Assembly (NCBI GenBank): GCA_017882785.1
Contig: JADGOV010000006.1
Span: 1-56,819, forward strand
Direction: 5' to 3'
Length of the DNA stretch: 56,819 nucleotides
Origin: Frankiaceae bacterium
Lineage (GTDB): Bacteria > Actinomycetota > Actinomycetes > JADGOV01
The notes beneath the pieces were generated by a model. That model searched no databases and had not been told where the DNA came from. It saw only the letters and a list, made by a program, of their open reading frames with translations. The first letter of the stretch is position 1, and every line of letters starts with the position of its first letter. Shown here in pieces: positions 1-56,819 of this stretch. A program made the position numbers and the translations under genes.

Positions 1-1416
1 CTGCTGTTGCCCGTCCTCCTTCTCTGTGTCTTTCTCGGCACAGCACTCAGCGCCGCGATCGGCACCCGTGCGCTGTCCGCGGCGGCGTCGACCTCCGCCG
101 ACGGGCAGCGGCTGCGGTTCCTGGCGGCCGCTCAGGCCGGCATCGACGCGACGGTTGCCCGGATCCGGACGGCCGACGCAGGCCCCTCTGTCAGCCTGCG
201 CGACCTGCCGTGTGCCGCAAGCGGGACGATCGGCACGGCGTCCGGTCTGGGCTATGACGTCCGCATCGCCTACTACTCCGGCGCACCTCTCGCACCGGCG
301 ACCCTCATCACCTGCTCCCCGCAGGGGCTGGTCGACCGGCCCGCCTACGCACAGCTGACCTCGGTGTCCCGGGGCGGGACGCCACCGGGCGCGCCGGGCA
401 CCACCGCGAGGGCGACGTACGCTTTCCGCTCATCGGGCCGGCCGCCGGGGGGGCTGCTCCGACTTGCCGCACCCGATGCGGCCCTGTGCCTCGGCACGGA
501 CTCCGGGGCGCAGTCCGCCCCGAGCGACCACCTCGTGCTCGCCGACTGCCAGCCTGCGTCGGCGGGCCAGCGGTGGCAGTACACCCCCCAGTTCCAGCTG
601 CGCGGCGCGGCCACGAGGCTCTGCCTGCGGGGCGGGTCGGCACCGGACGCCGCGGTGGTCCTGGCCGCGTGCACCTCGGCCGCCCTCGAGCGTTGGCAGC
701 TCACCGGTGCTTCCAACCTGCGCCTGGCGGCCGCGACAAGCCCGACGAGCGGGTGTCTGACCACCGCGGGCGCGCCCGCCGTGGCGGGGGTCGAGGTCGT
801 CCTGGGCACCTGCTCGAGCGGAGGAGACGTCGGGGCCGGCGTCGGGGCCGGCATTGTCGCGCTCCGGTTCCGGCCGGAACCGGGCGTGGGTTCCGGCGCC
901 GCCGGCAGCGCTCGGCAGAACCTCGTCAATGCCGGCACCGGGGATTGCCTGTCCGTGGCGGGCGGGGACGTCTCGGCCGGGGTCGTTGTCGAGTCGCCGT
1001 GCGTGTCAGCGGCCGAGGACGCCGTACCTCCGTGGAGCCAGCGGTTCGGCTTTCTGGCCGGTCTCCGTCCCGAGGTCGGGCAATACCGGACGACCGCTCC
1101 GGCGGGCACCTACTGCCTGCAGGCCGGCACGAACGACCGGCCGCCCGTCGACGGCACAGCGGTCGTCGCCGCGCCGTGCAACGACGGCGAGAGGTTCCAG
1201 CAGTGGACAGCCAGCGCGCAGTCCTCTTCGCCGGGAACCCGCTACACGATCGCCGGTCCGAGCGGGCTGTGCCTGGCGCTGCGGCCCGCGCCACCGCCGG
1301 GCGACGTCCACCGAGCCGCCGTCGCCGGCTGTGACGGCTCGCTGGAGCAGAAGTGGAACGCGCCGCCCCTGAGCGCAGCCACGGCCGACCTGGCCGGGAC
1401 GGGCGTCGGCGGATGA
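1..1416 (+). CDS. Pilus-associated protein with ricin-B-type lectin repeats (5' end outside window)
   Basis: The frame is open from base 1, so the true start lies upstream; about 471 residues are visible. The first ~20 residues are hydrophobic and run into an Ala-rich helix with an AAQAGIDATVARI stretch. This resembles the N-terminus of PilX-like minor pilus proteins, where a transmembrane helix is followed by an AxAGxxxA segment. From roughly residue 150 onward there are Cys-rich beta-trefoil-like units with QxW-type ends: QRWQY, ERWQL, QRFGF, QQWTA and QKWNA. These are typical of ricin-B carbohydrate-binding modules. The stop overlaps the start of the prepilin peptidase gene (ATGA), and PilM, PilN and PilO follow. 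A surface or pilus-tip sugar-binding role is inference. A secreted lectin unrelated to pili is the alternative. Confidence 0.7.
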   Translation: MLLPVLLLCVFLGTALSAAIGTRALSAAASTSADGQRLRFLAAAQAGIDATVARIRTADAGPSVSLRDLPCAASGTIGTASGLGYDVRIAYYSGAPLAPATLITCSPQGLVDRPAYAQLTSVSRGGTPPGAPGTTARATYAFRSSGRPPGGLLRLAAPDAALCLGTDSGAQSAPSDHLVLADCQPASAGQRWQYTPQFQLRGAATRLCLRGGSAPDAAVVLAACTSAALERWQLTGASNLRLAAATSPTSGCLTTAGAPAVAGVEVVLGTCSSGGDVGAGVGAGIVALRFRPEPGVGSGAAGSARQNLVNAGTGDCLSVAGGDVSAGVVVESPCVSAAEDAVPPWSQRFGFLAGLRPEVGQYRTTAPAGTYCLQAGTNDRPPVDGTAVVAAPCNDGERFQQWTASAQSSSPGTRYTIAGPSGLCLALRPAPPPGDVHRAAVAGCDGSLEQKWNAPPLSAATADLAGTGVGG

Positions 1417-2192
1417 TCTGGCTGCTGGCGGCGGTCGGGGTGCTCGGCATGGCTGTCGGCGACGTGCTCGCCGGCGTGGTGTGGCGGCTGAGCGCCGGCC
1501 AGCCCGGCCAGTGGCTGATCCTGCTCTGCCCGAGCTGTTCGGCGACCCGCCGGCCGCGAGAGTTCGCTGGCACGCTGGCCAGGTACCTGCTCCGTACCCG
1601 ATGCCGGCACTGCAGAGCGCGGGTCGGCGGGGGCGAAATGCTCCTACCGCTGGCGACAGTGGTGGTGTTCGTCCTGCTCGCCTCCCGCATCGGTGCCCGC
1701 CCCGACCTGCCCGCTTTCCTCTATCTGGGGGCGATCGGGGTGGCGTTGACCGCGATCGACCTGGCATGCCAGCGGCTGCCGGACGTGCTGACGCTGCCGT
1801 CTTACCCGGTCGGAATCGGGCTGCTCGCTCTCGGCCTGCTCGGCCGGGACAGTAGTGCGGACCTGCTGCGGGCCGTGCTGGGTATGGCGGCGTTCTTCGG
1901 GTTGTATTTCCTCATCGCCCTGATCTCGCCGGGAGGCCTGGGCTTCGGCGACGTCAAGCTCGCCGGCGTGGTCGGGCTCTACCTGGCCTGGCTCTCCTGG
2001 GGCACGTGGGCGGTGGGGCTCTTCGCCGGCTTCGTGCTCGGCGGTCTGACGGCGGTCGGCCTGCTGCTGATCGGGCGCGCCGGACGGAGCACCGCGCTGC
2101 CCTTCGGTCCGTTCATGCTCCTCGGGGCGCTGGTCGCGATCCTGGGCGGCGAGCCGATCGCCCGCTCGTATCTGGACCTGGCGATCCGTTAG
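1413..2192 (+). CDS. pilD: Prepilin peptidase (type IV leader peptidase, A24 family)
   Basis: This 259-residue polytopic membrane protein should cleave the leader peptide of type IV prepilins at the inner face of the membrane. The two catalytic aspartates expected for the family are visible: D116 in AIDLACQRLPD and D180 in GFGDVK. The cytoplasmic loop keeps two zinc-type pairs, C39/C42 and C64/C67, as in bifunctional PilD enzymes that also N-methylate the mature pilin. Several hydrophobic segments follow from about residue 76. The ATG at 1413 overlaps the stop of the preceding lectin-repeat gene, so the two are translationally coupled. The methyltransferase half is short, so methylation is uncertain. 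Confidence 0.9.
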   Translation: MIWLLAAVGVLGMAVGDVLAGVVWRLSAGQPGQWLILLCPSCSATRRPREFAGTLARYLLRTRCRHCRARVGGGEMLLPLATVVVFVLLASRIGARPDLPAFLYLGAIGVALTAIDLACQRLPDVLTLPSYPVGIGLLALGLLGRDSSADLLRAVLGMAAFFGLYFLIALISPGGLGFGDVKLAGVVGLYLAWLSWGTWAVGLFAGFVLGGLTAVGLLLIGRAGRSTALPFGPFMLLGALVAILGGEPIARSYLDLAIR

Positions 2193-2272
2193 CCCGAATG
2201 GCTTAAGGGTCACCCGTTTGCCGCCGAACCCCGAGGGGTCAGCGCGACTTTCCGACACCTGGGGGTCCGACC

Positions 2273-3343
2273 GTGCGCTCAAGCGGATCGCTGGGTCTTG
2301 ACCTCGGCACCTCCGCGGTGCGCGCCGTGGAGATCTCAGTGGGCGCTGACGGTCCACGGCTCGAGCGGTTTGCCCAGATCGGCCTGCCGCCGGGAGCCAT
2401 CAGCGCTGGTGCCATCCGGGAACCGAAGGCGGTGACCGCCGCGCTGAAGCGGCTCCGGGCGGTGGGCCGGTTTCGCAGCACCCGTGTCGCGGTCGGCGTG
2501 GCCAACCAACGAGTGGTGGTCCGGCAGGTCGAGCTGCCGTGGATGCCGGCGGCGGAGCTTCGAGCAGCCCTGGTGTTCCAGATGCAGGACGTGCTCCCAT
2601 TTCCCGTGGAGGAGGCGGTGCTCGACTACCACCCGGTCGAGGAGTTCGTCGGTGTGGGCGGTTCCCGGATGCTGCGAACGTTGGTCGTCGCTGCGGAGAC
2701 CGCGATGGTGACCGCCCTGCTGGCCGCCGTGCGGGCGGCCGGGATGCGCCCGGAGGTGGTCGATCTGACCACCTTCGCCATGCTGCGGGTCGCTACCCTC
2801 ACCGAGCCGTCGCGGACTGCCGGCCCGGATGCCGTGACCGAGGCGGTCGTCGACGTCGGCGCCGCCTGCACGAACGTGCTGGTCCACTCCAGTGGCGTTC
2901 CCCGCTTCGTCCGGATCCTGCCTCGCGGTGGGGAGGATGTCACCGAGTACCTCGCCGAACGCCTCGGCATCGCCCGTAACGACGCCGAGGCCCGCAAGCG
3001 GGGGGTGGCCCAGGACTCGGCCGGAACGCCGGAATCCGAGCATTTCGAACGCCAGATCCAGCAGGCGGCCATCGCCCGGCTGGTCGCTGAGATCTGCGGT
3101 TCGCTGGACTTCTACCGCGGCGAACCCGGTGCCCGGCCGTTGAGCCGGATGGTAATCAGCGGCGGTGGCACTCTGCTGGGCGGCCTGCCGGAGCAGCTGC
3201 GGGTGGCCAGTGGGCTGCCGGTGGTGGCCAGCCGGCCGATGACCGCGATCCCCAACGGGTCGGGCGTCTCGGCGCGCGCGGTCGAGCGCGGCGACCCGTT
3301 CCTCGCGGTGCCCCTTGGCTTGGCACTGCGGATGGCCGCATGA
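2273..3343 (+). CDS. pilM: Type IV pilus assembly protein PilM
   Basis: The 356-residue protein is an actin/FtsA-fold ATP-binding component that in other bacteria sits on the cytoplasmic face and binds the N-terminal tail of PilN. Near the N-terminus is the phosphate-1 motif GLDLGTSAVRAVE, a second nucleotide-binding motif lies around residue 190 (VVDVGAACTNVLV), and the C-terminal ISGGGTLLGGLPE motif completes the fold. A GTG start follows a G-rich stretch about 8 nt upstream. The 80-nt spacer from the peptidase gene holds no gene. The stop overlaps the pilN start (ATGA). Function is from family knowledge and context. Confidence 0.9.
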   Translation: MRSSGSLGLDLGTSAVRAVEISVGADGPRLERFAQIGLPPGAISAGAIREPKAVTAALKRLRAVGRFRSTRVAVGVANQRVVVRQVELPWMPAAELRAALVFQMQDVLPFPVEEAVLDYHPVEEFVGVGGSRMLRTLVVAAETAMVTALLAAVRAAGMRPEVVDLTTFAMLRVATLTEPSRTAGPDAVTEAVVDVGAACTNVLVHSSGVPRFVRILPRGGEDVTEYLAERLGIARNDAEARKRGVAQDSAGTPESEHFERQIQQAAIARLVAEICGSLDFYRGEPGARPLSRMVISGGGTLLGGLPEQLRVASGLPVVASRPMTAIPNGSGVSARAVERGDPFLAVPLGLALRMAA

Positions 3344-4131
3344 TTCGACCGAGCCTTCGACGGCGGGGGGCCGCGTCTGTTGGCACTGCTGGCACTGCCG
3401 AGCCGGCCTGGCCGGCGACCGCGACGCCACCAACCGCCCTGCCACGGATCAACCTGCTGCCCACCTCCCTCGTGCGAGCCCGTCGGCGGCGACGGCGGCA
3501 GGCCGGCTTGGCCGCGATCGTGCTGATCGCGGTGGCCCTCGTCCTGGTCGGTTACGTCGCGGCCGGGGACCGGCTGGATGCCGCGCAGCGCCGCCGGGAG
3601 CTGGCAGTCCAGCGCCAATGGCAGGTGCAGCAGGAGGTCGATCAGTACGCCGGGGTGCAGGCCACCTACCAGGCCGTCGACGCCTCCCGCGCGACGCTCC
3701 AAGCCGCCCTGGGCACGGAGGTCCGGTACAGCCGGATGCTCACCGCGCTGAGCAGCACCGTCCCGGCCTCGGTGCAGATCACGTCGGCCCGCTGGGAGCA
3801 GGGCACGGAGGACGGGGCCTTTGGTCTCTCACCCGGTGGCCTCTCACCCGGAACGGTGGCCCCGCCGGCCAGCGCGACGCCGGCACCGGACTCTTCAGGA
3901 GAGGACGACCAATTGGGCACGGTGACCATGTCGGGGCTCACCTCCTCCTATGACGATGTCGCCACCTGGTTGGACGCGCTCGAGCACATCACCGGCCTTG
4001 CCCATGCCACGCTGCTCACCGCCACCACGGTCAGCGGCGACGTGGGCGTCGTTCGCTTCACCTCCACGGCGGTCATCACCACAGCCGCGCTGTCGGGGCG
4101 CTACTCCGGGGCTGATGGGGGACTGCGATGA
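3340..4131 (+). CDS. pilN: Type IV pilus inner-membrane protein PilN-like
   Basis: This 263-residue bitopic membrane protein fits PilN. It has a cytoplasmic N-terminus with the PilM-binding-like stretch PRINLLPTSL at about residues 32-41, one transmembrane helix near residues 56-78, and a periplasm-side coiled domain after it. The middle contains a 15-bp direct duplication at 3826-3855 encoding LSPGG/LSPGT in a Pro/Ser/Thr-rich linker. It overlaps pilM upstream and pilO downstream by ATGA, so the PilMNO alignment subcomplex is encoded as a coupled unit. Sequence identity to characterised PilN is low, so the call rests on topology, the INLLP motif and gene order. Confidence 0.82.
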   Translation: MIRPSLRRRGAASVGTAGTAEPAWPATATPPTALPRINLLPTSLVRARRRRRRQAGLAAIVLIAVALVLVGYVAAGDRLDAAQRRRELAVQRQWQVQQEVDQYAGVQATYQAVDASRATLQAALGTEVRYSRMLTALSSTVPASVQITSARWEQGTEDGAFGLSPGGLSPGTVAPPASATPAPDSSGEDDQLGTVTMSGLTSSYDDVATWLDALEHITGLAHATLLTATTVSGDVGVVRFTSTAVITTAALSGRYSGADGGLR

Positions 4132-5126
4132 GGGCCCGAACCCAATACCTGATGGCCGCCGGGCTCGTCCTCGGGGTGCTGGTGGCCGGCTGGTTCATCT
4201 TCATCGGGCCCAAGGTGTCCGCGACCAACGAGGCGCGGGGCCAGACCCGGACCGCCGTGGAGAGCGCCATGGCGCTGCAGGTGCAACTCGCGATGCTGCG
4301 TCAGGAGGTCCCCGGACTGCCAGCGCAGCAACAGCGGCTGCGGGCCTTCGAGACGCGGATCCCACCCACCGTGGCCCTGCCCGAGCTGATCAGGCAGCTT
4401 TCCGCCGTCGCGCAGAGCAGCCAGGTCGAGATCGTCAACCTCACCCCGGCGACGCCGAGCACCCCCACCCCCTCCTTCGCACCGGCGCCGAGTCCATCCG
4501 GCTCAGCCGGCGCCCCGTCGCCGAGCAGCAGACCCTCGCCGAACGTCCCGCCGGCGGCGGTGACCCCGGGCCTCGCATATCCGGCGGTGCCGGCCACAAC
4601 GCCAGGCACAACGCCGGGCCCCTCGGGAACAGTCGCCCGATATCGCATCGTACCGATCACGATGGTCGTGACCGGCACCTACTTCCTCCTGGAGAACTTC
4701 CTCACCGCGGTCGAAACGATGCAGCGGGCGGTGGTCTTCACCTCGGTTGCGCTGGCTCCGGCGGACACGACACCGAGTCCGACGACGGGGGTGACGGGCC
4801 CGACGACCAGCCCGACGACCAGGCCGACGACCACTCCGACGACGAACCCCACGACCGGAGCCAGCCCGTCGGGCTCCGATCCCGTGCTGCGGGCGGTGCT
4901 CAAGGGCTCGGCCTTCACCTCCACGGTGAGTCTCCCGGCGGACTCCGCCTCCCCGCCACCATCGGTGCCGAACCCCCCGCCCAGCGCTGTGCCGACAGTG
5001 CCGACAACGCCCGGGGCACCGCCATCGGGCGCCGCTGCCCTCGGTCCCCCCGGCGACACGAGCCCGCCGGCGCCGACCCCTTCTGCCGGCGGGTCGTCGG
5101 CACAGCGGGCGAGGCGAGGACGGTGA
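4128..5126 (+). CDS. pilO: Type IV pilus inner-membrane protein PilO-like with PTS-rich linkers
   Basis: The 332-residue protein has a single N-terminal transmembrane helix at about residues 8-24, a coiled-coil-like segment, then a PilO-type extracytoplasmic domain. Unusually, the fold is interrupted by Pro/Thr/Ser-rich stretches: near residues 105-160, a tandem PTT-repeat tract encoded at 4800-4859, and a Pro-rich C-terminus. PilO normally pairs with PilN to align the pilus machine, and the order pilM-pilN-pilO supports that. The linkers may be O-glycosylated or span a thick wall, which is inference. The stop overlaps the next start (GTGA at 5123). Confidence 0.8.
   Translation: MRARTQYLMAAGLVLGVLVAGWFIFIGPKVSATNEARGQTRTAVESAMALQVQLAMLRQEVPGLPAQQQRLRAFETRIPPTVALPELIRQLSAVAQSSQVEIVNLTPATPSTPTPSFAPAPSPSGSAGAPSPSSRPSPNVPPAAVTPGLAYPAVPATTPGTTPGPSGTVARYRIVPITMVVTGTYFLLENFLTAVETMQRAVVFTSVALAPADTTPSPTTGVTGPTTSPTTRPTTTPTTNPTTGASPSGSDPVLRAVLKGSAFTSTVSLPADSASPPPSVPNPPPSAVPTVPTTPGAPPSGAAALGPPGDTSPPAPTPSAGGSSAQRARRGR
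4800..4859 (+). repeat. Five 12-bp tandem units inside pilO (Pro-Thr-Thr-X)
   Basis: Five in-frame 12-bp units, each ccg/ccc-acg-acc/acg plus one variable codon, encode PTTS, PTTR, PTTT, PTTN and PTTG. The array lies in a low-complexity linker, so unit number can vary without a frameshift. Confidence 0.85.
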
Positions 5127-5719
5127 CACCGATGGCATCGGGGCCCCACCGGGAAGACGCGCGGGATGGGCACGCATCCCAGGGCATCCCGCCATCAGCG
5201 TCGCGGCGGCCGATGTGGCCGCCGCGCACCGTTCTGCTGGGCGCCACCCTCGTCACCGCGGCCGCGCTCGCCGGTCTGGCCTACGGCGTGGTCACCGGCC
5301 CAGTTGCCGCCGCGCGCTACGGCCGCGTGATCGCCTTACACCCGGCACAGCGGTGGAGCGCGATACCGACAACCGCACCGACAACATTCCCCACAACAAC
5401 CCCCACACCGGTACCGACCGCGCAGGTACCCGCCGGGCCGGCAACGCCGTCGCCCACGGATCGGCCCACGGTCGGCAGCGCAGATGCCCGCGACCCGTTC
5501 CAGATTCTCTATCCCGCCGCGGTCAGTCCCAGCCCGCCCGCGAATGGCGCCCCGACGCCGTCGCCGCTCCCCGGCGCCACGCGTCCCGCCATGCCCGGAA
5601 ACCCCAGCACCACCACAACGCCGTCGCCGACGTCGACCCCGTCGACCCCGTCGAGTCGGCCGCAGCGCTCCGGGAGCCGACTGCTGCCGAGGACGACCTC
5701 GAGCAGGCACTCCTCCTGA
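5123..5719 (+). CDS. Pro/Thr/Ser-rich single-pass membrane protein of the pilus operon
   Basis: The family is not recognised by sequence. The 198-residue product begins at a GTG that overlaps the pilO stop (GTGA). It has a short charged cytoplasmic N-terminus, one transmembrane helix at about residues 35-57, and an extracytoplasmic part. The latter is almost entirely Pro/Thr/Ser-rich, except for a short segment ARDPFQILYPAAV near residue 125. That DPF segment after a disordered linker resembles PilP lipoproteins, which follow pilO in proteobacteria, but no lipobox is present. A PilP-like partner of PilN/PilO is a positional inference. Larger frames reading through this region upstream are shadows of pilO. 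Confidence 0.6.
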   Translation: MTPMASGPHREDARDGHASQGIPPSASRRPMWPPRTVLLGATLVTAAALAGLAYGVVTGPVAAARYGRVIALHPAQRWSAIPTTAPTTFPTTTPTPVPTAQVPAGPATPSPTDRPTVGSADARDPFQILYPAAVSPSPPANGAPTPSPLPGATRPAMPGNPSTTTTPSPTSTPSTPSSRPQRSGSRLLPRTTSSRHSS

Positions 5720-5842
5720 GCTTCCCCCGATGGCGGCCGTCTCGGGTGCCTCCGAGGTGACTGTGGCGGTTTCACCCGCCGCGTCCGGAGCCCGCTTCTG
5801 CGGATGGGACGGGGCCGAGGAAAGGATGAAAGACTCGGCAAC

Positions 5843-7021
5843 GTGCTGCGGTGGTTGACGGCGGGGGAGTCGCACGGCCCAGCGCTGCTCGCGATTCTGG
5901 AGGGACTTCCGGCCGGGGTCGAGGTGTCCACCGCTTACATCGGTGCCGCGTTGGAGCGCCGGCGGGCGGGCTACGGTCGGGGCGCCCGGATGAGCTTCGA
6001 GCGCGACGAGGTGGAACTGCTCGCCGGGGTACGCCACGGGCTGACCCTGGGCTCCCCGATCGCCGTCCGGATCGGCAACACCGAGTGGCCCAAGTGGTCG
6101 GTCGTCATGGCTGCCGACCCCGTGGAACCGCAGGTACTGGCGGGCCTGGCTCGTAACGCTCCGCTGACCCGGCCCCGCCCCGGGCACGCCGACCTCGCCG
6201 GGATGCAGAAATACGGTTTCGACGACGCCCGGCCGGTCCTGGAGCGCGCCTCGGCCCGGGAAACCGCCGCCCGCGTGGCGCTCGGGGCGGTCGCCCAGGC
6301 GTTCCTACGCCAGGTAGGCGGCATCGAGGTGCTCAGCCACGTGGTCGCCATCGGCTCCGCGGCGACCCCGAGCGACAGCGTCCCGGTGCCCGCCGATCGG
6401 GTGCGGATCGATGAGGACCCGGTGCGCTGCCTGTCGGCGGCCGGAAGCGCGGCGATGGTGGTCGAGATCGACGCGGCCAAGGCCGACGCGGACACGCTTG
6501 GCGGGGTCGTGGAGGTTGTCGTGCACGGCCTGCCACCGGGACTGGGCAGCCACGTGCATTGGGATCGGCGGCTGGACGCACGACTGTCGGCCGCGCTGAT
6601 GGGCATTCAGGCCATCAAGGGGGTCGAGGTCGGTGACGGGTTCGACGTCGCCCGTCGTCGCGGCTCGATCGCACACGACGAGATCGAGGCCGGTCCCGAC
6701 GGAATCCGCCGGGTCACCGGCCGGTCCGGCGGCGTCGAGGGCGGCATGTCGACCGGTGAAGTGCTCCGGGTTCGCGCGGCGATGAAGCCGATCTCGACCC
6801 TGTCCCGCCCCCTGGCGACGGTGGACGTTGCCACCGGCAACCCGGCCACGGCAATCGCCCAACGCAGCGATGTCTGCGCGGTGCCGGCCGCGGGGGTCGT
6901 CGCCGAGGCGATGGTGGCGCTGGTCCTGGCCGAGGCGGTAGCGGAGAAGTTCGGCGGGGACAGCGTCCCGGAGACCCGTCGCAACCTGGCCGGGTACCTC
7001 GACGCGCTGTCGGTGCGCTGA
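5843..7021 (+). CDS. aroC: Chorismate synthase
   Basis: This enzyme converts 5-enolpyruvylshikimate-3-phosphate to chorismate using reduced FMN, the last common step of aromatic biosynthesis. The 392-residue length and the N-terminus [13 protein letters not shown] are typical for actinobacterial AroC; the ESHG histidine is visible, as are the RxxGYGRGxRM and [11 protein letters not shown] segments. The GTG at 5843 is chosen because the conserved N-terminus begins exactly there; the frame is open back to 5804. An AGGAAAGGA stretch lies about 17 nt upstream, a rather long spacing. It starts a shikimate operon aroC-aroK-aroB-aroQ about 120 nt after the pilus operon. Confidence 0.97.
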
Positions 7022-7098
7022 TGGGCCGACGCCCCGTCACCGGGCACGCCGCCGCGGTGGGTCCGCAGACGCGACCCGAGCTCGCGGCCGCCCGGTGA
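7021..7098 (+). CDS. Possible 25-residue coupling ORF between aroC and aroK
   Basis: An ATG at 7021 shares its A with the aroC stop (TGATG). The frame runs 25 codons and ends with a TGA that overlaps the GTG start of aroK (GTGA at 7095). The peptide would be [20 protein letters not shown] plus LAAAR: basic, with no membrane segment and no recognisable domain. It could keep ribosomes moving across the 73-nt gap rather than make a functional peptide. Whether it is translated is unknown. Confidence 0.35.
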   Translation: MGRRPVTGHAAAVGPQTRPELAAAR

Positions 7099-7601
7099 CC
7101 GGCCCGGTACTCGTCCTGGTCGGTCCGCCGGGAGCGGGCAAGACCACGGTCGGGCGGCTGCTCGCCCGGCGGCTGGGCGTGTCCTTCCGGGACACCGACG
7201 CCGACGTCGAGGCCGCGGCTGGTCAGTCGGTGTCCGACATCTTCATCGGCTCCGGCGAGCCCCGCTTCCGCGCGCTGGAGCGCGCCGCCGTCAAGGACGC
7301 CCTCGCCGAGCACCCCGGTGTGCTGGCGGTCGGCGGTGGGGCGGTCCTCGACGACGGCACTCGAGCCGAGCTGCGGCCGTACCCGGTGGTGTTCCTCGAC
7401 GTCGGCCTCGCCGATGCGGTACGCCGAGTCGGGCTGGCTCGCGACCGGCCGCTGCTGTTGGGCAATCCCCGGGCCGAGCTGAACCGGCTGCTGCTGGAAC
7501 GACGACCGCACTACCTCGACGTCGCGGCCGCGACGGTAATGACCGACGGACGCGCGCCGGAGGAGGTCGCCGCCGACGTCCTGCAGGCACTCGCTGCATG
7601 A
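7095..7601 (+). CDS. aroK: Shikimate kinase
   Basis: The enzyme phosphorylates shikimate at the 3-OH with ATP. The 168-residue protein has the P-loop GPPGAGKTT at residues 10-18, the shikimate/Mg site DTDAD at 33-37, GSGEPRFRALE, the GGGAV strand and the lid motif RDRPLL. Length is standard for AroK. The GTG at 7095 gives the canonical N-terminus and overlaps the stop of the preceding 25-codon frame; its own stop overlaps the aroB start (ATGA). Confidence 0.96.
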   Translation: MTGPVLVLVGPPGAGKTTVGRLLARRLGVSFRDTDADVEAAAGQSVSDIFIGSGEPRFRALERAAVKDALAEHPGVLAVGGGAVLDDGTRAELRPYPVVFLDVGLADAVRRVGLARDRPLLLGNPRAELNRLLLERRPHYLDVAAATVMTDGRAPEEVAADVLQALAA

Positions 7602-8653
7602 CCATCACGCGGATTCCGGTACGCGGGGAGTCACCCTACGAGGTGGTGGTGGGCGCCGACGTCCTGACCGAGGTCGCGGCCGCCGTAGGCTGTCCCGCCC
7701 GGGCGCTCGTGGTCTGTGCCGACCGCGTCTCCGCCGCGGCCACCGGCCTCCTCAGGCACCTGCTCGCCGCAGGGATAGCGACCGAGCAGTACATCCTGCC
7801 CGGCACGGAAGCGGACAAGGCAGTGGAGACTCTTGCTCGGCTGTGGGACGTCCTCGCCTCCTTCGAGGTCTCGCGTACGGACTGCGTGGTGGCCGTCGGC
7901 GGCGGGTCCACCACCGATCTCGTCGGCTTCGCGGCCGCGACGTGGCTGCGCGGGGTTCGGGTGGTGCACGTGCCCACGACGCTGTTGGGCATGGTCGACG
8001 CCGCGGTGGGTGGCAAGACGGGCATCAACACCGCGGCCGGCAAGAACCTCGTCGGCGCCTTCCACCCACCGGTCGGCGTGGTCTGCGACCTGACCTTCCT
8101 GGCGAGCCTGCCCGACCCGGACTACACCGCCGGACTCGCCGAGGTGGCGAAAGCCGGCTTCATCGCCGACCCGGAGATCCTCGACCTGCTCGAAGCCGAC
8201 CCGAGAGCGCACGTGCGGGAACTGATCGAGCGCGCGGTGCGGGTCAAGGCGGAGGTCGTCGGAGCTGATCTGCGGGAGGGTGGCCGGCGGGAGATCCTCA
8301 ACTACGGGCACACCCTGGGGCACGCTATCGAGCGACTCCAGCATTACCGCTGGCGCCACGGTGACGCGGTCGCCGTCGGAATGGTCTTCGCCGCGGCCCT
8401 GGGGCGGCTCGGCGGACACCTGGATCGGCCAACCGCGGACCGCCACCGGACGCTGCTGCGCAGGCTGGGCCTACCCACCAGCTACGACGCTCGGGCCTGG
8501 CCGGCGCTGCATGCGGCGATGCGCCTGGACAAGAAGTCCCGCGGCGGTCGGCTGCGCTTCATCGTGCTGGACGGCCTGGGCACGCCCGGCGTCCTGGACG
8601 ATCCGCCGACCGAACTGCTCGAATCGGCGTACGCGGAGGTGTCTGCGGGATGA
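7598..8653 (+). CDS. aroB: 3-dehydroquinate synthase
   Basis: This NAD-dependent, metal-dependent enzyme converts DAHP to 3-dehydroquinate. The 351-residue sequence shows [16 protein letters not shown] (NAD site), [19 protein letters not shown] (substrate and nucleotide loops), [10 protein letters not shown], and the metal-binding HTLGHAIE. The ATG overlaps the aroK stop and the TGA overlaps the aroQ start, so expression is coupled through the block. Confidence 0.97.
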
Positions 8654-9081
8654 TCGCGGTGCTGAACGGACCCAACCTGGGCCGGCTGGGGACCCGGGAG
8701 GTGGCGATCTACGGCACGGCCTCCTATGCCGATCTCGTCGCCGCCTGCCGGCAGAGCGCGATCGAGCTCGGCGTCGAGGTCGACGTCCGGCAGACCGACG
8801 CCGAGGGGCAGATGCTTGGCTGGTTGCACGAGGCTGCGGACACCGCCGAGGGCGTCGTACTCAACGCCGGTGCCTGGACGCACTACTCCTACGCGATCCG
8901 CGACGCGGTGGCGCTGGTGACCGGCGCCGGCGTGCCGGTGATCGAGGTGCACCTGTCCCAACCGGCGGCCCGGGAGGACTTCCGCCAGCTCAGCGTCATC
9001 GCTGCGGTAGTGGCCGGATCGATCAGCGGCCTGGGCCTGGACTCCTACCGGCTGGCGCTGCGCGCGCTTGTCGAGCGCTAG
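8650..9081 (+). CDS. aroQ: 3-dehydroquinate dehydratase, type II
   Basis: The enzyme dehydrates 3-dehydroquinate to 3-dehydroshikimate as a dodecamer of flavodoxin-like subunits. The 143-residue length and N-terminus [14 protein letters not shown] are type II. Catalytic R16 and Y21 (IYG) are visible, as are the NAGAWTHYS loop and the VIEVH histidine. The next segment reads [10 protein letters not shown] instead of the common SNxHAREEFR, so the usual Asn and second His are replaced while both Arg remain. It is the last gene of the shikimate block before efp. Confidence 0.93.
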
Positions 9082-9123
9082 CCTGCTCGGTTTCGAAGCG
9101 CTGGGCCCTGCTGTCCCGGCGGG

Positions 9124-9129
9124 TAGAGT
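9124..9129 (+). promoter_or_regulatory. Candidate -10 hexamer TAGAGT for efp
   Basis: TAGAGT ends 8 nt before the efp GTG. This spacing would put the transcription start at or within a few bases of the start codon, so the mRNA may be leaderless. No convincing -35 is visible 17-18 nt upstream. Confidence 0.4.
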
Positions 9130-9137
9130 TGGTCCAC

Positions 9138-9701
9138 GTGGCGACCACGAACGACCTCAAGAACGGCATCACGCTCAATCTCGACGGCCAGCTGTGGTCA
9201 GTGGTGGAGTTCCAGCACGTCAAGCCGGGCAAGGGTGGCGCCTTTGTTCGCACCACGTTGAAGAACGTGCTCACCGGCAAGGTCGTCGACAAGACGTTCA
9301 ACGCCGGGGTGAAGGTCGATGTCGCCAACGTCGACCGGCGCGAGATGCAGTACCTCTACCAGGACGCCACCGACTACGTGTTCATGGACACCTCCTCCTT
9401 CGAGCAGGTGCACCTGCCCGCGGAGACGGTCGCCGGTGCACGGGACTACCTGCTGGAGAACATGACCGCGACCGTGGCCATGCACGAGCTGACCCCGCTC
9501 TACGTGGAGTTGCCGGCATCGGTGGAGCTGACGATCCGGCACACCGACCCCGGTGTGCAGGGTGATCGCTCCACTGGCGGGACCAAGCCGGCGGAACTGG
9601 AGACCGGCGCCACGGTCGCGGTGCCACTGTTCCTCACCCCCGGTGAGAAGGTCAAAGTGGACACCCGCGACGGCCGGTACCTCGGCCGCGTCACCTCCTG
9701 A
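9138..9701 (+). CDS. efp: Elongation factor P
   Basis: EF-P binds between the P and E sites and relieves stalling at polyproline stretches, which fits a neighbourhood rich in Pro-tract pilus proteins. The 187-residue protein has the KOW-like domain I with loop [12 protein letters not shown], whose K32 is the residue modified in many bacteria. Two OB-type domains follow, ending with [14 protein letters not shown]. The GTG at 9138 begins the canonical [10 protein letters not shown]-terminus; the same frame extends far upstream only as a shadow of aroB/aroQ. No modification enzyme is seen nearby. The stop shares its A with the nusB ATG. Confidence 0.96.
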
Positions 9702-10111
9702 TGGGCGCCCGCAGCAAGGCCCGGAAACGGGCGCTGGACATCCTGTTCGAATCCGAGGTCCGCGGGGTCGATCCGGTGAGCACCCTCGCCGAGAGGCTGG
9801 TGCAGGCCGACCCGGAGGTCCCGGAGTACGCGGTGACCCTCGTCGAGGGGGTGGCGGGGCACCGCGAACGCATCGATGAGCTGCTCAGGACCTACACCGC
9901 GGACTGGCCACTGGAACGGATGCCGGCCGTCGACCGCAACCTGCTGCGACTGGCGACCTATGAACTGCTCTGGTGCCCGGACGTGCCGGACGCGGTCGTG
10001 CTCGACGAGGCGGTCCGGCTGGCCACCGCGCTGTCCACCGACCAGTCCCCGGCGTTCGTCAACGGCCTGCTGGCCAGGTTGCTGCAGCTCAAGCCGTCGC
10101 TCCGGGTCTGA
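9701..10111 (+). CDS. nusB: Transcription antitermination protein NusB
   Basis: NusB binds boxA RNA together with ribosomal protein S10 in the rRNA antitermination complex. The 136-residue all-helical protein starts [20 protein letters not shown] and carries the typical TYELLW and LDEAVxLA segments. It starts at TGATG with efp. It converges on bldD, whose stop lies 35 nt further on. A boxA-like element lies in the rrn leader at the end of this same window. Confidence 0.95.
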   Translation: MGARSKARKRALDILFESEVRGVDPVSTLAERLVQADPEVPEYAVTLVEGVAGHRERIDELLRTYTADWPLERMPAVDRNLLRLATYELLWCPDVPDAVVLDEAVRLATALSTDQSPAFVNGLLARLLQLKPSLRV

Positions 10112-10145
10112 GCGCGAAGTCTTCCACGACCGGTGGAGCGGGGGT

Positions 10146-10643
10146 TCAGCCCGCGTCGGCGACTGGGCTGCGGGCGTCCGCGTTGAGCACTCCCCAGTCG
10201 ATGAGTTGCTCGGCGAGCTGACTGGGAGACTCGTCATACATCACGGCCAGGGTCCGCAGGTCGTCCTGCCGGATGGACAGCACCCGGCCGTTGTAGTCCC
10301 CGCGCTGACTCTGGATGGTCGCCGCGTAGCGGGCGAGCAAGCGCCGGTCGTCGGACTCCACGGTGTGCAACCGCTCCAGGTCGATCACCAGCCGCGGCGG
10401 GGGCTCGGTGGCCGCGTTGGGCGTGCCCTCCGGCAGCAGTTCGGCGATGGGTACGCCGTAGAACTCCGCCAGCTCGGCCAGTCGCTGCACGGTCACGGCC
10501 CGGTCGCCGCGCTCGTACGAGCCGACGACCACGGCCTTCCACCTGCCCTTGGACTTCTCCTCCACGCCGTGCAGGGACAACCCCTGCTGGGTTCGGATGG
10601 CGCGGAGTCGAGAGCCGAGAGCCTTCGCGTATTCACTCGTCAT
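10146..10643 (-). CDS. bldD: Developmental repressor BldD, c-di-GMP-responsive
   Basis: The 165-residue protein has an N-terminal XRE-type helix-turn-helix (about residues 6-72) and a C-terminal domain. BldD in streptomycetes represses sporulation genes and dimerises on a c-di-GMP tetramer. The RxD-X8-RxxD signature is intact here: R114-G-D116, eight residues, then R125-Q-D-D128. The start at 10643 is chosen because [17 protein letters not shown] is the family N-terminus; an in-frame extension upstream lacks similarity. It is the only minus-strand gene, convergent with nusB and divergent from pyrR. A BldD-box match lies 165 bp upstream. Confidence 0.95.
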
Positions 10644-10807
10644 GGCAAATCCTTTGGTGGGGTCCGGTCCGAACTGCAACCTGGAACAGGTCCGCAGCGC
10701 CGGTCTCACCACTGGCTCGGCCGGGTATCGACGCCGTCCCACCATGTCCTGGTGGGCCGGCGGCGCGGTGACCGTCAAGCACCCGGCGTCCATGCCTCGC
10801 TCCGGTG

Positions 10808-10820
10808 TTACTTTCCGTGA
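10808..10820. promoter_or_regulatory. BldD-box match upstream of bldD
   Basis: TTACTTTCCGTGA fits the palindromic BldD recognition pattern TNAC-N5-GTNA without a mismatch. It lies 165 bp upstream of the bldD start on the side where autoregulation would be expected. BldD is known to repress its own gene in Streptomyces. One 13-bp match could still be chance. Confidence 0.55.
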
Positions 10821-10977
10821 CGCTATGAGGGGGTTGATCCAGCGGTCAAGGTCGATCGCCGAAATTCATCCTAATGCGCGGCACGCCGGCCACCGACGTT
10901 ACGCCAGATGGCGCTGCTACCGTGACATCAGTCGGTTCTCGCTGTGGAACGGAGGCGGCGCAGCCGACGCCAGACAT

Positions 10978-11013
10978 CCTTTAACGACCCGTCCCGAGAG
11001 GCGGGGAAGGAGG
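10978..11013 (+). promoter_or_regulatory. PyrR-binding loop overlapping the pyrR ribosome-binding region
   Basis: The segment GTCCCGAGAGGC (10991-11002) matches the PyrR-binding loop pattern RUCC-N-GAGAGGY. It folds as a hairpin: CCCGTC (10988-10993) pairs with GGCGGG (11000-11005) across a CCGAGA loop. The Shine-Dalgarno AAGGAGG (11007-11013) follows immediately, 6 nt before the pyrR ATG. This layout suggests that UMP-bound PyrR stabilises the hairpin and blocks ribosome access, as proposed for mycobacterial pyr leaders, rather than acting through a transcription terminator. No terminator is seen. Confidence 0.8.
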
Positions 11014-11019
11014 TCCACG

Positions 11020-11613
11020 ATGCCGCGTGGCACGCCACGGCCGGTGACCGGCGACGTGAGCGCCGCCCGTCCCGTGCTGGACGGCGACGAACTCGGGCGG
11101 GCGATCTCCCGGATCGCCCACGAGATCCTGGAACGCACCCACGGCGGCACCGACACCGTGCTGCTCGGGATCCCGACCCGTGGTGTGGCGCTGGCCACCC
11201 GGCTCGCTGACCGGATGTCGACCTTCGAGGGGGTCCGTCCGCCGACCGGCTCCCTCGATGTCACCCTGCACCGCGACGACCTCCATCTGCGCGGGCTGCG
11301 CGCGCTGCAGGTGACCGACCTGCCGGTGGACGGCGTCGACGGCAAGGTGGTGGTCCTCGTCGACGACGTGCTGTTCTCCGGCCGGACGATCCGGGCGGCC
11401 CTGGACGCCCTGCTCGACACCGGGCGGCCGCGCGCCGTGCAACTCGCCGTGCTCGTCGACAGGGGGCACCGCGAGGTGCCGATTCGGGCGGACTACGTCG
11501 GGAAGAACATCCCCACCTCGCTGCGGGAGACGGTGCACGTGCTGCTGCGCGAGTACGACGACCGCGACGGTGTCCTGCTCGGCCCGGCCAGCGGTGTGGA
11601 CGCCCCGGCGTGA
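11020..11613 (+). CDS. pyrR: Pyrimidine operon regulator PyrR / uracil phosphoribosyltransferase
   Basis: The 197-residue PRT-fold protein binds pyr leader RNA in response to UMP and PRPP and often retains UPRTase activity. The PRPP-binding motif [14 protein letters not shown] is at about 110-124, and the basic RNA-contact region with TRG (53-55) and HRDD (84-87) is present. The N-terminus is about 15 residues longer than in Bacillus. The ATG at 11020 has a strong AAGGAGG 6 nt upstream; the open frame to 10549 is not coding. The stop overlaps pyrB (GTGA). Confidence 0.95.
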
Positions 11614-12527
11614 ACCGGCATCTGCTCTCCGCCGGGGACCTCAGCCGGGACGACGCGCTGCTCATCGTGCACACCGCGGAAGAGCTCGCCAGGATTTCTG
11701 ATCGACCGATCAAGAAGCTGCCCACACTGCGCGGGCGCACCGTGGTCAACCTCTTCTTCGAGGACTCCACCCGTACCCGGCTCTCCTTCGAAGTGGCCGC
11801 CAAACGGCTGTCCGCCGATGTGATCAACTTCTCCACGAAGGGCTCCTCGGTCTCCAAGGGGGAGTCGCTCAAGGACACCGCTCTGACCTTGGAGGCGATG
11901 GGCGCGGACGCGGTGGTGGTCCGACATAGCGCCAGCGGCGCCCCGCACCGCCTCGCCGGCTGGATCTCCGGCGCGATCGTCAACGCCGGCGACGGGACCC
12001 ACGAGCACCCCACCCAGGCTCTGCTCGACGCCTTCACGATGCGCCGGCGGCTGGGCCGGCTGGAGGGGCTGCGGGTCGCCATCGTCGGGGACATCCTGCA
12101 CTCCCGGGTGGCCCGGTCCAACGTGCTGCTGTTGGACACCCTCGGCGCCGAGGTCAGCGTCGTCGCGCCGCCGACACTGATGCCGGTGGGGGTGGGATCG
12201 TGGCCGTGCACGGTGTCCTTCGACCTGGACGCGGTGCTGCCCAAGTGCGACGTGGTGATGATGTTGCGGGTGCAGCGGGAACGGATGGCCGGGGCGTACT
12301 TCCCCTCGGCCCGGGAGTACTCCCGACGCTACGGCCTGGACGCGCCCCGGATGGCCACCCTGCCGGATACCGCGATCGTCATGCACCCCGGCCCGATGAA
12401 CCGGGGCATGGAGATCGCCGCGGAGGTCGCAGACTCGGTCCGCTCGACGATCGTGGAACAGGTCGCCAACGGGGTCGCGGTGCGGATGGCCGTGCTCTAC
12501 CTGCTGCTCGGCGGAGACTCCTCGTGA
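11610..12527 (+). CDS. pyrB: Aspartate carbamoyltransferase catalytic subunit
   Basis: The enzyme joins carbamoyl phosphate and aspartate. The 305-residue protein has the carbamoyl-phosphate motif [20 protein letters not shown], and the C-terminal HPGPMNRG aspartate-binding loop. There is no pyrI regulatory chain nearby, as expected for a trimeric enzyme working with PyrC in actinobacteria. The GTG overlaps the pyrR stop and the TGA overlaps the pyrC GTG. Confidence 0.97.
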
Positions 12528-13798
12528 GCGCCTGGGTGTTCCGCGGTGCGCGGGTCTGTGGCGGCCCGCCAACCGACCTGGCATTCGCCGACGGCCGGGT
12601 CGTGGCCGAGGCGCCCGTCGGAGCGCAGGTGTACGACGCCGACGGGCTGATCGCCCTGCCCGGTCTGGTGGATCTGCACACCCACCTGCGGGAACCCGGC
12701 CGGGAGGACGCCGAGACGGTCGAGACGGGCACCCGGGCGGCCGCGTTGGGCGGCTTCACAGCTGTGCACGCCATGGCTAACACCGACCCGGTGGCCGACA
12801 CCGCCGGCGTGGTGGAGCAGGTGTGGCGGCTGGGCCAGGTGGCCGGTCACTGCGACGTCCACCCGGTCGGCGCGGTCACCGTCGGCCTGGGCGGGCAGCA
12901 GCTCGCCGAACTCGGCGCGATGGCGGATTCCGCCGCCCGGGTCAGGGTGTTCTCCGACGACGGGCACTGCGTTGACGACGCCGTGCTCATGCGGCGCGCG
13001 TTGGAATACGTCCGGGCCTTCGACGGTGTCATCGCCCAACATGCCCAGGAACCGCGACTGACCGAAGACGCCCAGATGAACGAGGGCGTGATCTCAGCCC
13101 AGCTCGGCCTGGTCGGGTGGCCGGCGGCCGCGGAGGAGGCGGTGATCGCCCGGGACTGCCTGCTGGCCGGGCACGTCGGTTCGCGCTTGCACATCTGCCA
13201 CGTCTCCACCGTCGGCTCGGTGGACATCCTGCGATGGGCCAAGGCGCGCGGCATCCGGGTCACCGCCGAGGTGACCCCACACCACCTGCTGCTCACCGAC
13301 GAGCTGGCCACCAGCTACGACCCGGTCTTCAAGGTGAACCCGCCATTGCGCACCGCGGCGGACGTGACGGCACTGCGGGACGCATTGGCTGACGGCACGA
13401 TCGACGCGGTCGCCACCGACCACGCACCGCACGCGCTGGAGGACAAGGAGACGGAGTGGGCGGCGGCGGCCTTCGGCATGGTCGGCCTGGAGACCGCGCT
13501 GTCCGTGGTGGTGGCCGCGATGGTGGACACCGGTCGACTGGACTGGGCCGGCGTGGCTGATCGGATGTCGCTGCGGCCGGCCCGGATCGGCCGGCTCAGC
13601 GGCCAGGGCCGCCCGTTGGAGCCCGGCGCGCCGGCGCATGTCGTGCTCGTCGACCCGGCCGCTCGTCGGGTTGTCGACCCCGCCGCGATGGCGTCCCGAT
13701 CACGCAACACCCCCTACGCGGGGCGGCAGCTGCCTGCCGCTGTGGTCGCCACTTTCCTCAGCGGCCGGCCCACGGTGCTCGACGGGAAGCTGACATGA
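12524..13798 (+). CDS. pyrC: Dihydroorotase
   Basis: This amidohydrolase cyclises carbamoyl aspartate to dihydroorotate. The 424-residue length is that of long (class I) bacterial PyrC. Visible zinc-site motifs are [10 protein letters not shown] near the N-terminus, the HICHVS histidines and the C-terminal-half ATDHAPH. The GTG at 12524 starts [10 protein letters not shown] and overlaps the pyrB stop; upstream reading in this frame is a shadow. The stop overlaps carA (ATGA). Confidence 0.97.
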
Positions 13799-14913
13799 CC
13801 GCCGTGAGCGGTGGGGGCGCCAGCACCTACCTGGTCCTCGAAGACGGCCGGGACTTCCGCGGCGCACCCTACGGCGCCCTCGGCCAGACGGTCGGGGAGG
13901 CGGTCTTCAACACCGGCATGACCGGCTACCAGGAGACGCTCACCGACCCCTCCTACCACCGCCAGGTGGTGGTGATGACCGCGCCGCACATCGGCAATAC
14001 CGGGGTCAACGACGAGGACCCGGAGTCACGCCGGATCTGGGTGGCCGGCTACGTCGTCCGGGACCCGGCGCGCCGGGCATCGTCCTGGCGGGCCCAGCGG
14101 GGTCTGGATGAGGAGCTCGCCGGCTCCGGCGTGGTCGGCATCCGCGGGGTGGACACCAGGGCGCTGACCCGCCACCTCCGCGAGCGTGGCGCGATGCGCT
14201 GCGGCATCGGGCCCGATCCGGACGCCGTGCTGGCCGCCGTGCTGGCCTCGCCGCCGATGGCCGGCGCGGACCTGGCGCGGGAGGTCAGCACCCCGGCCAC
14301 CTACGTCGTGCCAGCGGTCGGGGAGACCCGCTACCGGGTGGCCGCGCTTGACCTGGGCATCAAGACCTCTACCCCACGCCACCTGGCCGCGGTCGGCTGC
14401 GAGGTGCATGTGCTCCCGGCGACCGCCACCGCCGATGACCTGCTGGCCACCGACCCGGACGGGGTGTTCTTCTCCAACGGGCCCGGTGATCCGGCGGCCA
14501 CGCCATACGCCGTGCGTGCGCTGCGTGGGGTCCTCGGCGCGCGGCCGGTGTTCGGCATCTGTCTCGGCCATCAGATGCTCGGTCGCGCGCTCGGCTTCGA
14601 CACCTACAAACTCGGCTACGGCCACCGCGGCGTCAACCAGCCGGTGCAGGAGAGGGCCACCGGCCGCGTGCACATCACCTCCCACAACCACGGGTTCGCC
14701 GTGGACGCGCCGGTCGACACGGTCCTCGACTCCCCGTACGGACGGGTCGAGGTCTCCCACGTCGGTCTCAACGACGGCGTCGTGGAGGGGCTGCGGTGCC
14801 TGGACCTGCCCGCGTTCTCCGTGCAGTACCACCCGGAGGCCGCTCCCGGGCCGCACGATGCGACCGGACTGTTCGGCGCCTTCACCGACCTGATGGCCGG
14901 CGGGCCGGCGTGA
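13795..14913 (+). CDS. carA: Carbamoyl-phosphate synthase small subunit
   Basis: CarA hydrolyses glutamine and passes ammonia to CarB. The 372-residue protein has the N-terminal CPSase domain ([16 protein letters not shown]) and a class I amidotransferase domain with nucleophile Cys in [11 protein letters not shown] and the His-Glu pair in YHPEA. Single-copy CarAB would supply both pyrimidine and arginine synthesis, whose genes are also in this window. It overlaps pyrC by ATGA and the following small frame by GTGA. Confidence 0.97.
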
Positions 14914-15014
14914 TCCCAGCAACCCCGCCGGACGCTCGCGCCCTCCTTCTCTCCGCCGCGGTGGCCGTGCTGACGTTGCTCACGCTCCTCCTCATCGCCC
15001 TGAAGGTGTCCTGA
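14910..15014 (+). CDS. 34-residue single-helix membrane microprotein between carA and carB
   Basis: A GTG at 14910 overlaps the carA stop (GTGA) and the frame ends with a TGA that shares its A with the carB ATG (TGATG). The peptide begins [14 protein letters not shown]; a hydrophobic Leu/Ala/Val run from about residue 11 to 30 is long enough to span a membrane, followed by the basic tail LKVS. No family is recognised. Its exact fit between two subunits of one enzyme argues for at least translation. It may be a coupling device, a membrane peptide, or both. Confidence 0.55.
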
Positions 15015-18000
15015 TGCCGCGCCGCCCCGACCTGAATTCGGTGCTCGTCATCGGCTCGGGTCCCATCGTCATCGGACAGGCCTGCGAGTTCGACTACTCC
15101 GGTACCCAGGCGTGCCGGGTGCTCAAGGCGGAGGGCATCCGGGTCAGCCTGGTCAACAGCAATCCGGCGACGATCATGACGGATCCGGAGTTCGCGGACG
15201 CCACCTACGTCGAACCGATCACGCCGGAATTCGTCCGTAAGGTGATCGAACGTGAGCGTCCCGACGCGCTGCTGCCGACCCTGGGTGGCCAGACGGCGCT
15301 GAACACCGCGGTCGCCCTGGCCGAGGCCGGCGTGCTCGAGGAGTACGGCGTCGAGCTGATCGGCGCCAGCCTGGACGCCATCCGGGCCGGTGAGGATCGC
15401 CAGCGGTTCAAGGACATCTGCCGCTCCATCGGCGCCGAGGTACCGGCCAGCACGATGGTGCGCAGCGTCGAGGCGGCGGTAGCCTTCGGCGTCGACCTCG
15501 GCTATCCACTCGTGGTCCGGCCGAGCTTCACGATGGGCGGCGGCGGGTCGGGGCTGGCCCGGGACGAGGCCGGTCTGCGTACCCAGGTGGCTGCCGGGCT
15601 CGCCGCGAGCCCCGTGTCCGAGGTGCTCGTCGAGCAGAGCGTGCTTGGCTGGAAGGAGTACGAGCTCGAGGTCATGCGGGACCGGGCGGACAACGTCGTC
15701 ATCGTCTGCTCGATCGAGAACGTCGACCCGATGGGTGTGCACACCGGCGACTCCATCACCGTCGCCCCCGCGATGACGCTCACCGACCGGGAGTACCAGC
15801 ACCTGCGCGACCTGGCGATGGCGATCATCCGCGCGGTAGGCGTGGACACGGGTGGGTCGAACATCCAGTTCGCGGTGGACCCGGCGACCGGACGGGTCGT
15901 GGTGATCGAGATGAACCCGCGGGTGTCCCGGTCCTCCGCTTTGGCGTCCAAGGCGACCGGTTTCCCGATCGCCAAAATCGCCGCGAAGTTGGCCATCGGC
16001 TACACCCTGGACGAGATACCCAACGACATCACCCGGGAGACGCCGGCGAGCTTCGAGCCCAGCCTGGACTACGTAGTGGTCAAGGTGCCCCGGTTTGCCT
16101 TCGAGAAGTTCCCCGGTGCGGATCGCGAGCTGACCACCACGATGAAGAGCGTCGGCGAGGCGATGGCCATCGGCCGCTCCTTCCCGGAAGCGCTGCAGAA
16201 GGCGCTGCGTTCGCTGGAGCAGCCCGGCTCGTCGCTGTCCTGGGTTTCCCCGCCCCGGCCGGACGCGTTGACCCGCGCCGCCCTACCGACCGACCGACGG
16301 CTGCACGACGTGCTCGACGCGCTGCGGGCCGGCGCGGGCGTGCCGGCGGTGAGCGCGGCCAGCGGCATCGACCCGTGGTTCCTCGACCAGCTGCTGCTCA
16401 TCGACGAAGTCGCGGCCGAGGTCACCGCGCAGGCGGCCGCGCACGGGCAGCTCGGTCGTGAGCTGCTGCTGCGCGCCAAGCGGCACGGCTTCTCCGACCG
16501 GCAGATCGCCGAGCTCGTCGGTGGCTCCGAGCGGGACGTCCGGACGACCCGGCGGGCTCTGGACGTCCGGCCGGTCTACAAGACGGTCGACACCTGCGCC
16601 GCGGAGTTCGCCGCGCGTACGCCGTACCACTATTCCAGCTACGAGGAGGAGACCGAGGTCGCACCGCGGAGCAAGCCCGCCGTGATCATCCTGGGCAGCG
16701 GGCCGAACCGGATCGGGCAGGGCATCGAGTTCGACTACGCCTGCGTGCACGCGGCCTTCGCGCTGCGCGACGCCGGCTTCGAGACCGTGATGGTGAACTG
16801 CAATCCGGAGACAGTCTCGACCGACTACGACACCAGCGACCGGCTCTACTTCGAGCCGCTCACGCTCGAGGACGTCCTGGAGGTGGTCGACGCCGAGCGG
16901 GCTGCGGGACCCCTGGCCGGGGTGGTCGTGCAACTCGGCGGGCAGACTCCGCTCGGCCTCGCGCGGGGATTGCAGGCCGCCGGCGTGCCGATCGTCGGCA
17001 CCTCACCGGCGGCAATCCACCTGGCCGAGGACCGCGGCAGCTTCGGCCGGGTCCTCGCCGCAGCCGGTCTGCCGGCACCCAAGCACGGTACCGCCACCTC
17101 CTACGAGCAGGCCAAGCGCATCGCCGACGACATCGGCTACCCGGTGCTCGTCCGGCCCTCCTACGTGCTCGGCGGCCGCGGCATGGAGATCGTGTACGAC
17201 GATGACCAGCTGCGCGGATACCTGCAGCGCTCGACCGAGGTCACCGCGGACCGCCCGGTCCTCGTCGACCGCTTCCTCGACGACGCCATCGAGATCGACG
17301 TCGATGCCCTCTACGACGGCCAGGAGTTGTTCCTGGCCGGCGTGATGGAGCACATCGAGGAGGCCGGTATCCACTCGGGTGACTCCGCGTGCGCGCTCCC
17401 GCCGATCTCCCTCGGTCGTCGCGACCTGGCCCGGATCCGGACCTCCACCGCCGCGATCGCCGCCGGGGTCGGCGTCTGCGGACTGCTCAACGTCCAGTAC
17501 GCACTCGCCGGCGACGTGCTCTACGTGCTGGAAGCCAACCCGCGCGCCTCCCGAACGGTGCCCTTCGTCTCCAAGGCGACAGCGGTGCCGCTGGCCAAGG
17601 CGGCCGCCCGGGTCATGCTCGGCGCCACCATCGCCGAGTTGCGCACCGAGGGACTGCTGCCGGCCGGTGACGGCGCGGACCTGCCGCTGGACGCGCCGAT
17701 CGCGGTGAAGGAAGCCGTGATGCCCTGGCACCGGTTCGCCGGGGTGGACATCGTGCTGGGGCCGGAGATGCGCTCGACCGGTGAGGTCATGGGCATCGAC
17801 GCGCACTTCGGCACCGCGTACGCCAAGAGCCAGGAGGCCGCCTTCGGCGGCCTGCCCACCAAGGGCCGGGTGTTCGTCTCGGTGGCCGACCGGGACAAGC
17901 GGGCGATGGTCTTCCCGGTCAAACGACTGGCCGATCTCGGGTTCGACGTGCTGGCCACCGACGGCACCGCCGAAGTGCTCTACCGGCACGGGGTCCCGGC

Positions 18001-18292
18001 GACCGTCGTCCGCAAGCACTCCCAGGGCCCGGGCCCGGCCGGTGAGCCCACGGTCATCGACCGGGTTCTGGCCGGCGAGATCGACCTCATCGTCAACACC
18101 CCGTTCGGCGTTGGGCCGCGGTTGGACGGCTACGAGATCCGCACGGCCGCCGTCGCCCGGTCCGTACCGTGCGTGACCACCGTGCAGGGCCTCGACGCCT
18201 GCGTCCAGGGCATCGAGGCGATGCTGCGCGGCGAGGTCGGTGTGCGGTCCCTGCAGGAGTACGCCGCCGCGCTGCAGGCGACGCGGGCGTGA
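15014..18292 (+). CDS. carB: Carbamoyl-phosphate synthase large subunit
   Basis: CarB makes carbamoyl phosphate from ammonia, bicarbonate and two ATP. The 1092-residue protein has the expected duplicated architecture: two ATP-grasp halves ([17 protein letters not shown] near the start; [18 protein letters not shown] at about residue 560), an oligomerisation domain between them and a C-terminal MGS-like domain carrying allosteric sites. Length is standard. Start ATG overlaps the microprotein stop; the TGA overlaps pyrK (GTGA). Confidence 0.98.
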
Positions 18293-19110
18293 CGGCGGCC
18301 CAGGTGGCCGCCACGGTCATGGACGTGCGACGTAAGGGCGACTACGTCGCCCTTCGGCTGGCGGCGCCGCGGATCGCCGCCGGAGCCCGACCCGGGCAGT
18401 TCGCCGCGCTCGCGGTCGGCGGTTCGGACAGCCCGATGCTGCTGCGCCGCTGCTTCTCCCTCGCCGGCTGGGACGCGGGGGGCATCGAGGTGGTGCTCGC
18501 GGTCACCGGCCGTGGCACGGCATGGCTGGCACGGCGTCGGCCCGGTGACGTCCTCGACGTCGTCGGTCCGCTCGGGCAGCCTTTCCGTCTCCCGGAGCGC
18601 CCGCAGACCTGCGTGCTGGTGGGTGGCGGCTACGGCGCGGCGCCGCTCGTCCCGCTGGCCGCGGCCCTGCGAGCCGCCGGCTGCCCGGTGCGGATGGCGC
18701 TCGGCGCGGCCGGCGCAAGCCGACTGATGGCGGTCGCGGCTGCCGAGCAGATCGCCGACACAGTGACGGTGACCACCGACGACGGCTCGGCCGGGAGGCG
18801 TGGCCGGGTCTCCGACGTGCTGCCGGACATGCTCACCGGCGTCGGAACGGTCTACGCCTGCGGCCCGATGGCGATGCTCGCAGCGGTCGCCCGGCTGGCC
18901 GCCGGGGCCGGGATGCCCAGCCAGGTCGCGGTCGAGGAGTCCATGGCCTGCGGGGTCGGGGTGTGCATGACATGCGTGCTGCCGGTGATCGGGGACGACG
19001 GCCGCACCCGGATGACCCGGTCCTGTCTGGATGGCCCGGTCTTTCCCGGCGACAGGGTGCGCTTCGAGGCCGTGGGGACGGTGCCGGCGGATGCGGTCGG
19101 CGCGCCATGA
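18289..19110 (+). CDS. pyrK: Dihydroorotate dehydrogenase electron-transfer subunit
   Basis: PyrK passes electrons from the FMN subunit to NAD through FAD and a [2Fe-2S] cluster. The 273-residue protein has a ferredoxin-reductase-like FAD domain ([20 protein letters not shown]), a nucleotide-binding domain ([20 protein letters not shown]) and four cluster cysteines in [10 protein letters not shown] and the later TRSC. The GTG at 18289 overlaps the carB stop; sequence upstream in this frame is a shadow. Its stop overlaps pyrD (ATGA), so the two subunits are co-made. Confidence 0.93.
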
Positions 19111-20081
19111 CCGATCCCGCCGTGAGACTGGACCCCGCCGTGAGCCTGGCCGGGGTAACGTTCCGGGGACCGGTGTTCACCGCGTCGGGTTGCGCCGCGG
19201 CCGGCCGGGAACTGGCACCTTACCTGGACCTGGGCACGCTCGGCGGGGTGGTCACCAAGTCCGTCATGCGCGCACCACGCGCGGGGCGGCCGACTCCCCG
19301 GATGGCCGAGACCGCCAGCGGCATGCTCAACTCGATCGGCCTGCAGGGGCCTGGTATCGAGGCGTTCCTGGCCGGTGACCTGCCCTGGCTGGCCGAGCGC
19401 GGGATCGCCGCGGTGGTCTCCATCGCCGGACACAGCGCCCAGGAGTACGGCGAGCTCGCCCGTCGGCTCCGGGGCGCGCCGGGGCTGGCGATGCTCGAGG
19501 TGAACATCTCCTGTCCCAACGTCGAGTCGCGCGGGCAGGTCTTCGCCTGCTCTGCGGCCGGCGCGGCGGACGTCATGGCAGCCGTCCGACGCGAGATCGA
19601 CGTGCCGGTCTTCGCCAAGCTCTCACCCGACGTCACCGATATCGTGGACATCGCCCGGTCCTGCGTGGCCGCGGGAGCCGACGGGCTCTCCGTCATCAAC
19701 ACGTTGCTCGGGGTCGCGATCGACACCCGGACCCTGCGTCCGGTGTTGTCCGCCGTCACCGGCGGGCTGTCCGGCCCGGCCATCAAGCCGGTCGCGCTGC
19801 GGTGCGTCTGGCAGGTGCATGCCGCGCTGCCCACCGTCCCGATCCTCGGCATGGGCGGGATCCGCAGCGGCCTGGACGCCCTGGAGTTCCTGCTCGCCGG
19901 AGCGTCCGCGGTCTCGGTGGGCACGGCGATCTTCGCCGATCCCGGCGCACCAGCCCGGGTGCAGTGTGAGCTGCTGACCGCGTTGGCCGCGAGGGGATTC
20001 GGCGCGGTGGCGGAGGCGGTGGGTGTCGCGCACGGGCTGACGGCCCCCCGGGAGGTGGTTGCGTATGGTGACGAACTGTGA
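19107..20081 (+). CDS. pyrD: Dihydroorotate dehydrogenase, class 1B catalytic subunit
   Basis: The FMN subunit oxidises dihydroorotate to orotate in the cytoplasm. The 324-residue TIM-barrel protein shows class 1 features: NISCPNVESRG with the catalytic Cys, FAKLSPDVTD with the FMN Lys, and the phosphate-site motifs GMGGI and GTAIF. The adjacent pyrK makes it class 1B (NAD-linked) rather than the membrane-bound quinone-linked class 2 used by mycobacteria. ATG at 19107 overlaps the pyrK stop. Confidence 0.95.
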   Translation: MTDPAVRLDPAVSLAGVTFRGPVFTASGCAAAGRELAPYLDLGTLGGVVTKSVMRAPRAGRPTPRMAETASGMLNSIGLQGPGIEAFLAGDLPWLAERGIAAVVSIAGHSAQEYGELARRLRGAPGLAMLEVNISCPNVESRGQVFACSAAGAADVMAAVRREIDVPVFAKLSPDVTDIVDIARSCVAAGADGLSVINTLLGVAIDTRTLRPVLSAVTGGLSGPAIKPVALRCVWQVHAALPTVPILGMGGIRSGLDALEFLLAGASAVSVGTAIFADPGAPARVQCELLTALAARGFGAVAEAVGVAHGLTAPREVVAYGDEL

Positions 20082-20126
20082 ACGACGACCTGTGAACAGG
20101 GAACGATGAGCACCCGTGACTGTTGA
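20078..20126 (+). promoter_or_regulatory. Chain of overlapping mini-ORFs joining pyrD to pyrF
   Basis: Four stop/start overlaps occur in succession. The pyrD TGA overlaps GTG 20078, whose five-codon frame stops at 20093-20095. That stop overlaps GTG 20092, whose five codons stop at 20107-20109. That stop overlaps ATG 20106, whose six codons stop at 20124-20126. This last stop overlaps TTG 20123, the pyrF start. A terminating ribosome could reinitiate stepwise to pyrF. No good Shine-Dalgarno precedes pyrF. Confidence 0.5.
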
Positions 20127-20824
20127 TTCCCGTGGTTAAGGCGCCGATCGCGGTGGCCCTGGACGCCCCGGACATCGAAACCGCTGCCCAGTGGGCGTCG
20201 CTGGTCACGCCGTACGTGTCGGTGGTCAAGGTGGGCCTGCAGCTGTTCTGCCGGTACGGGCCCGAAGTCGTTGCCGTCGTCCGTGGCGGCAGTCGGGTCG
20301 GACTGTTCCTCGACCTCAAACTGCACGACATCCCGGCCACCGTCGCCGGCGCGGCCAAGTCGGTAGCCCGACTCAGGCCCCGCTACCTGACGGTGCACGC
20401 CACCGGCGGGCCGACGATGATCAAGGCGGCCGTGGAGGCGCTGCCAGAGGTGCAGATCGCAGCGGTCACGGTGTTGACCTCGATGACCGGTAGTGATCTC
20501 GACGCCGTCGGCTTGGCCGGCCCGCCACGGGACGCCGTACGCCGGCTGGCGACGTTGTCCGTCGCCGCCGGCGCGCGAGCGGTCGTCTGCTCCCCGCAGG
20601 AAGTGGCCGCTGTCCGGGCCGAGGTCGGCAGCGGCATCACGCTCATCACCGCCGGCGTGCGCCCGGCCGGCTCGGCCCCCCAGGACCAGGCCCGGGTGGC
20701 CACTCCGCAGCAGGCGCTGGCCGCCGGCGCGGATCTTCTCGTCATCGGCCGGCCCATCACCGGGGCGGCCGATCCGGCATCCGCTGCGGCCCGGCTGGCC
20801 GCCGATCTCAGTGTGCGACGCTGA
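20123..20824 (+). CDS. pyrF: Orotidine 5'-phosphate decarboxylase, type I
   Basis: The enzyme decarboxylates OMP to UMP, the last step of the pathway. The 233-residue protein has the catalytic array D64-x-K66-xx-D69 in LFLDLKLHDIPATV and the C-terminal phosphate motif TAGVRP. Start is uncertain: the TTG at 20123 overlaps the final mini-ORF stop from the pyrD side; an in-frame GTG at 20132 would remove three residues. Type I contrasts with the longer type II enzyme of mycobacteria. It closes the pyr operon. Confidence 0.92.
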   Translation: MIPVVKAPIAVALDAPDIETAAQWASLVTPYVSVVKVGLQLFCRYGPEVVAVVRGGSRVGLFLDLKLHDIPATVAGAAKSVARLRPRYLTVHATGGPTMIKAAVEALPEVQIAAVTVLTSMTGSDLDAVGLAGPPRDAVRRLATLSVAAGARAVVCSPQEVAAVRAEVGSGITLITAGVRPAGSAPQDQARVATPQQALAAGADLLVIGRPITGAADPASAAARLAADLSVRR

Positions 20825-20949
20825 CCGGACTTCGCGCCTCAAGCGGGGCACAACGTTGCTCCGCCGCCCGATTGTCGCTAGGTTCCGGCGCCGTAGCTGA
20901 GAAACTGCGACCTTCCCATCGCGCGCATCCCACGACCAAAGGTGATTCC

Positions 20950-21270
20950 GTGTCGCTGCCCCCCCTCACGCCAGAGCAGAGATCGGCCGCACTCGTCAAA
21001 GCCGCCGATGCGCGACGAGCCCGAGCGGATCTGAAGGAGCGCCTGAAGCACTCGGGCACGTCCCTCGCCGAGGTTCTGGACCTCGGCGAGACGGACGACG
21101 TCATCGGCAAGATGCGGGTCACTGCGGTCCTGGAGGCCATGCCGGGAGTGGGCAAGGTTCGGGCGGCTCGAATCATGGAACGCGTCGGAATCGCCGCCTC
21201 CCGTCGGGTACGCGGCCTGGGCAGCAAGCAGCGCGCCGCCCTCGAGCAGGAGTTCCGAAGCGGCGAATGA
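20950..21270 (+). CDS. mihF: Integration host factor, actinobacterial type (mIHF)
   Basis: This 106-residue nucleoid protein is unrelated to HU/IHF of proteobacteria and bends DNA through a helix-two-turn-helix. The family core is clear: LTPEQRxAAL at the N-terminus and AMPGVGKVRAARIMERVGI in the C-terminal half. GTG 20950 is preceded by AAAGGTGA at 20938-20945, a good spacing; the longer frame to 20872 lacks similarity. The 125-nt gap after pyrF holds no gene and probably its promoter. The stop overlaps gmk (ATGA), an arrangement common in actinobacteria. Confidence 0.94.
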   Translation: MSLPPLTPEQRSAALVKAADARRARADLKERLKHSGTSLAEVLDLGETDDVIGKMRVTAVLEAMPGVGKVRAARIMERVGIAASRRVRGLGSKQRAALEQEFRSGE

Positions 21271-21815
21271 CCGCCCGGCTCACTGTGCTGTCCGGCCCGT
21301 CCGGCGTGGGCAAAGGCACGGTTGTGGGCTACCTGCGTCGCCATCATCCCCAGATCTGGGTCTCCACGTCGGTGACGACGCGTCCGCCCCGGGCGGAGGA
21401 GACCGACGGCATTGAGTACCACTTCCTCTCCGAGCGGCAGTTCACCCGGTTGGTGGCCGAGGAGGCGCTGCTCGAACACGCCAGCTACGCCGGACACCGC
21501 TACGGCACGCCGCGTTCTCCCGTGCAGCACCGCGTGGCCGGCGGGCTCCCGGCGTTGTTGGAGATCGACCTGCAGGGTGCCCGCCAAGTGCGGGAACAGA
21601 TGCCGTCGGCCCGGCTGGTCTTCCTCGCCCCCCCGTCGCTGGCCGAGCTGGAGCGCCGCCTGGTCGCCCGCGGGACCGAGTCCCCCGAGGTGGTGCGCCA
21701 ACGGCTGCAGACCGCCAAGGAGGAGTTGGCGGCAGTGGGCGAGTTCGACGATGTCGTGGTCAATTCCAGCGTGCCGGAGGCGGTCGAGCGGCTGGTAGCC
21801 TTACTGGCAGTCTGA
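21267..21815 (+). CDS. gmk: Guanylate kinase
   Basis: The enzyme phosphorylates GMP/dGMP with ATP. The 182-residue protein has the P-loop GPSGVGKGT at residues 10-18, the GMP-binding [18 protein letters not shown], and [13 protein letters not shown]. The neighbours mihF and rpoZ match the usual actinobacterial cluster. The ATG overlaps the mihF stop. The C-terminus is followed by a triplicated 16-bp spacer element. Confidence 0.96.
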
Positions 21816-21854
21816 CCCCTGTGCACAACTGACCTGCTGCACATCTGACCTGCT
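21807..21854 (+). repeat. Three 16-bp tandem units across the gmk stop
   Basis: Units at 21807-21822 (degenerate), 21823-21838 and 21839-21854 share the pattern GCAC-N-TCTGACCTGCT; the last two differ at one base. The first contains the gmk TGA, so the gene end appears to have been duplicated into the spacer before rpoZ. Confidence 0.75.
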
Positions 21855-21870
21855 GCTTTCAGGAGACTCC

Positions 21871-22134
21871 TTGCCCGGCACCGTCGCGAACCCCATGGGT
21901 ATCACCAACCCGCCGATCGACGAGCTGTTGGAGCGGACGGACTCCAAGTACGCACTGGTCATCTACGGTGCGAAGCGCGCTCGGCAGATCAACGCCTACT
22001 ACGCCGAACTCGGTGAGGGGCTGCTCACCTACGTGGGGCCGCTGGTGCAGACCCATCCGCACGAGAAGCCGCTGTCGATCGCACTCCGGGAGATCAACGA
22101 GGGCCTCCTCACCGCCGAGCAGATCGAGCCGTAA
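21871..22134 (+). CDS. rpoZ: RNA polymerase omega subunit
   Basis: Omega assists RNA polymerase assembly by wrapping the beta-prime tail. The 87-residue protein contains the conserved [20 protein letters not shown] segment, AKRARQIN (helix binding beta-prime) and [13 protein letters not shown]. The start is a TTG at 21871 supported by AGGAG at 21861-21865. It sits in the canonical gmk-rpoZ-coaBC-metK-priA order. Confidence 0.95.
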
Positions 22135-22137
22135 CCT
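22132..22137 (+). promoter_or_regulatory. Candidate -10 hexamer TAACCT for coaBC
   Basis: TAACCT begins at the rpoZ stop codon and ends 6 nt before the coaBC GTG, a leaderless-type spacing. No -35 or Shine-Dalgarno is evident, so coaBC may be made from a leaderless message or by coupling to rpoZ. Confidence 0.3.
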
Positions 22138-22143
22138 TCCACC

Positions 22144-23358
22144 GTGTGCCCCGAGCCCGCCGGCCCCCAGCACGTCGTCCTCGGCGTGGCCGGCGGGATC
22201 GCTGCGTACAAGGTCGGTGAGCTGCTACGGCTGTTCACCGAGTCCGGCTACCGCGTGCGGGTCGTGCCCACCGAGGCCGCGCTGCGTTTCGTGGGGGAGA
22301 CCACCTGGGCCGCCCTCTCCGGTCAGCCGGTCGCGACCGACGTGTGGGCGCGGGCAGAGTCCGTGCCGCACGTGCGCATCGGCCAGAGCGCCGATCTGGT
22401 GATCGTCGCGCCGGCCACCGCCGATCTACTCGCCCGCGCGGCGCACGGCCTGGCCGATGACCTGCTGACCGCGACCCTGCTCACCGCCCGCTGCCCGGTG
22501 GTCTTCGCGCCCGCCATGCACACCGAGATGTGGCAGCACCCGGCCACGCTGGCCAACGTCGATCTCCTCCGCCGGCGCGGAGCGGTGGTTCTCGACCCGG
22601 ACGTCGGCCGACTGACCAGTGCGGACACCGGCCCGGGCCGCCTCCCCGAAGCGAGTGAGATCTTCCACGCCTGCCGACGCGTACTGGCCCGCGGCACCCT
22701 GCCCCGCGACCTGCTCGGGCGCCGCGTGGTGATCTCAGCAGGCGGTACCCGGGAGTTCCTCGACCCCGTCCGATTCCTCGGCAACCGGTCCTCGGGTCGG
22801 CAGGGGTACGCACTGGCGAGCACCGCCGTCGCCCGCGGCGCCGACGTCACGGTGGTCGCGGCGAACGTCGGCCTGGCCGACCCGGCCGGGGTCAAGGTGA
22901 TCCGGGTGGTCTCCGCGGCGGACCTTCGCTCGGCGATGCTCCCCGCCGCTGCGGATGCCCACGCGGTCGTGATGGCCGCCGCGGTGGCCGACTTCCGCCC
23001 TCTGCAGCGCGCCGCCAGCAAGATCAAGAAGCGTGACGGCGACCCGGCTCCGATTTCCCTGCTGCGCAACTCCGACGTGCTCGCCGAGTTGGGGGCGCAG
23101 CGCATCTCCGGCCGGGTGCTCGTCGGCTTCGCCGCGGAGACCCACGACGCCCTGGCCAACGGCCGGGAGAAGCTGGCCCGCAAGGGCTGCGACCTGCTGG
23201 TCGTCAACCAGGTCGGGGACGGACTGGCCTTCGAGGTGGCGGAGAACAGCGCGACCATCCTCGGCGCGGACGGTTCGCAGACGGTCGTCCCGCGCGGACC
23301 CAAGGCGGTGCTCGCCGATCGAATCTGGGACCTCGTCGCTACCCGACTCTCCAACTGA
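22144..23358 (+). CDS. coaBC: Bifunctional phosphopantothenoylcysteine synthetase/decarboxylase
   Basis: CoaBC carries out two steps of coenzyme A synthesis. The N-terminal ~180 residues form the FMN-binding decarboxylase (LGVAGGIAAYK, APATADLLARAAHGLADDLL, APAMHTEMW). The C-terminal ~220 form the CTP-dependent ligase (ISAGGTREFLDPVRFLGNRS, AAAVADFRP, KIKK). The CoaC active-site loop reads GRLTSADTGPGRLPE, without the Cys of the E. coli enzyme at the equivalent place, by visual alignment. The 404-residue length is standard. GTG 22144 is the only start close to the conserved N-terminus. Confidence 0.95.
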   Translation: MCPEPAGPQHVVLGVAGGIAAYKVGELLRLFTESGYRVRVVPTEAALRFVGETTWAALSGQPVATDVWARAESVPHVRIGQSADLVIVAPATADLLARAAHGLADDLLTATLLTARCPVVFAPAMHTEMWQHPATLANVDLLRRRGAVVLDPDVGRLTSADTGPGRLPEASEIFHACRRVLARGTLPRDLLGRRVVISAGGTREFLDPVRFLGNRSSGRQGYALASTAVARGADVTVVAANVGLADPAGVKVIRVVSAADLRSAMLPAAADAHAVVMAAAVADFRPLQRAASKIKKRDGDPAPISLLRNSDVLAELGAQRISGRVLVGFAAETHDALANGREKLARKGCDLLVVNQVGDGLAFEVAENSATILGADGSQTVVPRGPKAVLADRIWDLVATRLSN

Positions 23359-23436
23359 GCGGCCTTTGCTGAGCCGGCCAACTGAGAGATGGCCGCCGCC
23401 CTCGTCGATGTTCCAGCCCTGGGCCGCCCCCGCCGA

Positions 23437-23442
23437 TAGGAT
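23437..23442 (+). promoter_or_regulatory. Candidate -10 hexamer TAGGAT for metK
   Basis: TAGGAT lies 35 nt upstream of the metK GTG and would give a leader of about 29 nt containing the GAAGGA ribosome-binding site. No SAM riboswitch-like fold was recognised in the 119-nt coaBC-metK spacer. Confidence 0.35.
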
Positions 23443-23477
23443 GCCGACATCCCTGCACTCAGCCCGAAGGACAGCGT

Positions 23478-24683
23478 GTGTCTCGTCGTGTGTCTCGACG
23501 CCTCTTTACCTCCGAATCCGTCACCGAGGGTCACCCGGACAAGATTGCGGATCAGATCAGCGACTCGATCCTCGACGCGCTGCTCAAGGAGGATGCGAAG
23601 AGCCGGGTCGCCGTGGAGACGATGATCACCACGGGTCAGGTGCACGTCGCCGGGGAGGTCACGACCGAGGCGTACGCCGACATCCCCATGATCGTGCGTG
23701 AACGGATCCTCGACATCGGCTACGACTCGTCGAAGAAGGGCTTCGACGGCGGGTCCTGCGGGGTCTCGGTGTCCATCGGGGCGCAGTCCCCGGACATCGC
23801 CCAGGGCGTCGACGACGCTTTCGAGGAGCGCGCGGAGCACTCGGTGGACCCGTTGGACCGCCAGGGCGCCGGCGACCAGGGCCTGATGTTCGGCTACGCG
23901 GTGGAGGAGACCCCGGAGCTCATGCCGCTGCCGATCGCGCTGGCGCACCGCCTCGCCCGCCGGCTCACCGCGGTGCGCAAGGAGGGCCGAGTGCCTTACC
24001 TGCGGCCCGACGGGAAGACGCAGGTGACGATCGAGTACGTCGATGACAAGCCGGTCCGGCTGGACACCGTCGTCGTCTCCAGCCAGCATGCCGGCGACAT
24101 CGACATCGACACGCTGCTCAAGCCCGACATCGCCGAGCACGTCATCGAACCCGAAGTGGCCGACCTCGGCATCGACACCGAGGGCTACCGGCTCCTGGTC
24201 AACCCCACCGGACGGTTCGAGGTCGGCGGTCCGATGGGCGACGCCGGGCTCACCGGCCGCAAGATCATCGTCGACACCTACGGCGGCATGGCGCGCCACG
24301 GCGGCGGTGCCTTCTCCGGCAAGGACCCGTCGAAGGTGGACCGCTCGGCCGCGTACGCCATGCGCTGGGTGGCGAAGAACATCGTCGCCGCGGGGCTCGC
24401 CACCCGCTGCGAGGCGCAGATCGCCTACGCGATCGGCAAGGCGCATCCGGTGGGCATGTTCATCGACACGTTCGGCACGGGTGTCGTCGCTGACGAGGAG
24501 ATCCAGGGCGCTGTGCTCGCGGTCTTCGACCTCCGACCGGCGGCGATCATCCGGGATCTCGACCTGCTGCGGCCGATCTATGCACAGACCGCGGCGTACG
24601 GGCACTTCGGCCGGCCGGAACTGGACTTCACCTGGGAGGCCACGAACCGGGTCGATGGCCTGCGGGCGGCCTGCGGCCGCTGA
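23478..24683 (+). CDS. metK: S-adenosylmethionine synthase
   Basis: The enzyme makes SAM from methionine and ATP. The 401-residue protein has [17 protein letters not shown], the GAGDQG motif, and the [19 protein letters not shown] phosphate loop. GTG 23478 has GAAGGA 6 nt upstream. An in-frame GTG four codons later gives the commoner N-terminus [10 protein letters not shown] but sits about 18 nt from that site. The doubled VSRR may reflect a small duplication. Confidence 0.96.
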
Positions 24684-24718
24684 CCACGGACTGGCCCGCT
24701 GCTGTCCCACCCGGTCGG

Positions 24719-24724
24719 TAGAAA
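24719..24724 (+). promoter_or_regulatory. Candidate -10 hexamer TAGAAA for priA
   Basis: TAGAAA ends 7 nt before the priA ATG and there is no Shine-Dalgarno. The last base departs from the TANNNT pattern, so this is weaker than the efp, def and pheS examples. Confidence 0.25.
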
Positions 24725-24731
24725 CGGTGGC

Positions 24732-26669
24732 ATGCAACGGCCGGTAGCCCAGGTGGCGGTCGACGTGCCGCTCCCGCACCTGGACCGACCCTTCGACTAT
24801 GCGGTCCCTGACGAGCTGGACGACGCCTGCCAACGCGGCTGCCGGGTCCGGGTCCGGTTCGCCGGCCGGCGAGTCGGGGGTTACGTCCTCGCCCGTGAGC
24901 CGGCGAGTACCCATCCCGGCCCGCTCGCCCCGCTAGCCCTGGTGTCTGCCGAATCGGTGGTCTCCGCCGAGGTCGCCGTGCTTGCCCGCGCGCTCGCCGA
25001 CCGCAACGCCGGCACGATGGCCGACGTCCTGCGCCTCGCTGTGCCACCGCGGCACGCTCGCGTCGAGGCGGCGCCCGCACCCGAGCCTGCCACCCGCCCG
25101 GAGCCGCCGGACCCGGGCACGTGGTCGGACTACCCGGCCGGAGTCCCGTTCCTGCACGCGCTGGCCACCGGCGGCGCGCCGCGGGCAGTCTGGTCGGCTT
25201 CGCCCGGCGACCGGTGGCCGGCCGAGATCGCCACAGCGGTGGCCGCCACCCTGGCCGGCGGCCGCGGGGTGGTCGTCGTGGTGCCGGACGCGCGGGACCT
25301 GGCGCGACTGGAGGAGGCGCTGCTGGCCATCCTCGATGGGCCGGGACGCCACGTTGTGCTCAGCGAGCGCGCTGGTCCGGCGGAACGGTACCGGCGCTTC
25401 CTCGCTGTCCGCCGCGGCGCTGTCGCTGCCGCGATCGGCCCACGCGCCGCCGCCTTCGCGCCTGTGCGCAGGGTCGGTCTGGTCGTCGTCTGGGACGACG
25501 GCGACGACGCGCTCGATGAGCGCCGGGCACCCTACGGCACCACCCGGGACACGCTGGTCCTCCGGGCGCACCTCGCCGGCGCCGCCGCCCTCATCGGTAG
25601 TTACGCGCCCAGCGTCGCGGCCCACGCGCTGCTCGACAACGGCTGGGCGCGCCCGCTCCTCCCGGGCCGGGCGGCGCTGCGCGCGGCCGCGCCCCGGATC
25701 AGCGCGGCCGGTGGGGACACCGACCTGGCTCGGGACCCGGCTGCCCGGGCCGCCCGGCTGCCCACCCGGGCCTGGCAGGCCGCCGCCCGCGGGCTGGCGG
25801 AGGGTCCCGTCCTGGTGCAGGTGCCCAGGCGCGGATACCAGCCCGCCCTGAGCTGTCAGGAATGCCGCGCTGCTGCCCGGTGTGGACACTGCGCCGGGCC
25901 GATCGGCCGGCCGGCCATGGCGGCCCCGCCGACCTGCCGATGGTGCGCTCGGCTCGCCGCCGACTGGCGCTGTCGGGAATGCGGGTCCCCTCGGCTGCGT
26001 GCGGCGGTCGTCGGCGGCGAGCGGACGGCGGAGGAGTTGGGCCGCTCCTTCCCCGGTTTCCCCCTGCGGACGAGCTTCGGCCAGGCGATGCTCGACGCCG
26101 TGGGCCCGGAGCCGGCGCTGGTCGTCGCCACCCCCGGTGCCGAGCCGGTGGCCATCGGCGGCTACGCGGCCGTCCTGCTGCTGGACGGCTGGGCGCTGCT
26201 CGGCCGCCCCGGGCTGCGCGCCGGTGAGGAGGCGCTGCGCCGGTGGGCGAACGCGGCCGCCTTGGCGCGTCCAGCACCATGCGGACACGTGGTGGTGATG
26301 GCCGACGGCGGGCTGCCCGTCGTCTCGGCGCTGCTGCACTGGGAGCCGGCCGCCTACGCCCGGCAGGAGGCGGCCGAGCGACGGGCTCTCGGGTTTCCGC
26401 CGGCGACCCGGCTCGCCGCCGTCGACGGCGCACCGACGCCGCTCACCGAGATGCTGGCGGCAGTCCGAGCCGACCCGCAGCTGCCTGCGGCGGCCGAGGT
26501 GCTCGGGCCGGTAGGGCTGTCGGCAGAACAGGAACGCGCACTGGTCCGGGTGCCGCGTGCCGACGGGGCGGCTCTAGCCCACGCGCTGAAGTCCGCGCTG
26601 GCCCAGCGCAGCGCCCGCAAGGCGGCCGACTCGATCCGCGTCGAGCTCGATCCACGTGAGCCGCTGTGA
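24732..26669 (+). CDS. priA: Probable replication restart protein PriA, helicase-inactive form
   Basis: The 645-residue protein follows the PriA plan: N-terminal 3'-DNA-binding domain (VAVDVPLPHLDRPFDYAVP), a degenerate helicase region, a zinc-binding module with four Cys pairs (CQEC, CGHC, CRWC, CREC) and a C-terminal domain with GFPPATRLA. The Walker A region reads ASPGDRWPAE with no GKT, and the DEAH box is replaced by VVWDDGDD. Helicase activity is therefore unlikely, as noted for other actinobacterial PriA. A structural primosome-loading role is inferred. Its position after metK is conserved. Confidence 0.9.
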   Translation: MQRPVAQVAVDVPLPHLDRPFDYAVPDELDDACQRGCRVRVRFAGRRVGGYVLAREPASTHPGPLAPLALVSAESVVSAEVAVLARALADRNAGTMADVLRLAVPPRHARVEAAPAPEPATRPEPPDPGTWSDYPAGVPFLHALATGGAPRAVWSASPGDRWPAEIATAVAATLAGGRGVVVVVPDARDLARLEEALLAILDGPGRHVVLSERAGPAERYRRFLAVRRGAVAAAIGPRAAAFAPVRRVGLVVVWDDGDDALDERRAPYGTTRDTLVLRAHLAGAAALIGSYAPSVAAHALLDNGWARPLLPGRAALRAAAPRISAAGGDTDLARDPAARAARLPTRAWQAAARGLAEGPVLVQVPRRGYQPALSCQECRAAARCGHCAGPIGRPAMAAPPTCRWCARLAADWRCRECGSPRLRAAVVGGERTAEELGRSFPGFPLRTSFGQAMLDAVGPEPALVVATPGAEPVAIGGYAAVLLLDGWALLGRPGLRAGEEALRRWANAAALARPAPCGHVVVMADGGLPVVSALLHWEPAAYARQEAAERRALGFPPATRLAAVDGAPTPLTEMLAAVRADPQLPAAAEVLGPVGLSAEQERALVRVPRADGAALAHALKSALAQRSARKAADSIRVELDPREPL

Positions 26670-26726
26670 TCCGCCCCACGGGCGACTGCCGACTGTCAGG
26701 TCAGGCCACGCCGGCACCTCCGCCCG

Positions 26727-26732
26727 TAGACT
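26727..26732 (+). promoter_or_regulatory. Candidate -10 hexamer TAGACT for def
   Basis: TAGACT ends 6 nt before the def GTG, placing the predicted transcription start at the start codon; no Shine-Dalgarno is present. This fits a leaderless def-fmt-rsmB message. Confidence 0.45.
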
Positions 26733-26738
26733 CTCGGC

Positions 26739-27287
26739 GTGGCCATCCGACCGATCCGACTCTTCGGCGATCCGGTGCTGCGGACCTCAGCCGACCCGGT
26801 GACCAGCTTCGACAAGGAGCTTCGGCACCTGGTCCGGGACCTGACCGACACCATGCTGGCCGAGGACGGCGCCGGCCTCGCCGCCCCGCAGATCGGCGTC
26901 GGCCTTCGGGTCTTCAGCTACTCGGTCGATGGTCGTGTCGGTCACCTGGTCAATCCCACGATCGCCGAACTCTCCGAGGATTCCCAGGAGGAGGACGAGG
27001 GCTGCCTGTCCTTTCCCGGTCTCTGGTTTCCCTGCGTCCGCGCCTCGCGGGCGGTGGTGCACGGTTTCACCGCGGCCGGGGAACCGGTTGTGCTCGACGC
27101 GAGTGACATGATGGCGCGCTGTGCCCAGCATGAGATCGACCATCTCGACGGGGTGCTGTTCCTCGACCGGCTGGACCGGGCCACCCGCAAACGTGCCCTG
27201 CGCGCGATCAACGACGCGGCGTGGATGACGGGGACGGCACCAAGGATCAAGGTGTCGCCGCACCCGACCTACGGCACCGGCCGCTGA
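26739..27287 (+). CDS. def: Peptide deformylase
   Basis: The metallo-enzyme removes formyl from nascent proteins. All three motifs are present in the 182-residue protein: GAGLAAPQ (44-51), EGCLS with metal ligand C89, and QHEIDHLDG with ligands H131 and H135 and catalytic E132. The C-terminal ~25 residues are an extension seen in actinobacterial enzymes. It pairs functionally with the adjacent fmt. Confidence 0.96.
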   Translation: MAIRPIRLFGDPVLRTSADPVTSFDKELRHLVRDLTDTMLAEDGAGLAAPQIGVGLRVFSYSVDGRVGHLVNPTIAELSEDSQEEDEGCLSFPGLWFPCVRASRAVVHGFTAAGEPVVLDASDMMARCAQHEIDHLDGVLFLDRLDRATRKRALRAINDAAWMTGTAPRIKVSPHPTYGTGR

Positions 27288-27290
27288 GGC

Positions 27291-28253
27291 GTGCGCCTGA
27301 TCTTCGCGGGGACGCCGGCCGCGGCGCTGCCGTCGTTGGAGGCACTGCTCGCCTCCAGGCACCCGGTGGTCGCGGTCGTGACCCGTCCGGACGCGCCGGC
27401 CGGCCGGGGCCGCCGGCGTACCGCCAACCCGGTGGCCACGCGGGCACACGAGGCCGGGCTGGAGGTGCTGACTCCCGACCGGCCCAGCGAGCCGGCCTTC
27501 CTTGCCCGGCTGGCCGCCCTCGCGCCGGACTGTTGCCCGGTCGTCGGCTACGGCGCGTTGCTGCCGCCGGCGGCGCTGGCCGTACCGCCCGCCGGGTGGG
27601 TGAATCTGCACTTCTCCCTGCTGCCCGCCTGGCGCGGCGCGGCGCCCGTCCAGCACGCCATCCTGGCCGGTGATGAGGTGACCGGAGCGTCGACCTTCCA
27701 CCTCGAGGCAGGTCTGGACACCGGACCGGTCTTCGGGGTGGTGACCGAGGAGATTCGGCGCACCGACACGGCGGGGAGTTTGCTCGCCCGGCTGGCCGAG
27801 GCCGGGGCCGGCCTGCTCGTGGCGACGCTGGACGGCATCGCGGCGGGGTCGCTGCACCCGGTGCCGCAGGCCGCGGCCGGCGTGTCGGTCGCGCCCAAGC
27901 TGACCCCCTTCGACGTCCGAGTGGAGTGGTCCGCCCCCGGGCTGCGGGTCGAGCGGCTGACCCGGGCAGCGACCCCCGACCCGGGGCCGTGGACCGCGTT
28001 CCGCGGCGGTCGCCTCGGGCTCGGCCCCGTCCGGCTCGCGGACGCTGGGGACACGGAGGACGCCGGCGACACGGGGGCTGGGGACGAGCCGCTCCCACCC
28101 GGCCAGGTGCGCCTCGTGCGCCGGGGGGTCCTCGTCGGCACCGGAAGCACCCCGGTGCGCCTCGGTGAGGTGCGACCGGAGGGCCGACGCTCGATGCCGG
28201 CCGACGCCTGGGCGCGCGGAGCCCGGCCGGGTCGGGCCGAACGGTTCACGTGA
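27291..28253 (+). CDS. fmt: Methionyl-tRNA formyltransferase
   Basis: Fmt formylates initiator Met-tRNA using 10-formyltetrahydrofolate. In the 320-residue protein the catalytic N105, H107 and D143 are visible in [17 protein letters not shown] and AGLDTGP. The C-terminal OB-like domain carries an acidic insertion near residues 248-265 built from near-repeats ([12 protein letters not shown]), matching duplicated DNA around 28045-28080. The start is a GTG 3 nt after def; the stop overlaps rsmB (GTGA). Confidence 0.96.
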
Positions 28254-29620
28254 GCAGGCGCGACCCCGGCCCGGCAGTGCGGCCGGGGGTGGATCCGGCC
28301 CGTCGGGCCGCGTACGACGTCCTCCGGGCAGTGGCCACCCAGGACGCCTACGCCAACCTGCTGCTGCCGGGCCTGCTGCGCGAACGGGGCCTCGGCGGGC
28401 GGGACGCGGCGTTCGCCACCGAACTCGCCTACGGCACGCTGCGCTGGCAGGGGAGTCTGGACGCGGTGCTCGGGGTTGGCAGCAGCCGGCCGCTGGCCGG
28501 TCTCGAGCCGGCGGTCCTCGCACTGCTCCGCCTCGGCGCATACCAGCTGCTCCACCTCAGGACACCGGCACACGCCGCTGTCGCGACCACCGTCGACCTC
28601 GCCCCGGACCGGGCGCGCGGATACGTCAACGCCGTCTTGCGCCGGGCGTCGGAGCGGTCCTGGCAGCAGTGGCTGCAGCGGCTGGCGCCGCCGGAGGAGG
28701 TAGGCCGCCTCGCCCTGACCTACGCACATCCGGAGTGGGTGGTGCGCTCCTTCGCCGACGCGCTGGGCTCACTGCACGAAGCCGAGCAGGCCCTGGCCGC
28801 AGACAACGAGCGCCCAGTCGTGCACCTGGTCGCCAAGCCCGGCCGGATCTCACGGGAGGACCTGCTCGCCGCTGCCGGCCCGGACGCGTTGCCCGGCCCG
28901 TGGTCGCCCTACGCCGTCCGCCTCGCCGGCGGCGATCCGGCGCAGCTGGCCGCGGTACGGGACGGACGGGCCGCGGCTCAGGACGAGGGAAGCCAACTCG
29001 TCGCCCTGGCCGCAGCGGCCGCTGCCGGCTCGCTGCCCGGGAGGGCCGGCGGACGCTGGCTGGACGTGGCGGCCGGCCCCGGCGGAAAGGCCGCGTTGCT
29101 CGCCGGTCTGGGCGAGCGCAACGGCGTCCGGCTGGTGGCGAACGAGGTCGCGCCGCACCGCGCCGCACTGGTGGCCCGGGCGCTGCGCGGCAGCACTGCG
29201 TTGACCGTCTGCGCCGACGGCCGGGTGCCGCCCTGGCGGGCAGGCAGCTTCGACCTCGTGCTGGTCGACGTCCCGTGCACCGGACTGGGAGCTCTCCGCA
29301 GGCGGCCGGAGGCCCGCTGGCGGCGCCAGCCCGCCGACGTACCCCGCTTGGCCACCCTGCAACGCGAGTTGCTCTCCCATGCGGTGGACGCGGCGCTGGC
29401 CGGCTCGCCGGTGCTCTATGCCACCTGCTCTCCACACCTGGCGGAGACGGTGGACGTGGTGCGGGCCGTGCTGAGCGCCCGTTCCGACGTCGGGCAGGAG
29501 GATGCCAAGCCGCTGTTTCCCGGCGTACCGATGCTGGGAGACGACCTCCACGTGCAGCTGTGGCCGCACCGTCACGGCACCGACGCCATGTACGTCGCTC
29601 TGCTGCGTAAGGTGAACTGA
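28250..29620 (+). CDS. rsmB: 16S rRNA (cytosine-967-C5)-methyltransferase RsmB
   Basis: The 456-residue protein joins an N-terminal NusB-like RNA-binding domain (about residues 17-145) to a SAM-dependent Fmu-type domain. The SAM site is [14 protein letters not shown]. The two cysteines needed for 5-methylcytosine formation are in [16 protein letters not shown] and YATCSPH. It overlaps fmt by GTGA, a def-fmt-rsmB translation-maturation unit. Confidence 0.95.
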
Positions 29621-29621
29621 C

Positions 29622-30281
29622 GTGAGCGTTCGGATATCGCCCAGCATCCTGTCGGCCGACTTCGGCCGATTGGCCGAGGCCGAGCGAGCAGTCGCGGCCG
29701 AGGCGGACTGGTTGCACGTGGACGTGATGGACAACCACTTCGTGCCGAACCTCACGCTCGGGCTACCTGTCGTGGCCGCCCTCCAGGAGCACGCCACCCT
29801 CCCGCTGGACTGTCATCTCATGATCGAGGACCCCGACCGGTGGGCCACCGCGTACGCGGAGGTCGGCGCCCGGAACGTCACCTTCCACGCTGAGGCGGCG
29901 GCCGCGCCGGTGCGGCTGGCGCGCAGCATCCGGGCGGCCGGGGCGCGGGTGGGCCTGGCCGTAAAGCCGGCGACCCCGATCGAGGGCTACGCGGACCTGC
30001 TCGGCGAACTCGACATGATCCTCGTGATGACCGTCGAGCCCGGCTTCGGTGGCCAGCAGTTCCTCGATCTCGCGCTGCCCAACGTACGTCGCGCTAGAGC
30101 CTTGATCGGGGATCTGGACATCTGGCTTCAGGTCGACGGTGGCGTCGACGCCGAGACGATCGTGCGTTGCGCGGAGGCAGGCGCGGACACCTTCGTCGCC
30201 GGATCCGCCGTCTACGCCTGCCCGGACCCGGCCGCAGCCGTCCGCCGGCTCCGGGCCGCCGCCCAGGCCGCTGGGGACTGA
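29622..30281 (+). CDS. rpe: Ribulose-phosphate 3-epimerase
   Basis: Rpe interconverts ribulose-5-phosphate and xylulose-5-phosphate. The 219-residue TIM barrel has [11 protein letters not shown], the metal/acid motif [31 protein letters not shown] and the phosphate-site DGGV. Ribulose-5-phosphate is also the substrate of RibBA encoded downstream. GTG 29622 is preceded by AAGGTGA within the rsmB end. A 79-nt featureless spacer separates it from the FMN riboswitch. Confidence 0.95.
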
Positions 30282-30360
30282 TCCCGACCGTGCTGCACGA
30301 CGCCGTGCCGGCCCAGGGAATGGCGCAGGCGCGAACCGTGTCACACTAGATGTTGAGCAC

Positions 30361-30486
30361 GTGCGCTCCGGGGTCGGTGAGAATCCGAACCGGCGGTGAT
30401 AGTCCGCGACCCGACCGCAGCCAGCGGTCGGTTGAGCCGGTGAAATTCCGGCACCGACGGTGAGAGTCCGGATGGGAGGCGCGCAC
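30361..30486 (+). promoter_or_regulatory. FMN riboswitch (RFN element)
   Basis: The conserved RFN blocks appear in order: GGTGAGAATCC, GAACCGGCGGTGATAGTCC, GAGCCGGTGAAATTCCGGC, ACCGACGGTGAGAGTCCGG and ATGGGAGG. P1 closes with GTGCGC (30361-30366) against GCGCAC (30481-30486). FMN binding should repress the riboflavin genes that follow. Confidence 0.97.
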
Positions 30487-30550
30487 GGGCGGGTCGGCCG
30501 GTTCGGGCCACCCGGGCGCGCGCTGCGCCGGGGAACCCGGAAACCGACGT

Positions 30551-30592
30551 CCCGTCACACCCCGGAGCTACGCGCCCGGAGGAGGTGACGGG
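30551..30592 (+). promoter_or_regulatory. Putative Shine-Dalgarno sequestrator hairpin of the FMN riboswitch
   Basis: CCCGTCAC (30551-30558) is perfectly complementary to GTGACGGG (30585-30592). The enclosed loop ends in the ribD Shine-Dalgarno GGAGGAGG (30578-30585), and the ATG is at 30595. There is no U-rich terminator, so the expression platform is probably translational. The competing anti-sequestrator pairing was not identified. Confidence 0.6.
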
Positions 30593-30594
30593 TC

Positions 30595-31716
30595 ATGGCC
30601 ACCGAGGCCAGCAGCATGGCCGATCATGCCGACCCCGCCCGCCCGCAACCTGCTGGCCCGGACCACACTGCCGTCGGACGCCCCCGCGCTGAACACGCGG
30701 CGATGCTGCGGGCGCTGGAACTGGCCCGGTTGGGACTCGGCACGACGAGCCCCAACCCGATCGTCGGTGCGGTCGTTCTGGACAGCACCGGCGCGCCGGT
30801 CGGCGAAGGGTGGCACGTTCGCGCTGGCGGCCCGCACGCCGAGGTTGTCGCCCTCACCGCGGCCGGCCCGCGGGCGGCCGGTGGCACCGTGGTCCTCACC
30901 CTGGAACCTTGCGACCACACCGGCCGCACCGGCCCGTGCACCCAGGCGCTGATCCAGGCCGGCATCCACCGGGTCTGCTACGCCGTCGCCGATCCGCTGC
31001 ACGGCGGGGGTCACGCGACCCTGCGGGCGGCCGGTCTCGAGGTCGCCGTCGGCCTGTTCGCTGAGGAGGCGGCGCGGGACAACGAGGCCTGGCTGCACGC
31101 GGTACGCACCGGGCGCCCGTTCCTCACCTGGAAGTACGCGGCAACGCTCGACGGGCGCTCGGCCGCCGCGGACGGCTCCAGCCGCTGGATCACCGGCGAG
31201 GCCGCGCGCGCTGATGTGCACCGGGTGCGGGCCGAGTCCGATGCGGTCCTCGTCGGCATCGGCACGGTGCTGGCTGACGACCCGCAGCTCACCGTCCGGG
31301 AGCCGACGGGGAGCCGCCAGCCGCTGCGTGTCGTACTCGACCCCGCCGGTCGGACGCCACGCGCCGCAAAGGTCCGCGACGAGGCCGCGGAGACCCTGTT
31401 CCTTACTGCGGCGGATGTGCGGCGGGACACTCTCGGTCGACTGGACCTGGGGGAGGTGCTCGCCCTGCTCCACGAGCGCGGGACCCGGAGCCTGCTGCTC
31501 GAGGGTGGCCCCACGCTGGCCGGCGCCTTCCTGCGGGCCGGCCTCGTCGACAAGGTCCTCGGCTACCTGGCGCCGGCGCTGCTCGGCGCCGGCTCGGCCG
31601 CGCTCGGGGACGCCGGTGCGGGCACGATCCGTGACGCCTTTCGCCTCCGCATCACCGAAGTCCAGCCTTTCCCCCCCGACCTGCGGATCACCGCTTATCC
31701 CTGGGGGGCGGCGTAG
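30595..31716 (+). CDS. ribD: Bifunctional riboflavin biosynthesis deaminase/reductase RibD
   Basis: RibD deaminates and then reduces the pyrimidine intermediate after GTP ring opening. The 373-residue protein has the N-terminal zinc deaminase motifs GGPHAEVVAL and EPCDHTGRTGPC and the C-terminal NADPH reductase domain (KYAATLDGRSAAADGSSRWITG, LLLEGGPTLAGAFL). The first ~30 residues before EHAAMLRALELA are a nonconserved extension, but the ATG at 30595 has GGAGGAGG upstream. It heads ribD-ribE-ribBA-ribH. Confidence 0.96.
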   Translation: MATEASSMADHADPARPQPAGPDHTAVGRPRAEHAAMLRALELARLGLGTTSPNPIVGAVVLDSTGAPVGEGWHVRAGGPHAEVVALTAAGPRAAGGTVVLTLEPCDHTGRTGPCTQALIQAGIHRVCYAVADPLHGGGHATLRAAGLEVAVGLFAEEAARDNEAWLHAVRTGRPFLTWKYAATLDGRSAAADGSSRWITGEAARADVHRVRAESDAVLVGIGTVLADDPQLTVREPTGSRQPLRVVLDPAGRTPRAAKVRDEAAETLFLTAADVRRDTLGRLDLGEVLALLHERGTRSLLLEGGPTLAGAFLRAGLVDKVLGYLAPALLGAGSAALGDAGAGTIRDAFRLRITEVQPFPPDLRITAYPWGAA

Positions 31717-32306
31717 GTGTTCACCGGAATCGTGGAGGAACTCGGCGGCGTGGTCGAGCTGGAGGTCCTCGAACGGGCTGCCCGACTCACCGTGCGGGGG
31801 CCGACAGTGGCCGCCGACGCCCGGGTTGGTGACTCTGTCGCAGTCAACGGTGTGTGCCTCACGGTCACCGAGGCCGGGGACGGCGCGTTCTCCGCCGATG
31901 TGATGGCCGAAACCCTGCGTCGCTCCAGCCTCGGCCCGCTGCGCGAGGGCGACCCGGTGAACCTGGAACGGGCGGTCACCCCGACGACCCGGTTGGGCGG
32001 CCACCTCGTGCAGGGCCACGTCGACGGTATTGGCACCGTGCTGGAGCGGGTGCCGGCCGAGCACTGGGAGATGATCCGGATCTCCCTGCCACCGCAGCTC
32101 GGCAGATACGTGGTGCCCCAGGGTTCGATCGCTGTCGACGGGGTCAGCCTCACCGTCGTCGAAGTGGCCGGTGAGATGTTCGCGGTGAGCGTGATTCCGA
32201 CCACGCTCGCCCGTACGACGCTGGGCGCCGCCAGGCCCGGGGCAGTCGTCAACCTCGAAGTCGACGTCCTGGCGAAATACGTCGAGAAGCTACTGGGGAG
32301 CAGAGT

Positions 32307-32310
<4 letters not shown>
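31717..32310 (+). CDS. ribE: Riboflavin synthase alpha chain
   Basis: The enzyme dismutates two lumazine molecules to riboflavin. The 197-residue protein is an internal duplication of lumazine-binding barrels: the first starts [11 protein letters not shown] and includes VNGVCLTV; the second starts at [11 protein letters not shown] and includes [11 protein letters not shown]. The GTG directly follows the ribD TAG, and the stop overlaps ribBA (ATGA). Confidence 0.96.
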
Positions 32311-34231
<1,921 letters not shown>

Positions 34232-34246
34232 GAGGCACCGCCGACC

Positions 34247-35119
34247 GTGCTGTCCCTGGTACTGCCGAAAGGGTCGCTCGAGCGCGCCACGCTTGAGTTG
34301 TTCGAGGCGGCCGACCTGCCGATCCGGCGCGGATCCGACCGCGACTACCACGCGGCGGTGGACGACCCGCGGATCGACACGGTCCGCTTCCTGCGCCCGC
34401 AGGAGATTCCCAGCTATCTCGAGCAGGGGCTGTTCGACCTCGGCATCACCGGTCGGGACTGGATCTCCGAAACCGGGGCCGACGTCCACTCCCTCACCGA
34501 GTTGGAGTACTCCAAGGCCACGTCGAACCCGGTCCGGATCGTGCTGGCCGTGCCACGCGAGGCCGTCGCCAACCGAGGCCGTGAATTGCCCGACGGCGTC
34601 CGGGTCTCCACCGAGTACCCGGAGCTGACCCGGCGGTACTTCGCCGAAATCGGTGTCAAGGCGGTCATCGTCCCCTCCTACGGCGCCACCGAGGCCAAGG
34701 TGCCGGACATCGTCGACGCGATCGTCGACGTCACCGAGACGGGATCGAGCCTGCGCAAGCATGGCCTCAAGGTGATCGAGACGCTCGTCACGAGTCGGAC
34801 CGAACTGGTCGCCAACCACGAGGCCTACGCCGACCCGGAGAAGCGGGCGGCGATGGCCGACGTGGAGATGCTGCTACGGGGCGCGATTCGGGCCCGCGGC
34901 AACGTCTACCTCATGCTCAACGTCTCCGCTGCGGCGTTGCCCAGGGTGCTCGACGCGCTGCCGTCCATGGGGTCACCGACGGTAACGTCGTTGGCGAACG
35001 GCGGGCACGCGGTCGCCAGTGTCGTGCCCAAGCTCGGGGTCAACCGCCTCATCCCCGCGCTGAAGGCGGCCGGCGCCCACGACATCCTCGAACTCCCGAT
35101 CAGCAAGATCGTCGAGTAA
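34247..35119 (+). CDS. hisG: ATP phosphoribosyltransferase, long form
   Basis: HisG catalyses the first step of histidine synthesis. At 290 residues it is the long, HisZ-independent form with a C-terminal regulatory domain (VEMLLRGAIRARGNVYLMLN through SKIVE). The catalytic part starts LVLPKGSLERATLELFEAADL and includes ITGRDWI and ETGSSLRKHGLKV. GTG 34247 follows GAGAGG at about 12 nt. In many actinobacteria hisE sits just upstream; here there is only a 54-nt repeat-like spacer. Confidence 0.95.
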   Translation: MLSLVLPKGSLERATLELFEAADLPIRRGSDRDYHAAVDDPRIDTVRFLRPQEIPSYLEQGLFDLGITGRDWISETGADVHSLTELEYSKATSNPVRIVLAVPREAVANRGRELPDGVRVSTEYPELTRRYFAEIGVKAVIVPSYGATEAKVPDIVDAIVDVTETGSSLRKHGLKVIETLVTSRTELVANHEAYADPEKRAAMADVEMLLRGAIRARGNVYLMLNVSAAALPRVLDALPSMGSPTVTSLANGGHAVASVVPKLGVNRLIPALKAAGAHDILELPISKIVE

Positions 35120-35357
35120 CCCCGGCGGTTCGTCCCAGCCCGGAACTACCGGACCGGCAAGCCATCAGTACTGGCGGCATTGATCGCGGCGCGGCAGACG
35201 CCTCCTACCCCCCGGTGGCCGCCCGAGCGCTGATCCCTACGCTGCGAACCATGGTCGGCCCCCTCTCCGGCGTTGTCGTCCCGGTTCTCAAGCGCCCGCT
35301 CGCCGGCCCCCATCCGGCGACGATGGTCGTCGGCCCCGACGGCGCCCAGGAGCAGAG
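35120..35357. other. Intergenic region between hisG and the carboxyltransferase gene
   Basis: This 238-bp spacer contains no supported gene, tRNA or clear terminator hairpin. An AGGAG at 35347-35351 serves the next gene. Confidence 0.5.
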
Positions 35358-36902
35358 ATGACCTCCCGGATCGGCGCCCGCGACCTGCTCGACGTCGTGG
35401 TCGACCCAGGCAGCTGGCGGTCCTGGGACAGCGAACCGCTGCCGCCGCCGGTGCTCAGTGCGGCCTACGCCGCCGACCTGGCAGCGGCTCGGGCGAAGAC
35501 CGGTCTGGACGAGTCGGTGCTCAGCGGCGAGGCCACCATCGGCGGACGGCGGGTCGCGATCGTCGCCTGTGAGTTCGCCTTCCTCGCCGGCTCGATCGGT
35601 GTGGCCGCGGCCGAGCGGCTCGTGGTGGCCGTCGAGCGGGCCACCGCGGAGAGGCTGCCGTTGGTGGCGTCCCCGACCTCGGGCGGCACCCGGATGCAGG
35701 AGGGGACCATTGCCTTCCTGCAGATGGTGACGATCAGCGCGGCTGTGGCGCGGCACAAGCAGGCCGGGCTGCCGTACCTGGTGTACCTGCGGGATCCCAC
35801 TACTGGCGGAGTCTTCGCGTCCTGGGGGTCGCTGGGACACGTCACCGCTGCCCAGCCCGGAGCACTCGTCGGCTTCCTCGGGCCGCGGGTCTTCTCTGCG
35901 ATCTACGGGCAGGACTTCCCCGCAGGGGTGCAGGTCGCCGAGAACCTCTACCGGCACGGGCTGCTCGACGCGGTCGTCCCTCCCGAACAATTGGCGGAGG
36001 TGGCAGCCCGGGCGCTCGACGTCCTGCTGGCACCGGGGGAGACCTACCGCCCAGCCCGCCATCCAGCCTGCCAGCCAGCACGGCCTGCGGCGTCCGCCAC
36101 AGCGGCTGAACAGACGGAGGAGGTGCCCGACATACCGGCATGGGACTCCATCACCCGTACCCGACGGCCGGACCGCCCTGGCGTACGGGAGTTGCTGCGG
36201 CGCGGGGCCAACGACGTGACCCCTCTGCACGGCACCGGCGAAGGCGAAAACGAGCCGGGCCTGATCCTGGCACTTGCCCGATTCGGCAGCGCGCCCTGCA
36301 TCCTGCTCGGGCAGGACCGCCGGTTCGCCAGTCGGCGGCACCCGTTGGGTCCCGCCGGGCTGCGTGCAGCCCGCCGCGGACTCAGGTTGGCCGGGGAACT
36401 GAACCTGCCGATGGTCACCGTGGTCGACACCGCCGGCGCGGCCCTGTCCCGGGAGGCCGAGGAGGGGGGGCTGGCCGGGGAGATCGCGCGCTGCCTGGCC
36501 GAGTTCGTGCTCGTCGGCGCCCCCACGGTCTGCCTGCTGCTCGGGCAGGGGGCCGGCGGCGGGGCATTAGCCCTGCTGCCCGCCGACCGGGTGCTCTGCG
36601 CCCAGCATGCCTGGCTGTCCCCGCTGCCCCCGGAGGGGGCTTCGGCGATCCTCTACCGGACCGTCGACCGCGCGGCTGAGATCGCGGCAGCTCAGGGCGT
36701 CCGCTCCCGAGACCTCCGCAACGCCGGCATCGTCGACCGGATCATTCCGGAACGACCGGACGCCGCCGACGAGCCGCTGGAGTTCCTCCAGCGGCTGTCG
36801 GGCGTGCTGGAATCGGAGATCAATGCCCTGCTCGCGGCCGACGCCACACAACGGCGCGCCGACCGACTCCGACGCTACCGCCGTCTCGGGCGACCGAGCT
36901 GA
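35358..36902 (+). CDS. Acetyl-CoA carboxylase carboxyltransferase, fused beta- and alpha-like domains
   Basis: The 514-residue protein has two crotonase-fold halves. Residues ~15-230 resemble AccD (beta): SPTSGGTRMQEG, TTGGVFASWGSLGH, GPRVF. Residues ~270-500 resemble AccA (alpha): VVDTAGAALSREAEEGG, LLGQGAGGGALALLPADRVL, EGASAILYRT. The AccD zinc finger is absent. The halves are joined by an Ala/Pro-rich linker near 225-265 with duplicated short units. Such fusions (AccD3-like) occur in actinobacteria; the substrate (acetyl- or another acyl-CoA) is not evident, and no biotin carboxylase or carrier gene is nearby. ATG 35358 has AGGAG 6 nt upstream. Confidence 0.85.
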   Translation: MTSRIGARDLLDVVVDPGSWRSWDSEPLPPPVLSAAYAADLAAARAKTGLDESVLSGEATIGGRRVAIVACEFAFLAGSIGVAAAERLVVAVERATAERLPLVASPTSGGTRMQEGTIAFLQMVTISAAVARHKQAGLPYLVYLRDPTTGGVFASWGSLGHVTAAQPGALVGFLGPRVFSAIYGQDFPAGVQVAENLYRHGLLDAVVPPEQLAEVAARALDVLLAPGETYRPARHPACQPARPAASATAAEQTEEVPDIPAWDSITRTRRPDRPGVRELLRRGANDVTPLHGTGEGENEPGLILALARFGSAPCILLGQDRRFASRRHPLGPAGLRAARRGLRLAGELNLPMVTVVDTAGAALSREAEEGGLAGEIARCLAEFVLVGAPTVCLLLGQGAGGGALALLPADRVLCAQHAWLSPLPPEGASAILYRTVDRAAEIAAAQGVRSRDLRNAGIVDRIIPERPDAADEPLEFLQRLSGVLESEINALLAADATQRRADRLRRYRRLGRPS

Positions 36903-36987
36903 CCGGCGGCCGCAGCGGGAACGGCACCATGAGGCTCGGGTTCGTGCCTTTAAAGTGACCCCCACACGGTAGGGGAGGGAGCGCGCC

Positions 36988-37803
36988 ATGAACCGACCGA
37001 CCGATGGCGCCACCAACGCGGTGGGGCCCGACGAGGGTGGCCCGGATCCCCGCCTGTCGGCCGCCCTGCTCGCCTGGGAGTCAGACCGGACGCCCGAAGC
37101 CGAGGCCGCCGTCCAGGCCGCGCTGGTCGGCGCCCGGCTGCTCGTCCCCGTCGTGCCGATTCCGGCCGATGAGGACAGCCCCGGCCCTCAGGAGATGGCC
37201 CGACCCGTCCTCATCGGTGCGGACGGACGTCCCGCCGAGCCGGCGTTCACCTCGGTGGCCAGCATGGCGGCCTGGCAGGACGACGCCCGACCGCTTCCGG
37301 CGCCCGGGCGCGACGTGCTGTCGGCGGCGAGCGAGGCGGGTCGTGCCGTGGTTCTCGACGTTGCCGGCCCCGTTCCCTACGTCGTACAGGGGGACGTGCT
37401 GAACCTGCTGGCGACCGGGGTCATCCGGCTCGACGGCGACGCGATCCAAGCCCAGATCGCCGGGCGACCGGTCGAAGGCGGCCTGTCCCACGTGACTCAA
37501 CCGGCGGCCGCGCCGGAGGCCCTGCGCCAGGTACTGGCCGCCGCGCTCACCGCGGAGCCGTTGGTTGCCGAGGCCTACCTGCTGGCCCCCGAGACCGGGC
37601 CCGACGCCAGCGACCTCGCCGTCGGCCTGGTGCTCTCCGCCGACGTCACGCCGGCCATCCTGGTGAGGCTCGTCCGCCGACTGGCCGATGCCCTGGGGAC
37701 CGCGCCGGGAGTGCACCACGGCCTCGACATCGCGGTGCTCACCGAGTCGCAGCGCGCCACTGCGCGGGCCTTCGGACCGCCGGTCCATGTGGCCCGCGCC
37801 TGA
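36988..37803 (+). CDS. SseB-family protein
   Basis: The 271-residue protein carries an SseB N-terminal-type domain: the LVPVVPIP strand, [25 protein letters not shown], and the [13 protein letters not shown] segment. A second alpha/beta domain follows from about residue 150. In actinobacteria an SseB-family gene commonly precedes infC, but its biochemical role is unknown; the name comes from a proteobacterial secreted protein and does not imply secretion here. ATG 36988 has GGGAGGGAG about 8 nt upstream. Confidence 0.75.
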
Positions 37804-37845
37804 GGTGACAAGCACAGCGACATCGTCCCTTCTGGGCATGAGTGC

Positions 37846-38050
37846 TAGGCTTTCCGCGACGACCAGTGCAAGCGGAGTTCTTTCCCACCTGGCCGGCTCC
37901 TGGCCGGCGGGTTTCCGGTCGGCAGCAGCGTCGCTCTGCGGCGCTCGTTGTCATTGGATGATGGAGCCCCGCTCGCGGCGGGGCTGTGCCAGGTGCGGGC
38001 CCCGTGCATCGTCGCCCACGTCGTATCGCGCAGCGCCCCGAGGAGGCCCC
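37846..38050 (+). promoter_or_regulatory. infC operon promoter and leader with hairpin
   Basis: A -10-like TAGGCT (37846-37851) would start a leader of roughly 190 nt. It contains a strong hairpin, AGCCCCGC (37965-37972) pairing with GCGGGGCT (37978-37985) over a 5-nt loop, not followed by a U-tract. infC-rpmI-rplT leaders are autoregulated by L20 or IF-3 in other bacteria; whether this RNA binds either is inference. The leader ends in AGGAGG at 38041-38046. Confidence 0.45.
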
Positions 38051-38626
38051 ATCAGCGTCGAGCCCCGTATCAACGATCGGATCCGCGTCCCAGAGGTGCG
38101 GCTGGTCGGTCCAGGAGGCGAGCAGGTCGGCATCGTCGCCATCGGCGACGCCCTGCGGTTGGCCCAAGAATCCGATCTCGATCTCGTCGAGGTGGCGCCC
38201 ACCGCTCGGCCGCCGGTGTGCAAGCTCATGGACTACGGCAAGTGGAAGTATGAAAACGCGCAGAAGGCGCGCGAGGCGCGCCGAAACCAGGCGCACACGA
38301 TCATCAAGGAAATGAAGCTCCGACCGAAGATCGATCCGCACGACTACGCCACCAAGCGGGGGCACGTGGTGCGATTCCTCAAGGCCGGCGACAAGGTAAA
38401 GATAACTATCATGTTTCGCGGCCGTGAGCAGTCGCGACCGGAGCTGGGCTTCCGGCTCCTGCAGCGGCTCGCGGAGGATGTGCAGGAACTGGGCTTCGTC
38501 GAGTCGGCCCCCAAGCAGGACGGGCGAAACATGATCATGGTGATGGCACCGCACCGCAACGTCAAGGCCGAAGCCAAGTCCCGACAGCAGCGACCGGCAC
38601 CGGAGGAGTCCCAGCAGCCCGTGTGA
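38051..38626 (+). CDS. infC: Translation initiation factor IF-3 (AUC start)
   Basis: The 191-residue protein starts with the actinobacterial IF-3 N-terminus [19 protein letters not shown] and contains [14 protein letters not shown], the linker KARRNQ-type basic helix, and [14 protein letters not shown]. No ATG, GTG or TTG precedes the conserved start within the plausible range. The codon in position is ATC at 38051, 4 nt after AGGAGG. IF-3 genes are known to use AUU/AUC/AUA so that the factor represses its own initiation. The long upstream frame is not conserved. A short basic C-terminal tail rich in Gln/Pro is present. Confidence 0.9.
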
Positions 38627-38715
38627 GGCCGGGACGGGGACCTCCCCGCCCGTGTCCCCGACCGACCCACCACCGCGGATCACCCGAGGAATCAGCGAGG
38701 AAGTAGTCACACCTG

Positions 38716-38907
38716 ATGAAGCAGAAGACCCACAGCGGCGCGAAGAAGCGATTCAAGGTCACCGGCGGCGGCAAGCTCATGCACCGGCAGGCCAACCGCA
38801 ATCACTACCTCGAGCACAAGTCGTCCTCTCGGATGCGCAGCCTCTGGCGGGACACCGATGTCTCGGCAGCCGATACCAAGCGGGTCCGCAAGCTGCTCGG
38901 CAGATAG
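38716..38907 (+). CDS. rpmI: Ribosomal protein L35
   Basis: This 63-residue basic protein of the large subunit starts [20 protein letters not shown] and ends KRVRKLLGR. An AGGAAG lies about 13 nt upstream of the ATG. It sits in the universal order infC-rpmI-rplT. Confidence 0.97.
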
Positions 38908-38998
38908 CCTCCTCCGCCGGCTACCGCCGCCCATTCCACTCGCCGAAGGCTCCGCACGAGGGGCCGTCGGCGGCGTATCAGAGCAAGGAGACCTCCTC

Positions 38999-39373
38999 GT
39001 GGCACGCGTGAAGCGGGCAGTCAACGCCCACAAGAAGAGACGGGCCACCCTCGAGCGGGCCAGCGGCTACCGCGGCCAGCGGTCGAGGCTGTACCGCAAG
39101 GCGAAGGAGCAGGTCACCCATTCGATGACCTACGCCTTCCGGGACCGGCGGGCGCGGAAGGGTGATTTTCGGCGGCTCTGGATCACGCGGATCAATGCGG
39201 CCTGTCGGGCCGAGGGGATGACCTACAACCGGTTCATCCAGGGGCTCAAGCTTGCGGAGGTCGAGGTCGACCGCAAGGCACTTGCCGACCTGGCCGTGAC
39301 CGACCCAGGCGCCTTCACCGCACTGGTCGAGATCGCCCGGCAGGCGCTGCCGGCCGAGCGCGGCGCGGCCTGA
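38999..39373 (+). CDS. rplT: Ribosomal protein L20
   Basis: The 124-residue protein is needed for early 50S assembly and represses the infC operon in some bacteria. It begins [20 protein letters not shown] and includes [17 protein letters not shown] and [14 protein letters not shown] 38999 is supported by AAGGAG at 38984-38989; reading further upstream is a shadow. The stop TGA overlaps a CTG that probably starts the next gene. Confidence 0.97.
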
Positions 39374-40266
39374 GCGCCCGTGGTCCGACCGCCGGTGCTC
39401 AGGGTGCGCCGCGGCTTCTCTCAGACATCCGGGCCGGACCGGTCACGTCGGCACGGCGGCTGGCCAAACGCGGCTTTCGCCGCACCGACGGCCGCTTCCT
39501 CGTCGAAGGACCGCAGGCGGTCCGGGAGGCGCTGCGACCTGGTCCGGCCGACCTCCCCGAGACTGCGCCGCCGCGCCTGATCCAGGTCTTCGCCACCGAC
39601 GAGGCCAGCCGACGACATCCGGACCTGCTCGAAGCTGCCCGGGCAACCGGTGTGGATGTCCAGTTGGTCAGCGGCGAGGTGTTGGCCGCCATCGCGCAGA
39701 CCGTCACACCCCAAGGCGTGATCGGCGTCGCCACGATGCTGGACGTCCCGCTGTCCCGGTGGTTGGAGGCCGGGCCGGAGCTCGTCGTCGTCCTGGCCGC
39801 CGTCCGCGACCCCGGCAATGCGGGCACCGTGCTGCGGGCAGCGGACGCCGCCGGGGCGGACGCGGTGGTCTTCTCCGCTGATTCCGTCGACTGCTACAAC
39901 GGCAAGTGCGTCCGAGCGTCCGCGGGGAGTCTGTTCCACCTGCCGGTCACGGTGGGGCTGTCCGTGCCTGCCACGCTCGCTGCGCTGCGCGGCGCCGGTC
40001 TGCGGGTGCTCGCCGCTGACGGCACCGCCGATCTGGACCTCGACAGGCTCACCGAGGACGGCCGCCTCCGGCGACCCACGGCGTGGCTGTTCGGCAACGA
40101 GGCGTGGGGACTGCCGGCCGAGCTACGCGACCTCGCCGACGAGGCGGTCCGGGTGCCGATCTACGGTCGGGCCGAGAGCCTGAACCTGGCGACTGCCGCC
40201 GCCGTGTGCCTCTACGCCTCCGCGCGCGCCCAGCGCAGACCCGGAGAACAGGTGCCGATACGTTGA
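39370..40266 (+). CDS. SpoU/TrmH-family rRNA methyltransferase (probable CTG start)
   Basis: The product methylates ribose 2'-OH in RNA by family; the exact target is not certain. The substrate-binding N-terminal part is visible from about 39412: [20 protein letters not shown] and [12 protein letters not shown]. The catalytic domain has motif 1 [21 protein letters not shown], motif 2 [11 protein letters not shown] and motif 3 [14 protein letters not shown]. In this frame there is no ATG, GTG or TTG before 39652, which lies inside the N-domain. The CTG at 39370, overlapping the rplT stop (CTGA), gives 298 residues, close to the family length. Position after rplT is conserved. Confidence 0.8.
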
Positions 40267-40347
40267 GTGACGGTCCGGTATGCTTCCGTCGCCACTAGGC
40301 CATTAGGCTGACACCGGCTCGCCCGCCCGTCTACGCCTGGAGGTGGC

Positions 40348-41442
40348 ATGAGCGCAAGCGACTCGATTGCCGCTTCCGACGTGGTGCCCACCGGCTACCG
40401 CGACCTGCCGGACGCCGTCCTCGTTGCCGACGGCACCGGGCAGGTGATCGTGCTGAACCCGGCCGGGGAGCGCATCCTCGGGCGTGCGGCGGCAGAGGTG
40501 CTCGGTAGGGACTTCCGGGACGTGCTGGCGTTGACCGACCACGCGGGGCGGAACTGGTGGGACTGCACCACGCCCTACTCCGGGCTGGCTACCCGCACCG
40601 GCCAGCCGGAGAACCGCCTCCTGCTGACCCCGTTCGGCGGTGGCGAGTCGCGGGAGGTGCTGGTCACCGCCCGCTACGTCCGCGACCGGCCCGTCGGTCC
40701 GGTGATCCGGCTGGTGGTCTGCCTGCGCCGCGCCACCGCGCGCCAGATCGCTGAGCGGGGCAACGCCGAGCTGGTGTCCATCGTGGCGCACGAGCTGCGC
40801 TCGCCGCTGACCAGCGTCAAGGGGTTCACCGCGACCCTGCTCACCAAGTGGGAGCGCTTCACCGACGAGCAGAAGCGCCTGATGCTGGAAACCATCAACT
40901 CCGACGCGGACCGCGTCACCCGACTGATCACCGAGCTGCTCGACATCTCCCGGATGGAGTCCGGCCGGTTGGAGCTCCGCCGCCAGCCGGTCGACATCCC
41001 CCAGCGGGCGCGCTCCGCCTTCGCCCGCCAGATCGGCGCCGGATACTCGCCGGATCGATTCGTGCTGGACGTGCTCGGTGAATTGCCCGAGGTCTGGGCC
41101 GATCCGGACAAGGTCGACCAGATCCTCAGCAACCTCGTGGAGAACGCGATCCGTCACGGCGCCGGTCGGGTGGACGTCGTCGTGCAGCCGGCCGACGGCG
41201 GGGGGGCTGGTGTCGAGGTGGTGGTCAGCGACCAGGGCAGCGGTATCGCACCGGAGGTGGCCCCTCGGCTCTTCACCAAGTTCTGGCGCGACGGCCGGCG
41301 CGGCGGCACCGGCCTGGGCCTCTACATCACCCGTGGGCTGGTCGAGGCCCATGGCGGCTCCATCGACGTGGAGACCGCACCCGGCGGTGGCGCGAGCTTC
41401 CGGGTGCGCTTGCCATCGGCCACCCCGCCCTTCGCCCGTTGA
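40348..41442 (+). CDS. Soluble PAS-domain sensor histidine kinase
   Basis: The 364-residue protein has an N-terminal PAS domain (about 18-125; DAVLVADGTGQVIVLNPAGE), a HisKA dimerisation domain with phospho-acceptor H148 in SIVAHELRSPLTSVKG, and a HATPase domain with N-box NLVENAIRHG, DQGSGI and GTGLGLY. No transmembrane helix is seen, so it senses a cytoplasmic cue. No response regulator adjoins it; a kinase at this site before pheS is found in other actinobacteria. ATG 40348 has GGAGGTGG upstream. A stand-alone receiver is encoded 9 kb downstream. Confidence 0.9.
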   Translation: MSASDSIAASDVVPTGYRDLPDAVLVADGTGQVIVLNPAGERILGRAAAEVLGRDFRDVLALTDHAGRNWWDCTTPYSGLATRTGQPENRLLLTPFGGGESREVLVTARYVRDRPVGPVIRLVVCLRRATARQIAERGNAELVSIVAHELRSPLTSVKGFTATLLTKWERFTDEQKRLMLETINSDADRVTRLITELLDISRMESGRLELRRQPVDIPQRARSAFARQIGAGYSPDRFVLDVLGELPEVWADPDKVDQILSNLVENAIRHGAGRVDVVVQPADGGGAGVEVVVSDQGSGIAPEVAPRLFTKFWRDGRRGGTGLGLYITRGLVEAHGGSIDVETAPGGGASFRVRLPSATPPFAR

Positions 41443-41464
41443 CCAAGCGGCCGGCACCGCCTCC

Positions 41465-42573
<1,109 letters not shown>

Positions 42574-42574
<1 letters not shown>

Positions 42575-45099
42575 TGCGGGTTCCGCTGTCCTGGCTGCGG
42601 GAGCATGCCGACCTGCCCGCCGTCTCGGCGCAGGCGGTGGCCACCCGGCTCATTGCCGCCGGGCTCGAGGTCGAGACGGTCACCGCCGTCGGAGCCGGGG
42701 TCCGCGGCGTCGTCGTCGGCGCGGTGCTCGCGGTCGAGGAGCTGACCGGCTACCGCAGACCGGTCCGGTACTGCACCGTGGAGGTCGGGAACGGGGAGCA
42801 GCGCGGCATCGTCTGCGGCGCGACCAACGTCGCTGCCGGCGACCGGGTGCCGGTCGCGCTGCCCGGCGCGGTGCTGCCCGGCGGCGTCACGATCAACGCT
42901 CGGCCGGCGTACGGCCGCCTCTCCGACGGCATGATCTGCTCGGCCCGCGAACTCGGCGTGGGGGAGGACGGCAGCGGGATCCTCGTGCTCGAGCCGGCCA
43001 CGCCGGTCGGCGTCGACGCGGTGGCGCTGCTGCGGCTGCGCGATGACGTGCTCGACATCGCAGTGACCCCGGACCGGGGCTACTGCTGGTCGATCCGCGG
43101 CGTGGCCCGGGAAGCCGCGTTGGCCTTCGACGTGGCGTTCTCCGACCCGGCCGGACCGGCCGGACCGCCGACACCGCTGCGGGAGGCCAACGGATCGGCG
43201 TATCCGGTGGCGGTGGCCGATCGGGCCGCGTGCGACCGCTACCTGGCCCGGGCGGTGACCGGTCTCGACCCGGTGGCCCGGACGCCGCTGGAGCTTCAAC
43301 GGCGCATCCTCCTCGCCGGCATGCGGCCTATCTCACTGGCGGTGGACGTCACCAACTACGTCCTGCTCGACCTCGGGCAGCCGTTGCACGCTTTCGACCG
43401 GGCGCGGCTCACAGGTCCGATCGAGGTTCGCCGGGCGCGGTGCGGGGAGCGGCTGCGGACGCTCGACGGCGTGGACCGGGCGCTGGACCCGGACGACCTG
43501 CTCATCACCGACGGCTCCGGGCCCATCGCCCTGGCCGGGGTGATGGGAGGTGGGCCGACCGAGGTCTGCAGGTCGACGACCGATCTGGTTATCGAGTCCG
43601 CGCACTTCGACCCGCACGTCGTCGCCCGGACCGCCCGCCGACACAAGCTGGCAACGGAGGCGTCCAAGCGGTTCGAGCGCGGCGTGGACGACGAGCTACC
43701 CGCGGCGGCCGCGACGGCCGCGGTGCGCCTGCTCACCGAGGTGGGCGGCACGACGGCCGCAGCCGGGGTCACCGACGTCGACAGCCGGCAACCGCGCCCG
43801 GCGATCCGACTCGCCCTCGCCGCCCCGGGACGGGTGGCCGGGCGCAGCTACTCACCGGACACCGTCCGGCGGCGGTTGGCCGACGTCGGCTGCGCGGTGG
43901 CGGCGGACGGGGACGCCCTGGTGGTGCGGCCGCCGTCATGGCGCCCGGACCTGATCCGGGCGATCGACCTCTCCGACGAGGTCATCCGCCTCGAGGGCTA
44001 CAACACCGTCCCCACCGTGCTGCCGGCAGCGCCGGCCGGTCGGGGTCTGAGCTGGTCCCAGCGGCAGCGGCGCAAGCTGGCGCAGAGCATGGCCGGCGCC
44101 GGGTACGTCGAGACGCCGACCTACCCGTTCCTCTCGACGGCGATGCTCGACGCGCTGCGGATCCCGGGGACCGACCCCCGCCACCGTACGGTGGCGCTGG
44201 CCAACCCGCTCGACGACGGTGAGCCCCTGCTGCGCAGCACGCTGCTTCCCGGCCTTCTCGTCGCCCTCGCCCGCAACCTGGCCCGCGGGTTCCCCGACCT
44301 CGCCTTGTTCGAGCTCGGGCCGGTCTTCCTTGCTCGCCCGGATGCTCGCCCGGATGCTCGCCCGGATGCTCGCCCGGACGCGGGGCCGGCGCCCCGCCCC
44401 CCGGCGGGTATCCGCCCGGCCGACGCGGTGCTCGCCGCCCTGGACGCGGCGTTGCCCGAACAGCCGCTGCACCTCGCCGTCGTGCTCACCGGACTTCGGC
44501 AGCCGGCCGGCTGGTGGGGGCCGGGCCAGCCGGCCACGTGGGCCGACGCCGTGGAGGCGGGTCGGCAAGTCGGCCGGTCCTTCGGCCTCGAGCTCACCGT
44601 CCGGCCGGCACGTCAGCCACCGTGGCACCCCGGCCGCTGCGCGCAGCTGGTCCTGACCGGTGCGGACGAGGCGGAGCTGGGGTACGCCGGTGAGCTGGCG
44701 CCCCGTGTGGTGGAAGCCCTGGCGCTGCCGCCGCGGACGGTGGCCATGGAGATCGACGTCGAGCGGCTGCTGGCGGTCGGCGAGCAGCCGCGGTCGGCTC
44801 CGCGGATCTCGGCGTACCCGCCGGCCACGGTCGACGTCGCGCTGGTCGTGGGCGAGGACGTGCCGGTGGCAAGCGTGGAGGCGGCGCTGCGGTCCGGCGG
44901 CGGCAAGGTGCTGGAGTCGGTCCGGCTGTTCGACGTCTACCGGGGTACCCAGGTCGGCGCCGGCCGCAAGTCGCTGGCCTTCGGCCTGCGGTTGCGCGCG
45001 GCGGACCGGACGTTGACCGCGACGGAGGTCACCGCCGTCAGGGACGCCGCCATCGGCGCGGCCGAGGAGGCCACCGGGGCCGTTCTGCGCGGCGCCTGA
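42574..45099 (+). CDS. pheT: Phenylalanyl-tRNA synthetase beta subunit
   Basis: The 841-residue chain completes the (alpha-beta)2 enzyme. Domains in order are: N-terminal LSWLREHADLP, EMAP/tRNA-binding domain (~40-150), B3/B4 editing region (LDIAVTPDRGYCWSIRGVAREAA; SLAVDVTNYVLLDLGQPLHA), B5 and catalytic-like core, and a C-terminal ferredoxin-like anticodon-binding domain (APRISAYPPATVDVALVV). A tandem repeat encoding RPDA units interrupts the core at about residue 590. The start at 42574 is set by the pheS overlap. Confidence 0.97.
44332..44379 (+). repeat. Four 12-bp tandem units inside pheT
   Basis: GCTCGCCCGGAT is repeated at 44332, 44344, 44356 and 44368 (last unit ends GAC) and encodes ARPD four times. 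It lies between FELGPVFL and the Pro-rich segment before GIRPADAV, a surface loop that varies in the family. Confidence 0.92.
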
Positions 45100-45149
45100 G
45101 GCAGCGTCGGGCAGGCTACGTCGGGCAGGTTGTCGGGAAGGAGCTCGCC

Positions 45150-45986
45150 ATGACCGGACAGCTGACCGGAGAGCTGACCGGGCAGGTGGGCATCGTCACC
45201 GGCGGTGGCCGCGGCATCGGGCGTGCGGTAGCCCTCGCCCTAGCGGCGCAGGGCATGGCGGTCGCGGCGCTGGCCCGTACCGGGGGCGAGGTCCGGACCA
45301 CCGTCGAGGCGTGCGAGGCGTACGGCCCACCGGCACTCGGGCTGGTCGCCGACGTCACCGACCCGGACGCCCTCGGCCGGCTGCTGCCACAGGTCGAGCA
45401 GCGGCTGGGACCGGTCGACCTGCTGGTCAACTGTGCCGGGGTTGGCGACCCGCAGGAGGCGCCGCTGTGGGACGTCGACGTTGAGCGCACCTGGTCGGTC
45501 ATCGAGACCAACCTCGGTGGCCCGTTGCGCTACTGTGCCACGCTGCTGCCGGACATGGTGCGCCGGCGGCGCGGCCGCATCGTCAATATCAACAGCCTGG
45601 ACGGCGCCCGGCCGGCTCCGCGGGCCACCGGATACGCGGTGTCCAAGGCGGCGCTGAGCCGGCTCACCGACTGCCTGCACGCGGCCCTTGCCGGGACCGG
45701 CGTCAGCGTCTTCGACCTCAGCCCCGGTCTGGTTCGGACGGCGATGACCGCCGGCCTCGGCCGCTGGGCGGACGTACCGGCGGCGGGGTGGGTGCCGGCC
45801 GAACGCACCGGTGACCTTGTCGTCCTGCTGGCCGCCGGTCGACTGGACGCGCTGGCCGGCCGGTTCCTGCACGCCACCGACGACCCAGCCGTACTGCTGG
45901 CCAGGGCGGAGCAGATCGTGAAAGCCGACGCGCGGGTGCTGCGGCTCGTGCCCTACGGCGAGGACGATCCGCTCTTCGCCGACTGA
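45150..45986 (+). CDS. Short-chain dehydrogenase/reductase
   Basis: The 278-residue Rossmann-fold oxidoreductase has the classical cofactor motif TGGGRGIG (17-24), NCAG (94-97) and the catalytic S149, Y162 and K166. Substrate is unknown. The N-terminus repeats GQLTGELTGQV from a 12-bp DNA repeat, and the 50-nt spacer after pheT repeats cgtcgggcagg, so both look locally duplicated. ATG 45150 has GGAAGGAG upstream. It is not obviously linked to Phe-tRNA or arginine metabolism. Confidence 0.9.
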   Translation: MTGQLTGELTGQVGIVTGGGRGIGRAVALALAAQGMAVAALARTGGEVRTTVEACEAYGPPALGLVADVTDPDALGRLLPQVEQRLGPVDLLVNCAGVGDPQEAPLWDVDVERTWSVIETNLGGPLRYCATLLPDMVRRRRGRIVNINSLDGARPAPRATGYAVSKAALSRLTDCLHAALAGTGVSVFDLSPGLVRTAMTAGLGRWADVPAAGWVPAERTGDLVVLLAAGRLDALAGRFLHATDDPAVLLARAEQIVKADARVLRLVPYGEDDPLFAD

Positions 45987-46011
45987 CCGGGTCACCGCGG
46001 GTGGCGCTCGT

Positions 46012-46047
46012 TTGCATTTCTATCCCATGTTGTGCATACTTCTGGGC
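46012..46047 (+). promoter_or_regulatory. argC promoter with overlapping ARG-box-like half sites
   Basis: TTGCAT (46012-46017), 17 nt, then CATACT (46035-46040) forms a good promoter whose start site would fall at the argC ATG (46048), giving a leaderless message. TGCAT half sites at 46013 and 46033, 20 bp apart in an AT-rich island, overlap the -35 and -10. Such TGCAT elements resemble streptomycete ARG boxes. The argR gene is in the same cluster, so arginine repression is inferred. Confidence 0.6.
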
Positions 46048-47079
46048 ATGGGTGTCATCGCCGCGGTTGCTGGTGCCAGCGGGTATGCAGGTGGCGAGCT
46101 GCTGCGCCTGCTCATGACGCACCCGGCCATCGAGGTGGGCCCGCTCGCCGCGCACGGCGCCGCAGGCCGGCTCGTGGGGGAGCTGCATCCGCAGTTGGGG
46201 GCGCTGACCGAACGCAAGTTCGCCGACACGACACCGGGGGTCCTGGCTGAGGCTGACGTGGTGTTCCTCGCGCTGCCGCACGGTGAGTCGGCCGCCCTGG
46301 CCGACGGCTTGGCGCCCACCCAGCTCGTGGTCGACCTCGGAGCCGACCACCGACTCACCTCCGCAGATGCGTGGCGCACGTACTACGGCGGGACGCCGGC
46401 ACAGGCGTGGCCCTACGGACTCCCCGAACTGCCCGGCATGCGGGCGCTCCTTGGCACCGCCCGTCGGGTCGCCGTCCCCGGCTGCTACCCGACCGCGGTC
46501 GCGTTGGCGCTGGCACCGCTGCTGGCCGCCGGCGTCGTGGCGGCGGCCGACATCGTCGTCGTGGCAGCCAGCGGCACCTCCGGCGCGGGACGAGCGGTCA
46601 CGGCGGGGCTGCTGGGCAGCGAGGTCATGGGCAACGTGGCGGCGTACAAGGCAGGTGGCGCCCACCAGCACACGCCGGAGATTGTCCAGACCCTTTCCGG
46701 CGCCGCCGGCGAGGCAGTATCGGTGTCGTTCACCCCGCTCCTCGCGCCGATGCCGCGGGGCATCCTGGCCACCTGCACCGCCCGGCTTCGGCCCGGAGTG
46801 GACACCGCGGCACTGCAGGCGGGGCTCCAGACCTGGTACGCGGGGGAGCCCTTCGTCCGGCTGCTTCCTGCCGGCCAGTGGCCGCGCACGGCCGCCACTG
46901 TCGGGTCCAACGCGGCCCATCTGCAGGTCGCCGCAGATCCGGCGGCGGAGCGGGCGGTGGTGGTCGCAGCCATCGACAACCTCGGGAAGGGCGCAGCGGG
47001 ACAGGCCGTCCAGTGCGCGAACCTCATGCTGGGCCTGCCGGAGACCGCCGGGCTGAGCCCGGTTGGCTGTGCGCCATGA
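46048..47079 (+). CDS. argC: N-acetyl-gamma-glutamyl-phosphate reductase
   Basis: ArgC reduces N-acetylglutamyl phosphate with NADPH. The 343-residue protein has the nucleotide motif GASGYAGGELLRLL and the catalytic C146 in AVPGCYPTAV, with GTSGAGR and the GSNAAHL substrate segment. The ATG at 46048 is preferred over an in-frame TTG at 46012, because the latter lies in the promoter and adds 12 residues before the canonical MGVIAAVAGASGYAG. The stop overlaps argJ (ATGA). Confidence 0.96.
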   Translation: MGVIAAVAGASGYAGGELLRLLMTHPAIEVGPLAAHGAAGRLVGELHPQLGALTERKFADTTPGVLAEADVVFLALPHGESAALADGLAPTQLVVDLGADHRLTSADAWRTYYGGTPAQAWPYGLPELPGMRALLGTARRVAVPGCYPTAVALALAPLLAAGVVAAADIVVVAASGTSGAGRAVTAGLLGSEVMGNVAAYKAGGAHQHTPEIVQTLSGAAGEAVSVSFTPLLAPMPRGILATCTARLRPGVDTAALQAGLQTWYAGEPFVRLLPAGQWPRTAATVGSNAAHLQVAADPAAERAVVVAAIDNLGKGAAGQAVQCANLMLGLPETAGLSPVGCAP

Positions 47080-48227
47080 GCGTCACAGCGGCGAACGGTT
47101 TCCGGGCCGCCGGGGTAGCGGCCGGACTCAAGAGCGGTGGCCGGCCGGACGTGGCGGTCGTCGTCAACGACGGCCCGCAGTACGCGGCAGCCGGCGTGTT
47201 CACCCGCAACCGGGTGCAGGCCGCGCCAGTGCTCTGGTCGCGTGCGGTCTGTCGGGGTGGTGCGGTCCGGGCGGTGGTGCTGAACTCCGGCGGGGCCAAC
47301 GCCTGCACCGGCCCTGGCGGGTTCCAGGACGCCCACCGGACCGCGGAGTACGCCGCCGACCTGCTGGACAGCGGCGCGGGTGAGGTGGCGGTGTGCTCCA
47401 CGGGCCTCATCGGCGAACGGCTGCCGATGACGCTGCTGCTCGACGGCGTGGCCAAGGCGGTGGCCGGGTCTTCCCCCGGAGGCGGTGGCGACGCGGCGGA
47501 GGCGATCCGGACGACGGACAGCGTGGCCAAGCAGGCCACCGTCGCCGCGGCCGGGTTCACCGTCGGGGGCATGGCCAAGGGCGCCGGCATGCTGGCCCCC
47601 GGCCTCGCGACCATGCTGTCAGTGCTCACCACGGACGCTGTCGCTGACGCCGACACCCTGCGGACGGTCCTCGCCGACGCCGCCGCCGCCACGTTCGAGC
47701 GGGTGGACTGCGACGGCTGCCTGTCCACCAACGACACCGTGCTGCTGCTGGCCAGCGGCGCCAGCGGCGTCACCCCGGCGCCGGCGCAGCTGGGTGCCGC
47801 GGTGACTGGCGTCTGCGCCGACCTGGCTCGCCAACTCGTCGCGGACGCGGAGGGTGCCAGCAAGGAGGTCGCGATCGAGGTGCGCACAGCGGCGAGTGAG
47901 TCCGACGCGGTGGAGGTCGGCCGGGCGGTCGCCCGGAGCAACCTGCTCAAGTGCGCCCTCTACGGTGCGGACCCGAACTGGGGCCGGGTCCTCGCCGCCG
48001 TCGGCACCACCTCGGCCGCCTTCGATCCGGCCGGTCTGGATGTGACCATCAACGGCGTGCAGGTCTGCCGCGGGTGCGCGCCGGGGGAACCGCGAGAGCG
48101 CGTCGACCTCTCCGGGCGCGATGTCCGGATCGTTGTCGACCTTCACGCGGGTGAGCAGGCGGCGACGGTCTGGACCAGCGACCTGACCGCGGCCTATGTC
48201 CACGAGAACTCGGCCTACTCGACGTGA
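47076..48227 (+). CDS. argJ: Bifunctional ornithine acetyltransferase / N-acetylglutamate synthase
   Basis: ArgJ recycles the acetyl group between acetylornithine and glutamate, making the pathway cyclic. The 383-residue precursor self-cleaves before T179 in KGAGMLAPGLATML, the nucleophile of the mature beta chain. Other motifs are NSGGANACTG and ADPNWGRVLAAVG. The ATG overlaps the argC stop; the large in-frame extension upstream is a shadow of argC. Confidence 0.96.
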   Translation: MSVTAANGFRAAGVAAGLKSGGRPDVAVVVNDGPQYAAAGVFTRNRVQAAPVLWSRAVCRGGAVRAVVLNSGGANACTGPGGFQDAHRTAEYAADLLDSGAGEVAVCSTGLIGERLPMTLLLDGVAKAVAGSSPGGGGDAAEAIRTTDSVAKQATVAAAGFTVGGMAKGAGMLAPGLATMLSVLTTDAVADADTLRTVLADAAAATFERVDCDGCLSTNDTVLLLASGASGVTPAPAQLGAAVTGVCADLARQLVADAEGASKEVAIEVRTAASESDAVEVGRAVARSNLLKCALYGADPNWGRVLAAVGTTSAAFDPAGLDVTINGVQVCRGCAPGEPRERVDLSGRDVRIVVDLHAGEQAATVWTSDLTAAYVHENSAYST

Positions 48228-48259
48228 GCCCCAGTGAGCCCTCAGTGAGCCCCCGGTGA
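48224..48259 (+). repeat. Fourfold GTGAGCCC junction repeat between argJ and argB
   Basis: GTGAGCCC occurs at 48224, 48234, 48245 and 48256. The first overlaps the argJ stop and the last is the argB start. From 48224 an 11-codon frame ([11 protein letters not shown]) ends in a TGA overlapping the argB GTG. The frame from 48234 stops over GTG 48245. Confidence 0.8.
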
Positions 48260-49128
48260 GCCCGCGCACGCCGCACGAGAAGGCGGCTGTGCTGATCGAG
48301 GCCCTGCCCTGGCTGGAGCGGTTCTGGGGTCGGACCGTCGTGGTGAAGTACGGCGGCAACGCGATGACCGATCCCGCCCTGGAGCGCGCTTTCGCCGAGG
48401 ACATGGTGTTCCTGCGCTACGTCGGTATCCGGCCGGTCGTCGTGCACGGCGGCGGGCCGCAGATCAATGCCCACCTCGCCAAGCTCGGCGTGCAGAGCGT
48501 CTTCACCGGCGGCCTTCGGGTCACGACACCGGAGACCATGCAGGTCGTGCGGATGGTGCTCGTCGGCCAGGTCAACCAGGACCTGGTCGGGCTGATCAAC
48601 GCGCACGGCCCGTTCGCGGTCGGACTCTCCGGTGAGGATGCGCACCTGTTCACCGCCGAACGCCGGGGGGCGCTGGTGGACGGCGCGGAGGTCGACGTCG
48701 GCCTGGTCGGTGACGTCGTAGAGGTGCAGCCCGGCGCCGTCGCCAGCCTGCTGGCCGACGGCCGGATCCCGGTGGTGGCCACCGTGGCCCGGGGCCGGGA
48801 AGGAGAGATCTACAACGTCAACGCCGATACGGCCGCGGCCGCGTTGGCGGTGGCCCTCGGCGCGGAGAAGCTCGTGGTGCTCACCGACGTGGCCGGGCTC
48901 TACGCCGACTGGCCGGCGAGCGATGAGGTGATCTCCCGACTCAGCGGCGAGGAGCTGGCGGCGATCCTGCCGACACTGTCCGCCGGCATGGTGCCGAAGA
49001 TGGCGGCCTGCCTGCGCGCCGTCAACGGCGGCGTCCCGGGTGCCCACGTGTTGGACGGGCGGGTACCGCACGCCGTGCTGCTCGAGGTGTTCACCGACTC
49101 CGGTATCGGCACGATGGTGACGCCGTGA
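48256..49128 (+). CDS. argB: Acetylglutamate kinase
   Basis: ArgB phosphorylates N-acetylglutamate, the usual arginine-controlled step. The 290-residue amino-acid-kinase fold has [29 protein letters not shown] and [14 protein letters not shown]. The N-terminal helix ([16 protein letters not shown]), typical of arginine-sensitive hexameric enzymes, is present. The start is the last GTG of a fourfold junction repeat; the stop overlaps argD (GTGA). Confidence 0.96.
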
Positions 49129-50390
49129 CGGGCGGTCGGCAGAACAACGCGGTGCTGGCCGACGAGGTGGCACCGAACACCGCGCTGGTCGACCGGTTCG
49201 AGGCCGTCTTCATGGCCAACTACGGCCGGCCGCCGATCCCCCTCGTCCGTGGCGCGGGCTGCACCGTCTGGGACGCGGACGGCGCCGCGTACCTCGATCT
49301 GCTCGCCGGGATCGCGGTCTGCTCTCTCGGGCACGCGCATCCCGCGCTGGTCGAGGCCGTCACCCGGCAGGTCGGCCTGCTCGCGCACACGAGCAACCTC
49401 TTCGCCAACAAGCCGGCTATCGAGCTGGCGGAGCGGCTCGTGTCGCTCCTGGGTGGGCCGCGCGCCAGGGTCTTTCTCAGCAACGACGGGGCCACCGCGA
49501 ACGAGGCGGCCATCAAGGTCGTGCTCCGCGCGAGGGCGCCTCTGCGGCACTTCGTCGCCGCCGAGCGCAGTTTTCACGGTCGGACCCTGGGTGCCCTGGC
49601 GCTGACCGGAAAGCCCTCGATCCGGGAGCCGTTCGGGCCGTCGGCGCTCGAGGTGACCTTCGTCCCGTACGGCGACGCGGACGCCCTCGAGGCCGCGGTC
49701 ACCACGCGCACCGCCGGGGTGTTCCTCGAGCCGATCCTCGGCGAGTCCGGTGTGGTGGCCCCGCCCGCCGGTTACCTGCGACAGGCTCGGCAGGTCTGCG
49801 ACCGCGCCGGCGCGCTGCTCGTGCTCGACGAGGTGCAGGGCGGCATCGGCCGGACCGGCAGATGGTTCGCCTACCAGCACGAGGACGTGGTGCCCGACGT
49901 GGTGACGCTGGCCAAGGGCCTCGGGGGTGGGCTACCGGTGGGGGCGTGCCTCGCGATCGGGGCAGCGGGCCAGGCGCTGCGACCCGGCGACCACGGCTCC
50001 ACCTTCGGTGGCAACCCGGTGTGTTGTGCCGCGGCGCTGGCCGTGCTGGACACCATTGAACGGGACGGGCTGCTGGCCGCGGCGACGGCAGTGGGCCGAC
50101 GGCTCACCGAGGGCCTGCGGGACGGACGCGGGCCGGCCGACGGGCCCCACCGCCTCGTGACAGCCGTCGACGGCCGGGGACTGTGGCTGGGTGTCGGGCT
50201 TTCCCGGCCGGTGGCCGCCGCGGTGGTCGACGTCGCCCGACGCCGCGGCTTCCTCCTCAACGCCCCCGTCCCGGACCGGGTCCGGCTGGCACCCCCGCTG
50301 ATCCTCGGCGTCGAGGACGCGGACCGTTTCCTCTCCGCCTGGCCGGCGATCCTGGCCGAGGCGGAGCAGGCCCGCGGAGCGGGCCGATAG
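49125..50390 (+). CDS. argD: Acetylornithine aminotransferase
   Basis: This class III PLP enzyme transfers the amino group to acetylglutamate semialdehyde. In the 421-residue protein the PLP lysine is K264 in [10 protein letters not shown], with [14 protein letters not shown] and [10 protein letters not shown] also visible. The phosphate-binding loop reads [12 protein letters not shown] (120-131) rather than the usual NSGAEANEAAIK, a mild departure. It ends TAG overlapping a GTG that is in frame with the next gene. Confidence 0.95.
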
Positions 50391-50431
50391 TGTCCCCCAA
50401 TGATCGTGCGCGGCTGTCGTGGAGGCATCCG

Positions 50432-50839
50432 GTGACCCCACCAAGGATCCTCGTCATGGAAGACGACCCCAACGTGCGGGGGCTGCTCAGCACGCTGCTC
50501 GTCGCCGAGGGCTACCTGGTCGGCTCGGCGCCGGACGGCCTGTCCGGTCTGGTCGCGGCCTCCACGCAACGCCCGGCGCTGATCCTGCTGGATGTGATGA
50601 TGCCCGACTACGGCGGCGTCCGGGTGCTGGAGACCATGCGGGAGGACCCGGGGCTGGCTGACGTACCGGTGATCGCGGTGACCGGCAAGATGGAGGTGCT
50701 CTCCACCCTGGCCGAGCTGATCGGTGAGCGCAACGTGTTCGCCAAGCCGTTCGCCGTGGAGGAGCTGCTGGCCCGCGTCCAGGAAGTCACCGGCGGCCCC
50801 GGCCGGCAGTCGGGTCGCCCGATCCGGCTACCGGACTGA
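50432..50839 (+). CDS. Single-domain (CheY-like) response regulator
   Basis: The 135-residue protein is a receiver domain only, with no DNA-binding output. Acidic pocket D11/D12, phospho-acceptor D54 in [10 protein letters not shown]84 and K105 (AKPF) are all present. GTG 50432 has GGAGG at 50421-50425; a longer in-frame GTG at 50390 overlaps the argD stop but lacks a ribosome-binding site. It sits between argD and argR, where argF is found in many other arg clusters. A partner kinase is not adjacent. Confidence 0.88.
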
Positions 50840-50844
50840 GTGCC

Positions 50845-51414
50845 ATGCGACACGGTGCCACCCGAACCCTGCGGCCGACCCCGGTGACGCCGCAGACGCC
50901 GCTGACCAGGGCCGCGCGACATGCCCTCGTCCGCCAGCTGCTCGAGGGCGGCGACATCCGCTCGCAGGGTGACCTTGCCCGGCGGCTGGCCGAGGACGGC
51001 GTGGCGGTCACCCAGGCCACACTGTCCCGCGACCTCGACGAACTCGGCGCCACAAAGGTGCGGGGTGCGTACGCGGTGGCCCCGGACGGCGCTCCCCGCG
51101 CCGCCCCGGAGGGGCCCGGACGGTTGGTGCGGCTGCTGGGCGAGCTGCTCGTCACCGCCGAGGGCGCCGGGCAGTGCGCGGTGCTGCGCACGCCACCCGG
51201 TGGGGCGAACCTGCTGGCCAGCGCCCTGGACCGGGCGGTCCTGCCGGACGTCATGGGCAGCGTCGCCGGGGATGACACAGTGCTGCTGGTGTGCCGCTCC
51301 GGGTCCGGCGGGCCCGCGCTCGCCCGCCGGTTGATCACGCTCGCCGAGTCCGGCGTCGAAGCGCACTCCGCACCCGATCCGCCCGACCGCACCGTCTTCG
51401 AGGAGAACAAGTGA
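50845..51414 (+). CDS. argR: Arginine repressor ArgR
   Basis: ArgR is a hexameric arginine-binding repressor. The 189-residue protein has the winged-helix region ([40 protein letters not shown]) and a C-terminal oligomerisation/arginine domain with [15 protein letters not shown] nonconserved N-terminal ~20 residues and acidic tail are present. It lies 5 nt after the receiver gene and its stop overlaps argG (GTGA). The argC promoter carries a likely operator. Confidence 0.95.
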
Positions 51415-52649
51415 CCCCCTCCCGTGTCGTCCTGGCCTACTCCGGTGGCCTCGATACCTCCGTCGCCATCGGCTGGATAGCCGAGCGGACCGGGGCGGAG
51501 GTGATCGCCGTGGCCGCCGACGTCGGGCAGGGCGAGGACCTGACGGCCATCCGGGCGCGGGCGTTGGCCTGCGGCGCGGTGGAGTCCCACCTCGTGGATG
51601 CCCGCAGCGAGTTCGCCGATGACTTCCTCGCACCCGCCCTGCGGGCCAATGTGCTCTACCAGGACCGCTACCCCCTGCTCTCGGCGCTGTCCCGGCCGCT
51701 CATCGCCCGCCACCTCGTCCGGGTCGCCCGCGAGAAGGGCGCCGGCGCGGTCGCCCACGGGTGCACCGGCAAAGGCAACGACCAGGTCCGCTTCGAGGTG
51801 GCCGTCGGCGCGTTGGCGCCGGACCTGGCCGTACTCGCCCCGGTACGCGACTCTGGCATGACCCGGGACAAGGCCATCGCCTTCGTCGAGGAGAAGGGCC
51901 TGCCGGTGCCCGTCACCCGCAGCTCGCCGTACTCCATCGACCAGAACCTGTGGGGGCGGGCCGCCGAGTGCGGCGTGTTGGAGGACCCGTGGGCCCAGCC
52001 GCCGGAGGAGGTCTTCCAGCACACCGCCGATCCGACGACGCCGCGGCAGCCGGATGAGGTGCTGATCGGTTTCGCCGACGGGCTGCCGGTCTCCCTCGAC
52101 GGTCGGCCGCTCCCGCTCGCCGCGTTGATCGGCGAGCTGAACGTGCGCGCGGGTGCCCACGGGGTCGGCCGGATCGACCTGGTCGAGGACCGGCTGGTCG
52201 GGATCAAGAGCCGGGAGGTGTACGAGTGCCCGGCCGCGGTGACCCTGCTCGCGGCGCACCGCGACCTGGAGGACCTCACGCTCGAACGCGACCTGGCCCG
52301 GTTCAAGCGGTCGGTGGACCAGCGGTGGGCGGAGCTGGTGTACGACGGGCTGTGGTTCTCCCCGCTCAAGCGGGCGCTCGACGCGTTCCTCGCCGACGCC
52401 TCGCGCAACGTCAGTGGCGAGGTCCGCGTCCGGCTGCACGGCGGAACGGCCCAGGTGGTCGGCCGCCGCAGCCCGGCCTCGCTCTACGACTTCTCCCTGG
52501 CCACCTACGACGCACACGACACGTTCGACCAGGGACTGGCCAAGGGTTTCGTCGACCTCTGGGGCCTACCCACGAAGGTCTGGGCCGGTCGGGAGGCCCG
52601 CCTCGGAGATCCGCTGGCGGGCGCGGCCCCGAGCGCGTCCCCGGCGTGA
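51411..52649 (+). CDS. argG: Argininosuccinate synthase
   Basis: ArgG condenses citrulline and aspartate using ATP. The 412-residue protein has the PP-loop SGGLDTS (11-17), [14 protein letters not shown] and [12 protein letters not shown]. The GTG overlaps the argR stop; the long in-frame extension upstream is a shadow of argR. Citrulline would have to come from an ArgF encoded elsewhere. Confidence 0.96.
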
Positions 52650-54088
52650 CGGGCGAACCGGTCGAGAAGCCCGCACCCGCGTTGCCGGCCACCCGGCTCT
52701 GGGGAGCCCGCTTCGCCGCCGGTCCGGCCGACGCGGTAGCCCGGCTGTCCATGTCCGTGCAGTTCGACTGGCGGCTGGCCCCCTACGACCTCGCCGGCTC
52801 CCGGGCTCACGCCCGGGTGCTGCACGCCGCGGGGCTGCTCGACGAGGCGGAGCTCGCGCTGGTCCTCGGCGCTCTGGGCCAGCTGGAGGCCGACGCCGCG
52901 GCCGGCCGTTTCCGGCCCACCCCGGACGACGAGGACGTGCACACCGCGCTCGAGCGGGGGCTGCTGGAACGCCTGGGCGTCCTCGGCGGGAGACTGCGCG
53001 CCGGCCGCAGTCGCAATGACCAGGTGGCCACCGACCTGCGGCTCTACCTGCGGGACCACGTCCGACGCATCGTCGGTGAGGTCGCGGCGTTGGAGTACGC
53101 GCTGCTCGAGCAGGCCGACCGGCACGCGGCCACGCCGGCACCGGGGTTCACCCACCTGCAGCACGCCCAGCCGGTGCTGTTCGGGCACCATCTGGCGGCA
53201 CACGTGCACGCCCTCGCCCGCGACGTCGACCGACTACGGGACTGGGACCGGCGGGCCGACGTGTCCCCGCTGGGCGCCGGCGCGCTGGCCGGCTCCTCGC
53301 TGCCCCTCGACCCCGCGGCAACGGCCGCCGAACTCGGCTTTCGCACCGCGTTCGGCAACTCCATCGACGCGGTGAGCGACCGCGACTTCGTCGTGGAGTT
53401 CCTGGCGGCCGCGGCGTTGATCGGGGTCCACCTGTCCCGGCTCGGCGAGGAGGTCGTGCTCTGGGCGACCACCGAGTTCGGCTGGGTGGATCTCGACGAC
53501 GGCTACGCCACCGGTTCCTCGATCATGCCGCAGAAGAAGAACCCGGACGTCGCCGAGCTGGCTCGCGGGAAGGCAGGTCGGCTGATCGGTCACCTGGCCG
53601 GCTTCCTCGCCACCTTGAAAGGGCTGCCGCTGGCCTACGACCGGGACCTGCAGGAGGACAAGGAGCCGACCTTCGACGCCGTGGACACCCTGATGACGCT
53701 GCTGCCGGCCGTCGCCGGCATGGTCGCAACCATGCGGGTACGAGCCGAGCGGCTCGCGGCGGCTGCACCGGCGGGGTTCGCGCTGGCAACCGATGTCGCG
53801 GAGCACCTCGTGCGGCGGGGGGTGCCCTTCCGGGAGGCGCACGAGGCGGTCGGGCACCTCGTCGTGTGGTGTGGGCAGCACGAGTGCGACCTCGGCGACG
53901 TCAGCGACGCCGAGCTGGCCGCCATCAGCGAGCACCTCACCCCCGAGGTTCGCAGCGTGCTCTCCGTGACCGGCGCCCTGCGCGCCCGGGCGACCCCGGG
54001 CAGTACCGCACCGGATCGGGTGGCCGAGCAGCTGGCCGGGCTGCGCGTGCTGGTGGAGGAGCACCGCGCGTGGGCGCGCAGCCACTGA
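52646..54088 (+). CDS. argH: Argininosuccinate lyase
   Basis: ArgH splits argininosuccinate into arginine and fumarate. The 480-residue tetrameric enzyme has [44 protein letters not shown], and the superfamily signature [19 protein letters not shown]. The GTG overlaps the argG stop. It ends the arginine operon. Confidence 0.96.
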
Positions 54089-54729
54089 CCCTGCCTCGGG
54101 CCTTCTACGACCGCCCGGTGCTCGCCGTGGCCCGTGACCTGCTGGGGGCGCTGGTGGATCGGCGGACCGTCGAGGGCACCGTGACCCTGCGCCTGACCGA
54201 GGTTGAGGCCTACGACGGGGCGGCAGATCCCGGCTCGCACGCCTTCCGCGGCCGGACCCCCCGCAACGCCACCATGTTCGGCCCGCCAGGCCACCTCTAC
54301 GTCTACTTCACCTACGGCATGCACTGGTGCATGAACGCGGTCTGCGCGCCGGCCGGCACCGCCGCCGCGGTGCTGCTGCGGGCGGGGGAGGTGTGCGGCG
54401 GCCGCCAGCTGGCCCGCAGCCGTCGGCCGGGCGTACGGGCAGAGCGCGACCTGGCCCGGGGACCCGCTCGGATGACCCGGGCGTTGGGCGTGGACCGATC
54501 GCTGGACGGCACCGACCTGGTCGACCCGACGGCGCCGCTGAGGATCCGGCCCGGCCGTCCGGTCGCCGACGACCTTGTCGTCGTCGGACCACGCACCGGG
54601 GTGGGCGGCGACGCGGCCGCCTACCCGTACCGGTTCGCCCTGCTCGGGGAGCCGACGGTCAGCCCGTACCGTGCCGCCGCCCGGCGGCCCAGCCTGCCAG
54701 ACTCGGCGCATGCTCGACGGAACGACTGA
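54070..54729 (+). CDS. mpg: 3-methyladenine DNA glycosylase (AAG/MPG family)
   Basis: The enzyme excises alkylated purines such as 3-methyladenine and hypoxanthine. The 219-residue protein shows TEVEAYDG with the catalytic Glu, [19 protein letters not shown], and [18 protein letters not shown] 54070 lies inside the argH 3' end behind GGAGGAG at about 54055; the frame upstream is a shadow of argH. Its 3' end runs past the tyrS start by 20 nt, so the three genes are tightly packed. Confidence 0.93.
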
Positions 54730-55969
54730 CCCGCAGCCGTCCGAGCTGGCGCCCGCCGACGCCCGGGCGGTGGACCTGCTGAGTGCGGGCACCGCCGCGG
54801 TGCTGCCGCAGGGAGCCCTGGCGGAGGCACTGGCGGCCGCGCGGGCAGCGAGGCGGCCGCTGCGGGTGAAGCTGGGCATCGACCCATCCGGCAGCGAACT
54901 CACCCTCGGGCACGCAGTGGTGCTGCGCAAGCTGCGCCAGTTCCAGGACTGCGGGCATCTCGCCGTACTGATCGTCGGGGACTTCACCGGGATGGTGGGC
55001 GATCCCACCGGCAAGTCCGCGGTCCGTTCGGAGCTCACCGCGGAGCAGGCGGCGGCCAACGCGCGTGGCTACCTCGACCAGGTGCTGCGGATCCTCGATC
55101 CGGCTCGGGTGGAGGTACGCCGCAACTCCGAGTGGCTGGGCTCGATGACCATGACCGACGTCGTCCGGGAGGCCCGCGAACTCACCGTCGCGCAGTTGCT
55201 GGAGCGCGACGACTTCGCCCAGCGTTTCGCCGCCGGCCGGCCCATCTCGCTGGTGGAGTTCCTCTACCCGCTGCTGCAGGGCTACGACTCGGTCGCGGTG
55301 CGGGCCGACGTGGAGCTGGGCGGCACCGACCAGACCTACAACTTGCACGTCGGCCGGGTGTTGCAGCGGGCGCATGGACAGCCGCCGCAGGTGGTCCTCA
55401 CGGTCCCGATCCTGGAGGGACTTGACGGCGTCGCGAAGATGAGCAAGTCCCTCGGCAACTACGTGGCCCTGACCGACCCGCCGGCCGAGCAGTTCGGCAA
55501 GCTCATGTCGATTCCGGACTCTCTCATCGGCCGGTACGCGACGCTCTGTGCCGGTCTGCCGCCGGCCGAGGTTGGCAAGCTGGAGCGGGCGGCGGGGATC
55601 GGTGGTCCGGGGGCCGCTGCCGCGAAGCGCCGGGTGGCCGGCGCGGTCGTGACGCTGTACTGGGGGGCCGCCGCCGCTGCCGTGGCAGAAGGGGAGTTCG
55701 ACGCCCGCTTCCGCGCCCGTCAGCTCCCGGTGAACGCCCCGACGCACGAGCTCCCGGGGGGCGATCCGCTGCACCTGCCGGCCCTGCTCGTCGACGCCGG
55801 CCTCGCCCCGTCCCGGACCGCAGCGCGCCGGTTCATCGACGACGGCGCGGTCCGCCTCGACGGGCAGGAGGTGCCTGCGGGACGCTACGACCTCCCACGC
55901 GCGGACCTTCGGGGTCGCGTGCTGCAGCGCGGGCGGCGGCACGCGGCCCGGCTCGTGGAGGCGCCGTGA
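54710..55969 (+). CDS. tyrS: Tyrosyl-tRNA synthetase, TyrZ type
   Basis: The 419-residue class I synthetase has the HIGH-like TLGH in [29 protein letters not shown], and the signature [10 protein letters not shown]. The RQFQDCGH region and an intact KMSKS place it in the TyrZ-like subgroup rather than the common TyrS type with KFGKT. A C-terminal S4 RNA-binding domain follows ([21 protein letters not shown]). ATG 54710 lies within the end of mpg. No T-box was seen. Confidence 0.94.
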
Positions 55970-56004
55970 CGGCCTCGGCGGCGGTGCGATCCGGGGTGTC
56001 CGAG

Positions 56005-56034
56005 TTGACCGCCAACCACCGGCTGGCCTACTGT
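56005..56034 (+). promoter_or_regulatory. rrn promoter P1 candidate
   Basis: TTGACC (56005-56010), 18 nt, TACTGT (56029-56034). It is a near-consensus principal-sigma promoter about 410 nt upstream of mature 16S. Confidence 0.65.
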
Positions 56035-56174
56035 CAAGACGTCGCGAGAACCGGACGCTGACCTTCAGCGGTCGTTCGCGGCTCCCACCCACCGCTACCC
56101 CGTCCTCCACGGACGGGTTGGACTCTGCGGTACTATGGGAGCAACGTCCTCGACACAGAGAGTCGCCCCCTAAG

Positions 56175-56203
56175 GTGACAAGCTCCGCGTTGAGGGATAG
56201 GAT
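56175..56203 (+). promoter_or_regulatory. rrn promoter P2 candidate
   Basis: GTGACA (56175-56180), 17 nt, TAGGAT (56198-56203), just upstream of the boxA-like element. Tandem promoters are usual for actinobacterial rrn operons. Confidence 0.5.
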
Positions 56204-56251
56204 AGGCAGGTTGCCCCGGACGGGACCGAGAGGTTCCAACCGGTGCGCGCT

Positions 56252-56261
56252 TGCTCCTTGA
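56252..56261 (+). promoter_or_regulatory. boxA-like antitermination element of the rrn leader
   Basis: TGCTCCTTGA, continuing GAACTCAACAGCGTG, is the conserved actinobacterial pre-16S element resembling boxA (TGCTCTTTA). It would recruit NusB, encoded at 9701 in this window. Confidence 0.7.
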
Positions 56262-56365
56262 GAACTCAACAGCGTGCCGAAAGTCAGTGCCAAAACCCCG
56301 TAGTCGGGGATATCGGCGACCCTTCCGGGTCGACGCCACCTCGACGACGGTTTCTTTGGTGTAGG

Positions 56366-56391
56366 CAGCTGCTTCGCCAAGCAGCTGTTTT
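56366..56391 (+). terminator. Terminator-like hairpin inside the rrn leader
   Basis: CAGCTGCTT and AAGCAGCTG form a perfect 9-bp stem around CGCC, followed by TTTT. It resembles an intrinsic terminator placed after boxA and before 16S, so it could act as an antitermination-controlled pause or stop, or as a processing site. Confidence 0.5.
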
Positions 56392-56422
56392 CGCCAGCAT
56401 CACTTTCCTTACGTCACCGATA

Positions 56423-56438
56423 CGCCTGTTCGCAGGCG
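56423..56438 (+). other. UUCG-capped hairpin upstream of 16S
   Basis: CGCCTG-TTCG-CAGGCG is a 6-bp stem with a stable tetraloop, about 15 nt before the mature 16S 5' end. It is perhaps part of the pre-rRNA processing structure. Confidence 0.4.
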
Positions 56439-56452
56439 GTTGGCATATGACA

Positions 56453-56819
<367 letters not shown>

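What the first reader, a model, noticed from the sequence alone, without database searches (positions are those of the whole stretch)
1..5719. Type IV pilus operon with a lectin-repeat pilus component
A protein with a pilin-like hydrophobic N-terminus and several ricin-B QxW units is translationally coupled to the prepilin peptidase and PilMNO. A carbohydrate-binding minor pilin would suit attachment to polysaccharide or host surfaces. Actinobacterial type IV pili of this kind are poorly studied.
Basis: partly seen in the sequence, partly recalled or inferred. Interest (0 to 1): 0.52.

Follow-up and report, generated by a model that had tools for sequence, protein, structure and literature searches.

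The report
Motorless pilus locus with lectin tip
The start of this contig holds half of a bacterial type IV pilus gene cluster whose tip subunit carries two ricin-like sugar-binding folds, an arrangement common in actinobacteria, but in this organism the pilus motor, the main fibre subunit and the conserved putative sugar site all appear to be lost, so it probably no longer builds an ordinary sticky pilus.

Summary
Window 1-1416 encodes 471 residues of a PilX-like minor pilin: a long pilin helix, a small beta module and two ricin-B/CBM13 beta-trefoils; it overlaps pilD and is followed by pilM-N-O and aroC. The window is a contig end; contig C55 of the same genome ends in pilT-pilC-pilV and fits upstream. 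Relatives supply the missing leader: prepilin-type, not Sec. Ricin-type PilX proteins are widespread in Actinomycetes (79 loci in one scan, pilD and pilM beside 45), and I found none described in the papers I could search. The functional reading does not hold for this organism. The genome has no detectable PilB or major pilin; its only PilT lacks the Walker A lysine (29 of 102 near-invariant columns changed); PilC is equally altered; PilX has lost the invariant CLD...CKQ...WNQ cluster kept by its relatives, while keeping all conserved cysteines. Yet no stop codon has accumulated, which free drift would rarely allow. Most likely this is a type IV pilus locus that lost its motor and adhesin function and is partly retained, pilD because it is the only prepilin peptidase found in a genome that also has Tad genes.

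The parts
1..1416 (+). pilX-like minor pilin with two ricin-B/CBM13 trefoils; 5' end cut by the contig end (leader missing)
4..174 (+). pilin helix of that protein (residues 2-58)
   Evidence: sequence shared with relatives
445..879 (+). beta-trefoil 1 (residues 149-293)
898..1365 (+). beta-trefoil 2 (about residues 300-455); the family's invariant residues at 307-346 are replaced
1413..2192 (+). pilD, prepilin peptidase; the only A24 peptidase found in the genome
2273..3343 (+). pilM
3340..4131 (+). pilN
4128..5126 (+). pilO
5132..5719 (+). membrane protein with a Pro/Thr-rich tail in the position of the protein that follows pilO in relatives; homology to it not shown

Best explanation
The locus descends from a standard actinobacterial type IVa pilus operon (pilB-T-C-A-V-W-X-D-M-N-O-aroC) whose last minor pilin, PilX, carries two ricin-B/CBM13 trefoils. 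Shown: the architecture, the operon, its wide distribution, and the losses below. Inferred for the family: PilX is the K-type subunit that caps the pilus tip, so the trefoils are presented there as a glycan-binding adhesin. In this organism the machine has lost its extension motor (PilB), its recognisable major pilin and PilT's ATP site, and PilX has lost the family's invariant trefoil-2 residues while keeping its cysteines. So it most likely cannot extend, retract or bind sugar in the usual way. It looks retained rather than freely decaying: all frames are open, gene overlaps are kept and codon structure is normal. PilD is probably kept because it is the only prepilin peptidase found and the genome also has Tad genes. 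The other parts (PilT', PilC, PilV, PilX, PilM-N-O) are inferred to form a membrane-bound, motorless minor-pilin complex of changed or waning function.
For: Two Ricin_B_lectin stretches and sub-threshold PilX_N; helix plus two trefoils; V-W-X order and prepilin-type leaders in relatives. Only two T2SSE genes in the genome, PilT' and TadA, while 9 of 9 other genomes examined have a full-length PilB-type ATPase; no pilin by profile, pattern or PilA query. PilT' Walker A GPSGSGVST. Near-invariant columns changed: PilT 29 of 102, PilC 27 of 68, PilD 9 of 31, PilM 2 of 20; long terminal branches for PilT and PilC, aroC normal. PilX: Asp318 of the family is D in 79 of 79 relatives, Ser here; 10 of 10 conserved cysteine columns kept. 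No stops, and free drift gives that with a joint frequency of about 1e-4. Single A24 peptidase.
Against: The genome is a 230-contig assembly, estimated 99% complete; pilB, pilA and pilW could lie in gaps, and the C55-C29 junction was not observed. The PilV on C55 keeps a prepilin-type start with Glu5, as a working system would. That the replaced PilX residues contact sugar rests on recalled knowledge of CBM13 folds. The drift simulation assumes independent genes and one base composition. Nothing tests expression or function. No genome of the same order is held.
Confidence: 0.55

Rival explanations
1. A dying relic: the pilus was lost and the remaining genes, apart from pilD, drift without function; they are still open only because G+C is high and the loss is fairly recent.
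For: Losses concentrate in PilT, PilC, the PilD N-terminal domain and the PilX site, and PilT/PilC have extreme branches. G+C of 72% makes stop codons rare.
Against: No stop in any gene; joint frequency under free drift about 1e-4, or 4e-4 at 78% equilibrium G+C, without counting indels. Gene overlaps, codon-position G+C and PilM (2 of 20 columns changed) are intact.
Confidence: 0.27
2. A working type IV pilus whose pilB and major pilin lie in assembly gaps or are too divergent to be recognised; PilX is a functioning tip lectin with altered specificity.
For: Open frames; PilV with a prepilin start; PilM normal; the gap between C55 and C29 hides at least pilW and the start of pilX.
Against: pilB and pilA precede pilV in nearly all relatives, and on C55 pilT is followed directly by pilC and pilV and preceded by a divergent gene, so the gap is not where they would be. 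PilB absent by profile and by protein query. PilT and PilC lost many near-invariant residues.
Confidence: 0.13
3. C55 is a stray contig of another organism, and the window's own upstream genes are simply missing from the assembly.
For: The junction was not observed; estimated contamination 1.56%.
Against: G+C matches (0.719 and 0.723); the gene order fits with no duplicated gene; PilX and PilD on the window's own contig are altered too. The genome would then have no type IV pilus ATPase at all.
Confidence: 0.05

Closest known systems
Modular minor pilins of Streptococcus sanguinis (PilB with a vWA module, PilC with a concanavalin A-like lectin module; PMC8179133 and PMC9934059, passages)
   Same: A pilin module joined to a bulky binding module, likely at the pilus tip; the PilC lectin binds glycans.
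   Different: Here the carrier is PilX-like and the module is a tandem ricin-B/CBM13 trefoil; in the window protein the family's invariant residues are replaced and the pilus motor is missing.
Type IV pili of Actinoplanes zoospores (known to me here only as cited in PMC8325347, passages; the original paper is not held)
   Same: Type IV pili in actinomycetes; ricin-type PilX loci were found in many Actinoplanes species.
   Different: Those pili are reported to be functional; the window locus lacks PilB and a recognisable major pilin.
CBM13 / R-type lectin domains (Streptomyces xylanase xylan-binding domain)
   Same: Trefoil 1 superposes at Z about 19, rmsd 1.6-2.2.
   Different: Two trefoils on a pilin; conserved residues of trefoil 2 replaced in the window protein.
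PilT retraction ATPase
   Same: Full-length match, E=2.5e-81 to a solved PilT chain.
   Different: Walker A lysine and conserved histidines replaced.

Membership tests
Working type IVa pilus system | prepilins with a class III leader | tested here: met
   PilV on C55 (PDAG|AMVVE, 31% to PilV of G001); for PilX itself the leader is off the contig and seen only in relatives
Working type IVa pilus system | prepilin peptidase | tested here: met
   Peptidase_A24 and A24_N above cut-off; C-terminal peptidase domain changed at 1 near-invariant column
Working type IVa pilus system | extension ATPase PilB | tested here: not met
   none in the genome as held, present in 9 of 9 other genomes examined; assembly gaps remain possible
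Working type IVa pilus system | major pilin | tested here: not met
   no N_methyl match, no GF[TS]L[IV]E pattern, no PilA match beyond chance
Working type IVa pilus system | PilC platform and PilM-N-O | tested here: met
   Pfam matches above cut-off, though PilC has lost 27 of 68 near-invariant columns
PilT retraction ATPase | Walker A lysine and conserved histidines | tested here: not met
   GPSGSGVST; H252R and H259R
PilX (K-type) modular minor pilin | PilX_N profile | tested here: inconclusive
   14.2 bits against a cut-off of 25.5 with the start missing; 5 of 50 slot proteins match at E<=0.01
PilX (K-type) modular minor pilin | pilin helix, position after V-W, extra C-terminal module | tested here: met
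   helix 2-58 and trefoils; position before pilD shared with relatives; W labelled in 75 and V in 73 of 79 ricin-type loci
R-type lectin / CBM13 | beta-trefoil fold | tested here: met
R-type lectin / CBM13 | conserved residues of the putative sugar site as in its ricin-PilX relatives | tested here: not met
   Asp 79 of 79 to Ser; Lys, Gln, Asn and others replaced; that they contact sugar is recalled
R-type lectin / CBM13 | binds carbohydrate | not testable with these tools
   needs a binding assay

The most novel reading that the evidence does not exclude
A type IV pilus apparatus kept by selection after losing its motor and major pilin: an ATP-dead PilT, PilC and PilM-N-O hold PilD-processed minor pilins in the membrane as a static surface complex, or hand them to the genome's Tad machinery, with which they would share the only prepilin peptidase. 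The lectin module is kept as a cysteine-rich fold with a new ligand or a purely structural role.
Probability: 0.35. Interest if true: 0.65.

Novelty: new variant of a known kind. Interest (0 to 1): 0.45.

Why it matters
First, actinobacteria widely carry a tip-type minor pilin with two ricin-like lectin folds, also in named isolates (Actinoplanes, Demequina, Jonesia, Cellulomonas), which offers a direct way to test how type IV pili of monoderm bacteria bind sugars. Second, the window genome looks like a natural motor knock-out of such a system in which part of the apparatus was nevertheless kept; this bears on what PilC, PilM-N-O and minor pilins do without pilus extension.

Tried and rejected
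Sec-secreted lectin that merely sits beside pil genes: rejected, because aligned relatives have a prepilin-type leader and the V-W-X order.

PilT' as a different ATPase (PilB, PilU, TadA): rejected; its best solved-structure matches are PilT chains and it is 51% identical to the PilT of G001.

Absence of pilB as a mere rearrangement: tested; relatives without pilB beside pilT (G045, G092) have it elsewhere, G000 does not.

ORF 5132-5719 as a shortened version of the protein after pilO: not supported by sequence comparison (E=0.82).

Gave nothing useful: genome contigs with the window protein alone; solved structures by sequence with the window protein; own-genome search for PilW. Paper searches joining ricin, ricin-type or beta-trefoil with pilin, PilX or minor pilin, and lectin with PilX and minor pilins, found no description of this protein in their listings. 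PMC4300822, which holds 'ricin B lectin' and 'pilin' (passages), concerns a secreted enzyme. PMC3832589 was seen only in the listing.

Some G001 controls (pilT, pilN and others) seem to be cut in the wrong frame and are not used. Labels include the window genome's own proteins as queries, so its WIN and L009 rows are trivial; independent support is. The simulation used chosen targets; one search replaces it. Three slot proteins without N-termini (L023, L042, L063) were dropped before the alignment.

Full report
What is there. The window is contig C29 of a 3.2 Mb, 230-contig genome and begins at base 1 of that contig. It opens inside a gene: 1-1416 encodes 471 residues with two Ricin_B_lectin stretches (E=2e-22) and a sub-threshold PilX_N match (14.2 bits, cut-off 25.5). 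Its stop overlaps the ATG of pilD at 1413. pilM, pilN and pilO follow, then an unassigned membrane protein, then aroC, aroK and aroB (the aro names are mine from the sequences, aroC also by its label).

Structure. An AlphaFold2 model from 48 sequences (mean pLDDT 83.1, pTM 0.69) shows one helix 2-58, a small beta module and two beta-trefoils. Residues 149-293 match Streptomyces CBM13 xylan-binding domains at Z about 19, rmsd 1.6-2.2. Two-trefoil R-type lectins span 149-455, but with rmsd near 15, so the relative placement of the two trefoils differs or is not well predicted.

Upstream half. C55 (8.3 kb) carries, on one strand and running to its end, pilT, pilC and a prepilin similar to the PilV of G001 (31%, E=4e-12). 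The two contig ends fit the order seen elsewhere. The junction itself was not observed.

Relatives. PilM occurs in 83 of 393 genomes of the class. I fetched 82 further loci around PilM hits and labelled them, with those already held, by phmmer. The usual order is B-T-C-A-V-W-X-D-M-N-O-aroC; one family has X after D-M-N-O-V-W, and others have a divergent arrangement. Where D follows the pilins, the gene before it is as a rule PilX-like with a variable C-terminal part. Of 53 PilX proteins collected, 50 with usable N-termini were aligned; 13 of these 50 match the ricin profile. A scan of the GTDB species genomes with a ricin-PilX alignment returned 79 loci, from Actinoplanes, Paractinoplanes, Dactylosporangium, Planobispora, Demequina, Jonesia, Timonella, Cellulomonas, Leucobacter, Microbacterium and others. 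In these 79, W is labelled in 75, V in 73, pilD and pilM in 45 each and pilB in 37. Prepilin-type leaders are visible in most; in a minority of rows the automatic trimming missed the leader or picked the wrong place. Some loci are the same genomes; counts on residues below use a set reduced at 95% identity.

What is lost here. PilB: the genome has two T2SSE matches, PilT' on C55 and TadA on C124, while each of 9 other genomes examined has a full-length PilB-type ATPase. Major pilin: none by profile, pattern or PilA query. PilT': Walker A reads GPSGSGVST. Every other ATPase in which the motif was found has the lysine; a few cut, short or low-scoring ORFs showed no motif, and in the named loci 73 of 75 ATPase ORFs have it, the other two being cut by the locus end. 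Of columns at least 97% conserved elsewhere, this genome changes 29 of 102 in PilT (maximum among 88 others: 8), 27 of 68 in PilC (maximum 5 of 88 others), 9 of 31 in PilD (maximum 2 of 114; eight of the nine in the N-terminal domain) and 2 of 20 in PilM (maximum 5 of 125). Terminal branches agree: PilT 1.52 (others at most 0.38), PilC 1.83 (0.33), PilD 1.09 (0.56), PilM 0.92 (0.73), PilN 1.11 (1.08), PilO 0.76 (1.00), aroC 0.21 (0.36), 25 taxa each. PilX: among 79 non-redundant relatives 39 columns are near-invariant; 14 differ in the window (one is only the missing leader glycine), 9 of them between residues 307 and 346, including the Asp present in 79 of 79; all 10 near-invariant cysteine columns are kept. 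The corresponding Asp of trefoil 1, present in 64 of 79, is Gly here.

Decay or retention. A free-drift simulation, stopped when each gene reached its observed loss at near-invariant columns, left no stop codon in 94 (PilT), 42 (PilC), 146 (PilD) and 20 (PilX) of 600 runs each; the product is about 9e-5, or 4e-4 at 78% equilibrium G+C. Codon-position G+C of PilT' and PilC resembles that of aroC. This argues that the genes were under some constraint during most of the change. The simulation leaves out indels, which would make drift less likely still, and assumes independent genes. PilD is the only A24 peptidase found. C124 carries TadA with two T2SSF genes and C147 another T2SSF pair, so a Tad role for PilD is plausible; this is inference.

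What is known. Modular pilins, lectin ones included, are described: 264 architectures in PMC8179133 (passages) and the glycan-binding PilC of S. sanguinis in PMC9934059 (passages). [quoted passage not shown] equating PilX with K is recalled. 'Ricin' does not occur in the main text of PMC8179133, PMC9934059, PMC6916266 or PMC3244431. The dataset of PMC8179133 that lists all architectures could not be read, so a ricin-pilin entry there is possible. A Walker A lysine mutation in PilB abolishes pilus-dependent motility (passage in PMC11656802).

Verdict. In this genome the system is an altered, apparently motorless version. No other genome of the same order is held, so the choice between slow decay and a new role stays open.

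Noticed in passing
L104, L106, L107, L108, L110 and others: In 33 of the 79 ricin-PilX loci, mostly Actinoplanes and Paractinoplanes, the (V-)W-X minor pilin genes have no pilB, T, C, D, M, N or O label in the fetched stretch, so minor-pilin sets seem to stand apart from the assembly genes there.
   Followed up: no
PilX slot before pilD in L017-L098: The C-terminal part of PilX varies between genomes: 37 of 50 aligned slot proteins have no ricin match, and a few match Bactofilin or an ice-binding-like adhesive domain. The slot may exchange tip modules.
   Followed up: partly
L015:5305-7368: The PilV-like minor pilin of genome G001 is 687 residues long with a repetitive C-terminal part, apparently a second modular pilin in the same operon.
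   Followed up: no
genome contig C147:1566-3012 (L099): A second pair of T2SSF (TadB/TadC-like) genes with no T2SSE ATPase found beside it.
   Followed up: no
L072, L074, L077, L080, L084, L086, L088, L089, L091-L093, L096: A different arrangement in other families: M-N-O genes divergent from a cluster with one PilB and two PilT-like ATPases, with intact Walker A motifs.
   Followed up: no
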